The position numbers were made by a program, and so were the translations under genes. 64,000 nt of DNA from Sulfurihydrogenibium subterraneum DSM 15120 (GTDB lineage: Bacteria; Aquificota; Aquificia; Aquificales; Hydrogenothermaceae), in NCBI RefSeq assembly GCF_000619805.1, contig NZ_JHUV01000011.1, positions 62,001 through 126,000 on the forward strand, in the 5' to 3' direction. The stretch's first letter is position 1, and each line of letters begins with the position of its first letter. The notes beneath the pieces were generated by a model. That model saw only the letters and a list, made by a program, of their open reading frames with translations, was not told the origin of the DNA and did no database searches. Shown here piece after piece: positions 1 to 64,000 of the stretch.

Positions 1-987
1 ATACCTTACCAGATAGTTGGAGGACTAAAATTCTACGAGAGAGCTGAGGTTAAGGATATTTTATCTTATTTAAGAGTTGCGTTAAATCCGAGAGATTACG
101 CAAGTTTTGAAAGGTCTTTAACAACACCACCAAGGGCAGTAGGAGAAAAAGGTTTAGAGATTATAAAATTAAACTTTGTAGATAACTGGTTAGAAGCTCT
201 GAGAAAAAGTCTTCCACATTTTAGCCAAAAAGCAAAGCAAAACGTAAAAGAGTATTTAGATTTAATGGATTATGTTATAGAAAACGCAAATCTTAACCCT
301 TCTAAAGTTGTTAAACATATTTTTGAAAAGATAAAATATGAAGAGTATCTACAAAAAGAGTACAGTAAAGATTGGGAAGATAGAGTGGCTAACATAAACG
401 AGCTTATAGTAGCTCTTGAAGAGGTTGAAAAGTCTGGGAAGACCTTAACAGAGTTTTTAGAAGAGAGCTCCCTATCCCAAGCTCAAGACAACCTTGAAGA
501 TACAAACAAAGTAAAGATAATGACCGTTCACGCTGCAAAAGGTCTTGAATTTAATACAGTTTTTGTTGCAGGATTAGAAGATGGTATATTTCCATCTGGT
601 AGGTCTTTTGATGACCCTACTCAGCTTGAAGAAGAAAGAAGACTTTTTTATGTAGCAATAACAAGAGCAAAAGAGAGACTGTATTTGACTTACGCAAAAG
701 AGAGAAGAAGCTTTGGAAATAAATCAGTTCCTACTAAGCCTTCTCAGTTTTTAAAAGATATTAAAGAGCATATAAAATCTACGTCAAAAAATGCTTCTTC
801 TCAGCATACTACTGTTAAGAGTAAAATCAATAAATCTTCAGATAGAGATATTGAAGCTGGAATGCTTGTGAAACATCAGGTTTTTGGAAAAGGTGTAGTA
901 AAGTCTGTAATAGGTAAAAATGCAAAGGTTTTATTTGAAAAGCATGGGGAAAAAACAATACATATAGATTTTTTAGAAAAAGTTTAA
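1..987 (+). CDS. UvrD/PcrA-type DNA helicase, 3' part
   Basis: The reading frame is open from the first base, so the N-terminus, with Walker A, lies outside the window. What remains is the C-terminal half of a superfamily 1A helicase. It starts in the VGGLKFYERAEVKDIL stretch typical of UvrD/PcrA. Motif V (TVHAAKGLEFNTVFV) and motif VI (EERRLFYVAITRAKERLY) are intact. The end (GMLVKHQVFGKGVV...) is the basic Tudor-like tail of PcrA/UvrD, which binds RNA polymerase in known members. The role is 3'-5' unwinding in excision repair and clearing of protein roadblocks. It converges with the next gene, overlapping it by 4 bases. Confidence 0.93.
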   Translation: MPYQIVGGLKFYERAEVKDILSYLRVALNPRDYASFERSLTTPPRAVGEKGLEIIKLNFVDNWLEALRKSLPHFSQKAKQNVKEYLDLMDYVIENANLNPSKVVKHIFEKIKYEEYLQKEYSKDWEDRVANINELIVALEEVEKSGKTLTEFLEESSLSQAQDNLEDTNKVKIMTVHAAKGLEFNTVFVAGLEDGIFPSGRSFDDPTQLEEERRLFYVAITRAKERLYLTYAKERRSFGNKSVPTKPSQFLKDIKEHIKSTSKNASSQHTTVKSKINKSSDRDIEAGMLVKHQVFGKGVVKSVIGKNAKVLFEKHGEKTIHIDFLEKV

Positions 988-1292
988 AAATTCCATCCTA
1001 ACTTTTTTAGTTTTTCTTTACCTTCTTTTGATATGTGGTTAGTTGTCCAAGTTTTTGTAAAATCTAAACTAATTTTAACGCTTTTTACTCCTTCAACTTC
1101 ATTAAGTATCTTTTTTGATACTGTTTCTAAGATTAAGTCCTCTAAAGGACAGTCTGGAGAAGTTAGGGTCATTACTATGTTAACTTCTCCGTCGTTTATG
1201 TAGATACTCTTTATAAGTCCAAGGTCTACGATGTTTAGAGGTATTTCAGGATCGTGTATCTCTTTCATAACTTCATAAATTTTTTGAATCAT
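984..1292 (-). CDS. MIP18/DUF59 family protein (iron-sulfur assembly type)
   Basis: A 102-residue protein that is almost entirely one MIP18 (DUF59, PaaD/SufT-like) domain. The start IYEVMKEIHDPEIPLNIVDLGLI matches the family signature (DPE-P-NIVDLGLI), and a conserved cysteine follows in LTSPDCPLEDLI. Family members help load or repair Fe-S clusters on target proteins. The C-terminal tail (TWTTNHISKEGKEKLKKLGW) is usual for bacterial forms. The gene lies 2 bases from pyrC on the same strand, so it is probably cotranscribed. The exact client protein cannot be read from the sequence. Confidence 0.85.
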   Translation of the reverse strand: MIQKIYEVMKEIHDPEIPLNIVDLGLIKSIYINDGEVNIVMTLTSPDCPLEDLILETVSKKILNEVEGVKSVKISLDFTKTWTTNHISKEGKEKLKKLGWNF

Positions 1293-1294
1293 TT

Positions 1295-2566
1295 TTAATC
1301 CTTATAAACCATTTTACCATTGTAAAAAGTGTACTTAACTTTTCCTGTTAGTTTTCTTCCTAAAAGTGGTGTATTTTTACTTTTTGATAGTATTGTATCT
1401 TCATTTACTTCCCAAGTTTCAAAAGGGTCAAAGATTGTAAACTCTGCCAACTCTCCTACCTTTATTTGAGGAGGTTTTAATCCTATCTTTTTGGCTGGGT
1501 TTGTAGACATTACCTCTACAAGTCTCGTTAAGTCCATATAGTCTTTTTTAACAAGCTCAAGGACTATTGGTAGGGCAAACTGTAGCCCTATCATCCCCGG
1601 AGGACATACATGTAAATCTTGCATTTTTTCGTAATGAGCGTGAGGGGCGTGATCTGTTGCAACAAAATCTATAATTCCACTTGCTAAAGCCCATCTTGTT
1701 GCTTCTATGTCTTCATGTGTTCTTAAAGGTGGTGATACTTTGGCTACACAAGAAAAGTCTAAAAACTCTTCATCTGTTAAATAAAGGTGGTGAGGAGTAA
1801 CTTCAGCAGTTACCTTTGCACCCATAGCCTTTGCCCAAGCTACTATTTCCACTGCCAACTTTGATGATATATGGCATATATGAACAGGCATTCCAGTTTG
1901 TATAGATAAAACACAATCTCTTGCTACCATAGTGTCTTCAGCTTCTGGTGGGAGTGGGGGAAGACCTAAAGCAGCTGATATCTCTCCTTCGTGGGCTACT
2001 CCATTTTGAGAAAGGTTTAAGTCTTCACAGTGGTCTGCAACAAAAGACCCTATAGAACCTGCATACTCCATTGCTTTACGCATTATAAAAGAGTCCATCA
2101 CAGGAGCTCCATCGTCTGTAAAGTAGACAGCTCCTGCATCTTTAAGTAATGCCATCTCTGTTAGCTCTTTACCTTTTCTACCTTTTGTAATTGATCCAGC
2201 AGGTAGTACCCTACATAATCCTACTTCTTCTCCTCTTTCTATTACGTATCTTATTAAAGGAATGTCATCTAAAGCAGGTTGAGTGTTTGGCATACATACT
2301 ACTGTTGTGTATCCTCCGGCTACAGCTGCTTTACTTCCAGATTTTATGTCTTCTTTGTAAGTTTGTCCCGGGTCTCTAAAGTGGACATGAAGGTCTACAA
2401 ATGACGGACATACTATCCTTTCTGTTGCGTCAATAACTTCACAATCAGTAAAAGGTTGAATATTAGGCTCAACCTTTGTTATAATACCTTTTTCTATCAG
2501 TATGTCGTATTTGCCTTCTAAGTTGTTTTCTGGGTCTATTACATAACCATTTTTTATTAGTATCAT
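1295..2566 (-). CDS. pyrC: Dihydroorotase (type I, amidohydrolase)
   Basis: A 423-residue enzyme for step three of pyrimidine synthesis, closing carbamoyl aspartate to dihydroorotate. The metal-binding HVHFRDPG motif is near residue 60. Further zinc-ligand regions (DHCEDL, HICHISS) follow, and the catalytic ATDHAPH motif is near residue 305. Length and motifs are those of type I bacterial dihydroorotase, which in Aquifex is known to pair with aspartate transcarbamoylase. The start codon overlaps the stop of the upstream Rpn-type gene by four bases (ATGA), indicating translational coupling. Confidence 0.95.
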   Translation of the reverse strand: MILIKNGYVIDPENNLEGKYDILIEKGIITKVEPNIQPFTDCEVIDATERIVCPSFVDLHVHFRDPGQTYKEDIKSGSKAAVAGGYTTVVCMPNTQPALDDIPLIRYVIERGEEVGLCRVLPAGSITKGRKGKELTEMALLKDAGAVYFTDDGAPVMDSFIMRKAMEYAGSIGSFVADHCEDLNLSQNGVAHEGEISAALGLPPLPPEAEDTMVARDCVLSIQTGMPVHICHISSKLAVEIVAWAKAMGAKVTAEVTPHHLYLTDEEFLDFSCVAKVSPPLRTHEDIEATRWALASGIIDFVATDHAPHAHYEKMQDLHVCPPGMIGLQFALPIVLELVKKDYMDLTRLVEVMSTNPAKKIGLKPPQIKVGELAEFTIFDPFETWEVNEDTILSKSKNTPLLGRKLTGKVKYTFYNGKMVYKD

Positions 2567-2919
2567 TCTGCTACTTCCTCTATAGATTTTTCTATATCTT
2601 CAATGGATGTTGCAATTATTGTCTTCTTATGTAAATTTTTTAGGATGTTAACATCTTGTATTTTTTCTATAAGTTTTAAAATCTCCTGTGGAACATAACC
2701 AAATTTTACTTCAATAGCATCTAAAAGAAGCTCTTTAGCTGCTTTCACAACTCCTTGCTGTAGTCCCTGCTGTAGTCCTTGCTGTAGTCCCTGCTGTAGT
2801 CCTTGCTGTAGTCCCTGCTGTAGTCCCTGCTGTAATCCTTGCTGTAATCCTTGTTGTAGTCCTTGCTGTAATCCTTTTTCCAGACCTTCTTCTATAAACA
2901 TATCTAATAAGCTACCCAT
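2563..2919 (-). CDS. Internal reading frame of the Rpn gene, candidate RpnS-like antitoxin
   Basis: An in-frame internal start inside the Rpn gene that would give a 118-residue C-terminal product. The ATG (2917-2919, minus strand) is preceded four bases upstream by AAGGAGG, about the strongest Shine-Dalgarno match in this region. The product would contain MGSLLDMFIEEGLEKG, ten LQQG units and the terminal domain, but no nuclease core. In studied Rpn loci the short form (RpnS) dimerises through a helix with four-residue repeats and blocks the long form. The architecture here is the same. Separate translation is inferred from the ribosome site only. Confidence 0.6.
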   Translation of the reverse strand: MGSLLDMFIEEGLEKGLQQGLQQGLQQGLQQGLQQGLQQGLQQGLQQGLQQGLQQGVVKAAKELLLDAIEVKFGYVPQEILKLIEKIQDVNILKNLHKKTIIATSIEDIEKSIEEVAE

Positions 2920-3660
2920 ATTTCCTCCTTCAAGTTGCTTTTTAACTTTAATATACGTGTTTTTATCCTTTTTAGCAATAGTGAAGATGTAGCTTAAGGC
3001 TATTACGTAAACTGCCTTTGGCTTGTAGTTATATAAAGTTTCTATTGATTTTATTAGATTTAGAATGTTTTCTGGTGTTGGTTCTTGAATAATTCTTAAA
3101 GCCATTATAAGGGTATATATGTTTCTATATTTCTCTTTAATTGTTTTTTCATCAAGTTCGTTTAGATTTAAAATAGAAATGTTAAAGTTTAAGAAAAATT
3201 TTTTTAAATTTTCTGGAATTTTATAGTAGTTTGAAAATTCATTTTTTAAAGTTAATTTTTGATTTGATGCGTAAATTACTATTGGATAGATAGGTGTTAT
3301 TTTACCTTCTATAACTTCTTTTGACCATATAGCAGCCATATTTTTAATCAATTGGAGTGGTAAATGCTTATCATCATAGGATTTATGTTCAATAAGTACA
3401 TAAATTTTTAAATCCTCTCCGTTAATTGTTTTTAAAGAGTAAATAACATCAGCAAAGTACTTTGATTTTTCTTTGTAGTCTAAGCTTTCTGTGTTTATTA
3501 TCTCTAAGGTTTCTTTTTTTATAATTGATTTTATCTCTTGGGGTAAGTGTGCTTCTAATAAAACTTGTGCTACTTCTTCATCTTTTAACAACTCTTTTGC
3601 GTAGGTATCGTGGGGATTTTGCCTTAAGCGTCTAATTAAAGACTTTATATTCTCATCCAT
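2563..3660 (-). CDS. Rpn-type PD-(D/E)XK nuclease with LQQG repeats (long form)
   Basis: A 365-residue protein of the Rpn (recombination-promoting nuclease, formerly YhgA-like transposase) family. The PD-(D/E)XK core is visible as D71 (YFADVIYSL) and E91/K93 (YVLIEHKSYDD), followed by PLQLIKNM. The C-terminal part begins near residue 248 and contains ten LQQG repeats, then a small domain (KAAKELLLDAIEVKFGYVP...). Rpn proteins have been reported as toxic DNases acting against phage and held in check by a separately translated C-terminal product. The gene is wedged between lepB (TGATG overlap) and pyrC (ATGA overlap), an unusual place for a defence gene. Nuclease activity is inferred. Confidence 0.85.
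   Translation of the reverse strand: MDENIKSLIRRLRQNPHDTYAKELLKDEEVAQVLLEAHLPQEIKSIIKKETLEIINTESLDYKEKSKYFADVIYSLKTINGEDLKIYVLIEHKSYDDKHLPLQLIKNMAAIWSKEVIEGKITPIYPIVIYASNQKLTLKNEFSNYYKIPENLKKFFLNFNISILNLNELDEKTIKEKYRNIYTLIMALRIIQEPTPENILNLIKSIETLYNYKPKAVYVIALSYIFTIAKKDKNTYIKVKKQLEGGNMGSLLDMFIEEGLEKGLQQGLQQGLQQGLQQGLQQGLQQGLQQGLQQGLQQGLQQGVVKAAKELLLDAIEVKFGYVPQEILKLIEKIQDVNILKNLHKKTIIATSIEDIEKSIEEVAE
2752..2871 (-). repeat. Ten tandem 12-bp repeats encoding LQQG
   Basis: Ten contiguous 12-base units, tccYtgYtgtaR on the plus strand, run without interruption. They differ only at silent or near-silent positions and each codes for Leu-Gln-Gln-Gly. Because the unit is four codons, gain or loss of copies lengthens a helix without shifting frame. 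Such an array is expected to vary in copy number between strains by replication slippage or recombination. Confidence 0.97.
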
Positions 3661-4370
3661 CAGTATATTACCTTACCAAGTCTATCAATCCTTATTGATG
3701 GTTTTTGTAAGTCTATTGAGAAGTATATTACAAATGCCTGCCCTATAACGTAATCATCAGGGACAAAACCCCAGAACCTACTGTCTTTTGAGTTATCTCT
3801 GTTATCTCCCATTAAAAAGTAGCTGTTTGGTGGGACTTTCACAGGTCCAAAGTCTGGACCAATTCCATCTTCTATTTCCATTACAGTGTAAGAGTACTCT
3901 TTTCCATCAGACCTTATTGTTGTTTCTTTATACTTTTTTACTTTTTCGTTTGTATCTTCGTAGTATCCATCTTCCACTCTTTTTAAAGGTTTTCCGTTTA
4001 TGTAAACAATATCGTTTTTAACTTCCACTATGTCTCCAGGAAGTGCTATTACCCTTTTTATAAAGTCAATAGAAGGGTCTTCTGGATATTTAAAAACTAT
4101 TACATCTCCTCTGTCTATCTTTGCAAGTCTGTTGTTGTGGTGGTAAAAGGTGATGTTTGTAAAGGGTATTCCGATATCCCAGTTTCCGTATACAAGCTTG
4201 TTTACTAGAATAAAATCACCTACTAATAAAGTAGGCTTCATTGAACCTGATGGTATGTTAAACGCCTGAACTAAAAAAACTCTTACTAAAGATACGACTA
4301 TGAATATCACTACAATAGTTTCTACTATATGTTTTATGTTAGTCTTTTTTTTATTATCTACTCTTTCCAT
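3660..4370 (-). CDS. lepB: Signal peptidase I
   Basis: A 236-residue type I signal peptidase. One N-terminal membrane segment (about residues 13-35) anchors the enzyme, with the catalytic domain outside the membrane. The nucleophile is Ser43 in NIPSGSMKPTL, and the general base is Lys105 in DFIKRVIALPGD. The family's fourth box (GDNRDNSKDSRFWG) is present near residue 190. It removes signal peptides from secreted proteins. The last bases of the upstream nuclease lipoprotein gene overlap its start by 13 bases, and its own stop overlaps the Rpn start (TGATG). Confidence 0.96.
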   Translation of the reverse strand: MERVDNKKKTNIKHIVETIVVIFIVVSLVRVFLVQAFNIPSGSMKPTLLVGDFILVNKLVYGNWDIGIPFTNITFYHHNNRLAKIDRGDVIVFKYPEDPSIDFIKRVIALPGDIVEVKNDIVYINGKPLKRVEDGYYEDTNEKVKKYKETTIRSDGKEYSYTVMEIEDGIGPDFGPVKVPPNSYFLMGDNRDNSKDSRFWGFVPDDYVIGQAFVIYFSIDLQKPSIRIDRLGKVIY

Positions 4371-4894
4371 AATCCTCTCTTATTCTCCCTTGCTTCTTTG
4401 TAGCATTTTCTAAACTCTTCTTCATACTTAATATTTGGTGGAATTGTTAAAGGCATTGCATAACCATTACATATTATTTCTTTATTTAACATTCTTCCAT
4501 CTTTTAAGTAAACATAAGCAAGTAATCTACCGTACTTATCTCTCTGCTGGACGTCAAACTCTAAGTAAATGATATCTCCCGGTTTTACAAGAGAACTTGT
4601 AAACTCTTTTGCTTTTTTACCTAACTGGACAACTTCTTCAACGCTTCCAAGTCCTTCTTTTTGTTGAATCTCTGCTCTCTTGTTTACTCTACTTTCTGGA
4701 GTATCTACTCCTATTAATCTGACTTTTTCTTCCATACCGTTTAAGTTAACTACTATCGTGTCTCCATCAATAACTCTAACTACCGTTGCCTGTGGAAGAT
4801 TTGATTTAATCTCATTTTTACTCTCTTTATGGCAAGCTACGCTTATAAAGAAAATAAATAAAAGAAGAGGAAAAATTCTGTATTTTCTTATCAT
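4358..4894 (-). CDS. Thermonuclease-type (SNase) lipoprotein
   Basis: A 178-residue staphylococcal-nuclease-like protein. An N-terminal hydrophobic signal ends at a lipobox-like ISVAC, so it is probably a lipid-anchored, exported nuclease. The SNase fold is clear: VIDGDTIVV, VRLIGVDTPES (catalytic Arg and Glu) and RDKYGRLLAYVYL (second Arg). All three catalytic residues known in the family are present. Likely roles are use of external DNA or clearance of nucleic acid at the cell surface. It starts 4 bases inside the gltB end and forms a tight operon with lepB. Confidence 0.88.
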   Translation of the reverse strand: MIRKYRIFPLLLFIFFISVACHKESKNEIKSNLPQATVVRVIDGDTIVVNLNGMEEKVRLIGVDTPESRVNKRAEIQQKEGLGSVEEVVQLGKKAKEFTSSLVKPGDIIYLEFDVQQRDKYGRLLAYVYLKDGRMLNKEIICNGYAMPLTIPPNIKYEEEFRKCYKEARENKRGLWKE

Positions 4895-7800
4895 TTTTTA
4901 ACTTCTACCTCGTCTGTTTCATCAGAAGGTTTTTTTACTTCAATTGGAACTACTTTTACAAAGTTATCTATCTCTTGCTTAAAGTTGTAAAGTATTTTTT
5001 CTGCAATTTTACTGTCTGTGTAAGCTTTGTGTTTTGTTAAGAGTTTCTCTATCTGGTCTACATCTTCTTCTTCAAGTTCCACTACTTCAACGTAAGATTT
5101 GTTTATCTTTCTATTTACCTCTGAATTAGGGTCGTAAATGTATGCAACTCCACCGGTCATTCCAGCTCCAAAGTTAACGCCAATATTTCCAAGAATCATA
5201 ACGATACCGTCTGTCATATACTCACAACCATGGTCTCCCACACCTTCCACTACAGCTACAGCTCCGCTATTTCTTACTGCAAATCTTTCCCCTACTTTTC
5301 CGCTTATAAAGACTTGTCCACCGGTTGCACCGTAGAGTATTGTATTTCCTGCTATAACGTTATTATGGCTTTCACCTTTAAACTCTTTCGGTGGTTTTAT
5401 GATGATCATTCCACCCGCCATGCCTTTTCCTACATAATCGTTTGCTTGACCGGTTAGGGATAAAATCATTCCGTGTACACAGAAAGCTCCGAAGCTTTGA
5501 CCCGCAGTTCCTCTTAGATTTATCTCTATTTTACCGTTTCTTAATCCTTTGTCTCCGTATCTTTTAACTATCTCATGGGCTATTCTTGTTCCAAAAGACC
5601 TGTAAGTGTTTCTTAAAACGTAAAATCCTGAGAAGTTTTTGTCTTTTTCTATTGCTGGTAATATTTCAGGAAGTATTTCAAGGTCAAATGGTTTTTTAGA
5701 ATCTGGTATTGGATTTGAGTCTTGAGTAGATTTTGATGGTTTTGTAGGGTCGTAAGGTATTAAAACATTGACAAACTTAATTTTTTTAGCTTTATAATGG
5801 TCGTGTGGAATTATAGGCTTGAGAAGGTCTGTTCTTCCTATTATTTCGTCTAAACTTTTGTAGCCCATATCTGCAAGGTACTGTCTTACCTCTTGAGCAA
5901 CAAACTTAAGGTAGTTTATTATATGCTCTGGTTTTCCTGGAAACTTTTCTCTTAATCTTTTATCTTGGGTTGTTATACCTACTGGGCAGGTGTTTAAGTG
6001 GCACTGTCTTGCCATTACACAACCTTCAGCTATCATAAGGGCAGTTCCAAATCCAAACTCTTCTGCACCTAATAGAGCTCCTATGATTATATCTCTTCCT
6101 GTTTTTATACCACCGTCAACTCTAAGTTTTACCCTTGACCTTAAATCATTATCTATTAATGCTTTATGGACTTCAGGTAATCCAAGCTCCCATATTGTTC
6201 CTGCGTTTTTTATTGATGATAAAGGAGAAGCTCCTGTTCCTCCGTCATGCCCTGATATGTGGATAATATCAGCAAAGGCTTTTGATACCCCAGATGCTAC
6301 AACACCTATACCACTTTCAGATACAAGTTTTACTATAACTTTTGCTTTTGGATTTATCATTTTTAGGTCGTATATTAACTGGGCAAGGTCTTCTATTGAG
6401 TATATGTCGTGGTGAGGTGGTGGAGATATAAGAGTTATTCCAGGTTTTGCATGTCTTAAAAATGCGATGTACACATCTACCTTTTTACCCGGTAATTGTC
6501 CACCTTCTCCCGGTTTTGCTCCTTGAGCAATCTTTATCTCAATTTCTTCAGCTGAGTTTAAATATTCAGGAGTTACTCCAAATCTTCCTGATGCTACCTG
6601 TTTTATTTTACTGTTTTTTATTGTTCCATACCTTGCAGGGTCTTCTCCACCTTCTCCAGAGTTAGACTTTCCACCTATAGTGTTTAGAGCTTCTGCTATG
6701 GTTTCGTGTGCTTCTCTGCTGAGAGCTCCTACAGACATCCCAGCTCCAACAAACCTTTTCATTATAGACTCAATAGGCTCTACTTCTTCTATAGGAATAG
6801 GTGGTCTGTCTGAATTTATTTGAAGCAGGTCTCTTAGCTCTACAGGTTTTTCAGCGTAAGCAAGGTCTGCAAATGCTTTATACTCTTCTAACTTTATCTG
6901 TCTTACTGCTCTGTGAAGAGATGTTAAAGCTTTTGGATTCCATGAATGGAACTCTCCTCCTTCTCTTCTGTGTCTATACTCTCCTCCTACAGGAAGTTCT
7001 TTCATTTCTCCAGAAAAAGCTGGATTAAATCTTGCTAAGGTCTCTCTTGCAATTTCCATAAAGCCTATACCATCAAGTTTAGAAACAGTACCAGGGAAAC
7101 ATTTATCTATAACTTCTTGAGATATACCTAACGCTTCAAAAAGTCCAGAGCCTCTGTAGCTCTTTATGGTAGCAATACCCATTTTGGACATTATTTTAAG
7201 TAATCCTTCGTTTAAGGCTTTTTTGTAATTTTTAACAGCTTCTTCAAATGTAATCTCAAACTTTTTATCTTCCTCTACCAAATTTCTTATGATTTGAACA
7301 ATCATGTAAGGATTTACCAAAGTTGCACCGTATCCGATAAGGAATGCTAGAGAGTGAGTATCTCTTACCTCTCCACTATCAGCTATTATGCTGAATCTGC
7401 TCCTTTTTCCTCTTTTTGCCATGTAAGTGTTTACAGCTCCAACTGCAAGTCCCATAGGGATAGGAGCTCCTTCTATTGATATGTCTCTGTCAGAGAGTAT
7501 TATTATCTCTTTTCCGTTGTCTACAGCTTCTTCAACTCTCTGGCATATCTCATCTAAAGTAGGTTCTAAAGCTGTTTCGTAAGGTGGGAATATAGTAGGT
7601 ATTATCTGAACTTTATCTGGATAAGTTTTGATAAGCTCCTGCATTTCGTTATCAAATATTATTGGGCTGTCAAAGACGATTTGGTTAGCGTGTTTTGGAG
7701 TTTCAAGTAAAAAGTTTTCTTTTTTACCTACGTAAGTTTTTAAAGACATTACTTTCTTTTCTCTTATAGGGTCAATAGGTGGGTTTGTTACCTGAGCAAA

Positions 7801-9297
7801 TCTTTGTTTAAAATAAGATGCAAGCATCTTAGGTCTTCTTGAGAGAACGGATATAGGTGTATCATTACCCATTGAGTAAGTAGGCTCTACTCCTTTAAGA
7901 GCCATCTCTTTTACAACCATATTAATCTCATCTTTATCATAACCAAATGTAATAAGCTCTTTTAATACTTCCTTATAATCAATTTCGGGTGTTTCTTTTG
8001 CAGGAATGAAAGGAATTATGTTTGACTCTACCCATTCTTTATACTTTTTGTCTTTAACAAGAAGGTCTATTATCTCTTCTGAGAAATAAATTTTTCCTGT
8101 TTCTAAGTCTAAGGCAATCTTGTCTCCCGGACCTAACCTTCCTTTTAAAACCACTTCTTCTTCAGGAAACTCAATAACACCTACTTCAGAAGCCATTAAT
8201 ATTACATCGTTTGTTATTATGTATCTTGCAGGTCTAAGTCCGTTTCTATCAAGCTTTCCACCTATGATTTTACCGTCTGTAAAGGCTATTGCAGCAGGTC
8301 CGTCCCAGCTTTCAAATATGCAAGCAAAGTACTCATAAAAAGCTTTTTCTTCTGGTGTTAATCTATCGTCATTTTCCCAAGCTCTTGGAACTAAAACGTT
8401 TATAGCTGTAAGAATATCTTTTCCAGAGTGGACTAAAAACTCTATAGCGTTATCTAAAGAAGCAGAGTCGCTATCTGTATCGTTTGTTATAGGTAGTATT
8501 ATGTTAGCTAAATCTCCCCATACTTCTCTTATGTCTTGTTCTTTTGCTTTAAGCCAGTTTCTGTTTGCTGATATTGTGTTTATCTCACCGTTGTGGGCAA
8601 GCATTCTAAATGGATGGGCAAGCTTCCAGTTTGGAAATGTATTTGTTGAGTATCTTTGATGGAATATTGCAAAGGCTGTTTCGTAATCTTCGTCTTGTAA
8701 ATCAAGATAAAAGTCTCTAAGTTTTGGAGCTGTAATAAGTCCTTTATAAACTATTGTCCTTGAAGATAGAGAAGGTATGTAGAAATCTTTGTAATCAGGG
8801 TTTAAAGAGAGTTTTTCTAACTTTTTTCTGAGAATAAATAAATCTTTTTCAAAGTTTTCTGTTTTAATACCCTCTTTTGATATAAATCCTTGTAAGATGG
8901 TTGGTTGAGTTCTTTTGGCTATTTCTCCTACTTCGTTTTCATTTATAGGAACTTCTCTCCAACCTAAAAATTTAAATTTTTGATTTATTATATCTTCAAT
9001 CTCTCTTTTTAAACTCTCTTCTTTTCCTTTTGGTAAAAAGAAAACGCCTACTGCAAAGTCTTCTACAGAAGGAACTTTTATACCTAATTTTTTCAGCTGT
9101 TTTTCAAAGAATTTATAAGGTATCTGGGTGAGTATTCCAGCACCATCCCCTGTTTTACCGTCTGCACTTACAGCACCTCTATGGTCTAAGTTTGCAAGGG
9201 ACTCAAGAGCATCACAAAGAATTTTATATGATTTTATTCCTTTTATGTTTGCTAAAAATCCTACACCGCAGGCATCTTTTTCTAAAATTTCAGACAA
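4891..9297 (-). CDS. gltB: Glutamate synthase, large subunit
   Basis: A roughly 1470-residue glutamate synthase alpha subunit, which makes two glutamates from glutamine and 2-oxoglutarate. After a short propeptide comes the class II amidotransferase cysteine (CGVGFLANI). The central FMN domain carries the 3Fe-4S motif CVMARQCHLNTCP. The C-terminal GXGXG helix domain (GTAGQSFGAF...) closes the protein. I place the start at the TTG ending at 9297, because GAGGTGG sits five bases before it; a GTG at 9306 lies inside that ribosome site. No small subunit gene is nearby, so the electron-donating partner is elsewhere or a ferredoxin. Confidence 0.95.
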   Translation of the reverse strand: MSEILEKDACGVGFLANIKGIKSYKILCDALESLANLDHRGAVSADGKTGDGAGILTQIPYKFFEKQLKKLGIKVPSVEDFAVGVFFLPKGKEESLKREIEDIINQKFKFLGWREVPINENEVGEIAKRTQPTILQGFISKEGIKTENFEKDLFILRKKLEKLSLNPDYKDFYIPSLSSRTIVYKGLITAPKLRDFYLDLQDEDYETAFAIFHQRYSTNTFPNWKLAHPFRMLAHNGEINTISANRNWLKAKEQDIREVWGDLANIILPITNDTDSDSASLDNAIEFLVHSGKDILTAINVLVPRAWENDDRLTPEEKAFYEYFACIFESWDGPAAIAFTDGKIIGGKLDRNGLRPARYIITNDVILMASEVGVIEFPEEEVVLKGRLGPGDKIALDLETGKIYFSEEIIDLLVKDKKYKEWVESNIIPFIPAKETPEIDYKEVLKELITFGYDKDEINMVVKEMALKGVEPTYSMGNDTPISVLSRRPKMLASYFKQRFAQVTNPPIDPIREKKVMSLKTYVGKKENFLLETPKHANQIVFDSPIIFDNEMQELIKTYPDKVQIIPTIFPPYETALEPTLDEICQRVEEAVDNGKEIIILSDRDISIEGAPIPMGLAVGAVNTYMAKRGKRSRFSIIADSGEVRDTHSLAFLIGYGATLVNPYMIVQIIRNLVEEDKKFEITFEEAVKNYKKALNEGLLKIMSKMGIATIKSYRGSGLFEALGISQEVIDKCFPGTVSKLDGIGFMEIARETLARFNPAFSGEMKELPVGGEYRHRREGGEFHSWNPKALTSLHRAVRQIKLEEYKAFADLAYAEKPVELRDLLQINSDRPPIPIEEVEPIESIMKRFVGAGMSVGALSREAHETIAEALNTIGGKSNSGEGGEDPARYGTIKNSKIKQVASGRFGVTPEYLNSAEEIEIKIAQGAKPGEGGQLPGKKVDVYIAFLRHAKPGITLISPPPHHDIYSIEDLAQLIYDLKMINPKAKVIVKLVSESGIGVVASGVSKAFADIIHISGHDGGTGASPLSSIKNAGTIWELGLPEVHKALIDNDLRSRVKLRVDGGIKTGRDIIIGALLGAEEFGFGTALMIAEGCVMARQCHLNTCPVGITTQDKRLREKFPGKPEHIINYLKFVAQEVRQYLADMGYKSLDEIIGRTDLLKPIIPHDHYKAKKIKFVNVLIPYDPTKPSKSTQDSNPIPDSKKPFDLEILPEILPAIEKDKNFSGFYVLRNTYRSFGTRIAHEIVKRYGDKGLRNGKIEINLRGTAGQSFGAFCVHGMILSLTGQANDYVGKGMAGGMIIIKPPKEFKGESHNNVIAGNTILYGATGGQVFISGKVGERFAVRNSGAVAVVEGVGDHGCEYMTDGIVMILGNIGVNFGAGMTGGVAYIYDPNSEVNRKINKSYVEVVELEEEDVDQIEKLLTKHKAYTDSKIAEKILYNFKQEIDNFVKVVPIEVKKPSDETDEVEVKK

Positions 9298-9350
9298 TTT
9301 TACCACCTCAAAAATTTTTAGGTAAATAAATATTTTAATACAAAAATATA

Positions 9351-11270
9351 TTATTTGCTTGATTTAATAAGCTCTTCTATCGGTTTTGGTTTTGCAAAGT
9401 AGTATCCCTGTCCGTAATCAACGCCTATGTATTTTATTATTTTTAGTATATCCTCATTTTCTACATACTCTGCAATTGTTTTTATTTTCATCTTCTTACA
9501 AAAATCGTTTATCATCTTGACAACTTCAAATGAAACTTTATCAGTTGTGATGTTCTTTATAAGGTTTGCATCTATTTTTAAGTAATCAATATTTAACCTT
9601 AAAAGGTAAACGAAGTTTGAGTATCCACTACCAAAATCGTCTAAACATATAACGTATCCAGCTTCTTTTAGACTGCTTATTATCTTTACAATTTCTTCGT
9701 ATGCAAGAGCGTCTTCTGTTTCTACTATCTCAATCATAAGCCTTTTTATAATACTCTCTTGTTTTGCTATATCCAAAAGCATGTCTATGGTTGACCTGTT
9801 TAGTATGTCTGATGGTTTTAAATTTATACTTACTTTTATGTAAGGATGCTCTTTTAATATTTTAAGGTTATACTCCATAACTTCTTTTGTAAGCTTAGTA
9901 TAGAGAAAAGTGTTTTCTATTGTGTTTAAAAACTGGTAAGGTGGGATTGTGTTTCCCTCTTTGTCTTTAACTCGGACTAATGCTTCGTAATGGGAGACTT
10001 TACTGTCTTTTAATGATATTATAGGTTGGTATAGACAGAAAAGCCTTTTATCTTCAATAGCTTCTTTGATTTGAGAAACTTTTAAGGCTTTTTCAGATGA
10101 TTGAGTTTCTTCATCGTAAATCTCTATTCTATTTCTTCCTTTGTTTTTAGCTTTGTAAAGAGCAACGTCAGCTTTTTTTATAGCTTCTTGTAAACTTTTG
10201 ACTTTATCTGTATCTAAAAATACACCTATTGATAAGGTTGTTTTAATGTAATCGTCTTCATTTATCTTTATTTTTAAGTTTTCTACACTACTTCTGATTC
10301 TCTCCGCAACGTTAATGTAATTTATATTATCTAAATTTCTTTCCTTCTGTAAAAGTATTAAAAACTCTTCTCCCCCGTACCTTATAACAATGTCATTTTC
10401 TCTAACGTTCTTTTTAATATTTTTTGCTACAGTTTTCAAAATCTTATCTCCTACTAAATGACCGTAAGTATCGTTAATTTTTTTAAAGAAGTCTATGTCT
10501 GCAACTATAACAACAAAGTCTTTTAAATTTTTATTTTCTATCTCTTCTAAGTAGTTCCTGTTGTAAAGTCCTGTAAGGTTGTCAATAAAACTTCTTTTTT
10601 TGTAGTATAAAGTTTTTATGATTCCTATAATGGCTACATTCGCAAGTGATACTATTAATATTATAAATCCAAATACAGCCCTCCGTATTGAGTCTACTAA
10701 ACTTTTAATCTCTTGTACTTCTTTTATGGTGTAATCTTTTATAAATATGTAATTTATATTATCTTTATCTTTAAATGGGATGTATAAAGTCAAACCTAAA
10801 GTTGATGTGTTTGTATGTATTAAGTACTTATACTCTCCTTCTTTTATTCCTTGGTTAACAATGGGTATTTCCGCTGGAAGTAGTTGAATATACTCAAAAG
10901 GTTTCATTCTATCTTTTTTAGATGCATCAAGGGCTATAAAAAACTGTCTGTTTGATTCAAAAATTATGTATAAATACTCTGTATTTGGTGTATTTAGAAC
11001 CTCCAAAATTCCGCTTGCATTTTTAATGAACTGTCTGTCAGATATTTTTGATATTAATGAATCTTCTGATATCTCCTTTATTTTTTTGATAACATTTTTA
11101 GCTATATCTACCTCTTTTTCTAAATCTTTTTCAAGAAGTATGTTTTGAATATATTTTTCGTAGACTGGTAAATATAAATACAAGACTGAAAGAATTATTA
11201 AAGATAGAAGTGTAATTCCTATGGATATTTGATTCTTTTGAATTTCTTTAGATAGATAACTTTTTATCAT
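9351..11270 (-). CDS. Membrane GGDEF-EAL protein (c-di-GMP synthesis/breakdown)
   Basis: A 639-residue sensor-output protein. Two membrane segments (about 15-35 and 197-222) bracket a periplasmic region of some 160 residues. The GGDEF domain has an intact active site (RYGGEEF) and an inhibitory RxxD site (REND) five residues before it. The EAL domain shows EALVRV, DDFGSGYSN, a LKID lysine, AEYVE and GYYFAKP, the residues needed for phosphodiesterase activity. Both halves may therefore be active. Its start overlaps the upstream periplasmic gene by ATGA, and a TonB-dependent receptor precedes that, suggesting control by an envelope signal. Confidence 0.93.
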   Translation of the reverse strand: MIKSYLSKEIQKNQISIGITLLSLIILSVLYLYLPVYEKYIQNILLEKDLEKEVDIAKNVIKKIKEISEDSLISKISDRQFIKNASGILEVLNTPNTEYLYIIFESNRQFFIALDASKKDRMKPFEYIQLLPAEIPIVNQGIKEGEYKYLIHTNTSTLGLTLYIPFKDKDNINYIFIKDYTIKEVQEIKSLVDSIRRAVFGFIILIVSLANVAIIGIIKTLYYKKRSFIDNLTGLYNRNYLEEIENKNLKDFVVIVADIDFFKKINDTYGHLVGDKILKTVAKNIKKNVRENDIVIRYGGEEFLILLQKERNLDNINYINVAERIRSSVENLKIKINEDDYIKTTLSIGVFLDTDKVKSLQEAIKKADVALYKAKNKGRNRIEIYDEETQSSEKALKVSQIKEAIEDKRLFCLYQPIISLKDSKVSHYEALVRVKDKEGNTIPPYQFLNTIENTFLYTKLTKEVMEYNLKILKEHPYIKVSINLKPSDILNRSTIDMLLDIAKQESIIKRLMIEIVETEDALAYEEIVKIISSLKEAGYVICLDDFGSGYSNFVYLLRLNIDYLKIDANLIKNITTDKVSFEVVKMINDFCKKMKIKTIAEYVENEDILKIIKYIGVDYGQGYYFAKPKPIEELIKSSK

Positions 11271-11755
11271 CTTTCAGCAATAAGACTTATTCTATCGTTG
11301 ATATTATGAATCAACCTTTGCGATAAGTTTCTTGATTTAATTATGAATCTATCATATTCTGAGGGTAATTGTATATCAAACTTTTTTAGTCTGTCTTCTA
11401 AAAAGATTAGCTGTGGTCTTCCTTTTTTCCAGTATAGCCCTCCTATTGCATTTTGTAGCTGTTTTAAGATTTCTTCGTTAAGTGCTATTACAGGCTTGTT
11501 ACTGTAAGGTATTTCTCTATTTGATAATATTATGTCTGCGTTTTGGCAGTTTGTTATATGTATTTTTGTAGAATATTTCTGTATGTACTGAACTTTTTCT
11601 GAGTCATAAATGCAAATGTATACTGCCTGTTTTTGTGTAATATCTAACAGAATTTTTTCAAGCAATTTTACTTCAGTATAAACTGGGTCTTCTTGAGATA
11701 AGGCTTTAAAAGAGATAACTAAGATAAAAGCCAGTAAAATTTTTAAAGTCTTCAT
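11267..11755 (-). CDS. Small periplasmic protein, candidate c-di-GMP input partner
   Basis: A 162-residue protein with a signal peptide (LKILLAFILVISFKALS). I do not recognise a named family with certainty. The mature part has an alternating strand/helix pattern (VYICIYDSE, ADIILSN, KPVIALN) and a conserved-looking AIGGLYWKKGRPQLIFL segment. This general layout recalls periplasmic regulators such as YfiR, which restrain a partner diguanylate cyclase, but sequence identity to YfiR is not evident. It lies one base after the TonB receptor and is coupled by ATGA to the GGDEF-EAL gene. A role as signal relay is inferred from that position. Confidence 0.6.
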   Translation of the reverse strand: MKTLKILLAFILVISFKALSQEDPVYTEVKLLEKILLDITQKQAVYICIYDSEKVQYIQKYSTKIHITNCQNADIILSNREIPYSNKPVIALNEEILKQLQNAIGGLYWKKGRPQLIFLEDRLKKFDIQLPSEYDRFIIKSRNLSQRLIHNINDRISLIAER

Positions 11756-11756
11756 T

Positions 11757-13682
11757 TTAAAATACCTTTTCTATACCTATTACTAATTTTCTATCGTATG
11801 CGTCAAATATGCCAATCTGATTAGGATAACCAAATAAAACAGTTTTGTAGGAGCTGTTTAGTAGATTTTCTCCCTTTACCTTTATACTTAAATTTCGGTC
11901 AAAGTTGTATATAAGTCCAGCGTTTAAATTGTATGTTGAATTAACTTTTTTGTCAAACACTTCAAAACCATTTCTGTATATTAACTCTCCGTAAATGTCA
12001 AATCTGTCAAAAGAGTTAAAAGTTTTTATTGAACCGCCAAAAGTAGGGCTAAATTTTGAGGAAGGTAAAAAGGCTTTAAATACGTCAAAGATTATTTTGT
12101 TATTTGGTGTTATTTTGTAAGTGTATTCAAAATCTAAAAGATGAAAAGGAGTACCTTCATAATTTAAAGTTCCATTTTGAGTAAAGATTATTAAATCCTT
12201 AGCGTAAGTGTAGCCATAAAACAGCTTTAGAGTGTTCTTTCCTTTTTCATAAACAATCTCAGAAGAAAATCCTTTTAGATTCTCTACTCTCAAATCTTTT
12301 GGGTTTTTAGATTGCTCTAATTCATAAAAAGAGGGTGGCATGTAAGTTTTTGTTATGAAACTTTTTATGTATAAATTTTCATTTATAAAAGAAGTGTGTC
12401 CAATTCTTGCTATAAACTGTTTTATGTCTGGTAGATTCTCTCTTCTGTAATAGTCATATTTTAGACTTAAGAATATAAGATTTTTTTCGTTTATATTGTA
12501 CTGGTTTTCAGCAAAAACTGTGTAAAGGTCTGTTTTGTTGAATTGAAGTAAATCTTTAGTAGAACCTGATGTATATCCTGATAAAGTATATGCTTTATAA
12601 TCAGCCTTTTCTACATCATTTTGTTTTATTTTGTAAGACGTTCCTATTAATAGTATGTTGTTGTCAGTTTTAAACTCTTTTGACAAGTAAAAAGTGTACT
12701 TTTTTAGATTTCTTTTTTCATAGTAATAATAAGGGATTGATAATGGCGGGTTATAGACAGGTAAAACAAAAACACCACCTTCTGAGTATTTATTTTCAAA
12801 CTCTCCTTGTCGTTGGTTGTAGTCATAAGAAATATTTAGAGTCAAAGATTTGTCTTCAAGTAATTTTTGAGTAAGAGAGATATAAAAGTCTTGGGACTGT
12901 GTGTAAGCTTTGTCTGGTGAAATATCAACTGCTAAGCCTTTAAAAGCATCTCTACTTACCTTTGCAAAGTTAAGTGTAAGCTGAGTGTCGTAGTAGTTTA
13001 GTTTAAAAATGCCAAAAACTGCTTGGGAATCTCTGTTTAAAGGATTGTTGTTGTAATAGTAAGTTTTGTAGTTGTTATAACCTTTATAGACACTTACAAG
13101 GTAAGAGATATTTTCTTTTATAAGTCTTGCATCTGTAAAGTTGTAAGAATAACCTTTTCTTGTATCTAACAGTCCTTTAACAGTTGTAGAGTTTTCTCTT
13201 TTAGGGTCTTTTGTGTAAAGTTTTATTATTAATATTGATGGTTCATTACCAATTCTTACAGCTCCTGCTCCAAGGTATATCTCTATATGGTCTATAGAGT
13301 CTAAAGGGTAGTTATCGTAAATCAAAAATGGATTATCTGTATGTATTGAACTTACTTCGTGGTCATCTATAAATAATCTGTAAGAAGTATTTAAACCAAC
13401 TTGTGATCCTGCAGCAGTAAGTTGATAAACACCAAAGGTGTTAGGGATATAAGAGTGAAGTTTTAAAGATTTTAAAACGTCAGACAGGGTGTTTGCTTGC
13501 ATTATCTCTAAATCTTTTCTTGTTATTGTAATATAATGTCCAAGACTTTCAATTTTTGTTCGGTTGGAAAGGTCAGAAGCTTCTTCATATTTATTTAATA
13601 AAGTTGTTATTTTTTCTTGAGCAAAGACATTTTTAACAAGTAGAAGACTCAACAGTGTTGTAAGGACTTTTTTGTTTTTCAT
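11757..13682 (-). CDS. TonB-dependent outer membrane receptor
   Basis: A 641-residue outer-membrane receptor. It has a signal peptide (MKNKKVLTTLLSLLLVKNVFA), a plug domain (ITITRKDLEIMQANTLSDVLK..., IDHIEIYLGAGAVRIG) and a beta-barrel rich in aromatic, alternating strands, ending in a terminal phenylalanine (VIGIEKVF). The size is small for the family. The substrate cannot be read from sequence; there is no transporter gene beside it. Instead two genes follow immediately, a periplasmic protein and a GGDEF-EAL protein, which suggests a sensing rather than purely uptake role. Confidence 0.88.
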   Translation of the reverse strand: MKNKKVLTTLLSLLLVKNVFAQEKITTLLNKYEEASDLSNRTKIESLGHYITITRKDLEIMQANTLSDVLKSLKLHSYIPNTFGVYQLTAAGSQVGLNTSYRLFIDDHEVSSIHTDNPFLIYDNYPLDSIDHIEIYLGAGAVRIGNEPSILIIKLYTKDPKRENSTTVKGLLDTRKGYSYNFTDARLIKENISYLVSVYKGYNNYKTYYYNNNPLNRDSQAVFGIFKLNYYDTQLTLNFAKVSRDAFKGLAVDISPDKAYTQSQDFYISLTQKLLEDKSLTLNISYDYNQRQGEFENKYSEGGVFVLPVYNPPLSIPYYYYEKRNLKKYTFYLSKEFKTDNNILLIGTSYKIKQNDVEKADYKAYTLSGYTSGSTKDLLQFNKTDLYTVFAENQYNINEKNLIFLSLKYDYYRRENLPDIKQFIARIGHTSFINENLYIKSFITKTYMPPSFYELEQSKNPKDLRVENLKGFSSEIVYEKGKNTLKLFYGYTYAKDLIIFTQNGTLNYEGTPFHLLDFEYTYKITPNNKIIFDVFKAFLPSSKFSPTFGGSIKTFNSFDRFDIYGELIYRNGFEVFDKKVNSTYNLNAGLIYNFDRNLSIKVKGENLLNSSYKTVLFGYPNQIGIFDAYDRKLVIGIEKVF

Positions 13683-13801
13683 ACGGGCATCCTTTTTTTC
13701 TCGTTTGTTGTTTTCATATATTAATTTTTTTTCAACATTATGGCCATCAAAAATACTGTGATAAACTCATCTTTAAAACCTTTCAGAGAGTTTTAAAAAT
13801 A

Positions 13802-14422
13802 TTATAGCAATCTAAAATCTTTTTCGGTATGAAATGATAGATTTATAAACTTAACTTCGTCTTTTGAGTTGTTTGATACTATTAGAGATAATCCTGTGTT
13901 ATCGTGTCTAAACTTCCACAGACACTCTATGCCTAAGTTCATAACTATACACAGTAGTCCCTGTATAGAGCCTCCGTGTCCAACTATCAAAATGTTATGT
14001 TCTTGTGATTTTTTTATATCTTCCCAAAATAGTCTTAATCTTTTTTCAAAGTGGTATGGGTCTTCTTGTTTGGGTAGTGGATGTTTAACTGGGTTAGAAA
14101 GCCAGTTGTAAAAATGGTCTTTTGCGTTTTGGTATATCCAGTCGTAAGATAGCCCTTCCCATGTTCCAAAGTGCATCTCTCTAATTCTTTCATCTACATT
14201 AACTTGTAGGTTTAGAATGTCTGCTACTGTTTTAGCAGTTTGATAAGCCCTTTTTAAATCTGATGATACTATTTTTTGAATATTTTTTTCTTTTAAAAAC
14301 TCTGCTAGTGCTTTTGCTTGATTTATACCTTTTTCAGTCAGCTGAGTGTCTATGTGCCCTTGAACTATCTTTTTTGCGTTATACTCACTTTCTCCGTGCC
14401 TACAGAGGTATATATACTTCAT
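13802..14422 (-). CDS. Histidine phosphatase (phosphoglycerate mutase-like)
   Basis: A 206-residue member of the histidine phosphatase superfamily. The catalytic RHGESEYN motif is at residue 8, the acid/base region EMHFGTWEG is near 84, and the second histidine is in LIVGHGGSIQG near 148. Related enzymes include alpha-ribazole phosphatase (CobC) and, in Hydrogenobacter, a metal-independent phosphoserine phosphatase. Which substrate is used here is not decided by the motifs. The start overlaps the stop of the GNAT gene by four bases (ATGA). No tail peptide or membrane segment is visible. Confidence 0.85.
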   Translation of the reverse strand: MKYIYLCRHGESEYNAKKIVQGHIDTQLTEKGINQAKALAEFLKEKNIQKIVSSDLKRAYQTAKTVADILNLQVNVDERIREMHFGTWEGLSYDWIYQNAKDHFYNWLSNPVKHPLPKQEDPYHFEKRLRLFWEDIKKSQEHNILIVGHGGSIQGLLCIVMNLGIECLWKFRHDNTGLSLIVSNNSKDEVKFINLSFHTEKDFRLL

Positions 14423-14871
14423 ATCTCAATCACCACTGGAACTTCTCTACAGTCGTTGAATTTTACACAGTGTATACACTCTGTCCATACTTTCTGTGGA
14501 AAGTTTGATTTGTCAGTAATTTTAAATCCTAACTTTTCAAAAAAGGAAGGAACATAAGTAAGTGCAAAGACTCTCTTTATACCCAGTTGTTTTGCATCTT
14601 CTAAACAAGCTTCAACAATTTTTCTTCCTATACCGTGATTTTGATAATCTTCTAAAACTGCCAAAGATTTTATCTCAGCTAAATCTTCCCAGTAGATATG
14701 TAAAGACCCAACTCCTACAATTTTACCATCAACTTCGTAAACGTAAAAGTCTCTAATGTTTTCGTAAATACTGTTTAAACTTCTGGGAAGTAGAACTTCT
14801 TTTAATGCAAAGTATTGAAGGATTTTAAAAATACTTTCTGCGTCTTTAACTTTCGCTTTTCTCAGGTTCAA
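14419..14871 (-). CDS. GNAT acetyltransferase (short ArgA-like)
   Basis: A 150-residue single-domain N-acetyltransferase. The acetyl-CoA loop is [17 protein letters not shown] near residues 73-89. The end [23 protein letters not shown] followed by CVKFNDC closely resembles the short, stand-alone N-acetylglutamate synthases (ArgA-like) of many bacteria, which open arginine synthesis. That assignment is plausible but not proven by sequence alone. It begins 26 bases inside the 3' end of lon on the same strand and overlaps the following phosphatase gene. Confidence 0.75.
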
Positions 14872-17227
14872 CTTCTTTATCCTTTAAGGCTATTTTTAAC
14901 ACTTCATCTATGTGATCTACAAATATAAGGTTTACTGATTTTCTTACGTAAGCAGGAAGGTCAGACATTACTTCCTCTTTGTTGCCTTTTGGTAGTATCA
15001 CATTTTTAATACCTGCTCTTTTTGCTGCTAATATCTTCTCTTTTAGTCCTCCTATCGGAAGGACTTTTCCTGTAAGGGTTATCTCTCCTGTCATTGCTAC
15101 GTCAGACCTAACAGGTCTACTTGATAGTAGAGATGCAATTGCAGTTGTTATAGATATACCTGCAGATGGTCCATCTTTTGGTATTGCACCTGCTGGGACG
15201 TGGACGTGAATATCATATTTATTAAAGTCTTCTGGGTCTATACCAAGGTCTTGGGCTTTTGATTTAACGTAGGAGTATGCTATTTTTGCAGATTCTTTCA
15301 TCACATCTCCAAGGGAACCTGTTAGGATTAAATTTCCTTTTCCGGGCATTTTTGTAGCTTCTATTTTTAGTATCTCTCCTCCTACTTCAGTCCAAGCAAG
15401 TCCTGTAACAACTCCTATCTCATCTTTTTCTTCTTTTTCAGGTATGTATATTGGTGAACCAAGGAGCTTCTTAACTGTTTTTTCTGTAATTTTGTACTTT
15501 TTCTTTCCACCTTTTTCTACTATCTCTTTTGCTATTTTTCTTATGATTGAACCTATCTGTCTCTCTAAATTTCTTACTCCAGCTTCTCTTGTATAACCTC
15601 TGATAATAAACTGTATAGCTTTATCTGTAAACTCTATCGTTTTTTCATCTAAACCATTTTCTTTAAGCTGTTTTGGTATAAGGTACTTTTTGGCTATCAT
15701 TAACTTTTCTTCTTCTGAGTATCCTGATAATCTTATAACTTCCATTCTGTCAAGCAGCGGCCTTGGGATTGTGTCTATTCTGTTTGCAGTACAGATAAAC
15801 ATTACTTCTGATAGGTCAAACGGTACTCCAAGATAATGGTCAACAAACTCTTTATTTTGCTCTGGGTCTAAAACTTCAAGTAATGCAGCTGTTGGGTCCC
15901 CTCTAAAGTCTAAACCTATCTTATCTACTTCGTCAAGCATAATAACAGGATTTTTTGTTCCTGCCTGTTTTATAGCTTGTATTATTTTTCCGGGAAGAGC
16001 TCCTACGTAAGTTCTTCTATGTCCTCTTATTTCTGCTTCATCCCTTACACCACCTAAAGATATTCTTACAAACTTTCTACCCAGTGCTTTTGCTATTGAT
16101 TTTCCAAGAGATGTTTTACCTACTCCCGGTGGTCCAACAAAACAAAGAATAGGACCTTTTATAGACGGGTCTTTTGTTTTTTGTTTTTTTATTTTCAGTA
16201 CAGCCAAATACTCTAATATTCTTTCTTTTATCTTTTCAAGGTCATAGTGGTCTTCATCTAATATTTTCTTTGCAACTTTTAAATCAAGTCTGTCTTTAGT
16301 CCTTTTGTTCCAAGGGAGCTCTACCAACCAGTCAAGGTAAGTTCTTATAACCCCTGCTTCAGCAGAGTCTGGATGCATCTTTTCAAGTCTTCTAAGCTGT
16401 TTTTCAGCTTCTTCTTTTACATAGTCCGGCATTCCAGATTCTTCTATTTTCTTTCTGTAATTTTCTATCTCTTCTTTTCTTTCGTCTTTTTCTCCAAGTT
16501 CTTCTTGTATTGCTTTTATCTGCTGTCTTAAAAAGTACTCTCTCTGGTCTTTTTCTATAGCTTCTCTTGCTGATACTCTTATTTTATGTTGTAATTCTAA
16601 TATTCCTACTTCTTTTAAAAGTTTGTCATGGACAACTCTTAGCCTTTCTACAGGGTCAAGGATATAAATTATCTCTTGAGCTTCTTCTGGCTTTAGGTCT
16701 AACACTGACGCAACAACGTCTGCAAGTCTTCCGGGTTCTTCTATAGACTTTATGATTTCTACTAAATCAGGGATTATTTGTTTTCCTAATGATATGGCTT
16801 TATCTATAAGGTCTCTTGTTGAATGTTTAAGAGCTTCTATCTCTATCGTTTCTTCAACTTCTTCATCTTCTAAAATGTCTACTTCTACTTCATAGTATCC
16901 ATTTGTCTCTTTTAAATACTTTATTCTTCCCCTTGTAACTCCTTGAACTAATACTTTTATTCTTTCGTCTTCAAGTTTCATCATTCTTATAATTGTTGCG
17001 ACTACTCCTATCTCGTGTATATCTTTTAAAGAAGGTTTTTCTGTTTCTTTATCTTTTTGAAGTGCTAAGAATATGTATCTGTTATTGTTGTCTATTGCTT
17101 CTTCTACTGCTTTTATAGAAAATGGTCTTCCTATAAAAAGTGGCATTACCATATATGGAAAAACAACTAAATCTCTTGTTGGTATTAAAGGGTATTTTGA
17201 GGGTAGTTCTAAAAACTTTTCTTCCAT
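14846..17227 (-). CDS. lon: ATP-dependent protease Lon
   Basis: A 793-residue LonA protease for removal of damaged and short-lived proteins. In order: an N-terminal substrate-binding domain ([23 protein letters not shown]), a coiled middle, an AAA+ module with Walker A (GPPGVGKTS) and Walker B ([11 protein letters not shown]), and the C-terminal protease domain. The Ser-Lys dyad is seen in [10 protein letters not shown] and in [21 protein letters not shown]. The upstream neighbour is a small heat-shock protein gene, 19 bases away, so the two are probably expressed together as a protein-quality pair. Confidence 0.97.
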
Positions 17228-17246
17228 CTTACCTCCTGATTTTTGT

Positions 17247-17582
17247 TTAAGGTATTAAGATTTTAAAACAAGTATCTATTATAAACTGATTTTTTGCTTT
17301 TGGTAAATATACGGTTAAAACGCCGTTTTCATAGATAGCTTTGGCTTGATTTAGATTTATTGCTGAAGGAAATTTTATAGTTCTTTTTATAAAGCCGTTA
17401 AACCTTTCTACTATATGGTATCTTCCTTTTATAACTTGGTTTCTAAAAGCTTTGATTGTAATAGAGTTTTCATCTCCAACTATTTCTATATTCTGCTTTT
17501 CAACACCCGGAATGTCAACTACAACAACATAAGCTTCCTCATTTTCCACAACATCAATTGGTGGTTTTTCTATATTAAGCAA
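17247..17582 (-). CDS. Small heat shock protein, Hsp20 family
   Basis: A 111-residue protein made almost wholly of an alpha-crystallin domain, with very short flanks. Typical segments are [24 protein letters not shown], the [13 protein letters not shown] strand, and [12 protein letters not shown] near the end. The C-terminal tail ends in ILIP, an I-x-I-like motif used for oligomer assembly in this family. It acts as an ATP-independent holdase. The start overlaps the trmD end by eight bases, and lon follows. Confidence 0.88.
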
Positions 17583-18339
17583 TGTTTTCTCCTTTCAGAT
17601 AATCTTCAAAGTCTTTTCCTTTATAAATATAGTCAAGCATTTTTCTATCTTCAACTGACAAAATGGCTTTTTCAAGTAGGTCTGGTCTTTTTTGGTAAGT
17701 TTTTTTAAGTTTCATAAATCTTCTCCATAAAGATATAAGCCTGTGATTTCCTGATAGTAAAACATCGGGAACTTTCATACCTCTGTACTCTGCCGGTCTT
17801 GTGTAGTTTGGATATCCTAAAAGTCCATCACTAAATGAATCAACTCTTAAACTCTCTTCTTCTGATAAAACCTCTGGAATAAGTCTTATAACACTGTCCA
17901 TTATTACAACCGCAGCTGGCTCTCCTCCAGAAAGAATAAAATCTCCTATTGATACTTCTTCGTTGACTATACTTTTAACTCTTTCGTCAACTCCTTCGTA
18001 TCTTCCGCAGATTATGACTATGTCTTCTTTTTGGGATAATTCTTTTGCAAACTGTTGGTCAAATCTTCTTCCCCAAGGTTCAGTGATTAATACGTAAGGA
18101 TTTTTAGATAGAGTTTTTATGTAATCATAAGCTTTGAATATAGGCTCTGGTTTTAAAAGCATTCCCGGACCGCCTCCGTAAACAACATCGTCAACAGTCC
18201 GGTGTTTATCTTCTGTAAAATCTCTCAAGTTTATAGGGTTTACTTCTACTTTACCGCTTTTTATAGCTTTTCTTACTATTCCGTAATTTTTAAAACAGTC
18301 AAAGTAATTTGGAAATATTGTAAGTATAAAAAATCTCAT
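17575..18339 (-). CDS. trmD: tRNA (guanine-N1)-methyltransferase TrmD
   Basis: A 254-residue SPOUT-class enzyme that methylates G37 of tRNAs to prevent frameshifting. The family signature appears as [13 protein letters not shown] at the start, [15 protein letters not shown] near 55, and [12 protein letters not shown] and [14 protein letters not shown] forming the knotted SAM site. A longer frame exists upstream to 18381, but the ATG at 18337-18339 matches the family's N-terminus and forms an ATGA overlap with the gatA stop, so I use it. Confidence 0.95.
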
Positions 18340-19793
18340 TCCATTGGAACTTTTTCGTAAAATCTGTATATATTTTGCCACCTGTAAGCAACTCTAAGGA
18401 TTGTAGCTTCGTCAAAAGGTTTTCCAACTATCTGCATTCCAACTGGTAGATTGTCTTTAAATCCACAAGGAATACTTACAGCTGGTAGTGTTGCCATGTT
18501 TGCAGAAACTGTGAATATATCAGAAAGGTACATCTGGATTGGGTCGCTGGATTTTTCTCCTATCTTAAAGGCAACGTCAGGTGTTGTAGGTGTTATTATA
18601 ACATCAACTTTTTCAAACGCTTTCATATAGTCTTGATAAATAAGTGTTCTTACCTTTTGAGCTTTTAGGTAGTAAGCATCGTAGTATCCGGAAGATAAAG
18701 CATAAGTTCCTACCATTATTCTTCTTTTAACTTCTGCACCAAAACCTTCATCTCTTGTTTTTGAGTACATCTCTTCTAAGTCTTTGTAATCTTTTGTCCT
18801 GTATCCGTATCTTACTCCGTCAAACCTTGCAAGGTTAGAAGAAGCTTCTGAAGGTGCTATTATGTAGTAGGTTTCTATTGCGTACTTTGAGTAAGGAAGG
18901 GATATCCATTCTACGCTTAACCCTTCTTTTTCAAGCTGTTTTACTGCATTTAAGATAATCTCTTTTATCTGAGGGTTTAACTCCTCTGTGAAAAACTCTT
19001 GTGGAAGACCTATCTTTAAGCCTTTTACGTCTTTTTTTATCTCTTCTAAAAAGTTTGGCACTGGTACATCTTTTGAAGTTGAGTCTTTGCTATCTTTTCC
19101 TGATATAATGTTCATAATTAAAGCTGTATCTTCTACGTATCTTGAAAACGGTCCAATTTGGTCTAAAGATGATGCAAATGCAACAAGTCCATACCTTGAA
19201 ACTCTACCGTAAGTTGGCTTTAGTCCTACTATCCCACAAAATGCTGCAGGCTGTCTGATAGACCCTCCTGTATCAGAACCTAAAGATATAGGGACTGATC
19301 CAGCTGCAACTACAGCAGCAGAACCGCCAGATGAACCTCCAGGAACTCTTTCTAAATCCCAAGGGTTTTTAGTTGTAAAAAATCCAGAGTTTTCTGTAGA
19401 TGAACCCATTGCAAACTCATCAAGGTTTGTTTTTCCTGTTATTATGTACCCTTGATTGTTTAACCTCTCTATTACTGTAGCATCGTAAACTGGAACAAAG
19501 TTTTCAAGGATTTTAGAAGCACAGGTTGTTTTTATTCCTTTTGTTGATATGTTGTCTTTTACTGCGATTGGTACTCCATAAAGGTCTGGAATGTTATCTA
19601 ATTTGGTTATCTCTTCGTCTTTTTCTTTAGCTTGTTTTATAGCTAACTCTTCTAAATCTGTAATGTAAGCGTTTATTTTAGGCTCTACCTGTCTTTTTCT
19701 GTCTATAAATAATTGGACTACTTCAGAGGGTTTTACTTCTTTTTTCTTTATAAGGTTTGATATTTCTACAGCTGACTTTTTCCAAAGTTCCAT
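18336..19793 (-). CDS. gatA: Aspartyl/glutamyl-tRNA amidotransferase subunit A
   Basis: A 485-residue amidase-signature protein. It releases ammonia from glutamine for conversion of Glu-tRNA-Gln (and Asp-tRNA-Asn) within the GatCAB complex. The Ser-cisSer-Lys triad is visible: Lys in [10 protein letters not shown] (about 78) and serines in [10 protein letters not shown] and [12 protein letters not shown]. Full length is normal. gatB and gatC are not in the window, so the complex is encoded at scattered sites. It is coupled to trmD by ATGA, and its start shares a base with the DksA-like gene's stop. Confidence 0.96.
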
Positions 19794-20236
19794 TATAACT
19801 CTCCTGCCTCTTCTTCTGATGTAGGTTTTTCCCTTGAAAGAAGATTATCAAAGTATTCTTTGTACCTTAAATCAGGAGTAGATTCATAAAGCTCTCTTTC
19901 TTTTGCGTGCTGTATGCAAAGAGTAGTCCACGGAATTGCTTCTAATCTTTCTTCTTCAATCTCTTTACCACAAACTTCACATATGCCATATGTTCCGTTA
20001 TGTATTCTTTCTAAAGCTTCTTCTATAGCTTTTATTATCTCTATCTCTACATCAGATAACTCTCCTAAAATTTCCTCTGTTATATCTATAAGAGCATACT
20101 CATCTATATCTCTGGGTTCAGCAGACTGATCTGTTAAAACTTTCTGTGTTTCTTCCTTTTTTAAGAACCTTTCTAAAATCTGATTTCTTTTCTTTATCAA
20201 GAGTTTTTCAAACTTTTTTAATTTTTCTTTTTCCAT
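19793..20236 (-). CDS. DksA/TraR-type zinc finger regulator
   Basis: A 147-residue protein with the DksA layout: a long N-terminal coiled coil, then a zinc finger and a C-terminal helix. The coil tip carries acidic residues (EPRDIDEYA). The finger reads CEVC...C-x2-H, so the fourth ligand is His110 instead of cysteine (C86, C89, C107, H110). DksA binds the RNA polymerase secondary channel and works with ppGpp. Its promoter lies back to back with that of the rightward operon at 20288. Confidence 0.85.
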
Positions 20237-20258
20237 CGTAATCTCCGTAGTTTTTTGA

Positions 20259-20277
20259 TGTTATAATAATTTTATCA
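20259..20277. promoter_or_regulatory. Divergent extended -10 promoter pair
   Basis: Two extended -10 elements lie side by side on opposite strands. TGTTATAAT (20259-20267, plus) faces the membrane-protein operon and TGATAAAAT (20269-20277, minus) faces the dksA-like gene. Their closeness implies that RNA polymerase can occupy only one at a time. The plus-strand leader would be very short, with no clear ribosome site before 20288. Confidence 0.5.
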
Positions 20278-20287
20278 TAAATATAAT

Positions 20288-20611
20288 ATGGAGTTTTTAG
20301 TGATACTTATTTACATTCCTCTTTTTATCTTAGGTTTTATATCTGGTATTTTATACTTTTGGCACATGTGGAAAAGTATAGGAACTTACGGAGCTGCTAA
20401 GAATAAAATTCTTATGAGTATGGTTTTTAGAGTTCCAATACCTATAGGTGCTGCACTGGTTAGTTATCTGATAGGAAAGTTTGAAGGTGTAATAGCTGTT
20501 TTAATAGGTTTTACCGCTTTTCAAGTTATTTTTTTAGTAAAAAAGGGGAAGCAGCTGAAAAAACAGCTTGAGGAAGAACTTGAGAAAGAAAATAAAACTT
20601 CTGAAAAATAA
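20288..20611 (+). CDS. Small two- to three-helix membrane protein, AtpR-like
   Basis: A 107-residue protein with hydrophobic helices at about 4-26, 45-62 and 65-85 and a charged, Lys/Glu-rich tail. The pattern GxxxGILYFWHMW, then a polar loop, RVP, and a GF-x-F helix recalls AtpR/ATP synthase subunit I-like proteins, but no ATP synthase genes are nearby. The identification is tentative. It opens a rightward operon in which every gene overlaps or touches the next, up to the Sir2 gene. Confidence 0.55.
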   Translation: MEFLVILIYIPLFILGFISGILYFWHMWKSIGTYGAAKNKILMSMVFRVPIPIGAALVSYLIGKFEGVIAVLIGFTAFQVIFLVKKGKQLKKQLEEELEKENKTSEK

Positions 20612-21098
20612 ATTAGTAGAAAAAATAGCCAATATTGATACAGCTCTTATAGGTTTTCTAGAAAATTTTGACAGACTTATTCACCTTTTTTTAGCGGTTT
20701 TGATAGTTGTTGTGTCTTTGGCTATATTTATTTGGTTTATCCATGACTTTATAGGACTGATAAAAAATGTAGTAGAGTTTAAAAAGAACATAAGTGGTAG
20801 TGCACTTAGACTTTTTGGTACGGCTATACTTCTTTGGCCTTTGTCTTCTTTATTAAGAGCTGAGATAAATTTAATAAAAGGAGAAAAAATCTCTTTAAAC
20901 CTTTTTATAGACACTGCTATAGCTGGAACGATTAGGTCTGTTTTAATCTCAACAGCTGAAGGAGAAGAGTTAAAGGAAACTTACTATTACATAGTAGCTT
21001 TACTTGTGTTTGCAGTTGTAAGGCTTATAGTTGTTTACACAGAAAAGTTGGAAAAATCTTCAAAAAGAGAGGAAAAAAGTGGAGATAAACGTTTATGA
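20568..21098 (+). CDS. PsiE-like membrane protein
   Basis: Up to 176 residues with four predicted membrane helices: about 40-62, 80-98, 110-130 and 136-156. The order of helices and the short LIKGEK... loop between them resemble the PsiE (phosphate-starvation-inducible) family, whose biochemical role is unknown. The start is uncertain: the frame opens at TTG 20568 inside the previous gene, and another TTG at 20580 is possible. It overlaps prepilin peptidase downstream by 20 bases. Function cannot be stated. Confidence 0.55.
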   Translation: MRKNLRKKIKLLKNKLVEKIANIDTALIGFLENFDRLIHLFLAVLIVVVSLAIFIWFIHDFIGLIKNVVEFKKNISGSALRLFGTAILLWPLSSLLRAEINLIKGEKISLNLFIDTAIAGTIRSVLISTAEGEELKETYYYIVALLVFAVVRLIVVYTEKLEKSSKREEKSGDKRL

Positions 21099-21882
21099 AA
21101 TAATAAAACTCTTTGCGGTTTTTATTTTAGGTTTATCAATAGGTAGTTTTTTAAATGTGGTAATATACAGAATGCCACGAGAACTTTCCATCGTCTATCC
21201 TCCTTCTTCCTGTCCTATTTGTAAAAATCGGATAAAGTGGTACGACAACATCCCTGTCATATCCTACTTGATTCTTAAAGGTAAGTGTAGATTTTGTAAA
21301 ACTCCTATATCTGTAAGATATCCTTTAGTAGAGTTAATAACAGGATTTGCTGCTGTTTTTTCTTACTTAAGGTTTGGATTTAGTATAGATTTTGTTTTTT
21401 CTTTTTACTTTTTATGCTCTATGATTGCTCTGTCTTTTATAGATTTTGATTTTAAGATAATTCCTGATGAGATAAACTACCTTGGTCTTTTCTCTGGTTT
21501 TGTCTATGCAGGAATAAAAAGTTATCAATCCTCTTCTTTTGAGCCTTTGATAATGGCAGGTTTAGGAGCTATAGTGGGGTCGGGATTTTTGTTTTTAATA
21601 GCTTACTTTTATTTAAAGTTTAGAAATATAGAAGGGCTTGGAATGGGAGATGTAAAACTTCTTGCTTTTATAGGTAGTTATACTGGATGGTTTGGGGCTT
21701 TATTTACAATATTTTTTGGGTCTGTTTTAGGGCTTTTAGCATCACTGTATTTTATGAAAAGAGAAAAAAGTGATGAGTTTATGAAACTTGAGATACCTTT
21801 TGGACCTTTTTTAGCATTGGCTGGCAGTATATACCTATTTTTAGGAGAAAAGATATATAACTTCTACTTTGGGGGATTTTGA
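21079..21882 (+). CDS. Prepilin peptidase / N-methyltransferase (A24)
   Basis: About 267 residues. This membrane aspartyl protease (PilD/GspO type) cuts the leader of type IV pilins and methylates the new N-terminus. The cytoplasmic zinc loop has CPIC and CRFC (two C-x2-C pairs). The catalytic aspartates are in SFIDFDFKIIPDEI and GMGDVKLLAF. The frame is open to 21031, but the GTG at 21079 has AGAGAGG six bases upstream and starts just before the usual N-terminal helix (GLSIGSFLNVVIYRMP), so it is preferred. Confidence 0.92.
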   Translation: MEINVYEIIKLFAVFILGLSIGSFLNVVIYRMPRELSIVYPPSSCPICKNRIKWYDNIPVISYLILKGKCRFCKTPISVRYPLVELITGFAAVFSYLRFGFSIDFVFSFYFLCSMIALSFIDFDFKIIPDEINYLGLFSGFVYAGIKSYQSSSFEPLIMAGLGAIVGSGFLFLIAYFYLKFRNIEGLGMGDVKLLAFIGSYTGWFGALFTIFFGSVLGLLASLYFMKREKSDEFMKLEIPFGPFLALAGSIYLFLGEKIYNFYFGGF

Positions 21883-21884
21883 CT

Positions 21885-22220
21885 GTGGTTGAGGTGAAGT
21901 ACAAAGTCTGGATAGAAAAAGATGGAGAGATTATTATGGGACTTGGGAGAGATGAACTTTTGAGGGAAATTGAAAAGACAGGGTCTATAAAAAAGTCGGC
22001 TGAAAAGGTTGGTATATCTTACAGAAAAGCTCTTTACTTTATTGATGCGATGGAAAAAAGGTATGGTAAAAAAATAGTTGAAAGTGTAAGAGGAGGTCGT
22101 GGTGGTGGAGGGTCAAAACTTACAGAAGAAGGAAAAAAACTTTTAAAAGAGTTTGAAAAGGTTATAAAAGAGTTTGAAAAAGCAAAAGAAAATTCAGAAA
22201 AAGAGTTAAATGTTGAATGA
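21885..22220 (+). CDS. ModE-type winged-helix regulator, DNA-binding domain only
   Basis: About 111 residues forming the LysR-like winged helix seen at the N-terminus of ModE: ELLREIEKTGSIKKSAEKVGISYRKALYFIDAMEKRYG, then the wing ESVRGGRGGGGSKLTEEG. The molybdate-binding Mop domains of ModE are absent, so ligand sensing by this protein is doubtful. The C-terminal helix is strongly charged. The start is ambiguous: TTG at 21879 overlaps the previous stop, while the GTG at 21885 has better spacing from GGGGGA. No molybdate transport genes are beside it. Confidence 0.8.
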   Translation: MVEVKYKVWIEKDGEIIMGLGRDELLREIEKTGSIKKSAEKVGISYRKALYFIDAMEKRYGKKIVESVRGGRGGGGSKLTEEGKKLLKEFEKVIKEFEKAKENSEKELNVE

Positions 22221-22545
22221 GGCTTTAATTCAAAAAAGAAAAAAATACTTTGCTTTGTTGTTTTCAGTTTTTATCTGGTTTGCTGTTTTGATAATACTAA
22301 AAGTCCCTTTAAATCCAAATTTTTCCATTTTATCTCCTGCTTTTATAATGATAATGCTTACCGCTTTTATTCCATCTTTTTTAGTCTTTAAAAAAAAGTA
22401 TAACTATAATCTGACTTTATTTTTAGCCTACATTCCAGCTTTAGTAGGTTTTATAACTTCTGTTATTTTCAACAACAGTGCATACTTTTTAATATCTTTT
22501 CCTATATTTTTACTTAGCTACATAGTAATCTTTCCTAAGAGGTAG
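22210..22545 (+). CDS. Four-helix membrane protein of unknown function
   Basis: A 111-residue hydrophobic protein with predicted helices at about 13-31, 40-58, 69-86 and 89-107, and basic residues at both ends. I recognise no family. The ATG lies 11 bases inside the ModE-type gene and the stop is four bases before hldE, so it is translated within the same operon. Co-occurrence with hldE suggests an envelope role, but nothing in the sequence settles it. Confidence 0.55.
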   Translation: MLNEALIQKRKKYFALLFSVFIWFAVLIILKVPLNPNFSILSPAFIMIMLTAFIPSFLVFKKKYNYNLTLFLAYIPALVGFITSVIFNNSAYFLISFPIFLLSYIVIFPKR

Positions 22546-22548
22546 AAG

Positions 22549-22998
22549 ATGGATTATTTAAAAGTTATAGAGGAGTTAAAAAAAGAAGGTAAAAAGATTG
22601 TCTTTACAAATGGATGTTTTGATATAATTCATGCAGGGCACGTTGATTATCTTGAAAAAGCGAAGTCCCTTGGAGACTTTTTAATAGTAGGGTTAAACAG
22701 TGATGAGTCTGTAAGAAGGTTAAAAGGAAAAGACAGACCAGTAAATCCACAAGACCAGAGAAAAAAAGTTCTATCAGCTTTAAAACCTGTAGATATGGTT
22801 ATAATCTTTGATGAAGACACTCCTGAAAGACTTATAAAAGAGATAAAACCTGACGTTCTTGTAAAAGGAGGAGACTGGAAAATAGAGAATATTGTTGGAG
22901 CTGATTTTGTAAAGTCCTATGGAGGACAGGTTTTAACCATTGATTTTGTTTACGATACTTCAACCTCAAAAATAATAAGTAAAATCAGGAGTTTGTAA
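22549..22998 (+). CDS. Heptose-1-phosphate adenylyltransferase domain (RfaE2/HldE C-part)
   Basis: A 149-residue nucleotidyltransferase. The start [20 protein letters not shown] holds the HxGH motif, and [24 protein letters not shown] near 105-130 is characteristic of the RfaE C-terminal domain, which makes ADP-heptose for lipopolysaccharide. Here it is a stand-alone domain (HldC type) without the kinase half. The kdsD gene near 37.6 kb supports a Kdo/heptose lipopolysaccharide core in this organism. Confidence 0.9.
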
Positions 22999-23838
22999 GT
23001 GGATAAAAGTGTATTTTCAAAGGCTAAAGAAGTAATACAAGAGGCGGATAGCGTTTTAATTACAGCAGGGGCAGGAATGGGGGTTGATTCTGGACTTCCT
23101 GATTTTAGAGGTAAAGAAGGCTTTTGGAAGGCATACCCCTACGCAAAAAAGTTAGGTTTAAACTTTCAAGATTTGGCACACCCAAGATGGTTTATAGAAA
23201 ATCCAAGATTAGCTTGGGCTTTTTATGGACACAGATTAAATTTATACAGAAATACACAACCTCACGAAGGATTTTACATCTTAAAAAAGATTGTAGAAAG
23301 TAAAAATAACGATTACTTTATATTTACTTCAAACGTAGATGGACAGTTTCAAAAAGCTGGTTTTGATGAGAAGAAGATAGTTGAGATACACGGAAGTATT
23401 CATTACTTACAATGTACTCTACCTTGCAATGAAGATATATGGTCTGCTGACAACGTTCAAGTAAATGTAGATATGGAAAATTTTCAAGCTTTAGACCCAC
23501 TTCTAACCTGTAAATACTGTGGCAGAATTGCAAGACCAAACATACTCATGTTTAACGACTTTAGCTGGATACCAATAAGAACAGAAAGTCAAGAATTTAG
23601 ATTTAACCTCTGGCTTGAAAAAGTGATAGATTTAAATAAAAATCTTGTAATAATAGAAATAGGAGCTGGAAAAGCTATCCCAACAGTAAGACTTACAAGT
23701 GAGAAGATAGCAAAAATAACAAATGGAGTGCTTATAAGAATAAATCCTCGAGACTACGATGTACCTAAAAACATAAATGCAATTTCTATTCCTGCTGGGG
23801 CATTAGAGGGATTGAAGAGTATATTTTCTTTTTTATGA
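22999..23838 (+). CDS. Sir2-family NAD-dependent protein
   Basis: A 279-residue sirtuin-like protein starting at a GTG directly after the hldE stop, with AGGAG six bases upstream. NAD-binding GAGMGVDSGLPDFRG is near residues 25-40, TSNVDGQF is near 113, and the catalytic histidine is in EIHGSIHYLQC. Zinc-binding pairs are C-x4-C (CTLPC) and C-x2-C (CKYC). The usual FGE loop after the zinc module is changed to LMFNDFSW, so the substrate may differ from standard deacetylases. Deacetylase activity is therefore only probable. Confidence 0.85.
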   Translation: MDKSVFSKAKEVIQEADSVLITAGAGMGVDSGLPDFRGKEGFWKAYPYAKKLGLNFQDLAHPRWFIENPRLAWAFYGHRLNLYRNTQPHEGFYILKKIVESKNNDYFIFTSNVDGQFQKAGFDEKKIVEIHGSIHYLQCTLPCNEDIWSADNVQVNVDMENFQALDPLLTCKYCGRIARPNILMFNDFSWIPIRTESQEFRFNLWLEKVIDLNKNLVIIEIGAGKAIPTVRLTSEKIAKITNGVLIRINPRDYDVPKNINAISIPAGALEGLKSIFSFL

Positions 23839-23904
23839 AAAAATTATCAAGCCTTAGAATGAAGATTTAAAATCAAAATTAATAGATGTTTTTATTATAC
23901 CTTA

Positions 23905-23933
23905 TTGAATTTTATCTTAAAAAGAATTATAAT
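23905..23933 (+). promoter_or_regulatory. Promoter of tRNA-His
   Basis: TTGAAT (23905-23910) and TATAAT (23928-23933) are separated by exactly 17 bases. The predicted start of transcription falls a few bases before the tRNA at 23949. Confidence 0.75.
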
Positions 23934-23948
23934 ATAATTCTCTATCAC

Positions 23949-24022
23949 GGAGGGTGTAGCTCAGTAGGCAGAGCACGAGGTTGTGGCCCTCGGGGTCGCG
24001 GGTTCAAGTCCCGTCATCCTCC
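23949..24022 (+). tRNA. tRNA-His (anticodon GTG)
   Basis: A complete cloverleaf. The acceptor arms GGAGGGTG and CATCCTCC form eight pairs, including the G-1:C73 pair that marks histidine tRNAs. The D stem is GCTC/GAGC, the anticodon stem is CGAGG/CCTCG with loop TTGTGGC (anticodon GTG), and the T arm is GCGGG-TTCAAGT-CCCGT. CCA is not encoded. Confidence 0.98.
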
Positions 24023-24213
24023 CTTTATATCTCTGTATAAAGAATACGGAGATAATGCCAAACTTTTTATCCTCTTTGAATTTTCTTGATAGATACACAT
24101 TAAAAAATAAGCCACTACCTACATTCATTTATTGATATTTAGAAAACTAAAAAAGTTGAAATAAGTGGAATAAAGAATATTATTAAAATGAAGTACGTTT
24201 TAGGAGACCTTTT

Positions 24214-25593
24214 ATGTTTGACCTAATCATAATAGGAATGGGACCTGGAGGATATGAAGCTACCTTAACAGCTCTAAGAAAAAAACTAAACGTTGCTATA
24301 GTAGAAAAAAGTAAGTTAGGGGGAAATTGTTTAAACAGAGCTTGTATTCCTACTAAGTACTTAAGAAGTGGAGCCCACACTATTGAAAAACTTCAAAAAC
24401 TTAAAGCCTATGGAATAGATATAAAAGATTACTCTATTGATTACAAAACTGCTTTTGAAAATAAAGAAAAGTCAATAGGATTTTTAAGAAAGTCTTTAGA
24501 ACAGCTTTTAAAATCAAAAAAAGTTCCTGTATTTGCTGGTAAAGGTAAAATCGTAGCTCAAAATCAGGTTGAAGTTTTATATCCTGACGGTAAAAAAGAG
24601 ATTATAGAAGGGAAAAATATAATTATCGCAACAGGGTCATATCCAGCTTCTGTAGGAAAACTCAATCCAGATGGAAATTACATCATTACTACAGAAGATT
24701 ATATGGAAAAATTAGACACTTTACCAGAAAGTATGCTCATAGTTGGTGGTGGAGTAGCAGGTTGTGAGATAGGATACATTGCAAAAACCTACGGATGCCA
24801 AGTTTACATTACAGAGCTTCAAGACAGACTTTTACCTTCAGAAATAATATCTCCAGAAATATCAAAAAACCTTTTAAAAAAATTTAATTCCATAGGAATA
24901 AAAACATTTTTTAACACTACAGTAGAGGACTTTTATATAGAAGAAGGTAAAGTAAATGTAAAACTTTCAAACGGCGAGACTTTAAAAGTTGATAAAATTC
25001 TTTTAACAATAGGTAGAAAACCAAATACTCAAGATATAGATACAATAGGCATAGAGAAAGACGAAAAAGGTTTTATTAAGGTAAATAACTACCTTCAAAC
25101 AAACGTCGAAAATATATACGCTATAGGAGATGTTGTTAACTCTCCTATGCTTGCTCACGTAGCTTCTTATGAAGCTAAAATAGCTCTTCACAACATTACT
25201 TCCCAAGACAAAACAACTCCAGACTATACACTTACTCCTTGGGCTATATTCTCTGGATATGAGATAGGACACGTAGGGCTTAACGAAGAAACAGCAAAAA
25301 AACAAGGATTAGAAGTTATATCAGGATACTATCCATTTACTTACAATGAAAAAGCTGTAGATGAACTTGAACCAGAAGGATACGTCAGACTCTACTTTGA
25401 AAAAAACAGTAAAAAAACTGTTGGTGTTGATGTAGTAGGAATAGGAGCTTCCGAGATTATCCATCAGATAGCAGTTTTTATAAAAGAAGGATACACAGCA
25501 GACAAAGTCCACGAATTTATATACTTCCATCCTTCTTTAAGTGAGATATTTGCCTATGCTTCTTACGATATAGCAGTAGGAAAGTTATTTTAA
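24214..25593 (+). CDS. lpdA: Dihydrolipoyl dehydrogenase
   Basis: A 459-residue flavoprotein disulfide reductase. FAD-binding GMGPGGYEATL is at the N-terminus, and the redox pair sits in GGNCLNRACIPTKYL (C-x4-C). The NAD-binding GGGVAGCEIG is near 180, and the dimer-domain catalytic His-Glu is within FIYFHPSLSEIF. It regenerates lipoamide in 2-oxo-acid dehydrogenase or glycine cleavage complexes. No partner subunits are adjacent. The spacing of the two cysteines and the HPSLSE motif favour dihydrolipoyl dehydrogenase over glutathione or mercuric reductase. Confidence 0.9.
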   Translation: MFDLIIIGMGPGGYEATLTALRKKLNVAIVEKSKLGGNCLNRACIPTKYLRSGAHTIEKLQKLKAYGIDIKDYSIDYKTAFENKEKSIGFLRKSLEQLLKSKKVPVFAGKGKIVAQNQVEVLYPDGKKEIIEGKNIIIATGSYPASVGKLNPDGNYIITTEDYMEKLDTLPESMLIVGGGVAGCEIGYIAKTYGCQVYITELQDRLLPSEIISPEISKNLLKKFNSIGIKTFFNTTVEDFYIEEGKVNVKLSNGETLKVDKILLTIGRKPNTQDIDTIGIEKDEKGFIKVNNYLQTNVENIYAIGDVVNSPMLAHVASYEAKIALHNITSQDKTTPDYTLTPWAIFSGYEIGHVGLNEETAKKQGLEVISGYYPFTYNEKAVDELEPEGYVRLYFEKNSKKTVGVDVVGIGASEIIHQIAVFIKEGYTADKVHEFIYFHPSLSEIFAYASYDIAVGKLF

Positions 25594-25597
25594 AAAG

Positions 25598-25606
25598 TGG
25601 TAAAAT
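25598..25606 (+). promoter_or_regulatory. Extended -10 element before purF
   Basis: TGGTAAAAT fits an extended -10 (TGnTAwAAT) and lies 36 bases before the purF start. A ribosome site, AGAGGTG, follows at 25625-25631. Confidence 0.5.
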
Positions 25607-25641
25607 TTCTATATGTTATTTAATTAGAGGTGAATTTTTAA

Positions 25642-27045
25642 ATGTGTGGAGTATTTGGAGTTTTTAATAATAAATCGGCAGCTGAACTTACATTTTTAGG
25701 ATTACACGCATTACAACACAGAGGACAAGAATCTGCAGGTATTGCAGTATCAGATGGCTACGATATAAATTTAAGACTTGGAACAGGGTTAATAACCCAA
25801 GCAATAAAAGAAGAAGACATCAAAGAGTTAAAAGGCGATATCGCTATAGGTCATGTAAGATACTCTACAAGTGGAGGGTCTAACCCAAAAAATATCCAGC
25901 CATTTTTCGCTCACTTTTACGGAGGGCAGTTTGCAATAGCACATAACGGTAATCTGGTTAATGCGGAAAGACTGAAAAGAGAACTGGAGATGGAAGGCGC
26001 CATATTTAGGTCAACGTCAGACACGGAAGTGTTTGTCCACCTGATAGCAAAATCAAGACAACCTGCCCCACCTCACATAAACCTTCATAAAAACGACGAA
26101 GACTTTCTACCCCATGTATTTGAAGCTATGAGAAAGGTAAAAGGTGCATACTCTCTGGTTATTCTGAGAGAAAAACAGCTTATAGCCGTAAGAGACCCTT
26201 ACGGATTTAGACCACTGGTTTTAGGTAAAAACAGGAGTGGGTCTTACTTTGTTGCATCTGAAACCTGTGCTTTAGATATTGTAGATGCAGAATATTTAAG
26301 GGATATAAACCCTGGTGAAGTTATTGTAATAGATGATGCAGGAATAAGGTCTTACTATCCTTTTGAATATACGGAAAATCCAAAAAAATGTATATTTGAG
26401 TTTGTTTACTTTGCAAGACCAGACAGTAAAATATTTAAAGATTGGGTTTACAGTGTAAGAAAAGAATTTGGTAAAAGACTTGCAAAAGAGTACCCAATAG
26501 ATGCAGATTGTGTAATTCCTGTATTAGACTCAGGATTACTTGCCGCTATGGGGTACAGTGAAGAAAGTGGAATACCTTTTGAGATAGGACTTATAAGAAA
26601 CCATTACGTTGGTAGAAGTTTTATCCAACCATCACAAGAGATAAGAGATTTAAGCGTAAGATTAAAACTAAACCCTGTAAGAGACGTTATAGAAGGAAAA
26701 AGAATTATAGTGATAGATGACTCTATAGTTAGAGGTACAACCAGCAGGAAAATAGTAAATATGTTAAGAAGGGCAGGAGCAAAAGAAGTTCATATGCTTA
26801 TAAGCTCTCCTCCTGTTGTAAGTCCTTGCTACTACGGAATAGACACACCGACAAAAGAAGAATTACTCGCATCTCAAATGTCTATAGAAGAAATTAGAAA
26901 GTTTATAGGAGCTGATACACTTGGATATCTATCTTTAGAAGGTATGTTAGAAGCCGCAGACAAAACCAAGGGATACTGCACTGCATGCTTTACAGGAAAC
27001 TACCCTGTATTAGAACTAATAACTGATTTTATAGTCACTTCTTGA
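25642..27045 (+). CDS. purF: Amidophosphoribosyltransferase
   Basis: A 467-residue first enzyme of purine synthesis, transferring glutamine amide nitrogen to PRPP. The N-terminal nucleophile follows the initiator methionine directly (MCGVFGVF). RDPYGFRPL and HNGNLVN belong to the glutaminase domain. The PRPP loop VIDDSIVRGTTSRK is near residue 355. Cysteines in CIFEFVYFARPD and near the end (CTACFTGNYP) match the iron-sulfur (Bacillus-type) form. The stop codon overlaps the promoter of the TnpB locus. Confidence 0.96.
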   Translation: MCGVFGVFNNKSAAELTFLGLHALQHRGQESAGIAVSDGYDINLRLGTGLITQAIKEEDIKELKGDIAIGHVRYSTSGGSNPKNIQPFFAHFYGGQFAIAHNGNLVNAERLKRELEMEGAIFRSTSDTEVFVHLIAKSRQPAPPHINLHKNDEDFLPHVFEAMRKVKGAYSLVILREKQLIAVRDPYGFRPLVLGKNRSGSYFVASETCALDIVDAEYLRDINPGEVIVIDDAGIRSYYPFEYTENPKKCIFEFVYFARPDSKIFKDWVYSVRKEFGKRLAKEYPIDADCVIPVLDSGLLAAMGYSEESGIPFEIGLIRNHYVGRSFIQPSQEIRDLSVRLKLNPVRDVIEGKRIIVIDDSIVRGTTSRKIVNMLRRAGAKEVHMLISSPPVVSPCYYGIDTPTKEELLASQMSIEEIRKFIGADTLGYLSLEGMLEAADKTKGYCTACFTGNYPVLELITDFIVTS

Positions 27046-27070
27046 CAAATATAGAAAAATGTTTTATGTT
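27042..27070 (+). promoter_or_regulatory. Promoter of the tnpB locus, overlapping purF stop
   Basis: TTGACA (27042-27047) contains the purF stop TGA. TATGTT (27065-27070) follows after exactly 17 bases. The predicted transcript starts just before the tnpA remnant at 27078. Confidence 0.6.
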
Positions 27071-27077
27071 TACATCT

Positions 27078-27128
27078 ATGAAGCTTAGTGAGTGGGCTAA
27101 GAAAATAGAAGGTTTAAGAAAAAGATGA
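27078..27128 (+). pseudogene. Remnant of IS607 serine recombinase tnpA
   Basis: A 16-residue open frame, MKLSEWAKKIEGLRKR. The first nine residues match the start of IS607-family TnpA (MKLSEWAKK...), and the last codon overlaps tnpB by ATGA, as in intact IS607 elements. The simplest reading is an internal deletion that removed nearly all of tnpA yet kept its start codon, ribosome context and coupling to tnpB. It cannot encode a working recombinase. Confidence 0.7.
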
Positions 27129-28561
27129 AAACTAATCAAGAAATCATAGGCACTTATTTTTATCCCTGCTATGCTAACAAAGGTAAAGCTGATAAAGTAA
27201 TTCAAATAATTACTGAGTATAGGAAAACAGCCCAAAGAATTGCTAAATACTTGTGGAGTGAATTCTTTAAAACAGGAAAGTTTAGTAAATACAAAGACGT
27301 AAAGAGTATTAGGTCAAATCTTTCTGAAAGATATAAACAAACCTGTTTATGGCAAGTAATAAGCACACTAAATTCTTTTGTATCCAACATTCAGGAAAAA
27401 TTTAAAGAAATAGTGTATAATTCCACTTTACCAGAGGAAATAAAGAAAACTCTTTTTATAATCAATAAAAACAAAGCATGGTTTAGTAAAGATTTTGAGT
27501 GTAGTAGTAAAATTAAAAAACTTGCAAGAAAAATATTCAAGCACAATCTTAAACAGTATAACAAACCATCTTTTAAAAATATCAATCTGCACTTAGATAG
27601 CAAAGTTGCAGTTGTAGAACATAACAAACAAAGCAAAACTTTTGACAGATGGATAAAGTTATCAACCCTTGAAAAAGGAAAGCCTATTTATTTACCAATT
27701 AAAAATAATAGATATGCAGAAAATTTAGAAGGTGAGCTGGCTAACTTCTGTCAGATTTCAGTAGATAACAACAACATCATTGTAAAACTGATGAAAAAGT
27801 TAAAAAAGAGAAAATACCTACCAGAAACAGACACTATATCAATTGATTTAGGCTTAAACCCTCTGTTTGCAGCAAGTAAAGGGAATTTAATCGGAAGAAA
27901 CTTTATGAGTTTTCTCAAAAGAATAGATGAGAAAATCACAAAAAGGATGGCACATTTACAGAAAATAGGTATAAAACCAAAACAAGACAATAAATACAGA
28001 GAATTAGTAAGAAAATTCAGAGAGTTTTTAAAGAATGAGATAAACAGATACATAAACCGTTTGGTAGAGATATACAAACCAGCAACCATCGTTATTGAAA
28101 AATTAGACTTTAGAAACCCAGAACTTTCAAAAAGAATAAACAGGTTAATATCAAACTTTGGTAAGAGATACATAAAAGACAAATTAAACAGATTACAAGA
28201 GATTTATGGAATAAAGATAATACAAGTCAACCCAGCATACACAAGTCAGGTTTGCAGTAGCTGTGGGTACGTTGATAAGAAAAACAGAAAAGATACAAAT
28301 ACTTTTGAATGTAAAGTTTGCGGAGCAAAAATAAACGCACAGGTAAACGGTGCTAAAAACATCCTTGCAAGACGTTCTTGTGAGGATATCAAACTCCACC
28401 ACTCAAAAAAGCAAGTCCTCAGGATATTGGTAAAACGGTATCTTGAGAGACAAAAAGGGTGTTATAGTGCTCCCTTGGAAGTTATTAAGAGTAATCCATA
28501 TTTTAAGGATTATCTTGATGACTTCCTAAACCCTGCGGTGGTGGGGAATAAACGTCTATAA
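27125..28561 (+). CDS. tnpB: TnpB-type RNA-guided nuclease homologue with substituted third catalytic residue
   Basis: A 478-residue TnpB. RuvC-I is SIDLGLNP (D241) and RuvC-II is TIVIEKLDF (E325). The zinc finger uses C377, C380, C396 and C399 (CSSC...CKVC). In RuvC-III the expected Asp before VN-x-A-x-N is Gln406 (codon CAG) in KINAQVNGAKNIL. TnpB proteins cut DNA guided by an RNA from the element's right end. With D-E-Q instead of D-E-D this copy may be nuclease-deficient, or belong to a clade with a relocated acid. The C-terminal 60 residues lie over candidate guide-RNA hairpins. Confidence 0.9.
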   Translation: MKTNQEIIGTYFYPCYANKGKADKVIQIITEYRKTAQRIAKYLWSEFFKTGKFSKYKDVKSIRSNLSERYKQTCLWQVISTLNSFVSNIQEKFKEIVYNSTLPEEIKKTLFIINKNKAWFSKDFECSSKIKKLARKIFKHNLKQYNKPSFKNINLHLDSKVAVVEHNKQSKTFDRWIKLSTLEKGKPIYLPIKNNRYAENLEGELANFCQISVDNNNIIVKLMKKLKKRKYLPETDTISIDLGLNPLFAASKGNLIGRNFMSFLKRIDEKITKRMAHLQKIGIKPKQDNKYRELVRKFREFLKNEINRYINRLVEIYKPATIVIEKLDFRNPELSKRINRLISNFGKRYIKDKLNRLQEIYGIKIIQVNPAYTSQVCSSCGYVDKKNRKDTNTFECKVCGAKINAQVNGAKNILARRSCEDIKLHHSKKQVLRILVKRYLERQKGCYSAPLEVIKSNPYFKDYLDDFLNPAVVGNKRL

Positions 28562-28601
28562 ATGGGGGAACTATTAGACGAATTTTTTGAAGAGATTCAA
28601 A
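28477..28601 (+). ncRNA. Candidate omega RNA scaffold at the tnpB 3' end
   Basis: Three hairpins follow one another. First, a 20-pair stem with one bulged G (arms 28477-28497 and 28507-28526, nine-base loop). Next, CGTCTA/TAGACG (28553-28558 and 28575-28580). Last, TTTGAA-GAGA-TTCAAA (28586-28601) with a GNRA loop. Position over the tnpB end and right boundary is where omega RNAs are encoded, so a guide would start near 28602. Expression is not shown by sequence. Confidence 0.5.
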
Positions 28602-28622
28602 TCCCATAAAGGAGGGTTTGGA

Positions 28623-29171
28623 ATGGCAAAGGTTTTAGTACCATTAGCAGATGGATTTGAAGAAATAGAAGCTATCAGCATTGTAGACATTTTAAGAAGA
28701 GCAGGAATAGAAGTTGTGATAACAGGACTGCACGATGGATATATAGAAAGTGCAAGAGGTGTAAAGGTAATTCCAGACACAACCATAGATAAAGTAAGCG
28801 CAGATGAGTTTGATATGATAGTTCTTCCTGGTGGTCAACCGGGAACAGATAACCTAAACAAAGACGAGAGAGTAAAAAAGTTAATTCAAGACTTTTACAA
28901 TAAAGGAAAACTTACAGGTGCAATCTGTGCAGCTCCTTACGTTTTAGCTTCTGCTGGAATTTTACATGGTAAAAAGGCAACTTCTTATCCAACTTACAAA
29001 GATAAGTTAGGAGATGTAAACTATCTTGAAGAGTCTGTTGTAGAAGATTCCAACGTACTAACGTCAAGAGGACCAGGAACAGCTGCATGTTTTGCTCTTA
29101 AAATAGTAGAAAAGTTAGCAGGAAAAGAAAAAGCAGACCAAATTCAGCAGGCAACCCTATTCAAATGTTAA
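28623..29171 (+). CDS. DJ-1/PfpI family protein
   Basis: A 182-residue protein of the DJ-1/ThiJ/PfpI superfamily. The nucleophile-elbow cysteine lies in LTGAICAAPYVLASAGIL near residue 100, and the conserved acidic residue is in PLADGFEEIEA at the N-terminus, the pattern of DJ-1/YajL proteins. Members act as glyoxalases, chaperones or redox-protective factors, and which applies here is open. The frame extends upstream to 28587, but ATG 28623 follows AAAGGAGGG at good spacing and matches the family start. That ribosome site directly abuts the IS607 right end. Confidence 0.88.
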   Translation: MAKVLVPLADGFEEIEAISIVDILRRAGIEVVITGLHDGYIESARGVKVIPDTTIDKVSADEFDMIVLPGGQPGTDNLNKDERVKKLIQDFYNKGKLTGAICAAPYVLASAGILHGKKATSYPTYKDKLGDVNYLEESVVEDSNVLTSRGPGTAACFALKIVEKLAGKEKADQIQQATLFKC

Positions 29172-30238
29172 AAATAGACCAGATAAAAGAAAAACTAAGA
29201 AAGGAAGGCTTAGATGCCTTCCTGTTTAACTCTTACTCCAACGTATTTTATCTGTCAAGATTTTCATCTTCTAACGCTTATATTATACTGACTGATAAAG
29301 AAGCATACTTCATTACAGATGCAAGATACTACGAAAACGCAAAAGAAAAACTAAAAAACTTTACAGTATTAGAGCTAAAAAACGGTCTTAAAGGGTTAAA
29401 ATATTTTATAAATAATTTAAATATCAAAAACTTAGGATTTGAAAAAGATAAAATTACCTTATCATTTTACGAAAAACTTAAAGAGAACCTAAAACCTACC
29501 TTAATAGGTTATGAAGGATTTTTAAACGAGTTTAGAATTTCAAAAACAGAAGAAGAAATCCATATAATAAAACAAGCAGTAATTAAAATAGATAATGTTT
29601 ATAAAAAGATACTACCTTGGATAAAAGAAAATGTAAACAATAATCTTACAGAGCTTTCTATAAGAAAAAAAGTTATAGACCTTATTTTTGAAGAAGGAGG
29701 GACATCAGAAAGCTTTCCGACCATAGTAGCTACAGGAAAACATTCTGCAATACCCCACTGGGAAACCTCAGAAGAACCTATTTTAAAAGATGCACCATTA
29801 CTAATAGATATGGGCTTAAAGTACAAAGGATACTGTAGTGATTTTACAAGGACACTTTACCTTGGAAGTTTAGACTCAAAGTTTGAAAAAATTTATAACA
29901 TCGTAAAAGAAGCTCACATAGAAGCTGTGAACGTGGTAAAAGCAGGAATACCTATAAAAGAGATAGATTTAACAGCAAGAAAAGTGATAGAAAAATACGG
30001 ATATGGAGATTGCTTTACTCACTCAACAGGACACGGAATAGGGATAGATATTCACGAAGAACCAAGAATATACAAAGACAACGAAGAAATTTTACAAGAA
30101 AATACAGTCTTTACAATAGAACCAGGAATATACATTCCTAACTGGGGTGGAGTAAGGTTAGAAAACATAGTAGTGGCAAGAAAAGATGGAGTAGAAGTCC
30201 TAACTCAAACACCTTTAGAGCTGGTAAATCTTCTTTAA
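29165..30238 (+). CDS. M24 family aminopeptidase (Xaa-Pro type)
   Basis: A 357-residue creatinase-like/pita-bread peptidase. The N-terminal domain (about 1-125) is followed by the catalytic domain with five metal ligands: two Asp in LIDMGLKYKGYCSDFTRT, His in THSTGHGIGIDIHEEPR, Glu in FTIEPGIYI and Glu in GVRLENIVV. It removes an N-terminal residue before proline or cleaves Xaa-Pro dipeptides. Length fits the aminopeptidase P/PepQ group of thermophiles. It overlaps the DJ-1 gene by seven bases. Confidence 0.9.
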   Translation: MLKIDQIKEKLRKEGLDAFLFNSYSNVFYLSRFSSSNAYIILTDKEAYFITDARYYENAKEKLKNFTVLELKNGLKGLKYFINNLNIKNLGFEKDKITLSFYEKLKENLKPTLIGYEGFLNEFRISKTEEEIHIIKQAVIKIDNVYKKILPWIKENVNNNLTELSIRKKVIDLIFEEGGTSESFPTIVATGKHSAIPHWETSEEPILKDAPLLIDMGLKYKGYCSDFTRTLYLGSLDSKFEKIYNIVKEAHIEAVNVVKAGIPIKEIDLTARKVIEKYGYGDCFTHSTGHGIGIDIHEEPRIYKDNEEILQENTVFTIEPGIYIPNWGGVRLENIVVARKDGVEVLTQTPLELVNLL

Positions 30239-30324
30239 AAATCTTCTTAAAATCTTTTGGAAAATTTGATTTCAAGGAATAATATAATATAGGTGTTTTT
30301 AAAAAGTTAAACTGGAGGTAAAAA

Positions 30325-32187
30325 TTGATTTACGATACAGAGTTTGATGTAGTTGTAGTTGGTGGTGGGCATGCAGGAATAGAAGCTGCCATAATATCAG
30401 CAAAGTTAGGGGCAAAAACTGCTTTAATAACAATAGATGAAAATAAAATAGGTCTTATGCCTTGTAATCCTTCTATAGGAGGAATAGCTAAAGGTATAGT
30501 TGTAAGAGAAGTTGACGCTCTTGGTGGTGAGATGGCAAAGGCAATAGACCAGACAGGAATACAGTTTAAAGTGTTAAATACAAGAAAAGGTCCTGCAGTA
30601 AGGTCTCCAAGAGCCCAAGCAGATAAAGAAGAGTACAGAAAGTATATGGTTGAAAAAACCCATAACACAGAAAACCTTACAGTTATAGAAGATGAAGTTA
30701 TAGATATTGTTTTAAAACCAAACCAGAACGAAGTTGAAGGCGTTATAACAGACAAAGGTTTAAAAATAAGAACAAAGTCAGTTGTTATTACAACGGGAAC
30801 CTTTCTGAACGGTCTTATACATATAGGAGACAAAAGATTTCCTGCAGGAAGAATGGGAGAAAAACCTTCTACAAGACTTCCTGAGTTTTACAAAAGACAC
30901 GGTTTTGAGCTTGTAAGATTTAAAACAGGAACTCCTGCGAGACTTGATAAAAACACTATAAACTTTTCTATCTTAGAAGAAGCTCCGGGAGATAATCCAC
31001 CGCCTAAATTTTCATTCTGGACTGAACCGAAAGGGTCATACTGGTTTAAAGAAAAAGACCAGATACCTTGCTACATAACTTACACTACTCCAGAAACCCA
31101 CAGAATAATCAGAGAAAACCTTCACAGAACTGCTTTATACGGTGGAGCTATTACAGGAATAGGGCCAAGATACTGTCCTTCAATAGAAGATAAAATAGTA
31201 AAATTTGAAGGAAAAGAGAGACACACAGTATGGCTTGAACCTGAAACAAGAGACGGAATAAGTATATATCCTAACGGTTTAAGCACATCTCTACCAGAAG
31301 AGATACAGTGGCAGATGTACAGAAGCATACCTGGACTTGAAAATGTAGTTCTTTTAAAACCTGCTTATGCGATAGAGTACGATATAGTAATGCCTACAGA
31401 ACTTTACCCTACATTAGAAACAAAAAAGATAAAAGGTCTATACCATGCAGGAAACTTTAACGGGACAACAGGTTATGAAGAAGCTGCAGGACAGGGAATA
31501 GTAGCTGGAATAAACGCAGCTTTAAGAGCCCTTGGAAAAGACGAACCATTTATAATAGGTAGAGACGAAGGATACATAGGAGTTATGATAGATGACCTTA
31601 CAACAAAAGGCGTTATAGAGCCATACAGATTATTTACTTCAAGGTCTGAGTATAGACTTCACTTAAGACAAGACAATGCAATCCTTAGACTTTACCAAAA
31701 AGCATACAACATCGGAGCTCTTACAGAAGAAGAGTACAGATTTGTAAAACAGCACGAAGAAGAGATAAACAGCTGGGTAGAAAACTACAAAAACACCTAC
31801 ATTAAAGACAATGACAAAAAAATATCTGTATTTACTTTCTTGCAAAAGCCTGAAATAAACATAGACACACTAAAAGAATACGGTATTGAAACACCATCTT
31901 CTGATTACATTAAAGAGGAATTAGAGATAAACGTTAAGTATGACGGCTACTTTGAAAGGGAGAGAAAGTTAAACGAAAAAATGAAATACTTAGATAGTAT
32001 AAAAATACCTCAAGACATAGATTACTCAAAAGTAGCAGGTTTAACAAAAGAAGCTGTTATGAAGCTAACAAAAGCAAAACCTATGACGTTAGGTCATGCT
32101 GCAAGACTAGAAGGCATTACACCAGCAGCCATCACAGCTATAATGGTTCACATAGAAAAGATGAGAGAAAAGAAAAAAGCAGGATAA
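30325..32187 (+). CDS. mnmG: tRNA uridine-5-carboxymethylaminomethyl synthesis enzyme MnmG
   Basis: A 620-residue FAD protein which, with MnmE, modifies U34 of several tRNAs. The N-terminus [14 protein letters not shown] binds FAD. Family signatures include [36 protein letters not shown] and [20 protein letters not shown]. The C-terminal helical domain ends with [21 protein letters not shown]. It starts at a TTG (30325) with TGGAGG upstream. A hairpin terminator follows at once. Confidence 0.97.
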
Positions 32188-32188
32188 A

Positions 32189-32212
32189 AAGCCCGTTAGG
32201 GCTTCTTTTCTT
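32189..32212. terminator. Bidirectional intrinsic terminator, mnmG/hemD
   Basis: AAGCCC-GTTA-GGGCTT forms a six-pair stem. On the plus strand it is followed by CTTTTCTTTT. On the minus strand the same stem is followed by TTTTTA. It therefore serves both converging genes, and its right half lies within the last codons of hemD. Confidence 0.85.
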
Positions 32213-32921
32213 TTAAAAGTTTTACTATTTCCTCAAACGTAAAGACATCAGGGAGTATATCAACTTCAAATCCTTTGTCTTTTAATGATTTTTCTGTGGT
32301 TGTTCCGATGACACATACTAAAACATTTTTTAAAAACTCCATTGATTTTTCATATCCAAAAACATTTAAAAAACCATTAAAAGTAGAAGGACTTGAAAAG
32401 ACAACTGCAAAAATCTTTTTCTGGGAAAATAAATTTTCAACTTCTTCTATATTATCAGGGATATTAAAAGAAGTTTTGTAAACTGGTGTAAGCTCAACAA
32501 AGTAGTTTTTACCTGACTGATTAAGTAAAACATTAGACCCTTCTAATGCTCTTATAAGGCCAAACTTTTTACCTTTAAACCTGTCTATGTTTTTATCTAT
32601 ATACTCTTTTAAACCCTCTGCACTAAAAACATCAGGAATTTCAATATTGCTAAAACCTAATTTTCTCAAATAGTCAGCTGTTTTACTTCCTACCGCTATA
32701 ACAGGTTTTGATTTATCTATTTCTGCGTCCTTTAAAAAAAACTTAACAGCGTTTTTACTTGTAAAAATCAAGTAATCGTAATTTTTTTCATTAAAGTTAT
32801 TTAATGGAATTTTTTCAAATTTTATAGTAGGGAATGGTATAGGGTTGAAGCCTTCTTTTTCAAATAGGGATTTTACATCTTCAAACTGACTTTTTTCTCT
32901 TGTTATCAACACATTTTTCAT
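32196..32921 (-). CDS. hemD: Uroporphyrinogen-III synthase
   Basis: A 241-residue protein with the two-lobed HemD layout. It starts VLITREKSQFEDVKSLFEKEGF. Other typical parts are YDYLIFTSKNAVKFFL, PVIAVGSKTADYLRKLGF, AVVFSSPSTFNGFL and VCVIGTTTEKSLKDKGF. It cyclises hydroxymethylbilane while inverting ring D, the branch point to haem, sirohaem and corrinoids. The family is poorly conserved, and the motifs listed are the main evidence. It overlaps the channel gene upstream by four bases. Confidence 0.88.
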   Translation of the reverse strand: MKNVLITREKSQFEDVKSLFEKEGFNPIPFPTIKFEKIPLNNFNEKNYDYLIFTSKNAVKFFLKDAEIDKSKPVIAVGSKTADYLRKLGFSNIEIPDVFSAEGLKEYIDKNIDRFKGKKFGLIRALEGSNVLLNQSGKNYFVELTPVYKTSFNIPDNIEEVENLFSQKKIFAVVFSSPSTFNGFLNVFGYEKSMEFLKNVLVCVIGTTTEKSLKDKGFEVDILPDVFTFEEIVKLLKEKKP

Positions 32922-34450
32922 GTGGTTTCTCCACTTGGAATAATAAAAATATAATCTGTTTCAGATACTTTAAAATCATCAGGAGGAGAAAGAATTACCT
33001 TTTTATTCCTTTCAACTGCGATAGGCATCAAATCTTGTTTTCTAATGTATGTTAAAATCTCTCCAAACGTTTCAAAACTTCCAATTTCTTTAACTTTAAC
33101 TTTTCTTATTCCTGTTTCGTTGTCTATTATAGTTTCTATCAACTGAGTTGCTCCTGGATTTAAAAGGCTTGAGAACATTATTTTACCAAGTATTTGTCCA
33201 TGTATGAGAATATCCTTAGTCCCAAGTCTTTTTCTAAATATTTCAGCATCTTCATCTAAAAGAACTTCTACGTATAGTCTTGCATAAGGGTTTAATGTTT
33301 TAATAAGCATTCCAGCTAAAGCAGTTCTTGCATCTATATCCCTGTCTGTAAGATGAGGTAATTTTTCCCCAACTATAACAACATCAGAAGCTTTATTTAT
33401 CGCTACATCCATCAAAATATCTTCCTTTATAAAGTCTCCTTTTTTATAGATAATGTATGAAAGATTAATATCTAAATCTTTTTTATCGTGATTTGTTATT
33501 AAAACAACTGGTCTTTCTTTATCAATTTCAAGGCTTATTATATTCTCTAAAATCTCTTCAGACGTTTCGTTATATCCACATATAACTATATGGTTTTCTA
33601 AATCTCGCATCTTCACCTCTCCTTCTTTTAACTCAAGTAATCTGTTTATAAATGATACAGAAAATCCAGCTGTTAAAACAGAGACTAAAACAATGTTAAT
33701 AAAAGTCATAAAGGAAGCAATAATCTTACCCGTATCTGTTATAGGAGTGATGTCTCCGTATCCTACTGTAAAAGATGTTATAGCTCCCCAGTAAAGTGCA
33801 TCTAACAAACTTTTAAAAGCATCGTTTTTTGCATTGTATTCGTATATGTAAACTATGATAGAAAAAACAGTTATGTTAAGAAATATCATCAAAGTAGAGA
33901 AAACAAAAATAAATCCTTGCTCTTTTAGAGCCTGAAAAACGCTCTTTAATCCTGATGAATATCTGAAAATCTTTAATATTCTTAATAATTGAACAATTCT
34001 TATAGCTCTAAATGGCCTAAAGATAGGTAAGATTGCAATTAAGTCTATGATTGAAAGGGGTTTTAACATCCATTTTAGCTTAACTTTTAAAGCGTATAAA
34101 AAGGCATTAATATAGGCTTTTAAATTTTTTTCTTTATGCTGACTTAAAGATGTTTTAAAATCTTGGAAAAAGTCAGATATTACCCACCATCTGAGAATGT
34201 ACTCAAAAGCAAAAAATAAAAGTGTAATTTCTTCAAAATCTTGTAAGAATGAATGTAAATCTGGTGGGAGTTTTTCTGACTCTGGCGTTATTAACAAAAG
34301 TACGGTAATAGATGAGGTTATAACAATAAAAAGGGCTACTAAACTGTAAATGTGATTTAACGAATTTCTTTCATTTTCTAAGACGTTGTAAAAAAAGATT
34401 TTTAATCTTTTGATCTTAGATAAGTACTTTTTATTTTTAGATTTTTTCAA
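32918..34450 (-). CDS. Voltage-gated-type potassium channel with RCK domain
   Basis: A 510-residue channel. Six membrane segments lie in the first 265 residues. S4 is arginine-rich (RPFRAIRIVQLLRILKIFR), and the pore helix and filter read TSFTVGYGDIT, the potassium signature. A cytosolic RCK/TrkA-N Rossmann domain follows (HIVICGYNETSEEILENI), then a TrkA-C-like end. It has the S1-S6 plus RCK build of prokaryotic Kv/BK-like channels. The ligand is unknown. The product sits in the inner membrane. The frame ends by an ATGA overlap with hemD. Confidence 0.92.
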   Translation of the reverse strand: MKKSKNKKYLSKIKRLKIFFYNVLENERNSLNHIYSLVALFIVITSSITVLLLITPESEKLPPDLHSFLQDFEEITLLFFAFEYILRWWVISDFFQDFKTSLSQHKEKNLKAYINAFLYALKVKLKWMLKPLSIIDLIAILPIFRPFRAIRIVQLLRILKIFRYSSGLKSVFQALKEQGFIFVFSTLMIFLNITVFSIIVYIYEYNAKNDAFKSLLDALYWGAITSFTVGYGDITPITDTGKIIASFMTFINIVLVSVLTAGFSVSFINRLLELKEGEVKMRDLENHIVICGYNETSEEILENIISLEIDKERPVVLITNHDKKDLDINLSYIIYKKGDFIKEDILMDVAINKASDVVIVGEKLPHLTDRDIDARTALAGMLIKTLNPYARLYVEVLLDEDAEIFRKRLGTKDILIHGQILGKIMFSSLLNPGATQLIETIIDNETGIRKVKVKEIGSFETFGEILTYIRKQDLMPIAVERNKKVILSPPDDFKVSETDYIFIIPSGETT

Positions 34451-34525
34451 ACTCTACCCAATCAGCTGTTTTTATTATATTTTACTATTTTTTGTAGAAA
34501 ATTTTTAGATTAATTTATAAATTAA

Positions 34526-34543
34526 GGAGGCTTTAAAGCCTCC
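34526..34543 (-). terminator. Hairpin downstream of the NFU gene
   Basis: An 18-base perfect palindrome, GGAGGCTTTAAAGCCTCC, lies nine bases past the NFU stop. On the minus strand it is followed by TTAATTTAT, a weak U-tract. It probably terminates the NFU transcript before the channel gene. Confidence 0.6.
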
Positions 34544-34552
34544 GTTGATATA

Positions 34553-34792
34553 TTATCCTAAGTTTACAGCTACTACTTCTTTAACCTCTGGAATAGCCTG
34601 TTTTAATCTTGCTTCTACTCCACCTTTTAAAGTCCATAAAGACATAGAACATCCAGAGCAAGCACCCATAAGTCTAACGTAAACTGTTCCATCTTCTGAA
34701 ACGTCTATTAGCTCAACATCTCCACCATCAAATCTTAAGTAAGGTCTAACTTGCTCTAAAACTTCTTCTACTTTTTGTCTGTCTATTGCCAT
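34553..34792 (-). CDS. NifU C-terminal domain (NFU) Fe-S scaffold
   Basis: A 79-residue protein consisting only of the NFU domain: VEEVLEQVRPYLRFDGGDVELIDV, then the cluster-binding CxxC in MGACSGCSMSLWTLKGG, and a C-terminal helix. Two such domains hold a 4Fe-4S cluster between them and pass it to client enzymes. The many Fe-S proteins in this window (NuoI, NuoB-like, GltB, radical SAM, RicT) give plausible clients. It is divergent from the UPF0175 gene. Confidence 0.92.
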   Translation of the reverse strand: MAIDRQKVEEVLEQVRPYLRFDGGDVELIDVSEDGTVYVRLMGACSGCSMSLWTLKGGVEARLKQAIPEVKEVVAVNLG

Positions 34793-34815
34793 CTTTTTTC
34801 CTCCTGATTATTGAT

Positions 34816-34833
34816 TTATGATAAGATTATATA
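34816..34833 (+). repeat. 18-bp direct repeat, copy 1 (promoter-like)
   Basis: TTATGATAAGATTATATA here is identical to positions 35164-35181. It contains TGATAAGAT, an extended -10-like element (34819-34827). It lies upstream of the UPF0175 gene. Confidence 0.85.
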
Positions 34834-34898
34834 ACACAGGAAAATTTTTTTTATGATTAATACCAGAGTGTACCTATAATCATTTACGAGGAAAAGCC

Positions 34899-35123
34899 AT
34901 GAAAATTGTAATAAATTTACCTGATGAGCTAAAACTAAAAGAAGAGGAAGTAAAAACAGCTGCTATAGTTAAACTATATGAACTTGGGAAAATATCTTCA
35001 GGAAAAGCTGCAAAACTTTTAGGTATATCTCGTATTGAATTTTTAGATTTGCTTGGTAAATATAAAGTCCAAATAAATCCAGATACTGAAGAAGAGCTTA
35101 TAAAAGATATAGAAAATGCGTAA
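34899..35123 (+). CDS. UPF0175 family antitoxin-like protein (orphan)
   Basis: A 74-residue protein with the UPF0175 pattern: an N-terminal strand (MKIVINLPDEL), then a helix-turn-helix (AAIVKLYELGKISSGKAAKLLGISRIEFLDLLGKY), ending with NPDTEEELIKDI. These proteins usually pair with a DUF3368 PIN-domain toxin encoded right after. Here the toxin frame ends after 17 codons, so the antitoxin seems to be left without a partner. It probably binds DNA and may still repress its own promoter. Confidence 0.8.
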   Translation: MKIVINLPDELKLKEEEVKTAAIVKLYELGKISSGKAAKLLGISRIEFLDLLGKYKVQINPDTEEELIKDIENA

Positions 35124-35169
35124 AGTTGTATCAAATACTACTCCAATACTTTCTTTTATCAAATTATGA
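35116..35169 (+). pseudogene. Truncated DUF3368 PIN toxin
   Basis: A 17-codon frame, MRKVVSNTTPILSFIKL, starts 8 bases inside the UPF0175 gene. It matches the start of DUF3368 toxins (V-SNTTP-LS-IKL), including the first catalytic-site region. It stops exactly where the second 18-bp repeat begins (its last sense codon TTA and stop TGA are the repeat's first bases), so the rest of the toxin has been lost at that junction. Confidence 0.75.
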
Positions 35170-35181
35170 TAAGATTATATA
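35164..35181 (+). repeat. 18-bp direct repeat, copy 2 (promoter-like, before tmk)
   Basis: Identical to 34816-34833. It contains TGATAAGAT (35167-35175) as an extended -10-like element and lies 31 bases before the tmk start, so it may drive tmk-holB-ricT-kdsD. Confidence 0.85.
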
Positions 35182-35212
35182 CTATAAGGAAAAAATATTT
35201 TTATGAGGTTTC

Positions 35213-35827
35213 ATGGGAATTTTTATAACGTTTGAAGGAATTGAAGGTAGTGGCAAATCAACACAAGCAAAAAAATTATATGAATATTTAACAAATAAAA
35301 GTATAAAGGCACACTTAACGAGAGAACCGGGCGGAACTTTAATAGGTAAAAAAATAAGGGAAATTTTACTATCCCACTGGCAAGAAAAATTCCCTTCTAT
35401 CGCGGAGCTTCTACTTTATGAAGCTGACAGAAATATCCACGTTAATAACGTTATAAAGCCATTACTACAACAGGGCTACATAGTCATATCAGATAGATTT
35501 TACGACTCAACTACCGCCTACCAACATTACGCAAGAGGCATAGATTATAACATTATAGACAGCTTAAACAAGTTAGCTACAGAAGGACTTATACCTGACA
35601 TTACCTTTTTATTAGACCTATCAGTTGAGGAAGCTTTTAAGAGACTAAACAGGGAAAAAGACAGATTAGAAAGTGAGAATATTGAGTTTCACCAAAAAGT
35701 AAGAGAAGGATTTTTAAAGATAGCAAGCCTTGAAAAAAACAGAGTAATAGTTTTAGATGGATTAAAAACTGAAGATGAAATATTTAGCCAAATATTAAAG
35801 ATTTTAACAGAGAAAAAAATAGTATGA
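35213..35827 (+). CDS. tmk: Thymidylate kinase
   Basis: A 204-residue dTMP kinase. P-loop FEGIEGSGKSTQAKKL is at the N-terminus, the DRX motif lies in VISDRFYDSTTAYQHYARG near 95, and TREPGGTLIGKKIREILL binds nucleotide. It makes dTDP for DNA synthesis. It is followed with a four-base overlap by holB and then ricT, an order also known from Firmicutes (tmk-holB-yaaT). Confidence 0.96.
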   Translation: MGIFITFEGIEGSGKSTQAKKLYEYLTNKSIKAHLTREPGGTLIGKKIREILLSHWQEKFPSIAELLLYEADRNIHVNNVIKPLLQQGYIVISDRFYDSTTAYQHYARGIDYNIIDSLNKLATEGLIPDITFLLDLSVEEAFKRLNREKDRLESENIEFHQKVREGFLKIASLEKNRVIVLDGLKTEDEIFSQILKILTEKKIV

Positions 35828-36744
35828 AGATAATCGGACACCAAAAAGAAATTGAACTTATTAAAAAATATTTAAGCAAAAATTACGACTCTTTATCTTT
35901 ACTTTACGAAGGGAAAGACTGTATAGGAAAAAAACTTATAGCTTTTTTAACTGCAAGAGGTTTTTTATGTGAGAAAAAGCAGGGTTTAGGCTGTGGAGAA
36001 TGCCACGACTGTAAGCTTGTAAACAACCTTATATCAAACGTATACAACAAAGAAAACCTCTCTTCCCATCCAAATGTAAAATTCATTCCATACGAAGGTA
36101 AAGAGATAAAGATAGACCAGATTAGAGATGCTATATCTTTTCTAACCTTAAAGTCAGATAAAGGTAAAGTCTTGATAATAGAAAAAGCTGAAAATATGAA
36201 CACTGAAAGTGCAAACGCTCTGCTAAAAACCTTAGAAGAACCCCCTTTAAACACCCTTATAATACTTACTACCTCAAACCAAAATCAGCTCCTACCTACC
36301 ATAGTATCAAGATTAAAAAAGGTAAGATTTAGAAAGTTATCTGAAGAAGAAGTTAAGGATATTTTAAGACTTAAAGTAAGTGATGAGAAGAAAGTTGAGA
36401 ATCTGTCTAAAATATCTGGTGGTAGTTTATGCTTGCCTTTTAGTATATTAAATAAAGAAAATGTTTACAACTTAGCCCACTCTTACTATGAACTTTTAAA
36501 AACAAAAAAACATAATGAAGGACTTTTTTCTATTACACCTATAGTAGACAAATTTGACAGTGATGATACAAACCTATTTTTTGATATAATTTTAAGATTT
36601 TTTGAGAAGGATTTACAAACTGGACAGTTAGACAACAGCTTTGCAGAAAGTTTTATAACAGAGTTTAAAAAGTCAAAAACCGCGGTTTTAAGAGGAGTAA
36701 AAAAGAAGCTTGTTTTAGAAGGAATGTACTACAACTTAAAGTGA
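35824..36744 (+). CDS. holB: DNA polymerase III delta' subunit
   Basis: A 306-residue clamp-loader subunit. The N-terminal AAA+ fold keeps the zinc module (C-x8-C-x2-C-x2-C, ending CGECHDC), the VLIIEKAENMNTESANALLKTLEEPP helix typical of delta' and DnaX, and the sensor SRLKKVRF region. The Walker A site is degenerate (EGKDCIGKKL), as usual for delta', which does not hydrolyse ATP. The C-terminal collar domain is shorter than in E. coli. It sits between tmk and ricT. Confidence 0.88.
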   Translation: MKIIGHQKEIELIKKYLSKNYDSLSLLYEGKDCIGKKLIAFLTARGFLCEKKQGLGCGECHDCKLVNNLISNVYNKENLSSHPNVKFIPYEGKEIKIDQIRDAISFLTLKSDKGKVLIIEKAENMNTESANALLKTLEEPPLNTLIILTTSNQNQLLPTIVSRLKKVRFRKLSEEEVKDILRLKVSDEKKVENLSKISGGSLCLPFSILNKENVYNLAHSYYELLKTKKHNEGLFSITPIVDKFDSDDTNLFFDIILRFFEKDLQTGQLDNSFAESFITEFKKSKTAVLRGVKKKLVLEGMYYNLK

Positions 36745-36754
36745 GGTAAAGAAT

Positions 36755-37591
36755 ATGGATAATATAAAACCAGTAAGAATAAGATTTTTAGACACAAACA
36801 AATTTTCAGAAGCAATAGTCCCAACAAGCATAAAAAAAGGAGACTTTGTAGTAATAGAATCAGAAAAGGGGCATGAGCTTGTTTTAGTTATGGGAAACTG
36901 TGTCTATACAGATGATACAAGAAATTACCAGTTTATAAGAAAAGCAACAAAAGAAGACATAGTAACATTTGATAAACACGAAGAAGAAGCACAAGAGTTT
37001 TTAAATATATGTAAAGAAGAATCTGAAAACCTTGGATTAAAAATGAACTTGTTAAAAAGCTACATACCGTTAAACCGAACAAAAGCACTGTTTTATTACA
37101 CGGCAGAAAGTAGAGTTGACTTTAGAGAATTAGTAAAGATAATGGCAAAGAGAATAAAAATGAGAATAGAGATGAGACAGGTTGGCGTAAGAGATGGAGT
37201 ACAGATAGCAGGAGCTGTTGGTGTTTGTGGTCATCAATGTTGCTGTAATTTATTTTTAGACAAGTTTGAAAACATCTCTGTAGAAATTTTAACAGAACAG
37301 AACCTCCCTCCAACTCCTGCAAAGTTTACTGGAATATGTGGAAGGCTTATGTGCTGTTTAACTTTTGAAAAAGAAACGTACAGTATAAAAAACGACCTAC
37401 CTGAAATAGAATCTGTAATAGAGATGGAAGGAAAACCTTACACAGTCAAAATGTACGACTTTATCGGAGAAAAAATAATAGTGGCAGATGAAGAAGGAAA
37501 TCTTATAGATATTACATTTAACGAGCTTGAAAGTATGAACTTGTTAAAACCAAAAGCCTGTGGAAGCTGTAATGGATGCACAAATCATTGA
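36755..37591 (+). CDS. PSP1/RicT (YaaT) family protein
   Basis: A 278-residue PSP1-domain protein. The cysteine clusters CGHQCCCNLFLDKF and GICGRLMCCLTFE match RicT/YaaT, which in Bacillus joins a complex holding Fe-S clusters and helps RNase Y act on mRNA. The C-terminal tail adds another cluster, CGSCNGC. Partners RicA and RicF are not seen nearby. The stop lies 20 bases inside kdsD. Confidence 0.9.
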   Translation: MDNIKPVRIRFLDTNKFSEAIVPTSIKKGDFVVIESEKGHELVLVMGNCVYTDDTRNYQFIRKATKEDIVTFDKHEEEAQEFLNICKEESENLGLKMNLLKSYIPLNRTKALFYYTAESRVDFRELVKIMAKRIKMRIEMRQVGVRDGVQIAGAVGVCGHQCCCNLFLDKFENISVEILTEQNLPPTPAKFTGICGRLMCCLTFEKETYSIKNDLPEIESVIEMEGKPYTVKMYDFIGEKIIVADEEGNLIDITFNELESMNLLKPKACGSCNGCTNH

Positions 37592-38528
37592 TTTAGGCAA
37601 ACAAACTATAGAAGAAGAAATAAGAGCTTTAAATAGATTAGAAGAAAGTCTTGATGAAAATTTTGAAAAAGCTGTAAAGCTTATATTAGACACACAAGGA
37701 AAAGTAATAATAACTGGAATGGGAAAGTCTGGACTTATAGGTAAAAAGATTGCAGCAACTTTATCCTCTACTGGAACTCCAGCATTTTTTCTTCATCCAG
37801 CTGAAGCTCTCCACGGAGACCTTGGAATGGTTGAAAAAAAAGATTTGATAATAGCCATATCAAATAGTGGAGAAACTCCTGAACTTTTAGCCATAATTCC
37901 AATCTTAAAAAGATGGGGAAATAAAATAATAGCCATCACAAACAAAAAAGACTCATCTTTAACAAAGTATGCAGATGTGTCTTTATTTTTAAATGTAGAT
38001 AAAGAGGCATGTCCTTTGAACCTTGCTCCTACTTCTTCTTCTACAGCTACACTCGTTTTAGGAGATGCCTTGGCTGTTGCATTACTAAAACTGAGAAACT
38101 TTACACCTGAGAACTTTGCAATGTTTCATCCTGGTGGGTCTTTAGGTAAAAAACTTATGAAAGTAGCTGATATAATGAGAAGAGACCTGCCAATAGTTTA
38201 TGAAGACACACCTTTAAAAGAAGCTGTGATAGTTATGTCTGAGAAAGGCCTTGGATCTACACTTGTGTTAGATAAGAATAACAACCTAACAGGTATAATA
38301 ACTGACGGAGATTTAAGAAGATTTATAAACAAAGGTAAAAGTATAGACAACTCCTTATCAAAAGATGCTATGACAAAAAATCCAAAGACAGCTTCTTCCG
38401 ATTGGCTTGTCCTACAAGCCCTTGAGCTTATGGAAAGACACAACATCACAGTCTTACCAGTAGTAGAAGACCAAAAACCAGTTGGCATAATCCACATTCA
38501 TGATATACTAAAAAGTGGGGTTATTTAA
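37572..38528 (+). CDS. kdsD: Arabinose-5-phosphate isomerase (KdsD/KpsF)
   Basis: About 318 residues. The N-terminal SIS sugar-isomerase domain has VIITGMGKSGLIGKKIAATLSSTGTPAFFLHPAEALHGDLG and ISNSGETPEL, and two CBS domains follow (about 200-318). It converts ribulose 5-phosphate to arabinose 5-phosphate, the first step to Kdo of lipopolysaccharide. I prefer ATG 37572 (MDAQIIDLG) over an in-frame GTG at 37560; both lie inside the ricT end. Confidence 0.94.
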   Translation: MDAQIIDLGKQTIEEEIRALNRLEESLDENFEKAVKLILDTQGKVIITGMGKSGLIGKKIAATLSSTGTPAFFLHPAEALHGDLGMVEKKDLIIAISNSGETPELLAIIPILKRWGNKIIAITNKKDSSLTKYADVSLFLNVDKEACPLNLAPTSSSTATLVLGDALAVALLKLRNFTPENFAMFHPGGSLGKKLMKVADIMRRDLPIVYEDTPLKEAVIVMSEKGLGSTLVLDKNNNLTGIITDGDLRRFINKGKSIDNSLSKDAMTKNPKTASSDWLVLQALELMERHNITVLPVVEDQKPVGIIHIHDILKSGVI

Positions 38529-38546
38529 AAAATTCATAAAACCTTA

Positions 38547-38555
38547 TGATAAAAT
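38547..38555 (+). promoter_or_regulatory. Extended -10 element before the VapBC-like pair
   Basis: TGATAAAAT matches the extended -10 pattern seen elsewhere in the window and lies 56 bases before the antitoxin-like gene. The leader between them is AT-rich with no obvious operator repeat. Confidence 0.45.
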
Positions 38556-38610
38556 TGCTTTTAGATTTTATATTTAGTTTTATAAAAGTTTTATTTAATG
38601 AGGTGCTTTT

Positions 38611-38811
38611 ATGGGTAAAGTTATAATAGAAACCAAAGATAACGGAGAATTAAAGATAAAAACCTCTTTAACTTTAGAACAAATAAAGAATTTAATTGAA
38701 GGAATAGAAAAAAAAGAAAAAGCAAAGAAACTTCTAAACGCTACATTTAACACCTTAAAAGAGAATAGAGAGTTGGAAATAAAATCAGAGTTAGAATGGT
38801 ATGAACAATAA
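38611..38811 (+). CDS. Antitoxin-like protein paired with a PIN toxin
   Basis: A 66-residue charged protein with a short N-terminal strand pair (KVIIETKDNGELKIKTSL) and a helical remainder (TLEQIKNLIEGIEKKEKAKKL) ending WYEQ. I do not recognise its family. It overlaps a PIN-domain gene by 11 bases, the normal arrangement of VapB-type antitoxins, and its C-terminal acidic-aromatic end is the sort of segment that blocks a PIN active site. Antitoxin function is inferred from position. Confidence 0.6.
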   Translation: MGKVIIETKDNGELKIKTSLTLEQIKNLIEGIEKKEKAKKLLNATFNTLKENRELEIKSELEWYEQ

Positions 38812-39259
38812 AATATTTATTGATAGTTCTATTTTTATTGAAACTTTTAAGGGAAATACTGCAGCAAAAGAAATACTGGAAGTAGCAATTGATAACTTTG
38901 ACGTATGTATAAACAGTATAGTATTTTCAGAGGTTATCTTTAAATTAATAGTTTTAAAATCAGGTAAATCTATCTTAACAATCAAAAACCAGAAAAATCT
39001 CATTTCATCTTTAATGAAAGAATTAAAAAGTTATTCAGAATTACTTTTATTATTCAATGTTCTAGAAGAAAATAAAGAAATATTAGATATATCTCTAAAA
39101 CTAATGGAAAAATATGATTTATTAACAAATGATGCTTTAATTTTAGCCACTTGCAACTATTACGAAATAGATAAAATAGCTTCGTTGGATACAGACTTTG
39201 AAAAAGCAACTACAAACGAAAATATCAAACTTATAAGAAATGTAAATGATTTGAAATAA
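38801..39259 (+). CDS. PIN-domain ribonuclease toxin (VapC-like)
   Basis: A 152-residue PIN protein. Acidic residues of the active site are visible: D8 in IFIDSSIFIE, a glutamate in SIVFSEVIFKL, aspartate in LLTNDALILATC and the last in IASLDTDFEK. VapC-type toxins cleave tRNA or rRNA. The protein is complete, so this pair may be active, unlike the decayed module at 34.9 kb. Confidence 0.85.
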   Translation: MNNKIFIDSSIFIETFKGNTAAKEILEVAIDNFDVCINSIVFSEVIFKLIVLKSGKSILTIKNQKNLISSLMKELKSYSELLLLFNVLEENKEILDISLKLMEKYDLLTNDALILATCNYYEIDKIASLDTDFEKATTNENIKLIRNVNDLK

Positions 39260-39365
39260 AAACATACACATAATATCTAGAGGCTTTTTTGCATTTTATT
39301 TTTTTAACTTGAAAACAATATAATTTGCTAATGATTTTTTAACAATTTCCTATTATATGTCTAGT

Positions 39366-40205
39366 TTAAAAAATCGTAAAATTTAATTTATGTAATTCTA
39401 ACCTATTCACCATCAAGGTTCCGCAACCGCCTATTTTTCTTGTTCTGTATTTGTTTGATAGAGTGACTCTTATACCTTTTTCTCTCAGTCTTAAAAACAG
39501 CTCTTCGTATCTGTCGTCAGGGACTGATTTGTAAGGGAAAAATTCAATCTCATTATACTTTAAGAGGGATATTCCTATGCCTAACTCTTTGGCAATTTCT
39601 CCTAATTTATCAATTTCTTCGTAAGAGTCGTTTTCTCCGTAAATCAAAATGTAGGCTATGCTGTAAAGTTTTTTCTTTCTGTTTGATAGATGTTGTAGAT
39701 GGTCTTTAAACACTTGTAATAGCTGGGATATTGTGTGGGAGTTTGGAATGAGGGATTTTCTTTTTTCTTCAAAAACGCTATGGAGAGACAGGTTTACTCC
39801 GTCGTGATTTAGAGTAAGGAGCTGTTTAAAGTTTGATATTGGAAAGCCAGTTGTGTAAAAACTTACGCTTAAACCTTGAGATTTAAAGTAGTCAAACGCC
39901 TCCTTTACATTATCCCAGTTTAAAAGAGGCTCTCCTATCCCTGCAAAAGCTATACTTTCTATTTCGTATCCTTTTTCTTTTACCATTAAATACTGATTTA
40001 CTATCTCATCAAAAGATAAATTTCTAATCAAACCGTTTAATCCAGAAGCACAGAAAGAGCACTTTATAGAGCATCCTACCTGAGAAGAAACGCACAGAGT
40101 TTTTCTGTAATGGACAGATTCTATCGTATATCCATCATCAGTCTTTATCTCAAAAAGCGTATTTAACTCATCATTTATGATTTTTACCACTTCCATTTGC
40201 TTCAC
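39366..40205 (-). CDS. RlmN/Cfr-like radical SAM methyltransferase, short form
   Basis: A 279-residue enzyme. The CX3CX2C cluster motif is C45-C49-C52 (GCSIKCSFC). GIGEPLLN and the GVNLSLHS strand match RlmN. The two cysteines used for methyl transfer in RlmN are also kept: C38, seven residues before the cluster, and C261 in IGGCGTL. The N-terminal helical domain of RlmN is missing and the length is about 100 residues short, so the target RNA may differ from A2503 of 23S rRNA. Methylation of an RNA adenine is the likely reaction. Confidence 0.8.
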   Translation of the reverse strand: MKQMEVVKIINDELNTLFEIKTDDGYTIESVHYRKTLCVSSQVGCSIKCSFCASGLNGLIRNLSFDEIVNQYLMVKEKGYEIESIAFAGIGEPLLNWDNVKEAFDYFKSQGLSVSFYTTGFPISNFKQLLTLNHDGVNLSLHSVFEEKRKSLIPNSHTISQLLQVFKDHLQHLSNRKKKLYSIAYILIYGENDSYEEIDKLGEIAKELGIGISLLKYNEIEFFPYKSVPDDRYEELFLRLREKGIRVTLSNKYRTRKIGGCGTLMVNRLELHKLNFTIF

Positions 40206-40254
40206 CAGAGATTATAATTTAACTTGTAAACAACATTATACAAGAGGTAATGTA

Positions 40255-40506
40255 ATGAATATAAAAGAAATAAAGGAGCTTGCAAAAAAGTTTACTCCTG
40301 AGCAGATAGAACAGTGTATAAATGAAGCTCTACAACACGGAAAACCTCAGACAGAAGGTTGTAATCCGTCGGGAGATATAGTTGAAATTTTAAACACACT
40401 TGCAAAAGCTCAAACAGTTAGGGAACTTATAGAGAAAGGAATGACAGAAACAGAAGCTCTAAGGGAGCTGGCAAGGAGAATAAGAGAGATTCAGTCAGTT
40501 AAGTAA
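40255..40506 (+). CDS. Small conserved helical protein
   Basis: An 83-residue protein, predicted all-helical, with two cysteines (C16-like in IEQCINEAL, and EGCNPSGD). I do not recognise a characterised family. An open frame extends upstream to 40177, but ATG 40255 follows AGAGGT at good spacing and avoids overlap with the divergent radical SAM gene. The C-terminus (TEALRELARRIREIQ) is amphipathic. Function unknown. Confidence 0.7.
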   Translation: MNIKEIKELAKKFTPEQIEQCINEALQHGKPQTEGCNPSGDIVEILNTLAKAQTVRELIEKGMTETEALRELARRIREIQSVK

Positions 40507-40527
40507 TTTTTCTTTTAATCTAAATTG

Positions 40528-40658
40528 CAGTCGTCCTATCAAAAATGACAGTTTTTGAGCCTCAATTAAATTGGATTAATTGAGATTAATTAAGCCAAGT
40601 GATTGATAAATAATAACTGTCGATCTCCAGAGATTTTTGCAGGATTGGAGGTTGACTG
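40528..40658. repeat. Nested inverted repeats, possible MITE or structured RNA
   Basis: Three inverted pairs are nested: CAGTC (40528-40532) with GACTG (40654-40658), GACAGTT (40547-40553) with AACTGTC (40615-40621), and CTCAATTAA (40561-40569) with TTAATTGAG (40576-40584). The order is consistent with a folded RNA or the two ends of a miniature element. Confidence 0.45.
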
Positions 40659-40731
40659 GAATTTTTGGATTCCTGTTGTATTTATAAAAAGGTGTTATAT
40701 ATTTTTTATTAATTTATAATAAACAATTTAA

Positions 40732-40759
40732 ACCTTATTTGTTGACAAACGAATAAGGT
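40732..40759. repeat. Palindrome at the IS481 insertion point
   Basis: ACCTTATTTGTT-GACA-AACGAATAAGGT: a 12-pair inverted repeat with one mismatched pair and a four-base loop. Its last four bases, AGGT, are the left copy of the target duplication. Confidence 0.75.
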
Positions 40760-41035
40760 TGTATAAGTTCATATAGACAGTGAACACCTACCTACTGTGA
40801 AATAAAAAATTTACTAAACAGAAGGCAAAATGAAAGGTGTTAAAGAAGTTATGGTTAATAGAGAAAATGGAATATACGATAGATGAGATGAATAGAAGAT
40901 TAAGTAGTTATGTGGAAAAATACAATTTTATAAGACCGCACTACTCTTTAGGATATAAAACTCCTGCAGACATGCTTAATAAAATGTGATAAAATTTTTT
41001 AGGTGTGGGTGTTCATGATGTATAGAACTTATACA
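40760..41035 (+). mobile_element. Decayed IS481-type element, 276 bp
   Basis: The ends are inverted repeats: TGTATAAGTTC (40760-40770) and its complement GAACTTATACA (41025-41035), continuing imperfectly through TGAACACC (40781-40788) and GGTGTTCA (41008-41015). A four-base duplication, AGGT, flanks it (40756-40759 and 41036-41039). Inside only the C-terminal end of a DDE transposase remains. This looks like an internally deleted copy that could move only if a full element supplied transposase. Confidence 0.8.
40867..40989 (+). pseudogene. C-terminal remnant of IS481/rve transposase
   Basis: A 40-codon frame whose residues LSSYVEKYNFIRPHYSLGYK and then TPADML are the hallmark end of IS481/IS3-type integrase-core transposases (Y-x2-x-NF-RPH-SL). 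The catalytic DDE core is absent. The stop lies 46 bases before the right end of the element. Confidence 0.8.
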
Positions 41036-41095
41036 AGGTCAAAGAAGGGGGTTAGCGTGCTTATAAGGAATTGAAACAATTAGGAGGTGTAGGAA

Positions 41096-42568
41096 ATGCA
41101 TGGAATAAGAAAGCTTTTGATGCTGGCAGTTCTTTTAAGTATTGTGGTAAGTGGTGCTTTTGCACAGGATGAAGAGTATGCAAAGGAGGTTAAAGAAAGG
41201 ATATTAAAATTGCCTCAGTGTTCCAGACCTATGGGAGTGATAACTGCAAAGAGCTTTAAGTGTAAAGCTGCTGCATGTCAGGGAGAAAGGGTGTATTTTG
41301 GTCCGGGCTGGGGGATTGAGTTTTCCACAAAAGCACTAGGAGATGGACTTGCTGATATGCTTATAACAGCCCTTGCCAACACTAACTGTTTTAAGGTGGT
41401 TGAGAGGATAGCTTTGGAAGAGATAAAGGAAGAGCTTGAGCTTATGGGAGTAAAACCCCAGGCTACGCTGAAAACAGCAGACTACATTATAACTGGGGCG
41501 GTTACCGCTCTTGAACTCAAGGCAAGTGGACTTGGAGGTGGTGGTGTAGTTGTTCCACTTCCTTTCGGGCTTGGGGCAAAGTTTGGTAAAAGCAAAGCTC
41601 ACATAGCTCTTGACATGAGGATAGTACAAGTAAAAACTGGAGAAATACTTTCTGCAAAAACTGTTGAAGGAAAATCAGAAAGGTGGAACATAGGTATTGC
41701 GGCTGGAGGTCTCTTTGGAAGTACGTTTGGAGGAGCTTACTTTGAAGCTGTTAAGAATACCCCTCTTGAAGAAGCAACAAGAGATTTCATTGTTAGAGCA
41801 GTTGCTCTTATAGTTGAATCGGTTAAGGCTCAAGCTCCTGCAGATGTGGTAGTGGGAGAAAAAGTGCAAGTGTATAACGATAAGGGAGAAATAGTAAAGG
41901 AAGAGGTGGTCATGCCTAAGGCTACAGTGGTTGAAGCACCAACAAGACCTGAGGCTGAGCCATCTCCCTCTGGTGGGTTGGTCAGGGAATCCGTAGAGGC
42001 AAGTTCATATCCCAAAATCCTCTGGCATGAGGATTTTTCAACCTGCAAAGTGGTGCCTACCAACATAAAGATTATTCGCGGTCAGGGTGAGTGTGTAGGC
42101 ATGGGTGGTAAAAAGTGGCTTGCCACCACTAAAGGTGAGCTGGTTTTTGAAAGGAACATTTCCGGCTTTGACCCAACAAAGAACTTCACAGTAGAGGGTA
42201 GGGTTTATTACTCACAAAAAGGAGGAGTTTCTTGGGAGGGCCTTATGCTCTATATTGGAAAAGAAGGAAGCCCTGTTTCAATAGAACTTACCAGAAATGT
42301 TACCTACTGGAAGTATGGCGGAACCACTTCCATACCAAATCATGCGGGCTTGCCCGACGTGCTTGTAAATAAGGACTTTAAGTTTATGCTTAAGAAAGAG
42401 GGAGAGCTTGTCCATCTTTTCATAAACGGTACGAGGGTTTTGACCACGCAGATTGATACGGTTGCCCTCAAGAACCTGCCAGCTAAAATAGTTATTAAAA
42501 TGTTTGGCAATGACATAGGAGAGGGTTCTTATGTACTTTTAACGGATCTACGCATTACAAGCCAGTAA
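41096..42568 (+). CDS. CsgG-like outer-membrane protein with C-terminal beta-sandwich domain
   Basis: A 490-residue exported protein (signal LLMLAVLLSIVVSGAFA). Residues about 40-270 resemble CsgG/HfaB: DMLITALANTNCFKVVERIALEEIKEELEL, ADYIITGAVTAL, GKSKAHIALDMRIVQVKTGEILSAKTVEGKS. CsgG forms outer-membrane secretion channels for curli. After a Pro/Glu-rich linker (PTRPEAEPSPSGG), residues about 310-490 look like a lectin-type beta sandwich (ENF-x-VEGRVYYS, GLMLYIG, HLFINGTRV). Codons are clearly richer in G+C than the neighbours, and an IS remnant precedes it, which points to transfer. No lipobox is seen. Confidence 0.8.
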   Translation: MHGIRKLLMLAVLLSIVVSGAFAQDEEYAKEVKERILKLPQCSRPMGVITAKSFKCKAAACQGERVYFGPGWGIEFSTKALGDGLADMLITALANTNCFKVVERIALEEIKEELELMGVKPQATLKTADYIITGAVTALELKASGLGGGGVVVPLPFGLGAKFGKSKAHIALDMRIVQVKTGEILSAKTVEGKSERWNIGIAAGGLFGSTFGGAYFEAVKNTPLEEATRDFIVRAVALIVESVKAQAPADVVVGEKVQVYNDKGEIVKEEVVMPKATVVEAPTRPEAEPSPSGGLVRESVEASSYPKILWHEDFSTCKVVPTNIKIIRGQGECVGMGGKKWLATTKGELVFERNISGFDPTKNFTVEGRVYYSQKGGVSWEGLMLYIGKEGSPVSIELTRNVTYWKYGGTTSIPNHAGLPDVLVNKDFKFMLKKEGELVHLFINGTRVLTTQIDTVALKNLPAKIVIKMFGNDIGEGSYVLLTDLRITSQ

Positions 42569-43009
42569 TTAGTATAAACTTAGTTTAACATACGCTGGGA
42601 GAGAAATTAAGCATGAAAAATTACTTCCTCATAATCACTTCTGTAGAAACTTTACCCAATAGCATAACCACCCTTCCTCAAGTGGTAAAGTTGGAACACC
42701 TGTATTTTTTATACTTCCTTTTGAAGGTTTGGGGCATTATAATAAGCCCCAAACCCTTGAAGGACTTTTTTAATAAGGGATTACAAGCATTTTGAATTTC
42801 TCACTCGGCTTATGAGTATTATTTTATAATTCTCATTGATATGAACTTATGAGGATTTAGGCTAAGTTATTAGATTCATTCTGACTATAAAAAAATTGGA
42901 GTTCTTTTTGTTTCAAAGTAATTTTTAATCTTTCTTTTTCTTTCATTCAAATCATTCAAAATTTATATAATATTTTTTATTAACAACATAAAAAGAGGTT
43001 TTGAGGCTA
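42569..43009. other. 441-base region without a supported gene
   Basis: A 60-codon frame (42613-42795) runs through a strong hairpin at 42726-42755 and matches nothing I know, so it is probably not a gene. The left half keeps the G+C level of the CsgG-like gene, and the right half, from about 42800, is as AT-rich as the host. The boundary may mark the end of the transferred segment. Upstream of reverse gyrase the sequence is A/T runs with a possible ribosome site AGAGG. Confidence 0.6.
42726..42755 (+). terminator. Strong hairpin downstream of the CsgG-like gene
   Basis: GGTTTGGGGC and GCCCCAAACC form a perfect ten-pair stem around a ten-base AT loop. A run of six T (42765-42770) begins nine bases later. 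It may terminate the CsgG-like transcript, although the gap before the T run is longer than usual. Confidence 0.5.
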
Positions 43010-46000
43010 ATGATTTACGCTGTTTTTGAAAAACTATGTCCTAACTGCCATGGAGAGATATCTTCTTATAGATTAGAAAAAGGTCTGCCTTGTAAAAAAT
43101 GCCTGCCTGACGAAGATTTAGACGTATGTACACACGTAAAACCAGGAGATATAAAAAATCTATGCAATCTATACGATATACTAAAACAGTGGCAAGAACA
43201 TTTTGAAAGCTACATAAAGGCAAAACCTTGGAATCTACAAAACACTTGGGCAAAAAGAGTCCTTTTAAGACACTCTTTTGTTTTACTTGCACCAACAGGG
43301 ATAGGAAAAACCTCATTTGGTATATCTATGGCTTCATTTTTAGCAAAACAAGGAAAAAAATCCTACATTCTACTTCCTACAAAACTACTTGTAAAACAAG
43401 TTTCAGAAAGAGTTAAAAACTTTGGAATAGACAAAAAAGATATCCTCGCAATAGGATTAGAAAAATCAAACAAAGAAAAAGAAGAAAATAAAGAAAGATT
43501 AAAAAACGGGGACTTTAAAATACTCATTACAACCTCTATGTTTTTATACAAAAATTTTGAAATCTATCCCAGAGACTTTGAGTTTATATTTGTTGATGAC
43601 GTAGACTCCTTCGTAAAAACAGCAAAAAACATAGATAAAGCCCTTTACTTACTTGGCTTTACACAAGATGATATAGAAAAAGCATTATTCTTTATAAAAC
43701 TAAAAGCAAAACCAAACAAAACCCAAGAAGATTGGGATAAAATAAATCAGCTGACAGAGTATCTACAAAAACAAAAAGAAAAAATAAATGGTGTTTTAAT
43801 AGTATCTTCTGCAACATCTAAACCAAGGTCAAGTAGAGTTAAACTTTTTAGAGAACTTTTAGGCTTTGAAATATCAAGCCCAACCTTTTATTTAAGAAAC
43901 ATAGTTGACAGCTACGACGAAGAATACTCTTTTGAAAAGTTAATCTACTGGATAAACAGATTTGGAAAAGGTGGACTTGTATTTATCCCTTCTGATAAAG
44001 GAAAAGAGTTTGTAGATGAGGTTGTAGAAAAGTTAAACAAACACAAGATAAAAGCAGTATCTTACGAAGAGTTAGATGACAAAAACCTTAAAAAATATCA
44101 AGAAGGTAAAATTCAAGTTTTAGTAGGTATATCTTCTTACAGAAACCCGCTTGCAAGAGGTTTAGACCTTCCTCACGTTATTAGGTATGCTCTATTTTAC
44201 GGAGTGCCTAAAATATCAATATCCTTAAGATTAGAAGAAAACCTCGTCCACATGCTCTGGGCTTTAACCTCAATAAGAAGCTACATAATTAAAAAATTTC
44301 CTGAAATTACCATAAAAATTAATCAGTGGATAACTCAGCTCCAAAAGTACCAAAACCTAACTCCAGACTTTATCCAGAACAACCCACAAGTTAAAGAAAA
44401 AATAGAAAATCTACAGCAAGAGATAAGAGAGTTTTTCCAAAAACCAGAAGTCTTAGAAGTTTTAAAATCTTCAGATGAGATTGTTTTAAAACAAAAAGAG
44501 GACGGATACTATTTAATCGTGTCAGACGCTACAGGATACTTGCAGGCAAGTGGAAGAACTTCAAGACTCTATGCAGGCGGAATAACAAAAGGGCTATCTT
44601 TAATACTGATAGATGAAAAATCCGCATTTAAACATCTCAGCAAAAGAGTAAAATGGTTTAGTGAAGACATAGAATTTATAAACATAAATCAGATAGAGTT
44701 AGACCAGCTAATAAGACAGATAGACCAAGACAGAGAAAAAGTAAAAAACTTTTTAACTAATCCAACCACAGTCCAGTCTTCAGACCTACTTAAACCTACT
44801 TTAATAATCGTAGAATCACCTACAAAGGCAAAAACCATAGCAAACTTTTTTGGCAAACCTGTAAGAAGAAAGATAAACCAGACAGACGTTTTAGAGACAT
44901 CTACCGAAGGTAGATACTTAATGATTACAGCTTCCTTAGGACACGTTTTAAACCTTGTTAAAAATGTTGCATATCACGGCGTAATAGTAGAAGATGAAAA
45001 GATAACTCCTATATATGAAACAATTGAAGGAAAAGAAGAGACAGTGGAAAACCTTAGAAGACTTGCTATAGAAAATATGGAGATACTTCTTGGGACAGAC
45101 CCAGATGCAGAAGGAGAAAAAATATCTTGGGACTTACACGATCTTTTAAAACCAATTTTAAGAAACATCAAAAGGATAGAGTTTCACGAAGTAACGAAAA
45201 AAGCTATAACAAAAGCAATAAACGAGCCAAGAGACATAGATGAAAACTTAGTTAAAGCTCAGATAGTTAGAAGAGTTGCGGATAGATGGGTAGGCTTTGA
45301 GTATTCTCAATTACTACAAAGAGAGTTTCATAAAAACTGGCTTTCAGCTGGTAGAGTCCAGACACCAGTTTTAGGCTGGATAATAAAGCGTGAAGAAGAA
45401 GCAAAGAAAAAAATATACTTAGTTATTGTAAACATTCCTGTAGAAGATAAAAAGTTTTCTTTTGAGATAACCTTTAATACAAAAGAAGAAGCTGATAGAT
45501 TTTATCAAAACCTAAAAGAAGTTGAGATAGTGGTAGAAAGAAAGTACGAAGAGTTAGAAAATCCACCACCACCTTACAGAACAGACACTTTACTGAAAGA
45601 TGCAAGTGATAAGTTTAGATTTACTCTTCCTCAAACGATGGATTTAGCACAAACCCTTTTTGAACTTGGATACATCACTTACCACAGAACAGACTCTATG
45701 AGAGTTTCTGATGCAGGAATATACCTTGCAAAAGAGATTATTACTCAAGAGTTTGGAGAAAACTACTTTAAACCAAGAGTTTGGGGAGAAGGTGGAGCTC
45801 ACGAATGTATCAGACCAACAAAAAACATAACTCCAGAAGACTTAGAATCCCTTATGCTAAGTAAACAGATAGAAGGCTTAACTTACAACCATCTAAAACT
45901 TTACAAATTAATATTTAACAGATTTATAGCCTCTCAGATGATTCCAGCAAAAGTAGAGCTTGCAGACATTGTAATAAAAGCATTGAGTTTTGAGATAAAA

Positions 46001-46438
46001 GAAACGATTAAAACGAAAATTATAGAAGATGGTTGGAACCTTGTTTTAGGTATTGAAACAAAACCACTTATAGAAGGAAAAATAGACGTACAACAGTATA
46101 AAAATTTAATACAAAGACCAAAGGCTTATCTTTACACTCACGGAGAGATTGTTAAAGAGATGAAAGAAAAAGGCATAGGAAGGCCTTCCACCTACGCAAC
46201 TATAATAGCAAAACTGTTAGAAAGAGGCTACGTAATAGAAAGAAAAGGATTTTTAATACCAACAAAATTAGGAAAAACCGTTTACAACTTCCTAATAAGC
46301 AAACCAAACTTAAAAGAGTTTTTATCAGAAGAGTTTACAAGAAAGTTAGAAGAGATAATGGACAAAGTAGAAGAAGGAAAAGAAAATTACATCAACGTTT
46401 TAAAGGATTTATTCGTTAAAGTCAGAAGAATATCTTAA
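43010..46438 (+). CDS. rgy: Reverse gyrase
   Basis: About 1142 residues. An N-terminal zinc finger (CPNC...CKKC) leads a helicase-like module with Walker A (APTGIGKTS) and a FVDDVDSF motif. The type IA topoisomerase half follows, with Toprim IIVESPTKAKTIANFFGKP, TDPDAEGEKIS and the active tyrosine in GYITYHRTDSMRVSDAG. It introduces positive supercoils and marks organisms growing at high temperature. The second zinc finger often found inside the topoisomerase half is not seen. Start ATG 43010 gives MIYAVFEKLCPNC; an in-frame TTG lies at 43001. Confidence 0.96.
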   Translation: MIYAVFEKLCPNCHGEISSYRLEKGLPCKKCLPDEDLDVCTHVKPGDIKNLCNLYDILKQWQEHFESYIKAKPWNLQNTWAKRVLLRHSFVLLAPTGIGKTSFGISMASFLAKQGKKSYILLPTKLLVKQVSERVKNFGIDKKDILAIGLEKSNKEKEENKERLKNGDFKILITTSMFLYKNFEIYPRDFEFIFVDDVDSFVKTAKNIDKALYLLGFTQDDIEKALFFIKLKAKPNKTQEDWDKINQLTEYLQKQKEKINGVLIVSSATSKPRSSRVKLFRELLGFEISSPTFYLRNIVDSYDEEYSFEKLIYWINRFGKGGLVFIPSDKGKEFVDEVVEKLNKHKIKAVSYEELDDKNLKKYQEGKIQVLVGISSYRNPLARGLDLPHVIRYALFYGVPKISISLRLEENLVHMLWALTSIRSYIIKKFPEITIKINQWITQLQKYQNLTPDFIQNNPQVKEKIENLQQEIREFFQKPEVLEVLKSSDEIVLKQKEDGYYLIVSDATGYLQASGRTSRLYAGGITKGLSLILIDEKSAFKHLSKRVKWFSEDIEFININQIELDQLIRQIDQDREKVKNFLTNPTTVQSSDLLKPTLIIVESPTKAKTIANFFGKPVRRKINQTDVLETSTEGRYLMITASLGHVLNLVKNVAYHGVIVEDEKITPIYETIEGKEETVENLRRLAIENMEILLGTDPDAEGEKISWDLHDLLKPILRNIKRIEFHEVTKKAITKAINEPRDIDENLVKAQIVRRVADRWVGFEYSQLLQREFHKNWLSAGRVQTPVLGWIIKREEEAKKKIYLVIVNIPVEDKKFSFEITFNTKEEADRFYQNLKEVEIVVERKYEELENPPPPYRTDTLLKDASDKFRFTLPQTMDLAQTLFELGYITYHRTDSMRVSDAGIYLAKEIITQEFGENYFKPRVWGEGGAHECIRPTKNITPEDLESLMLSKQIEGLTYNHLKLYKLIFNRFIASQMIPAKVELADIVIKALSFEIKETIKTKIIEDGWNLVLGIETKPLIEGKIDVQQYKNLIQRPKAYLYTHGEIVKEMKEKGIGRPSTYATIIAKLLERGYVIERKGFLIPTKLGKTVYNFLISKPNLKEFLSEEFTRKLEEIMDKVEEGKENYINVLKDLFVKVRRIS

Positions 46439-46442
46439 AAAA

Positions 46443-46958
46443 CTATTCAAACTTTTGCTTAATTAAAAGGAGAATTCCAGAGATTATATCTATAGGTTCT
46501 GGAGGACATCCTTTTATCCATATATCTATGGGTAATTTTCCTTCTAGTCCGTCCATAGTTGCATAACTTCCTTTAAACACACCACCATCTAAAGCACAAT
46601 CTCCTACAGCAATAACAAACTTAGGATTTGGAGTATTTTCATATGCTTTTATAACAGCTTCATACATATTCCTTGTAAGGCAACCTGTAATAAGTAAAGC
46701 ATCAGCGTGCTTAGGAGATGCCACAAACTTAATCCCAAACCTCTCTATATCGTAGTAAGGGTTTGAAAGGGCTGAAACTTCATACTCACAGGCATTACAC
46801 GAACCGCTGTCAACCTCTCTAATAGCAAAACTGCCATCAAAATATTTATCTATTTTTTCTTTTAACTGTTTTCCTAAAACCTCAACATTTTCATCTCTTA
46901 TTACAATTTCTTCCGCTTTTATGCCTTCTTTTAATCTTTCTTTAATTATTTTAAACAT
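46443..46958 (-). CDS. Hydrogenase-4-like small subunit (HyfI/NuoB homologue)
   Basis: A 171-residue NuoB/HyfI family protein. Four cysteines fit the proximal 4Fe-4S cluster: C54 and C57 (GSCNACE, the hydrogenase-type C-x2-C rather than the tandem CC of complex I), C121 (GDCA) and C151 (GCPP). It would sit between the large subunit and the membrane arm. It is the last gene of a six-gene leftward set running from 53.6 kb; the tail faces reverse gyrase, with four bases between stops. Confidence 0.88.
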   Translation of the reverse strand: MFKIIKERLKEGIKAEEIVIRDENVEVLGKQLKEKIDKYFDGSFAIREVDSGSCNACEYEVSALSNPYYDIERFGIKFVASPKHADALLITGCLTRNMYEAVIKAYENTPNPKFVIAVGDCALDGGVFKGSYATMDGLEGKLPIDIWIKGCPPEPIDIISGILLLIKQKFE

Positions 46959-46967
46959 CTTCTCACC

Positions 46968-48551
46968 TCAAAGGTCGTTGCCTGCATAACTAAGATTTAA
47001 ACTTTTGTTTACCAGAGGAAAGTCCGCAACAATATCTCCAAGGACAGCAAACTGAATAGTTTGCCAGTTGTTAAATGAAGGGTCTCTTATTTTTAGTCTA
47101 TCTATCTTACCTTCTTTATCTGTTTTTACAAAGTAAATTATATTACCTCTCTGCCCTTCTGAGTATCCTAAAGTCCATCTGTTTGCAGGTACTGGGTTAG
47201 GTTTTGTATATATATCTCCTTCGGGCATATCTGATAAAACTTCTTTTATGATTGATATACTGTCTTCAATATCAGCAAGCCTACATTTTAATCTTGCTAA
47301 ACAGTCTCCTTCCTCAAAAACTTGGCTGTTAAATGTGAGTTTATCGTAAATTAAATACGGATGCTCTTTTCTTATATCACTTTTCAATCCAGAAGCTCTT
47401 GCAGTGTATCCTACAGAGGATAAATCTTTTACAGTTTCATACTTTACTCTTCCTGTTGTTTCAAATCTATCAAGAATAGAAGCAGAATTCAAAAGAATAT
47501 TTTTATAAAAACTATACTTTTCATAAATTCTATCTATTGTGTCTATAATTACTCCTATTTTTTCTTTATCTATATCAACATTTACTCCACCTATTGTCAA
47601 AACATTTTTGTTAAATCTACTGCCAGATAAATACTTACTCAACCTCATTATATCTTCTTTAAGGATAAACATTCCTTGAGCACCAAAACTGTAAGCAACA
47701 TCTTGAAATAACCAACCAACGTCGTTAATATTACACATTAGCCTTTCAATCTCTGCAAAAAGAACTCTTATATACTTTGCTTTTTCAGGAATTTTTGTAT
47801 TTGAGAGTTTTTCTATCGCCTGAATATAAGCCAGAGTATGAGCAAAACTGTGATCTCCAGAAACTTTATCAGTTAAACTTAAGACTTCCTCAACACTTTT
47901 TCCTTCTGCAAGTTTTTCTATACCTCTGTGTTTCCAAAAATGCCTTATTTCCAGCTGGAGTATATGTTCTCCTGCTAAAGAAAACCGAAAATGACCCGGC
48001 TCAATAATACCTGCGTGTATAGGTCCAACTAATATGTTAAAAACACCTTCACCATCTACTTCTTTATAATCATACTTTCCATATCGTTTAAAATCAGGTC
48101 TTTGTGTTAAATTGAAATCTTTTCTTAGAGGATAAACATCAGGAGGAAAGTTTTCAGGGAATAGAATTAACGGTCTTGGGTCTGGGTGGTTTAACGGAAT
48201 AAGTCCAAACATATCTTTGATTTCTCTCTCATACCAGTTTAAAGCAGGAATAATGTTTGCAAGAGAGTTAAACCTTTCTTTTACTTTATTTTCCACTATA
48301 AAAAAAACATTTTTTTGATGGTAAGAAAACACATAACGAATAGTAAAACAACACTCATTTTCATTAAATCTATCATCAGTAGCAACAACTGTAGCCAGCT
48401 CACAGTCTAAATCTCTGAAAAGATACTGACAAACCTTAGCAAGATTAAAGTCTTGGACGTGTATAACTATTTCATTCTCACTATTAAAACTGTAATCTTT
48501 TATAATCTCTTTTATCGGATTTAACAAAATTAAAAGCTCTTCACTCTTCAT
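46968..48551 (-). CDS. Fused NuoC/NuoD-like large subunit without NiFe cysteines
   Basis: A 527-residue HyfG/HycE-like protein. Residues 1-150 are the NuoC-like (30 kDa) part (ALNWYEREIKDMFGL, PLRKDF). The rest is the large subunit (GPIHAGIIEPGHFRFSLAGE). At the first NiFe motif, where hydrogenases have C-x2-C, it reads KVSGDHSFAH (S231, H234). At the C-terminal motif the end is LSYAGNDL (S521, G524 for the two cysteines). It therefore cannot bind the NiFe centre in the known way and fits the energy-converting hydrogenase-related (Ehr) complexes. The substrate is unknown. Confidence 0.88.
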   Translation of the reverse strand: MKSEELLILLNPIKEIIKDYSFNSENEIVIHVQDFNLAKVCQYLFRDLDCELATVVATDDRFNENECCFTIRYVFSYHQKNVFFIVENKVKERFNSLANIIPALNWYEREIKDMFGLIPLNHPDPRPLILFPENFPPDVYPLRKDFNLTQRPDFKRYGKYDYKEVDGEGVFNILVGPIHAGIIEPGHFRFSLAGEHILQLEIRHFWKHRGIEKLAEGKSVEEVLSLTDKVSGDHSFAHTLAYIQAIEKLSNTKIPEKAKYIRVLFAEIERLMCNINDVGWLFQDVAYSFGAQGMFILKEDIMRLSKYLSGSRFNKNVLTIGGVNVDIDKEKIGVIIDTIDRIYEKYSFYKNILLNSASILDRFETTGRVKYETVKDLSSVGYTARASGLKSDIRKEHPYLIYDKLTFNSQVFEEGDCLARLKCRLADIEDSISIIKEVLSDMPEGDIYTKPNPVPANRWTLGYSEGQRGNIIYFVKTDKEGKIDRLKIRDPSFNNWQTIQFAVLGDIVADFPLVNKSLNLSYAGNDL

Positions 48552-50005
48552 TGCTTTGCTCCTACAATTTCTACTGCGTTGTTTATAAGTGTTATAACTT
48601 TATCAGGAAGATAAAAAGAAGAAATTACAGAAACTACTACTAAAACAACCACAGGAAGTAAAAGTATTGAGCTTTCTCTGTATTTTTTATCCGATTCTCC
48701 CATAACCATATTTAGAAAATGGTATATAAAACCTCCAAATATTACAGTCAAACCTGTAAGTAAAATTATAACTTCTAATGTATAACTTTCTTTAAAAGCG
48801 GATAAAATTATGTAAAGCTCTGACATAAAAATACTGAAAGGAGGTGTTCCAGTTATAGCAAATACTGTAAGGATAAGGAGAGCTGATGTGTAAGGCATAG
48901 ATTTTAACAAGCCTTTTATACTAAAAATCTCTTTTGAATGTAAAGTTGTTAAAACACTTCCTACAGTCATAAATATAGATGTTTTTACAATGGCATGGTT
49001 AATAAGATGGTATAAACCAGCAAAAACAGCCATCTTTGTGTTTATCCCGAAAGCAAACGCAATTATTCCCATATGTTCCATAGAAGAGTAGGCTAAAAGT
49101 CTTTTGTAATCGGTTTGTCTGAGTATAAATAAAGCAGATACAATAACTGTAAAAAGACCAAAAAATAGTAAAAATTTATCTGATATACTACCACCACCTT
49201 GATGATTTAAAATAGCTTGAACCCTTACTATTGAGTAAAAAGCACAGTTAAGTAATACTCCAGACATTAAAGCACTAATAGGTGTAGGAGCCTGAGAGTG
49301 AGCATCCGGAAGCCAAAAGTGTAAAGGCGAAAATCCAACCTTTGTTCCAAAACCTACAACTATAAATATAAAACCTATTAAAAGCACCCTTTTATCAAGT
49401 TTATCAGCAACTTCATAAATTTCAGTCCAGTTTAAAGCTTTAAGACCTTCTCCAACAACAGAAAAAGAAGCAAAGTATATAACTATTATTCCAAAAAGAG
49501 CAAAACCTATACCAATTGAACAAAGCATAATATACTTCCAGCCAGCCTCAACAGCTTCTTTATTCCTATAAAAGCTTATAAGAAAAGCAGTTGCCAGAGT
49601 AGTTCCTTCTATTGCAATCCACAGAATGCCAAAGTTGTTAGAAAGAGACAGCAACAACATTACAACTATAAATAGATTCATCCAAAAGAAAAACTCATTT
49701 ATCTTTTTCTCAGGGATTCCTGCTTCCATCTCTTTTCTCATATATCCAATAGAATAAATAGAAACAAAAAAGGAGATAAAAAGAATAACAAGTATTAAAA
49801 TTCCGTTTAATGAATCTAAAAATAAAAGATTGTTAAGTTCAAATAATCTATCTCCAGCCTTTTCAATGTTAGAAACTAAATTAACACCTATTATAAATCC
49901 TAATAAGGAAACTATCGGCTGTAGCAGAAAAACAAACCGTAAAGGTGAAACAAAAGAGATAAAAGCCCATACAAAGTAAGTCAGAAGCAACAGTTTCATC
50001 TTCAC
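48548..50005 (-). CDS. HyfF-like ion-pumping membrane subunit
   Basis: A 485-residue multi-helix protein of the NuoL/M/N (Mrp antiporter-like) family, about 14 segments. Characteristic parts are VGFGTKVGFSPLHFWLPDAHSQAPTPISALMSG (pump lysine region) and LLAYSSMEHMGIIAFAFG. It forms one proton or sodium channel of the membrane arm. Its end overlaps the large subunit start by ATGA, and its start overlaps HyfE's stop by four bases. Confidence 0.88.
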   Translation of the reverse strand: MKMKLLLLTYFVWAFISFVSPLRFVFLLQPIVSLLGFIIGVNLVSNIEKAGDRLFELNNLLFLDSLNGILILVILFISFFVSIYSIGYMRKEMEAGIPEKKINEFFFWMNLFIVVMLLLSLSNNFGILWIAIEGTTLATAFLISFYRNKEAVEAGWKYIMLCSIGIGFALFGIIVIYFASFSVVGEGLKALNWTEIYEVADKLDKRVLLIGFIFIVVGFGTKVGFSPLHFWLPDAHSQAPTPISALMSGVLLNCAFYSIVRVQAILNHQGGGSISDKFLLFFGLFTVIVSALFILRQTDYKRLLAYSSMEHMGIIAFAFGINTKMAVFAGLYHLINHAIVKTSIFMTVGSVLTTLHSKEIFSIKGLLKSMPYTSALLILTVFAITGTPPFSIFMSELYIILSAFKESYTLEVIILLTGLTVIFGGFIYHFLNMVMGESDKKYRESSILLLPVVVLVVVSVISSFYLPDKVITLINNAVEIVGAKQ

Positions 50006-50649
50006 TCCTTCAAAGAAGTTAATTTAGAAGTATCCATACTGTCAACAGTAGTCCTTATTTGAAATGCAAGAACACCAGCCATCAAGACGCCTATAAACAC
50101 GTCAAAAAATACCCCTATTTCTACAATCATAGGCATACCTTTTGTTAACGATGTTCCAGCAAGGAGTATTCCATTTTCTATAGTCAGAAAACCTATTATC
50201 TGGGTTATAGCCTTCTTTCTAACTACCATAATAAAAGAGCCAATGAGTATAATACCTATAGATAAAGGGAATATCTGATGTGCTATAACTTCTCCGGATA
50301 TATGTATCTTGTTTGTTATGTAAAATGAAAATATAACAATTAAAATAGAAAGCAGAAGAGAGTTGGTAATATTTAGGTACATAGAAACTTCTCTATCGAT
50401 TTTTACTTTTTCTAATATTCTAAACAAGAAGTAGGGTATCAAAACAACCTTTATTAAAAGGTTTAAAAAAGAAGATAGAAAAAGTTCAAACTCTCCTGTC
50501 GCAATACCTATTGAGAAAATACTCAAAGTCAAAAACAAAGATTGAACTTGGTATATTTTAACAGACAGGTTTAGCCTATTACTTGACAGCTGGGTAATAG
50601 CCAGAAAAAGTGACATAGCACCAAAGAATTCAACAAAAAACCTAATCAC
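50002..50649 (-). CDS. HyfE-like membrane subunit (NuoK-like)
   Basis: About 215 residues with roughly seven membrane helices. The C-terminal half resembles NuoK/HyfE (IGFLTIENGILLAGTSL, with a helix glutamate). The frame is open to 50748, inside the previous gene, but AGGAGG lies six bases before the GTG at 50647-50649, and that start removes the overlap and gives the usual HyfE length of about 216. I therefore start there. Confidence 0.85.
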   Translation of the reverse strand: MIRFFVEFFGAMSLFLAITQLSSNRLNLSVKIYQVQSLFLTLSIFSIGIATGEFELFLSSFLNLLIKVVLIPYFLFRILEKVKIDREVSMYLNITNSLLLSILIVIFSFYITNKIHISGEVIAHQIFPLSIGIILIGSFIMVVRKKAITQIIGFLTIENGILLAGTSLTKGMPMIVEIGVFFDVFIGVLMAGVLAFQIRTTVDSMDTSKLTSLKE

Positions 50650-50659
50650 ATCAAACCTC

Positions 50660-51595
50660 CTACACATGATAAACAATAAGAGAAATAAGAGAGAGAATAA
50701 AAGCAAGTGTAAGAATCTCTGGAACTCTGAAAAATCTAAACTTTGCAATACTCATCTCAATAAGAGCAACAGGAATTGAAAAAAGTAATACTTTTATTAG
50801 AAATATTACTATACTTAGTGCTAATAACAAGATTGAAGTTTCTTTATAAAAGCCTATTGGAAAAAACAAGTTTGATGCGACAGTTAAATAAATGGCAAGC
50901 TTTATGTAAGAAGAAAGTTCAAACAAAGCAAGATGTCTTCCTGATGTCTCTAAAATCATGGCTTCGTGAACCATTGTAAGTTCAAGATGTGTTTCAGGAT
51001 TGTCAAAAGGTATTCTTGCATTTTCAGCCAATGATACAAGTAAAAGAGATATAAGAGCAAATGCAAAAGAAACTGGAACAGAAGAAAGTCCTATTTCGTG
51101 AACTTTTTCAAAAATCTCTCCTATGTTCGTACTACCAGTTTGGAGAGCAAAAGTAAATATAATCAGCATAAGAGAACTTTCTGCCAAAGCTGCAATTGTC
51201 ACTTCCCTTGAAGAACCTAATCCTCCAAAAGCACTTCCTTGGTCAAGTCCGTAAAGAGCTATGAAAAAAATTCCAAAGGCAAGAATATAAACAAGAGCTA
51301 TTATATCCCCAGAAAAACTTAAAAGGGTGTATTTACTAAATACAGGTAAAAATGTTACAGCCCATAAAGTAGAAATTAAAACCATATAAGGAGCAATTCT
51401 TGATATAAAAGAAGCATCTTTAGATATAACCACTTCTTTATTGAAAAGTTTGTACAAATCTTTGTAAGCTTGAAACAAAGAAGGACCCTTTTGACCTCTT
51501 AAAATACATTTTATTTTATGTATAAATGTTTTAATAAAAGGACTAATAGCTACGACTATAAAAACCTGTAGAAAACCTAAAATTATGTTTTTCAT
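50660..51595 (-). CDS. HyfC/NuoH-like membrane subunit
   Basis: A 311-residue NuoH family protein, about eight helices. Typical features are LRGQKGPSLFQAYKDLYKLFNKE near residue 35, SSREVTIAALAESSL, and LAENARIPFDNPETHLELTMVHEAMILE near 195, the last carrying the charged residues at the quinone-side chamber. It connects the hydrophilic subunits to the pump subunits. The gap to the HyfB-like gene is three bases. Confidence 0.9.
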   Translation of the reverse strand: MKNIILGFLQVFIVVAISPFIKTFIHKIKCILRGQKGPSLFQAYKDLYKLFNKEVVISKDASFISRIAPYMVLISTLWAVTFLPVFSKYTLLSFSGDIIALVYILAFGIFFIALYGLDQGSAFGGLGSSREVTIAALAESSLMLIIFTFALQTGSTNIGEIFEKVHEIGLSSVPVSFAFALISLLLVSLAENARIPFDNPETHLELTMVHEAMILETSGRHLALFELSSYIKLAIYLTVASNLFFPIGFYKETSILLLALSIVIFLIKVLLFSIPVALIEMSIAKFRFFRVPEILTLAFILSLISLIVYHV

Positions 51596-51598
51596 AAT

Positions 51599-53611
51599 TT
51601 ACCTCACAGCTATCAAAAGTAAAACTGTAAGAGTTATCACTATATACGCTATATATACGTGAATAATTCCTGGCTGAATGTAGTATCTTACCTTTAAGAT
51701 AAATCCTGTAATTAAATCTAAAACCTTTGAATATATGTATTCAACTCTATCAACAATCTCAATTGTATATTTCTTTTTTGGGAAAAAGTACTTTTGCTTT
51801 TGTTCAACGTTATTTAACGATTCTTTAACCTTATACACAAATGCAAGGATTCTTCTTATAGGCTGAGAAAATCCAGACCCACTGTACTGTGCCTTTGTTG
51901 TAAGGTTATCTTCTGTAAGACCACAAGCCCAAGTTTCATAAACCGTTATCTTTCCACTACCAAATATCCTTGTAAATAGATAAACAATGATAAGCGTTAA
52001 CACCCCTGCTAACGCTATTCCTACAGGAGATATTCTTCCAAAATCATAATCAGAGGCTATAAGAATAAGTCCATTTTCATAAAGGATACTATTAAAAACA
52101 GAACCACCCAGTAAACTTTTCAATACTTCATCCGCAAGATAAATAACAGTAAAAGGAAAAATACCAAGAATAACTACCAATGTTGCCAGAACACCCATAG
52201 CAAACAACATAGATATTTCTGATTCTGAAGCGTGTTTAACATTTTCTGTTCTTGGCAAACCTAAAAATGATAAACCAAACATTTTTACAAAACTACCAAG
52301 AGCAAAAGCTCCAGTTAGAGCTAATATAGAAGCAAAAAGTGGCATTGTAAAAGATAAAAACTCATTATCTAACTTACTACTAAATAGAATAGATTGATAG
52401 ATGAGCCATTCACTTACAAATCCATTAAAAGGAGGTAGTGCTGTTATTCCCATAACTCCAAAGAGAATAAAAACAGCTGTTTTAGGCATATACTTTATCA
52501 ATCCTCCAAGATTTTCTATATTTTTTGTATGAGTTTTGTATAAGATGCTACCAGCACCAAGAAACAGTAATCCTTTAAATACAGAGTGATTTAATATATG
52601 GTATAAAGTGGCTATAAACGCTACACCAGCTAAAAGATATACGTTGTTAGCTTTAAATATCATAGAAAGTCCCAAAGCCATAAGAATTATTCCTATATTT
52701 TCCATAGAAGAGAAAGCAAGAAGTTTTTTAATATCTGTCTGTACATAAGCATACAAAATTCCGTAGATTGCCGACAAAGAACCTATAAATACAACAATAT
52801 AACCAAAGTAATCTGGATAATTGTTTAAAAACTCAAAGTAAAACCTTATAAGCATATAAACCGCTATTTTTATCATAACTCCAGACATTAAAGCAGATAC
52901 GTTAGAAGGTGCAACTGGATGAGCTTTTGGAAGCCATATATGGAGAGGAAAAATTCCAGCTTTTGTTCCAAAGCCTATTAATGCAAATAAAAATACTAAA
53001 AATTTCATATTTTCTGGTAAATTTATATTTGAAAAGCTTTTAAAATCAAGATGTGATGAATATAAAAACAAAATCGTAAACGCTAAAATTATAAAACCAG
53101 TTCCAAGGTGAGTCATAAAAATATAGCTTATACCAGCTTCAAGATTTTCTTTTACTTTGTAATCAAATATCACTAAAAAGAAAGAGACAACAGACATTAT
53201 TTCCCAAAAAATAAGGAACGTTGGAATGTTTGATGAAAAAATAACTAGAAGCATAGATGCTATGAAAATATTATATAGTAATACCAACAACCTTTTATTT
53301 TTAAACTCATTTATGTATGTTAACGAATATACAGAAACCACTGAAGCAAGTAAAAGGACAGTACTTGCAAAAAATAAGCTTAAACTGTCAATTCTATAGC
53401 TAAACTCTAAAAAAGGAATATTTGTTTTATATGAAATCTCATAAGAAAAATTATTTAGTATCAGTAAAACAGAAAAAATAAGCCATATAAAAGAAATTAC
53501 TCCTTGTAAGGTCAAAGAAAATCTTGGTTTGAAAGAAAATATGGTTGGGAGTAAAAATAGCATCAATAGGTAATAAAAGGACTCTCCATCTCCACAAACA
53601 GAACTTTCCAA
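51599..53611 (-). CDS. HyfB/NuoL-like ion-pumping membrane subunit
   Basis: A 670-residue antiporter-like protein, first gene of the set. Segments include LIFWEIMSVVSFFLVIFDY (channel glutamate), GFGTKAGIFPLHIWLPKAHPVAPSNVSALMSG (pump lysine) and LLAFSSMENIGIILMALG. The C-terminal part has VYETWACGLTE, which is seen in HyfB/HycC. It starts at a TTG with GGAAGGTGAG upstream. With 46443-51595 it forms a complete membrane arm plus two hydrophilic subunits. A HyfH/NuoI-like ferredoxin subunit is missing from this set. Confidence 0.88.
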   Translation of the reverse strand: MESSVCGDGESFYYLLMLFLLPTIFSFKPRFSLTLQGVISFIWLIFSVLLILNNFSYEISYKTNIPFLEFSYRIDSLSLFFASTVLLLASVVSVYSLTYINEFKNKRLLVLLYNIFIASMLLVIFSSNIPTFLIFWEIMSVVSFFLVIFDYKVKENLEAGISYIFMTHLGTGFIILAFTILFLYSSHLDFKSFSNINLPENMKFLVFLFALIGFGTKAGIFPLHIWLPKAHPVAPSNVSALMSGVMIKIAVYMLIRFYFEFLNNYPDYFGYIVVFIGSLSAIYGILYAYVQTDIKKLLAFSSMENIGIILMALGLSMIFKANNVYLLAGVAFIATLYHILNHSVFKGLLFLGAGSILYKTHTKNIENLGGLIKYMPKTAVFILFGVMGITALPPFNGFVSEWLIYQSILFSSKLDNEFLSFTMPLFASILALTGAFALGSFVKMFGLSFLGLPRTENVKHASESEISMLFAMGVLATLVVILGIFPFTVIYLADEVLKSLLGGSVFNSILYENGLILIASDYDFGRISPVGIALAGVLTLIIVYLFTRIFGSGKITVYETWACGLTEDNLTTKAQYSGSGFSQPIRRILAFVYKVKESLNNVEQKQKYFFPKKKYTIEIVDRVEYIYSKVLDLITGFILKVRYYIQPGIIHVYIAYIVITLTVLLLIAVR

Positions 53612-53662
53612 TTCTCACCTTCCTGTTAAATATGTTAGATTAAAATTTATTATACTATTTAG

Positions 53663-54034
53663 CTATCCAGTTTTCAAGTTTAAATAAGTAATTGCTATTC
53701 CAGATAAAACAAGTATCGGAAGTCCTATTATAACTGTTACTATCAAACCAAGTAATGATGCTATTAAAGTTTTTTTAAAATCTTCTTTAAAAACTATTTT
53801 TCCAAAGTAAGTTTGTAAGATTACCAGAGCTAAAAACATAACTAAAAGAGAGTAATGAGATATAAATTTCTCCGTAAGGAGCTTCAATCCTCCTGCCAGC
53901 GTATAAGGAACTAAAACAACAAAAAAAGACATTAAAAAAGAACTTTTTTTATAATTGGCAAGTTTTGAAGAGTACCAGTAAGAAAATGTGGCTATTAATA
54001 AAAATGAAAAAGCAACTATAAAGTTATAAAGCAT
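53663..54034 (-). CDS. Small membrane protein of unknown function
   Basis: A 123-residue protein with four likely membrane helices (about 3-20, 30-50, 62-82, 88-112). I recognise no family. It follows the MidA-type methyltransferase gene after one base, and 51 bases separate it from the HyfB-like gene. It could therefore belong to either the nuoCD-nuoI-midA transcript or the start of the Ehr-type set. The position suggests a link with one of the two complexes, nothing more. Confidence 0.55.
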   Translation of the reverse strand: MLYNFIVAFSFLLIATFSYWYSSKLANYKKSSFLMSFFVVLVPYTLAGGLKLLTEKFISHYSLLVMFLALVILQTYFGKIVFKEDFKKTLIASLLGLIVTVIIGLPILVLSGIAITYLNLKTG

Positions 54035-54035
54035 T

Positions 54036-55190
54036 TTAAAAATCCTCTATTTTGTATCTATCATTTTGTGGTGGTAGTAGCTTTAATCCTGATAAAGTTG
54101 GGTTTGTAATGTTTTTGTGTTGCACTAAAACTTTAAACTTTTCTCCCATTCCTTTTGGAAGTATAAGAGTTTTAAGTCTGTTTATCCTTTCAAAAGATTT
54201 TGAATCTCCTTTTTCCTGTAGCTTAATCATAACATCTCCAAGCCCTAAGTTTATTAAAAAATGAGCTTGGTCTGTAAATCCTGTAAACTCCAGTCCCACC
54301 TTTTTTCCATAATAAACTAAAGCTGAAAAGTTAACGTGAGAAGTAATATCCTGCAGTCCAATATTCTCGTAAAAGTTTTCGTTATAGGTGTGTTTGTAGT
54401 AGCATAAAAGAGTCCCTTTCATTCTGTATGGTTTATACAACTCTTTAGAAGGATAGCCATAATCAACAGTAAAAACAAAACCTTTTTTTAGGTTTTGTCC
54501 TATCTTTTGTATTAAATCTTTTGCAATCAAATTAACTTCCGTTGTCATACCTTCTGGAATGTCTATTTTTAACTCTTTTAAATAGTTTAAAATATTCTCG
54601 CCAGCTTCTCTAAAATCTTCTATAATTTCTCCATCTACTTCATTTAAATAAACTTCGTATATTCTTCCGTTTTTCTTTTTTATAAGATGGACAGGTAAAG
54701 CGTCAAAAAGTTCGTTTGAGTAAATTATACCTTCAACTTCTTCTAAATCTTCAATGTTTTCCAGCCATCTAACGTTAAAACTGTCTAATATTTTTTTCTG
54801 ATTTTCAATATGAAAAGGAGATTTTTCAACTGAGATAAATTCAAGATTTTCATAAAACTCGGGATAATTAGATTTTATTTCATTTAAAACGTCAAAAGCT
54901 AAAATACCTTTTCCTGACCCTATCTCTACAAGCTTTATTTTTTGACCTTTAAAGTAGTTTAGATAGATTTCGTTAAACTGTTTTGATAGAAGCTGACCAA
55001 ATACAGGGTCAAGCTCAGAGCTTGTAAAAAAGTCTCCGTATCCACCGATTTTTTCTTTATCAGAAGTATAGTAGCCAAGGGAAGGATAGTATAATGCATA
55101 ATCCATAAAATCTTTAAAACTAATCCCTCCCCTCTTTTTTATATCGTTAAGTATTATTTCTATCAGCTCTTTTTTTCCTGATAATTTCAT
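54036..55190 (-). CDS. MidA/NDUFAF7-type SAM methyltransferase
   Basis: A 384-residue class I methyltransferase of the COG1565 family. The start GGISFKDFMDYALYYPSLGYYTSD and GGYGDFFTSSELDPVFGQLLSKQF are diagnostic. The SAM loop is KLVEIGSGKGILAFDVL near 85, followed by YSNELFDALPVHLI. In mitochondria the homologue NDUFAF7 dimethylates an arginine of NDUFS2 (NuoD) during complex I assembly. The start shares one base with the nuoI stop (TAATG), so the two are translationally coupled. This strongly suggests a complex I or Ehr subunit as substrate. Confidence 0.92.
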   Translation of the reverse strand: MKLSGKKELIEIILNDIKKRGGISFKDFMDYALYYPSLGYYTSDKEKIGGYGDFFTSSELDPVFGQLLSKQFNEIYLNYFKGQKIKLVEIGSGKGILAFDVLNEIKSNYPEFYENLEFISVEKSPFHIENQKKILDSFNVRWLENIEDLEEVEGIIYSNELFDALPVHLIKKKNGRIYEVYLNEVDGEIIEDFREAGENILNYLKELKIDIPEGMTTEVNLIAKDLIQKIGQNLKKGFVFTVDYGYPSKELYKPYRMKGTLLCYYKHTYNENFYENIGLQDITSHVNFSALVYYGKKVGLEFTGFTDQAHFLINLGLGDVMIKLQEKGDSKSFERINRLKTLILPKGMGEKFKVLVQHKNITNPTLSGLKLLPPQNDRYKIEDF

Positions 55191-55882
55191 TAAGCAGTCT
55201 GGTCGTGGTAGTTAGGACCTAATTTAGGCATATTAAAGTCCCAGAGTTTTTCTCTTGTTTTATCATACTCAGGCCAGAGTTTTTGGTCTTCTCTCCACTG
55301 GGAATGTTGGTCAAACTTTTCGTCTCTCCTTCTTGATGCAAATTCGTTTGCTATTTGTGTAAGCATATCTTTATCTAAAACCCAATTTCTTCTTGTGTAA
55401 GAAGAAAGATCGTATATATCTGTCATTATTATGCAGTCCGTAGGGCAAGCTTGAGTACAAAGACCACAGAATGTACATTTAGATAAATCCATATTAAATA
55501 CTGTCATAACTTTTAATCCATAGTGTGGATGGTCTTCTGGCACGTCTAACTTTTCTGATTGAATATCAAAAAGCTCTGGAACTGGGCAGGCTGCTTGGCA
55601 GAACTTACAAGCTATACACCTTGTTTCTCCAGGTTCTGGTGGCTTTATTTTAAGTCTTTTTACCCAAGAATCAAACTCTGGATTTTCAGTCCCATCTACC
55701 GTCCTAAGTCCATGCACACCTCTAAACCTTGGTGGAGGAGTAACTACTTCATAAGGAAAGTCAACAGTTATAACTTTCTTCCACAGATGTTTTATAGTGG
55801 TTTTTAATCCTTTTATAAAGTCAAGGAAAAATATTTTTTCAACTAATGTTTGAGGTTTTGCACCTACTTTTTTTACACCCAT
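55190..55882 (-). CDS. nuoI: NADH-quinone oxidoreductase subunit I
   Basis: A 230-residue ferredoxin-like subunit. Two 4Fe-4S motifs are complete: CIACKFCQAACPVP and CTFCGLCTQACPTDC, binding clusters N6a and N6b that carry electrons to N2. The N-terminal part (LKTTIKHLWKKVITVDFPYEVVTPPPRFRGVHGL) is the usual membrane-side helix and loop. It follows the coiled-coil gene and nuoCD. nuoH, which normally sits between D and I, is absent here. Confidence 0.94.
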   Translation of the reverse strand: MGVKKVGAKPQTLVEKIFFLDFIKGLKTTIKHLWKKVITVDFPYEVVTPPPRFRGVHGLRTVDGTENPEFDSWVKRLKIKPPEPGETRCIACKFCQAACPVPELFDIQSEKLDVPEDHPHYGLKVMTVFNMDLSKCTFCGLCTQACPTDCIIMTDIYDLSSYTRRNWVLDKDMLTQIANEFASRRRDEKFDQHSQWREDQKLWPEYDKTREKLWDFNMPKLGPNYHDQTA

Positions 55883-55894
55883 TTTATGCCTCCT

Positions 55895-56326
55895 TTAAAG
55901 AAGATTGAACCTTTTTAAAACAGTAGCAACTTTTGGGTCTTCTTTAGCAAGTTCTCTCAAAGCTTTTATTAAATCAGATAGCTTACCTTCTTTTTCTATT
56001 TCTTGAACAACTTCTTGTTTTAAAGCTTTAAGGTATGTTCTTCTATCCCATAATGCAAAGCCTATGGTAGTAGCTGTTAAAGTTGTAAAAATACCTGTAA
56101 TTATCCATAAAAATGTGTAAAGCTGGTCTATTTTCTTGTCTATTTGGTCTATTCTTTTGTTCATATCTTCCATTCTTTTTTCAAGACCATCCACTCTACC
56201 TTTTAACTCAGATACTTGCATGCTAAGATTTATAAGAAGCTCCCTGTCTTTTTCTGTAAAACTATCAGCCTTTGCGTAAAACGACAAACCTATAATTAAG
56301 ATAAAAATAGCTTTTAAAATCTTCAT
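55895..56326 (-). CDS. Exported coiled-coil membrane protein in the nuo operon
   Basis: A 143-residue protein with a signal sequence (ILKAIFILIIGLSFYAKA), a heptad coiled coil at about 28-68 (ELKGRVDGLEKRMEDMNKRIDQIDKKIDQ), one membrane helix (about 70-91) and a charged cytoplasmic tail. The repeated pattern resembles other short coiled-coil anchors, but I know no family function. It starts one base from the nuoCD stop and ends 12 bases before nuoI, so it is expressed with complex I. A role in assembly or anchoring is possible but unproven. Confidence 0.65.
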   Translation of the reverse strand: MKILKAIFILIIGLSFYAKADSFTEKDRELLINLSMQVSELKGRVDGLEKRMEDMNKRIDQIDKKIDQLYTFLWIITGIFTTLTATTIGFALWDRRTYLKALKQEVVQEIEKEGKLSDLIKALRELAKEDPKVATVLKRFNLL

Positions 56327-58059
56327 TATCTATCAGTCTCTCCAACTACTGGGTCTATGGTTGAAAGTAAAGTAATTGCGTCAGCTATAGGTCTTCCTAT
56401 AATAGCTTTTGTAAAGACTTGTAGGTTGTAGAATGCTCCAGAACGTATTCTCATTCTGTGGGCTTTTAAACCGTCTTTTTTGTTGTAAATGTAAAATCCA
56501 AGCTCTCCTCTTGGGTTGTCTGAAGACGCGTACACTTCACCTGCTGGAAGCTTCATACCTCTACCGTCTATAGTTACTTTTAATTTTTTCTCATCTGGAG
56601 TTTGGAAGAAGTAAGGGTCGTTTTTAGACATTTTTCTTAATTTTGCTACACACTGCTGGATTATCCTTATACTTTGTCTCATCTCTTCCATTCTTACAAG
56701 GTATCTGTCATAAGAGTCTCCAGTTTCTCCAACAGGAATATCAAACTCTACTTCTCCATAAGCATCGTATTTATCTATTTTTCTAATATCGTAAGGGACT
56801 CCTGAACCTCTTGCAACAGCTCCTGTTAAGCCATAATCGTAAACATCTTCTTCTGTAATGATACAAACGTCTTTATTCCTTGAAAGCCATATTCTGTTTC
56901 TTGTTAAAAGTGTTTCGTAATCGTTTATTCTCTCTGGAAGATCTTTTATAATATGCTCTATAGCATCTAACGCACCGTAAGGTAGGTCTGCAAAGACACC
57001 GCCTATTCTAAAGTAGTTTATAGTAAATCTTGCTCCAGATATACCTTCAATAATGTCCATAATTTTTTCTCTTTCTCTAAATGTATATAAGAACATTGTT
57101 AGAGCACCAAGATCTAAGGCATAAGTTCCAAGCCATAGAAGGTGGCTGTTAATCCTTGATAGCTCAGCCATCATAGTTCTAATCCACTTTGCTTTTTCTG
57201 GAATTTCAATACCAAGGAGCTTCTCTGCTGCTAAAACGTATGCGTGATTTTCGTTTATCGCAGCAATGTAGTCCATTCTGTCAGTATATGGTATAAACTG
57301 TTGCCAGTTAACATTTTCTCCTAATTTTTCTACTCCTCTGTGGAGCTGTCCTATGATAATATCACACTGTTTTACATACTCTCCATCAAGGTCAAATAAA
57401 AACCATATTGTTCCGTGTGTTCCTGGGTGTAATGGTCCCCAGTTTAACACTATCTGAGAGGTTTTAACAGGCATTCTTTTCTTTTGAGTTATTTCAAGGT
57501 CTTCCATTGTTGGAATGGCGGTATGCATTCTGTCGTAGTTAAATAAACCTTCTAATGAGTCTCCTCTAAGTGTTTCGTTTAAAGAAGGAAGATATGTATC
57601 TTTTATTCCTTCGAGAGGAAAGTCTTTCCTTAAAGGATGGTATGGGTATGTTTCCCAAAGGAGCATTCTAACTAAATTTTCGTGTCCTTCAAACTTTATA
57701 CCAAACATATCCCAAGCTTCTCTTTCAGCCCACTTTGCACCTTTCCAGAGATTGGTAAGTGTAGGGAGCGTTTCGTCTAATGCCCACGTTTTTACTATTA
57801 TTCTGTACTGGTAAGTAGGAGAAAACAGTATAACTACTCCTTGGAATCTTGGGTCTTCCTTTTCACCGTGGTCTATTATTGTAAGGTCTAAAAACATTCT
57901 AAAATCGTATTCTTTATCTTCTTTTAAGAACTTTAAAAATTCTATAAATTTATCTTTTGGAACTTCAACAGATACAACCCCACTTTTATCTTGTGATACT
58001 TTCGGATATCCAAATCTTTCTTCTAACCTTTTTGCCTTCTCAACACTTATCCAAGACAT
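56326..58059 (-). CDS. nuoCD: NADH-quinone oxidoreductase subunits C and D, fused
   Basis: A 577-residue fusion. Residues 1-155 are NuoC (AEREAWDMFGIKFEGH, HPLRKDFPLEG) and 190-577 are NuoD, the quinone-site subunit (LNWGPLHPGTHG, GQLHRGVEKLGE, YAFTINYFRIGG-like stretch, DPVVGETDR end). Two site histidines are present (H211, H215). The position that is a conserved arginine in most NuoD (HGVLRL/HGAFRI) is Trp219 here (HGTIWF). It has a good promoter and begins the nuoCD-coiled coil-nuoI-midA unit. Confidence 0.94.
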   Translation of the reverse strand: MSWISVEKAKRLEERFGYPKVSQDKSGVVSVEVPKDKFIEFLKFLKEDKEYDFRMFLDLTIIDHGEKEDPRFQGVVILFSPTYQYRIIVKTWALDETLPTLTNLWKGAKWAEREAWDMFGIKFEGHENLVRMLLWETYPYHPLRKDFPLEGIKDTYLPSLNETLRGDSLEGLFNYDRMHTAIPTMEDLEITQKKRMPVKTSQIVLNWGPLHPGTHGTIWFLFDLDGEYVKQCDIIIGQLHRGVEKLGENVNWQQFIPYTDRMDYIAAINENHAYVLAAEKLLGIEIPEKAKWIRTMMAELSRINSHLLWLGTYALDLGALTMFLYTFREREKIMDIIEGISGARFTINYFRIGGVFADLPYGALDAIEHIIKDLPERINDYETLLTRNRIWLSRNKDVCIITEEDVYDYGLTGAVARGSGVPYDIRKIDKYDAYGEVEFDIPVGETGDSYDRYLVRMEEMRQSIRIIQQCVAKLRKMSKNDPYFFQTPDEKKLKVTIDGRGMKLPAGEVYASSDNPRGELGFYIYNKKDGLKAHRMRIRSGAFYNLQVFTKAIIGRPIADAITLLSTIDPVVGETDR

Positions 58060-58101
58060 CCTTCCTTCCTCAAAAATTTTTTAATAAAACATTGTTATAA
58101 A

Positions 58102-58130
58102 ATATTAACCTTTTTTTTAAATAAATTCAA
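58102..58130 (-). promoter_or_regulatory. Promoter of nuoCD
   Basis: On the minus strand TTGAAT (58130-58125) and TAATAT (58107-58102) are 17 bases apart. The nuoCD start at 58059 follows after a leader of about 35 bases with GGAAGGAAGG as ribosome site. Confidence 0.65.
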
Positions 58131-58133
58131 GTA

Positions 58134-59207
58134 TTACAATCTCTTGATTATCTCTTCTGTCATTTCTGCAGTATTTACTTTTTTAGTTCCAGGAGACCAT
58201 ATATCTGCTGTTCTATAGCCATCTTCTAATACTTTTTCTACAGATCTTTCAATATCCCTTGCAGCTTCTGGAAGTTTACAGGTTATTTCAAGCATCATAG
58301 CAGCTGATAAAATAGTTGCTATGGGGTTTGCTATACCTTTTCCTGCTATATCAGGTGCAGAGCCGTGTATTGGTTCATAAAAAGCATATCTTTCTCCAAT
58401 GCTTGCAGATGGTAGCATTCCAAGGCTTCCTGTTAACGCTCCTGCTTCATCTGATATTATATCTCCAAATATGTTACCTGTAACGATAACGTCAAAATCT
58501 TTTGGTCTTCTTATAAGTTGCATTGCACAGTTATCAACGTACATATGTTCAAGCTCAACATCTGCATAATCTGCGTGGACTTCGTTTACAACCTCTCTCC
58601 AAAGACCGCTAACTTCTAACACGTTTGCCTTATCTACGCTTGTGACTTTCTTTCTTCTGTTTCTTGCCATTTCAAATGCAACCTTCGCTATTCTTTTTAT
58701 CTCGTGTTCATAGTAAATCATAGTGTTGTATCCAACTCTTTCACCGTTTCTTATTTCTCTACCTCTTGGTTCCCCAAAGTACACGTCTCCTGTTAATTCT
58801 CTTAAAACTACTAAGTCAACGCCTTTTATAACCTCTTCTTTAAGTGGTGAAGAGCTAAGTAGTGGTGTATAAGCCTTTGCAGGTCTTATGTTTGCAAAAA
58901 GTTCTAACTCTTTTCTTATTCTGAGTAATCCTTTTTCTGGTCTTTTGTCTGTAGGTAAGTTGTCCCACTTTTCTCCACCTACAGCTCCAAATAAAACAGC
59001 ATCACTTTCTTTACATATCTTTAAAGTTTCTGGTGGAAGCGGGTCTCCAGTCTCATCTATAGCAGCTCCACCTACAAGTCCGTGTTTGTACTCAAATGTA
59101 ATACCGTATTTTTTTGATATTACGTCTAACACTTTTAAAGCTGAATCAATAATTTCTGGACCTATTCCATCTCCAGGTAAAACCGCGATTTTAAAATGCT
59201 TTTTCAT
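58134..59207 (-). CDS. leuB: 3-isopropylmalate dehydrogenase
   Basis: A 357-residue enzyme of leucine synthesis, oxidising and decarboxylating 3-isopropylmalate with NAD. Substrate-binding residues lie in [18 protein letters not shown] and [15 protein letters not shown], the metal-binding part in [26 protein letters not shown], and the NAD loop in [18 protein letters not shown]. The set of motifs is that of LeuB rather than isocitrate dehydrogenase. It follows nadC by one base. Confidence 0.95.
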
Positions 59208-59208
59208 C

Positions 59209-60048
59209 TTAAACTCCTCCAGTATTTAATTTTAAACTTATATCAAGCCATTTTGCAGAGTGGATAACAGACCCTGTTGATATAAAGTCTGGATTAGATA
59301 AAGCATACTGTCTTATATTTTCAAGGGTTATGTTTCCTGACACTTCCACTAACTTTTTTCCATCAATTATCTTTACAGCTTCTTTAACTTCTTCAGGGCT
59401 CATATTATCAAGCATTATAATATCAGCTTCCGTTTCCAGAGCCTCATAGAGCTGGTCAAAATTTGCCACTTCTACTTCAACCTTTACCATTGGTGATATT
59501 TTATTTTTAACCTGTCTTACAGCTTCTTTTATACTTCCTACTAAAGTAATGTGATTATCTTTTAACATCACCATATCGTAAAGGGCAAACCTGTGGTTTT
59601 CTCCACCTCCCACTTTTACAGCATACTTTTCAAAAGCTCTAAATCCGGGCGTTGTTTTTCTCGTATCAAGAAGTTTTGTTTTAGTCCCTTCAAGCTCTTT
59701 TACAAAAAGATTCGTTAAAGTAGCAATTCCTGATAGTCTTTGAAGAATGTTTAAAGCTAATCTTTCTCCTTTTAGAATGCTTTTACAGTTTCCATAGACT
59801 AATCCTATAATCTCTCCTATTTCTACGTAATCTCCTTCCTTTTTGAAACTTTGAAAGTTTGCATCACCAAATGTATTAAAAACTTCTTTTACAAAAACAG
59901 TTCCTGCGATCACTCCTGACTGCTTTGCAACAAAGACACCTTCAACATTTTTATCTATATCAAGACTGTCTGTTGTTAAGTCTCTGTATCCTATATCTTC
60001 CTCTAAAAATTCTAAAATCTTTTTTCTTACAAATATACTATCTAACAT
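59209..60048 (-). CDS. nadC: Nicotinate-nucleotide pyrophosphorylase
   Basis: A 279-residue quinolinate phosphoribosyltransferase, making nicotinate mononucleotide for NAD. Key stretches: [13 protein letters not shown] at the start, [46 protein letters not shown] (substrate-binding Arg, Lys, His) and [15 protein letters not shown]. Length is typical. It lies between hemJ and leuB on the same strand. Confidence 0.95.
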
Positions 60049-60055
60049 TTTTCAC

Positions 60056-60484
60056 CTAAAAAGGTTTTACTATCACAAGAATAACGATTAAAATAAGTAT
60101 GATTGTAGGAATTTCGTTGTACATTCTGAAAAACTTCCCTGACTTGGTGCATTGGTCTTTTAAAAATTTTCTTCTAACATACTCGTTATGGAAAAAGAAG
60201 GCAGTAAGAAGAATTACCAAAACTATTTTTGCGTGAAGCCAGCCACCAGTTGTAAGTAAAGAAGGGTTTAAAGCTATCATTCCAAGACCAGAAACAACCG
60301 TTAAAACAAAAGCTGGAATGCCGATAACATAAAAAAGCTTTTTCTCCATTACTTTCACAACCTGAACAAACCCTTGATTGTCTCTATTTTCGGCATGATA
60401 GACAAAAAGTCTTGGGAGATAGAACAAAACAGCCATCCAAGACACCATAAATATAATGTGAATAACCTTTAGCCAAATATACAC
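60056..60484 (-). CDS. hemJ: Protoporphyrinogen oxidase HemJ
   Basis: A 142-residue membrane protein with four helices. The histidine in LKVIHIIFMVSWMA, the LPRLFVYHAE segment, GGWLHAKIVLV and FRMYNEIPT near the end are the features of HemJ, which binds haem and makes protoporphyrin IX. It starts at a GTG with AGAGG upstream. hemD at 32 kb belongs to the same pathway. Divergent to the two-component system. Confidence 0.9.
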   Translation of the reverse strand: MYIWLKVIHIIFMVSWMAVLFYLPRLFVYHAENRDNQGFVQVVKVMEKKLFYVIGIPAFVLTVVSGLGMIALNPSLLTTGGWLHAKIVLVILLTAFFFHNEYVRRKFLKDQCTKSGKFFRMYNEIPTIILILIVILVIVKPF

Positions 60485-60543
60485 AATAAAACCTCTAAAA
60501 TGTTTAATTAAAATATTTTACTACACATACCGATAAAGTATAC

Positions 60544-61197
60544 ATGAGAGTTTTACTTGTTGAAGATGACTTAATATTGGGAGAAAGTTTAAAAGAGTAC
60601 TTGGAAGAAAATGAGATAGAAGTAGTCTGGATAAACGACGGTAGGGATTTAGACCAAGCTTTGCAGTTAAACGAGTATGACGTTATTGTATTAGATTTAA
60701 TTTTAAAATTTGAAAAAGGAGAAAACTTACTACACTATTTAAGAAATAAAGGAATCAAAACGCCAGTTCTTATAATAACTGCAAAAAATAAAATAGAAGA
60801 CAAAGAAGTTTGCTTTAATTTAGGAGCTGACGATTACTTAACAAAACCATTTAATCCAAAAGAGCTCCTGCTTAGAATAAAAGCGTTAAGTAAAAGAGTC
60901 CATGTATCAGATAGATACAAGATAAAAAATCTAGAGATAGATTTAGAAAATCAGATAATTATAAAAGATGGCAAAGAAGTAAAGCTTTCAAAAACCGCTT
61001 GGAATCTTCTTACACTGCTGTTAAAAAGGAAAGGTCAGATAGTATCTACAGAAACTATACTTAACTACGTTTGGGCTGACAAGGCGGTTGGAGATGAAGT
61101 TGTAAGGCAGTATATAAAGGAGCTGAGAAAAGTACTCCCTCCAGAATCAATCGAAACACATAAAGGTATAGGCTACAGATTAAAAGATGAAGTTTGA
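60544..61197 (+). CDS. OmpR-family response regulator
   Basis: A 217-residue regulator. The receiver domain (1-120) has acidic pocket EDD, the phosphorylation aspartate in YDVIVLDLILKFEKGE (about 53) and lysine in DDYLTKPFNPKELL. A winged-helix output domain follows (EVKLSKTAWNLLTLLLKRKGQIVSTETIL, VVRQYIKELRKVL, THKGIGYRL). Stop and start of the kinase gene overlap by 11 bases. No ribosome site is obvious before the ATG. The regulon is unknown. Confidence 0.93.
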   Translation: MRVLLVEDDLILGESLKEYLEENEIEVVWINDGRDLDQALQLNEYDVIVLDLILKFEKGENLLHYLRNKGIKTPVLIITAKNKIEDKEVCFNLGADDYLTKPFNPKELLLRIKALSKRVHVSDRYKIKNLEIDLENQIIIKDGKEVKLSKTAWNLLTLLLKRKGQIVSTETILNYVWADKAVGDEVVRQYIKELRKVLPPESIETHKGIGYRLKDEV

Positions 61198-62032
61198 ACT
61201 AAAGATTTTTTTAGCTATAATGCTTATTTTTATAGTAAGTCTTTCAATTATAAATTTTGTAAACCTGTACATTATAAACCAACTTATTTCAGATTACTTA
61301 AGCTTACAATCAAAAGTTTATCCTGATTTTTATGAAAAGATAAAAATGGAAGACATTCTTCAAAAAAAAGAAAAATACGCTACTGTTATTTTTTTATGGG
61401 AAGCTTTTTTAGTAATGGGAACTTCTTTTGTTATTTATCTAGTAATGGATAGATACATAAAAAAAGAACAAAGATATAAATCTTTTTTACAACTGATGAT
61501 TTTAGCTGTATCTCATAAGTTTGGAAACAGTTTAGCAAGTATTTTAACGAATTTAGAAATGTTAAAAAGTAAAGTAAGTTCAAAACAGCTTGACAGAATT
61601 GAAAAGGTAGTTTTAGACCTGTCTAAAGATGTAAAAATCTTATCAGATACATTTAAAAAGTTAGAGTTTGAAGACAGGACTTATCAGAATATTGATATAA
61701 AAAAAGTAGTGTTAGAATCTTTAAAAAGTTTTGAAATAGGAGAAAAGAAGGTAATAATTGATTTAAAACCAATTAAAAAGTACGCAAACAAAACGGATGT
61801 AGATTTAATAATTTACAACATTTTAGAGAATGCCTTTAAGTACTCAGATACTTACATACACATAAAAACAGTAAAAAAATATTTGGTTGTTAGAAATGAC
61901 ACGAAAGACAAAGTAGAAGGAGGAACAGGAATAGGGCTTTTAATAATAGAAAACCTATGTAAGCTTAACCAGATAAAGTTTTGTAAAAGAGTTAGAAAAA
62001 AAACTTTTACTATTTTTCTTGATTTTTCCTGA
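61187..62032 (+). CDS. Small sensor histidine kinase with divergent boxes
   Basis: A 281-residue membrane kinase. Two helices (about 5-33 and 66-88) bracket a 30-residue external loop, too small for a folded sensor domain. The phospho-acceptor is probably H110 in ILAVSHKFGNSLASILTNLEML, where the usual HE is HK. The ATP domain keeps an N box (IIYNILENAFKYSD) and GGTGIGL, but the DxGxG box is reduced to NDTKDKVEGG. Phosphotransfer to the partner regulator is expected but phosphatase balance may differ. Confidence 0.85.
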   Translation: MKFELKIFLAIMLIFIVSLSIINFVNLYIINQLISDYLSLQSKVYPDFYEKIKMEDILQKKEKYATVIFLWEAFLVMGTSFVIYLVMDRYIKKEQRYKSFLQLMILAVSHKFGNSLASILTNLEMLKSKVSSKQLDRIEKVVLDLSKDVKILSDTFKKLEFEDRTYQNIDIKKVVLESLKSFEIGEKKVIIDLKPIKKYANKTDVDLIIYNILENAFKYSDTYIHIKTVKKYLVVRNDTKDKVEGGTGIGLLIIENLCKLNQIKFCKRVRKKTFTIFLDFS

Positions 62033-62225
62033 TTATTTTTGCTTCCCCAGAAGCTATCTTATCAATAGCAATCACTGTCTTTTTTAAAGGTATGCCTTCT
62101 TCTGTTACGTAGGTTTCAGCTCCTGTTTCATATAACTCTATTGCTAACTTAGATGCAGCGTGAACAAGTTCGTATCTGCTTTTAACTTTTTTTAAAGCTT
62201 GCTCAATTAAAGGTCTTTGATTCAA
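62010..62225 (-). CDS. rpoZ: RNA polymerase omega subunit
   Basis: About 71 residues. RPLIEQALKKVKSRYELVHAASKLAIEL and the later AIDKIASGEAKI match omega, which helps assemble the beta' subunit. The frame is open to 62273, but GGAGGT (62233-62238) stands seven bases before the TTG at 62223-62225, giving the short form MNQRPLIEQ; I use this. The 3' end runs 23 bases into the converging kinase gene. Confidence 0.85.
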   Translation of the reverse strand: MNQRPLIEQALKKVKSRYELVHAASKLAIELYETGAETYVTEEGIPLKKTVIAIDKIASGEAKIIRKNQEK

Positions 62226-62258
62226 AACTGATACCTCCAAGTTTTTAGGTAATTTAAT

Positions 62259-62267
62259 ATTATAACA
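62259..62267 (-). promoter_or_regulatory. Extended -10 element before rpoZ
   Basis: TGTTATAAT on the minus strand lies between the gmk stop and the rpoZ start at 62225. It would allow rpoZ to be transcribed apart from nuoN-gmk. Confidence 0.45.
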
Positions 62268-62274
62268 TATCAAT

Positions 62275-62889
62275 TCAAATCATTAAAGCTCTTAAACTTT
62301 CGTCTTTGATGTTATCTAAATCAAATCTGCTTACTTTACATCTTTCTGCGGTTATAATACATTTTATCTGGTCTTTTGCTTGAATAAGATTATCGTTTAC
62401 AACTACATAATCATACTCTTTCCAAAATGGTATTTCCTTTTTAGCTGTATTTAGGCGTTTTTCTATCTCTTGGTCTGATTCTCCCCTTAATTTCATTCTA
62501 TTGACTAACTCTTCTAAAGAAGGTGGGAGTATAAAGATTGTTATAACTTCAGGATATACCTGTTTCATTTGCTTCATTCCTTGAACATCTATAACTAAAA
62601 CAACGTCATAACCTTTTTCAAGAAGCTGGAAAACATCTTTTTTAGGTGTGCCGTAATAATTTCCATGGACTAAAGCGTACTCTAAAAAAGCATTTTCTTT
62701 AATTAGTCTTTCAAATTCTTCCTTTTTGACAAATACGTAGTCTACCCCATCTATCTCATTTTTTCTCTTCTGCCTTGATGTGTAGGTTACAACCCTTCTT
62801 AAAAACGGCAACTCCTCCAGCAGAAGGTTTATTATGGTAGTCTTACCTCCTCCTGCTGGTGATGATACTATATATAAATTTCCTTTCAT
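62275..62889 (-). CDS. gmk: Guanylate kinase
   Basis: A 204-residue GMP kinase. The P loop is [16 protein letters not shown], the GMP-binding part reads [24 protein letters not shown], and [16 protein letters not shown] and [19 protein letters not shown] follow. It recycles GMP for GTP and dGTP. The start overlaps the nuoN stop by ATGA, coupling a nucleotide enzyme to a respiratory subunit. gmk followed by rpoZ is a common pair in bacteria. Confidence 0.95.
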
Positions 62890-64000
62890 CTTACTCCTAT
62901 ATTCATAACAAGAATAGATGTCAGTATGTTAGATATTTCCCAAAATACAGTTGGATATATACCGATAACTAAAACCATTATAGCTAAAAATCCAACAGTA
63001 AATTTCTCAACAGGATTTAAGTTAAACTTACCTTCTTTAACAGGTTCATACATATACATATAAGAAACGACCCTTAAGTAATATCCAGCTGATACTATAC
63101 TTGTAATTACAAGAACAACCGCAAGCCACCAAACATTACTTGATATAAGAGCCATAAATACACCAAACTTACCCATAAATCCAACTGTCGGTGGTATTCC
63201 CAGCATTGAGAACATGTATATAAGCATATAAAGAGCCATTATAGGATGTTTCTTAGCTAAACCTTTAAAGTCATCTAAATCGTTTGTCCAGTTGCCGTTT
63301 TTCTCAAATGCTGATAATAATATAAACCCACCTAAAGCCATAAAGAGATAAACGAGAGAGTAGAAGATTAGAGCTGTAAATCCCATTCCATTAGGTGATG
63401 CTAAAGCTGCTAAAATGTATCCTGTATGGGCGATAGAAGAGTAAGCAAGCATTCTTTTAACATTTCTTTGTTTTAATGCAACGAAGTTTCCTACGACCAT
63501 AGAAACTGCAGCCAGTACTGCCCATCCGTAAGACCATACAGAGTTAACAAGAGGAAACGCTTCAACCATTATTCTTAAAATAACTGCGTAAGTTGCTATT
63601 TTTGAAACACTCGCCATAAATGCGGTTATTGGAGTAGGAGCTGATTCGTAAGCATCAGGTGTCCAAAAATGGAAAGGTACTGCAGAAGCCTTTAAAGCAA
63701 GTCCTACTATAAGCAGTCCAAGTCCTGCTGTAGTAGCTAAATCTGCATTATCCTGAATTTGATTAAATACTCTTGCAAAATCAAAACTACCTGTTTTTCC
63801 GTATATAAGAGCTATTGCGTAGCTTATTATAGCTGTTCCAGCACCACCCATTATAAGGTATTTAAACGCACCTTCTTTTGATTTGTAATCTCTTCTCCAC
63901 AAGCCAACTAAAATGTAAGTTGATACAGACATAAGCTCTAAACCTATGTAAAAGCTTACAAGGTTTGGAGAAGATACCATAATCATAGAACCAAGTAAAG
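62886..64000 (-). CDS. nuoN: NADH-quinone oxidoreductase subunit N, 3' part
   Basis: The frame is open to the window's right edge, so the N-terminus is outside. 371 codons are seen. The family features are [19 protein letters not shown], the pump lysine region [35 protein letters not shown], and [19 protein letters not shown]. It is a proton-pumping subunit at the inner end of the membrane arm. Other membrane-arm genes (J, K, L, M) are expected just beyond the edge. Confidence 0.95.

Follow-up and report, generated by a model that had tools for sequence, protein, structure and literature searches.

A TonB-type receptor, a putative periplasmic relay and a GGDEF-EAL enzyme form a conserved gene module in Aquificota and Campylobacterota

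TonB-dependent transducers such as FecA-FecR-FecI and PupB-PupR join a receptor to an anti-sigma factor and an ECF sigma factor. To our knowledge, the outside signals that feed c-di-GMP are mostly unknown, and c-di-GMP control has hardly been studied in thermophilic and chemolithotrophic bacteria. In the Yfi system, passages of one study describe how YfiR represses from the periplasm, where it binds the YfiN PAS-like domain, and how it is sequestered at the outer membrane; they also describe distant Yfi systems in which the output is replaced by GGDEF-EAL proteins or kinases (PMC3375315). Here we analysed a window, a stretch of 64,000 nucleotides from Sulfurihydrogenibium subterraneum DSM 15120, whose open reading frames include three consecutive minus-strand genes for a receptor, a small protein that we call the relay, and a GGDEF-EAL enzyme, with the following features:

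11757..13682, minus strand: TonB-dependent-type outer-membrane receptor, 641 aa, first gene (open reading frame, weak Plug match, profile of relatives)
13539..13613, minus strand: N-terminal receptor segment (residues 24-48), conserved, of the type LLxxYxxxSxLxxKTxxESLGH, directly before the plug
11267..11755, minus strand: putative periplasmic relay, 162 aa, second gene (signal peptide judged by eye to span about residues 1-20; predicted fold like that of YfiR)
11414..11431, minus strand: WKKGRP turn (relay residues 109-114), where conservation within the family peaks
9351..11270, minus strand: membrane-bound GGDEF-EAL enzyme, 639 aa, third gene (open reading frame, Pfam, motifs)
10701..11165, minus strand: periplasmic Cache-like sensor domain of the enzyme, about residues 36-190, between TM1 (15-33) and TM2 (191-209)
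10128..10589, minus strand: GGDEF domain, with GGEEF at 10362-10376 and the I-site REND at 10392-10403
9387..10073, minus strand: EAL domain, with EALVR at 9972-9986

The receptor and relay genes are separated by a single base (11756), and the relay stop and enzyme start overlap in an ATGA at 11270-11267, both of which confirm the tight coupling proposed in the original prediction. Its statement that no transporter is present likewise held, as no ABC permease or ATPase was recognisable among the open reading frames in 7000-16500; the flanking ones, to judge from their sequence, presumably encode a GltB-like protein of 1471 aa and proteins resembling a phosphoglycerate mutase, an acetyltransferase and the Lon protease. 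A promoter and terminator scan gave sites not above those in shuffled sequences, and Rfam gave no match within the operon.

The enzyme matched EAL (2.5e-58) and GGDEF (1.3e-41) in Pfam. It carries REND, five residues and then GGEEF, leaving both the I-site and the A-site intact, and its EAL domain keeps EALVR together with the catalytic N, E, DDFG, K, E and Q; all motif residues that had been called intact were thus found in the window protein, and these residues predict a bifunctional diguanylate cyclase/phosphodiesterase. The motif alignment of outputs from which these comparisons come includes one kinase row (L167) and some contigs under two locus ids. Between two transmembrane helices, placed by hydropathy, the AF2 model (pLDDT 92.5) shows a long N-terminal helix and a PAS-like sheet; this sensor domain matches WalK and Tlp3, its matches including chemoreceptor and kinase Cache domains, and Pfam recognised dCache_1 in 3 and MCP-like_PDC_1 in 4 of 33 members. 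No HAMP was found in the enzyme at E≤10. Within the genome of the window the sensor domain occurs solely on this enzyme, the other seven of the eight GGDEF genes examined (nine in the genome) being without it.

The relay had no credible match in Pfam, NCBIfam, PHROGs or PDB sequences, a plasmid search with it gave no match, and a scan of the genome contigs with the single protein found nothing; its family is not described in the databases searched, and we could not place it by sequence. Across 49 relatives G112 and R113 are invariant, and in 35 relatives all six WKKGRP residues are, partly by construction since WKKGRP lay within the search pattern; W109, G112, R113 and P114 carry 3.8-4.3 bits of information. 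PF13689 (DUF4154/YfiR) did not match the window relay at E≤10, was absent from the families listed for the 49 relatives at that threshold (25 of 28), and matched in 0/136 Aquificota genomes, the window's own included. A first pair of alignments linked relay and DUF4154 at E 3e-6, but only the signal peptide and first half aligned, and we rejected it as profile evidence of membership; the other relay alignment against the DUF4154 alignment gave a weak match (E 1.7e-4, probability 49), co-linear over the GG-hairpin-helix region. With signal peptides trimmed, the relay matched the DUF4154 profile at E 0.017 and probability 2.6, and 4 of 200 column-permuted controls were as good or better; because this trimmed match is not significant, we do not claim sequence membership of the relay in DUF4154.

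The predicted relay model (pLDDT 92.6) is one alpha/beta lobe without a second domain. YfiR entries matched it with Z 6.6-8.5 over 114-119 residues at 3.2-3.7 Å (best 4xjy; Z 8.5, 115 residues, 3.2 Å), and its fold-match list is topped by 3LFT and a V. cholerae protein; passages on the YfiR structure likewise give 3LFT and a V. cholerae protein as the nearest folds of YfiR (PMC4655355). The fold is equally common, at equal Z, to lobes of solute-binding proteins, and is therefore not unique to YfiR; the two-lobed ligand cleft of those proteins does not appear in the single-lobed model. Its best single-domain match is the Rhodothermus marinus single-domain substrate-binding protein (5z6v, 6k1y; Z 7.7-8.7), at an identity of 14-15 percent. 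In the same passages P. aeruginosa YfiR has two conserved cysteine pairs, 71-110 and 145-152 (PMC4655355). Neither is kept as such in the relay, whose GG hairpin region holds no cysteine pair, and its often conserved C70 is invariant in a 12-sequence set but not in the 49- or 35-sequence sets. The loose resemblance to YfiR suggested earlier thus stands for predicted fold and gene order, and fails for the sequence family, PF13689 being unmatched.

In the window receptor the TonB Plug scored E 0.003, below the Pfam cut-off, and was the sole Pfam domain at E≤10, so that no STN signalling domain was found; in 19 of 22 aligned receptor relatives Plug scored at E≤0.01, and among PDB entries the profile of their alignment matched BtuB and the colicin I receptor (3e-8 to 6e-8). 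The class, a plug with a beta-barrel, is thus predicted more firmly from the relatives than from the window protein alone. The C-terminal residue is an aromatic F, no canonical TonB box was seen by eye in the receptor sequences, and the genome holds a TonB gene (TonB_C, two matches). Among the 22 receptors the N-terminal segment has a mean information of 2.72 bits, versus 2.67 for the plug and 2.07 for the barrel, and we regard it as a candidate contact site.

At E ≤ 1e-6 we found 55 relay places in Aquificota, two of which (G086, contig-end fragments) were left out, and scored contig-end cases as cut; at three loci with weaker matches (L092-L094) the profile found no relay. L161, overlooked by the single-sequence search, was recovered by profile. 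A receptor stands at 48/51 Aquificota relay loci with readable upstream sequence and a GGDEF gene at 48/48 readable loci. Two loci of one genus (L090, L091) have relay and sensor domain without a receptor; at L041 a receptor match (E 0.002) was rejected, an IS605-type transposase gene occupying the receptor's place. The Campylobacterota sample comprised 200 genomes, 28 of them with the relay, and covered 30 of 36 relay places; all 30 have a receptor, and their outputs are GGDEF(-EAL) proteins at 23, histidine kinases at 6 and neither at 1. Over both phyla GGDEF genes stand at 71 of 78 readable relay loci, and a histidine kinase at 6 of the other 7. The original prediction would have suffered had the relay occurred mostly away from c-di-GMP genes, and the reverse was found. 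The trio is a conserved, co-inherited module in two distant phyla and no local accident.

The sensor domain is on 49/49 readable Aquificota outputs and, in the Campylobacterota sample, on 23/23 GGDEF and 5/6 kinase outputs; one sensor domain whatever enzyme follows is what would be expected if relay and sensor domain are partners. We rejected the idea that the domain is restricted to relay loci, since at 8/63 Aquificota places it occurs without the relay although the upstream sequence is readable, and so does not need the relay. Four genomes, three of them from a single genus, have a different small secreted-looking protein ahead of the domain; at L192 the two follow a gene that weakly matches a porin. 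In a mirror-tree analysis (partial rank correlations of plain distances; 34 Aquificota and 40 Campylobacterota operons), relay and sensor correlated at 0.46 and 0.47 given GGDEF, relay and GGDEF at 0.39 and 0.32 given the sensor, and receptor and sensor at 0.12 and 0.45 given GGDEF and relay (Aquificota and Campylobacterota, respectively); all parts of the operon co-diverge, so these values discriminate weakly and are mild support at best.

We reasoned that the operon is probably a trans-envelope YfiBNR-like signalling module with a TonB-dependent receptor in the place of YfiB. The receptor would bind an external ligand, a change in its plug or N-terminal segment would alter its hold on the relay, and the relay, perhaps via its WKKGRP-bearing edge, would bind the Cache domain of the enzyme and hold it in one state, such that release or capture of the relay would switch c-di-GMP synthesis or breakdown. 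As a co-inherited module, the predicted chain from receptor through relay to c-di-GMP has good support from the conserved trio and from outputs that are swapped (GGDEF-EAL, GGDEF, kinase) while receptor, relay and sensor stay constant, which we count for signalling; the physical relay step we infer. A more specific form, in which a TonB receptor without STN or sigma factor signals through its N-terminal segment to a new one-domain relay and on to a Cache-domain enzyme or kinase, as a swappable line in both phyla, seems to us quite plausible, if just short of probable.

The relay may also be a diverged DUF4154/YfiR member, and the operon a Yfi system that has diverged; this reading concerns descent and can be true together with the YfiBNR-like module. 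The YfiR-like predicted fold, the weak co-linear alignment over the GG-hairpin-helix region and a gene setting the same as that of true DUF4154 genes speak for it, and the absence of PF13689 from the families listed for the relatives and from the Aquificota genomes, the cysteine pairs not kept, and the lack of any HAMP or YfiB found here speak against it, leaving this descent possible but somewhat doubtful.

Two further readings compete with the YfiBNR-like module. The receptor could import a ligand by TonB-driven transport, with the one-lobed relay holding it in the periplasm and the Cache domain receiving either the ligand or the relay loaded with it; the relay fold equals solute-binding lobes as well as YfiR, a TonB gene is present, Cache domains often bind small ligands, and the sensor domain behind a different small protein in four genomes (near the weak porin match at L192) fits too, but the relay has a single lobe and no ligand transporter lies beside the operon, and we consider import unlikely. 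That the genes are only co-expressed, with a relay that helps to assemble the receptor or to gate its plug and an enzyme that senses its own ligand through its Cache domain, agrees with the places where that domain lacks a relay and with the complete sensor fold of the enzyme; it is nevertheless quite improbable, given that L090 and L091 keep relay and sensor domain without a receptor and that relay and output stay adjacent in two phyla despite swapped outputs.

If the YfiBNR-like reading is right, the trio suggests that TonB receptors signal by a route other than sigma factors, and a receptor gene conserved beside a c-di-GMP gene names the entry point of the signal, which is directly testable. 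We found no paper on a receptor-relay-GGDEF trio in our searches of the open-licence literature. Like the FecA and PupB transducers, the module has a TonB receptor as its signal input across the outer membrane; unlike them, it shows no STN, lacks a neighbouring sigma or anti-sigma factor, and ends in a second-messenger enzyme or kinase. Campylobacterota DUF4154/YfiR genes also have TonB receptor genes and GGDEF or kinase genes as neighbours, in the same order (e.g. TonB receptor, DUF4154, GGDEF-EAL at L134); there, however, PF13689 recognises the relay and the receptors score directly in Pfam, and such systems occur in 12/200 genomes versus 28/200 for the present relay. From YfiBNR (P. aeruginosa; yfiR-dgcN-yfiB in E. 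coli) the module differs in having a TonB-type receptor rather than the OmpA-like lipoprotein YfiB, a relay unmatched by PF13689 and without the YfiR cysteine pairs as such, no HAMP found, and a GGDEF-EAL output; the two have in common an outer-membrane part, a small periplasmic protein of a single alpha/beta domain and an inner-membrane GGDEF protein encoded in one operon, a PAS/Cache-like periplasmic domain on the latter, and modular outputs.

The receptor, the relay and the GGDEF-EAL enzyme of the window are encoded by three adjacent ORFs:

13682-11757, minus strand, receptor of 641 aa
11755-11267, minus strand, relay, a 162-aa secreted protein
11270-9351, minus strand, GGDEF-EAL protein of 639 aa

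A single base separates receptor from relay, and relay and enzyme join through an ATGA overlap, which bears out the tight coupling of the three genes claimed in the original prediction. Relay and receptor each have one match in this 1.61 Mb Aquificota genome. Elsewhere in the window (604-701, plus strand) we noted an Rfam match of 65.9 bits (gathering score 65.2) to RF03531 (n00280), an entry annotated as an sRNA of C. difficile lying inside a helicase gene; it is possibly no more than coding sequence.

The relay had no match in Pfam, NCBIfam or PHROGs, and none in the PDB by sequence. We found it in 43/136 Aquificota genomes at E ≤ 1e-6 (50/136 at E ≤ 0.1) and, by profile, in 28/200 genomes from the class of a Sulfurimonas genome; the pattern [FLI][YF]WKKGRP recovered 37 loci across named genomes of Aquificota and Campylobacterota (Sulfurimonas, Sulfuricurvum, Arcobacter and others). 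Loci were taken with flanks for 53 of the 55 Aquificota places at E ≤ 1e-6 and for 30 of the 36 relay places in the Campylobacterota sample. Where neighbouring sequence was present on the contig, a receptor lies upstream of the relay at 48/51 Aquificota loci (exceptions: L090 and L091, from one genus, and L041) and at 30/30 Campylobacterota loci (L161 by profile). Every readable Aquificota locus also carries a GGDEF gene (48/48; 44 downstream of the relay and 4, from one genus, as a GGDEF-only gene ahead of the receptor), and the 30 Campylobacterota outputs comprise 23 GGDEF or GGDEF-EAL proteins, 6 histidine kinases and 1 that is neither (L175); therefore, the relay neighbours GGDEF genes at 71/78 readable loci, and the proposed association with c-di-GMP genes held. 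The 36 pattern-found loci with a profile-confirmed relay, which overlap the other sets and are excluded from this sum, were concordant (33 GGDEF, 2 kinase, 1 cut by a contig end). As separate observations, a tandem pair of same-family receptors precedes the relay at L073:3176-7024; at L041, an IS605 OrfB/Cas12f1-like (TnpB-type) gene (520-2016) lies immediately upstream of a relay without a signal peptide, and no receptor gene was found on that contig.

In the window enzyme, TM helices 15-33 and 191-209 flank a periplasmic domain, with GGDEF and then EAL after it, and the GGDEF, EAL and inhibitory sites, earlier read as intact, keep every motif. The periplasmic domain is predicted to adopt a Cache fold; its model (pLDDT 92.5) has WalK (4ywz; Z 12.9, 140 residues, 2.8 Å) and Tlp3 (4xmq; Z 12.0, 182 residues, 4.9 Å) as fold neighbours. 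Among 8 loci given for the genome's 9 GGDEF genes, only the window enzyme carries this sensor. The sensor profile matches 49/49 Aquificota outputs whose sequence could be read, those of the GGDEF-only genus weakly (1e-5 to 1e-13), and, in the Campylobacterota sample, 23/23 GGDEF and 5/6 kinase outputs; receptor, relay and sensor are constant, and the enzyme following the sensor is swapped. Five genomes of one Aquificaceae genus (L071, L072, L074, L080, L062) have a degenerate GGDEF motif (AGEEF or SGEEF), a lost I-site and retained EAL residues, so these enzymes probably act only in c-di-GMP breakdown. The sensor is not exclusive to the relay, because at 8/63 Aquificota sensor places (64 pieces) the upstream sequence could be read and contains no relay. 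Three genomes of another genus (L191, L192, L193) have a different small secreted-looking protein directly upstream of a Cache-GGDEF-EAL enzyme, preceded by a beta-barrel-like gene, which in L192 weakly matches a porin. A similar protein precedes the same enzyme type in genome G082 (L197). This looks like the same design with its outer-membrane and periplasmic inputs swapped.

Judged by sequence, the receptor is of TonB-dependent type: a plug is present in 19/22 relatives, and the family profile matches BtuB and the colicin I receptor. A Pfam scan found no STN domain in the window receptor, and no canonical TonB box was seen by eye. Between signal peptide and plug sits a segment of ~25 residues, LLxxYxxxSxLxxKTxxESLGH, conserved (2.72 bits) about as strongly as the plug (2.67) and above the barrel (2.07).

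The loose likeness of the relay to YfiR stood at the level of predicted fold; a link by sequence is unproven, and PF13689 (DUF4154, the YfiR family) matched 0/136 Aquificota genomes. The relay model (pLDDT 92.6) matches YfiR over its full length (Z 6.6-8.5, 3.2-3.7 Å) and a Rhodothermus marinus single-domain protein (Z 7.7-8.7), in a comparison where Z < 8 may reflect mere common arrangement and unrelated rows score ~5. It also matches lobes of solute-binding proteins, e.g. 3LFT and 3LKV; the main rival reading, import followed by sensing with the relay as a one-lobed binding protein, seems to us rather unlikely. According to PMC4655355, 3LFT and a V. cholerae protein are the nearest folds of YfiR itself.

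The trio fits Yfi-like circuit logic: it would follow YfiBNR, a TonB-type receptor taking the outer-membrane position, with, we infer, direct contacts among the three proteins. According to PMC3375315 and PMC2837407, P. aeruginosa YfiN is repressed by YfiR bound to its periplasmic PAS-like domain, YfiR sequestration at the outer membrane runs via YfiB, and distant systems lack YfiB and have GGDEF-EAL or kinase outputs; TonB is unmentioned in the main text of PMC3375315. No description of the trio was found among open-licence published papers. We regard it as a new version of an already known Yfi-like circuit, its relay family not placed by sequence. True DUF4154 genes occur in 12/200 genomes of the Campylobacterota sample. 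They too have TonB receptors next to them, together with genes for GGDEF proteins or kinases; 13 such loci were inspected, part of the neighbours being called by eye, and Pfam confirms TonB-type receptors at L133, L134, L135, L138 and L140. Near TonB-type receptors in Campylobacterota we also observed DUF4154 fused to a GGDEF domain (L138:1429-2973) and to a histidine kinase (L139:1-2013). The order of the window's three genes recurs at the DUF4154 locus L134, which reads TonB receptor, DUF4154, GGDEF-EAL.

What the first reader, a model, noticed from the sequence alone, without database searches (positions are those of the whole stretch)
27125..28561. TnpB with glutamine in place of the third RuvC aspartate
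D241 and E325 are present, but the RuvC-III position (normally D before VN-x-A-x-N) is Q406, read directly from codon CAG. This could be a nuclease-dead guide-RNA binding protein, similar in idea to TnpB-derived repressors, or a member of TnpB clades in which an acid has moved elsewhere in the fold. The frame is otherwise full length and undamaged, which argues for selection.
Basis: partly seen in the sequence, partly recalled or inferred. Interest (0 to 1): 0.66.

Follow-up and report, generated by a model that had tools for sequence, protein, structure and literature searches.

The report
Transposon RNA-guided protein with altered active site
A gene-cutting protein carried by a jumping gene in hot-spring bacteria has glutamine where its relatives have a catalytic aspartate, and the same change is kept in related jumping genes in other hot-spring bacteria, their plasmids and their phages, so it looks like a selected active-site variant rather than a dead or domesticated copy.

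Summary
In detail: window 27125-28561 encodes a full-length TnpB with D241, E325 and Q406 (CAG, 28340-28342) in place of the RuvC-III aspartate. It is not a one-off. Q406 is invariant in 13 proteins from nine Aquificota genomes (two families), Thermus phages TMA and YS40_Isch and a Thermus thermophilus plasmid. All 13 keep D241 and E325 and share D328, a residue rare (8 of 86) in TnpBs with D406. dN/dS is about 0.05-0.28, and neutral simulation cannot keep these residues. The gene sits in an IS607-type element (27010-28573). The window copy has lost tnpA, but intact serine-recombinase tnpA accompanies Q-TnpB in three loci. Its 3' end encodes a guide-RNA scaffold with strong covariation. The guide is simply the flanking DNA, different in each copy; the window guide has no second target in its genome. 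So this is a conserved, mobile, guide-RNA-equipped lineage with a D-E-Q active site, not a domesticated repressor. Most likely it still has metal-dependent activity: Asn at the same position is active in Fanzor GtFz1. No cleavage was measured. New variant of a known kind.

The parts
27010..28573 (+). IS607-type element inserted in the 3' end of purF; boundaries by comparison with the empty purF-pfpI junction (core dinucleotide TA at 27008-27009 and 28572-28573; position within a 7-base overlap TATTAGA is ambiguous)
   Evidence: empty site in G001, G002, G003, G004, G005; LE/RE compared over copies
27078..27128 (+). remnant of tnpA: MKLSEWAKKIEGLRKR*, N-terminus of an IS607 serine recombinase, stop overlapping the tnpB start (ATGA)
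   Evidence: sequence; compared with intact tnpA start MKLSQWAKKLGISYKTAW in L145 and with L023, L179
27125..28561 (+). tnpB, 478 aa, with D241, E325, D328, Q406
   Evidence: AlphaFold2 model mean pLDDT 90.3, matches Cas12f/TnpB structures Z 17-19
28340..28342 (+). codon CAG = Q406 at the RuvC-III position
28362..28573 (+). guide-RNA (omega/reRNA) scaffold overlapping the 3' end of tnpB and the right end; helix 1 28362-28386, helix 2 28399-28403 with 28537-28541, helix 3 28416-28428 with 28437-28450, helix 4 28455-28463 with 28468-28476
   Evidence: 18 of 37 pairs with changes on both sides, 96.4% paired, slid controls 43-55%; synonymous constraint in aa 421-470; helices kept in phage copies not used to derive them
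28574..28593 (+). predicted guide segment: right flank of the insertion (former purF 3' end)
   Evidence: inferred from RE end and empty-site comparison; no second site within 1 mismatch in the genome

Best explanation
This is a copy of a conserved IS607-type TnpB lineage of thermophiles whose RuvC active site reads D-E-Q instead of D-E-D. Shown: the substitution, its fixation, purifying selection on the protein, a covarying guide-RNA scaffold in the 3' end of the gene, mobility of the elements, and guide positions that equal the insertion flank. Inferred: the protein still loads this RNA and uses the flank-derived guide to recognise the empty insertion site next to a GT[A/C]T-like motif, and the pocket (D241, E325, Q406, perhaps helped by D328) still binds metal and cuts nucleic acid (DNA and/or its own guide precursor), so it keeps the usual role of TnpB, retention or homing of the element. 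The window copy has lost its transposase and can move only with help from outside.
For: Q406 with D241, E325 and D328 in all 13 proteins. Neutral simulation keeps Q, D or E in all 10 leaves 0 of 20000 times at the observed synonymous rate, and 76, 10 and 27 of 20000 at a 3.5-fold lower rate. dN/dS 0.05-0.28 in the body of the gene where dS was estimable, against 0.08-0.14 in the D sister clade. Guide-RNA structure with strong covariation, confirmed on phage copies that were not used to derive it. Intact serine-recombinase tnpA next to Q-TnpB in L145, phage TMA and a Thermus plasmid. The phage TMA insertion lies cleanly in a GTAT site that is empty in phiYS40, and its predicted guide matches that site with 1 mismatch in 16. 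Literature: Fanzor GtFz1 has Asn at this position and cleaves, D606N raises SpuFz1 activity, though D-to-N does not increase activity in TnpB or Cas12 (PMC11423790); a TnpB with a rearranged RuvC-II site is active, and an intact RuvC domain is needed for guide-RNA processing (PMC10278001).
Against: No cleavage data. Gln is longer than Asn and neutral; Asn being tolerated in a Fanzor does not show that Gln works in a TnpB. D241 and E325 might be held for folding. D328 is also present in 8 of 86 D406 TnpBs, so it is no specific compensator. The tree does not settle whether Q arose once. Most Q copies lack an intact tnpA.
Confidence: 0.6

Rival explanations
1. Q-TnpB is nuclease-dead but still a guide-RNA-dependent DNA binder that serves the transposon (for example by marking or protecting the empty donor site, steering TnpA, or repressing its own element), not a host regulator.
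For: Loss of a carboxylate normally essential in RuvC; Q itself is under constraint; guide RNA conserved; naturally dead relatives such as TldR exist (PMC13418256).
Against: D241 and E325 are as constrained as Q406 although a binder would not obviously need them; a carboxamide at this site is active in a Fanzor.
Confidence: 0.28
2. A TldR-like domesticated RNA-guided repressor of a host gene.
Against: Copies lie at different loci in different species and the guide positions hold the insertion flanks, all different; no second target of the window guide within 1 mismatch, and 2-mismatch hits are at the level of the reversed control; intact IS607 transposase beside three Q copies.
Confidence: 0.04
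3. A decaying element whose RuvC site is drifting after loss of function.
For: The window element lost tnpA and the genome has no serine recombinase or Y1 transposase match; some relatives are broken (L153, L014).
Against: Full-length frames under purifying selection, Q fixed over saturated synonymous divergence, covarying RNA, intact elements elsewhere.
Confidence: 0.08

Closest known systems
IS607 TnpB (e.g. ISXfa1; PMC10711439)
   Same: TnpB beside or derived from a serine-recombinase element; guide RNA runs through the right end into flanking DNA; insertion between matching dinucleotides; TnpB with glutamate at the canonical RuvC-II position here
   Different: RuvC-III Q instead of D; core dinucleotide TA or TC rather than GG; own guide-RNA architecture, no Rfam match
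Fanzor1 GtFz1 (PMC11423790)
   Same: carboxamide residue (Asn) at the third RuvC position in an RNA-guided nuclease of the same superfamily
   Different: Asn not Gln, eukaryotic, cleavage shown there and not here
TnpB clades with RuvC-II/III catalytic rearrangements (RII-r3, RII-r5, RIII-r4; named in PMC10278001)
   Same: TnpB with a non-canonical triad in a mobile element
   Different: not known whether this lineage belongs to RIII-r4; the defining paper is not held in the library
TldR TnpB-like nuclease-dead repressors (PMC13418256)
   Same: TnpB-derived protein with an altered RuvC site and a guide RNA
   Different: many TldRs are linked to non-transposon genes and fixed host targets; this lineage is mobile with flank-derived guides

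Membership tests
TnpB (RNA-guided protein of IS200/IS605/IS607) | sequence family and domain architecture (WED/REC, RuvC, zinc ribbon) | tested here: met
   NF040570 above cut-off, PF07282, model matches TnpB 8h1j Z 18.9 and Cas12f Z 19
TnpB (RNA-guided protein of IS200/IS605/IS607) | D-E-D RuvC triad (usual, though clades with rearranged triads are also called TnpB) | tested here: not met
   D241, E325, Q406
TnpB (RNA-guided protein of IS200/IS605/IS607) | guide RNA encoded at the 3' end and right end | tested here: met
   covariation and synonymous constraint; expression not tested
TnpB (RNA-guided protein of IS200/IS605/IS607) | RNA-guided DNA cleavage | not testable with these tools
   needs biochemistry
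IS607 element | serine recombinase tnpA upstream of tnpB | tested here: inconclusive
   window copy has only a 16-codon remnant; intact in related Q elements L145, L179, L180
IS607 element | insertion between matching dinucleotides, no long duplication | tested here: met
   empty sites for window and phage TMA; core TA; 7-base overlap in the window leaves the exact point open
TldR | loss of RuvC catalysis | not testable with these tools
   one residue changed, activity unknown
TldR | stable link to a non-transposon gene and a guide against a host locus | tested here: not met
   different loci, flank-derived guides, no second genomic target of the window guide
RuvC-III rearranged TnpB clade RIII-r4 | clade membership and its specific rearrangement | not tested
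   reference sequences not available

The most novel reading that the evidence does not exclude
A whole mobile TnpB lineage of thermophiles, shared by Aquificota, Thermus and their phages, lives without the third RuvC carboxylate and serves its transposon in a changed way: either as an RNA-guided enzyme with a D-E-Q (plus D328) metal site of altered activity, such as a nickase or RNA processor, or as a non-cutting binder that helps transposition.
Probability: 0.3. Interest if true: 0.7.

Novelty: new variant of a known kind. Interest (0 to 1): 0.5.

Why it matters
It gives a natural, long-lived experiment on how much of the RuvC triad of TnpB and Cas12 is needed. If the D-E-Q site cuts, it extends the Fanzor Asn case to a prokaryotic, thermostable TnpB with Gln and would matter for engineering of compact nucleases; if it does not cut, it would be a mobile element that keeps a dead RNA-guided protein under strong selection, which the current homing model does not explain. 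The guide-RNA structure and sites needed for a direct test are defined here.

Tried and rejected
TldR-like domestication: rejected on mobility, guides and lack of a second target. Simple decay: rejected at clade level by constraint and intact relatives. IS200/IS605 (Y1) origin: no Y1 match in the genome and the tnpA remnant is of IS607 type. Rfam: no family hit for the guide RNA. Sister-clade D proteins do not share helices 2-4 of the RNA. Single origin of Q: supported with ten Aquificota proteins (84/99), unresolved after adding Thermus sequences (p-AU 0.506). The first IMG/VR scan found no relative and the second only distant ones. The deep mutational scan of ISDra2 TnpB shows its residue-level data in figures only, so the effect of Gln at this site could not be read off.

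Full report
Observation. The frame 27125-28561 is a full-length TnpB. D241 and E325 are present and the RuvC-III residue is Q406, codon CAG at 28340-28342. The AlphaFold2 model (mean pLDDT 90.3) has the complete Cas12f/TnpB architecture (AsCas12f, TnpB and related chains, Z 17-19); D241 lies in the strand 235-242, E325 at the end of strand 319-325 and Q406 at the start of helix 405-416, as expected for the three RuvC positions.

Fixation. Searching 136 Aquificota genomes found Q at this position in ten proteins from nine genomes in two families: the window, L009, L010, L014, L011, L022, L145, L146, L147 and L153. Phages TMA and YS40_Isch of Thermus (59-60% identical to the window protein) and a T. 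thermophilus plasmid (41%) also have Q. All 13 have D241, E325, D328 and P246. All other close relatives, including two in the same genome, have D406. The codon varies synonymously (CAA, CAG), and a neutral codon would not have stayed Q (or D241, E325) over this tree. The body of the gene has dN/dS 0.05-0.28 where dS could be estimated, against 0.08-0.14 in the D sister clade. So Q406 is itself under purifying selection. In the tree of Aquificota sequences Q is one group (84/99); with Thermus sequences added, the D sister clade can fall inside the Q group and a single clade is neither supported nor rejected (p-AU 0.506). A return from Q to D is therefore possible.

Element. The purF-pfpI junction is empty in G001, G002, G003, G004 and G005, which defines an insertion of about 1564 bp. 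A 16-codon remnant of an IS607 tnpA precedes tnpB, and its stop overlaps the tnpB start. No serine recombinase or Y1 transposase match is found elsewhere in this genome. In other Q copies tnpA is intact: L145, phage TMA and the Thermus plasmid. The copies sit at different places, and shortened derivatives that carry only the 3' end occur in G005 and G040. The ends show a TA or TC core: left flank GTA or GTC, right end GGGGAACTA or GGGGAACTC, GGGGGACTA in the phages. Phage TMA is inserted cleanly at GTA|T in a region that is empty in phiYS40.

Guide RNA. Synonymous change is suppressed only in the last part of the gene (aa 421-470 in the Q clade; also lower dS). Four helices between 28362 and 28541 have 96.4% standard pairs over nine sequences, with 18 of 37 pairs changed on both sides; slid controls give 43-55% paired. 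Helix 2 is paired in all nine sequences with a different sequence in most. The two phage copies, not used to derive the structure, keep helices 1 and 2 completely. The sequence after the right end, the expected guide, differs in every copy. In the window it is the former 3' end of purF; within the genome no other site matches it with fewer than two mismatches, and the two-mismatch places are at the level of the reversed control. This is the arrangement of a transposon-serving TnpB, not of a domesticated repressor.

Mechanism. In Fanzor GtFz1 the third RuvC residue is Asn, the enzyme cuts DNA, N658D lowers its activity, and D606N raises that of SpuFz1, while D-to-N does not increase activity in TnpB or Cas12 (PMC11423790). 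A TnpB with a rearranged RuvC-II site is active and RuvC is needed for guide-RNA processing (PMC10278001). Together with the constraint on D241 and E325 this makes a working D-E-Q pocket the best-supported reading (0.6). A non-cutting binder that serves the transposon remains open (0.28). D328 accompanies Q in all 13 proteins but occurs in 8 of 86 D406 relatives too, so a compensating role is a hypothesis; D288 is a second lineage-specific acid (12 of 13). Nothing here measured cleavage.

Noticed in passing
window 26990-27045: The insertion replaces the C-terminus of PurF: the end that reads ...VLDEFFEE... in relatives is now ...VLELITDFIVTS, encoded by the left end of the element.
   Followed up: partly
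L178 and L179: Thermus phages TMA and YS40_Isch each carry a Q-TnpB, at different places; TMA has a complete IS607 pair in a region whose flanks are about 98% identical to phiYS40, so the guide could act on an empty site of a co-infecting sibling phage.
   Followed up: partly
L014: The 5' end of one G003 copy appears to be replaced by DNA that looks like the end of another transposase gene; the frame lacks a normal start codon.
   Followed up: no
L018/L054, L056, L057, L043: Short derivatives keep only about the last 60 codons plus the right end, i.e. the guide-RNA region; MITE-like.
   Followed up: partly
L059 and L020: Other TnpB-like proteins of the genus (in G003 and G001) align with G or A at the RuvC-III position; unrelated to the Q lineage.
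   Followed up: no
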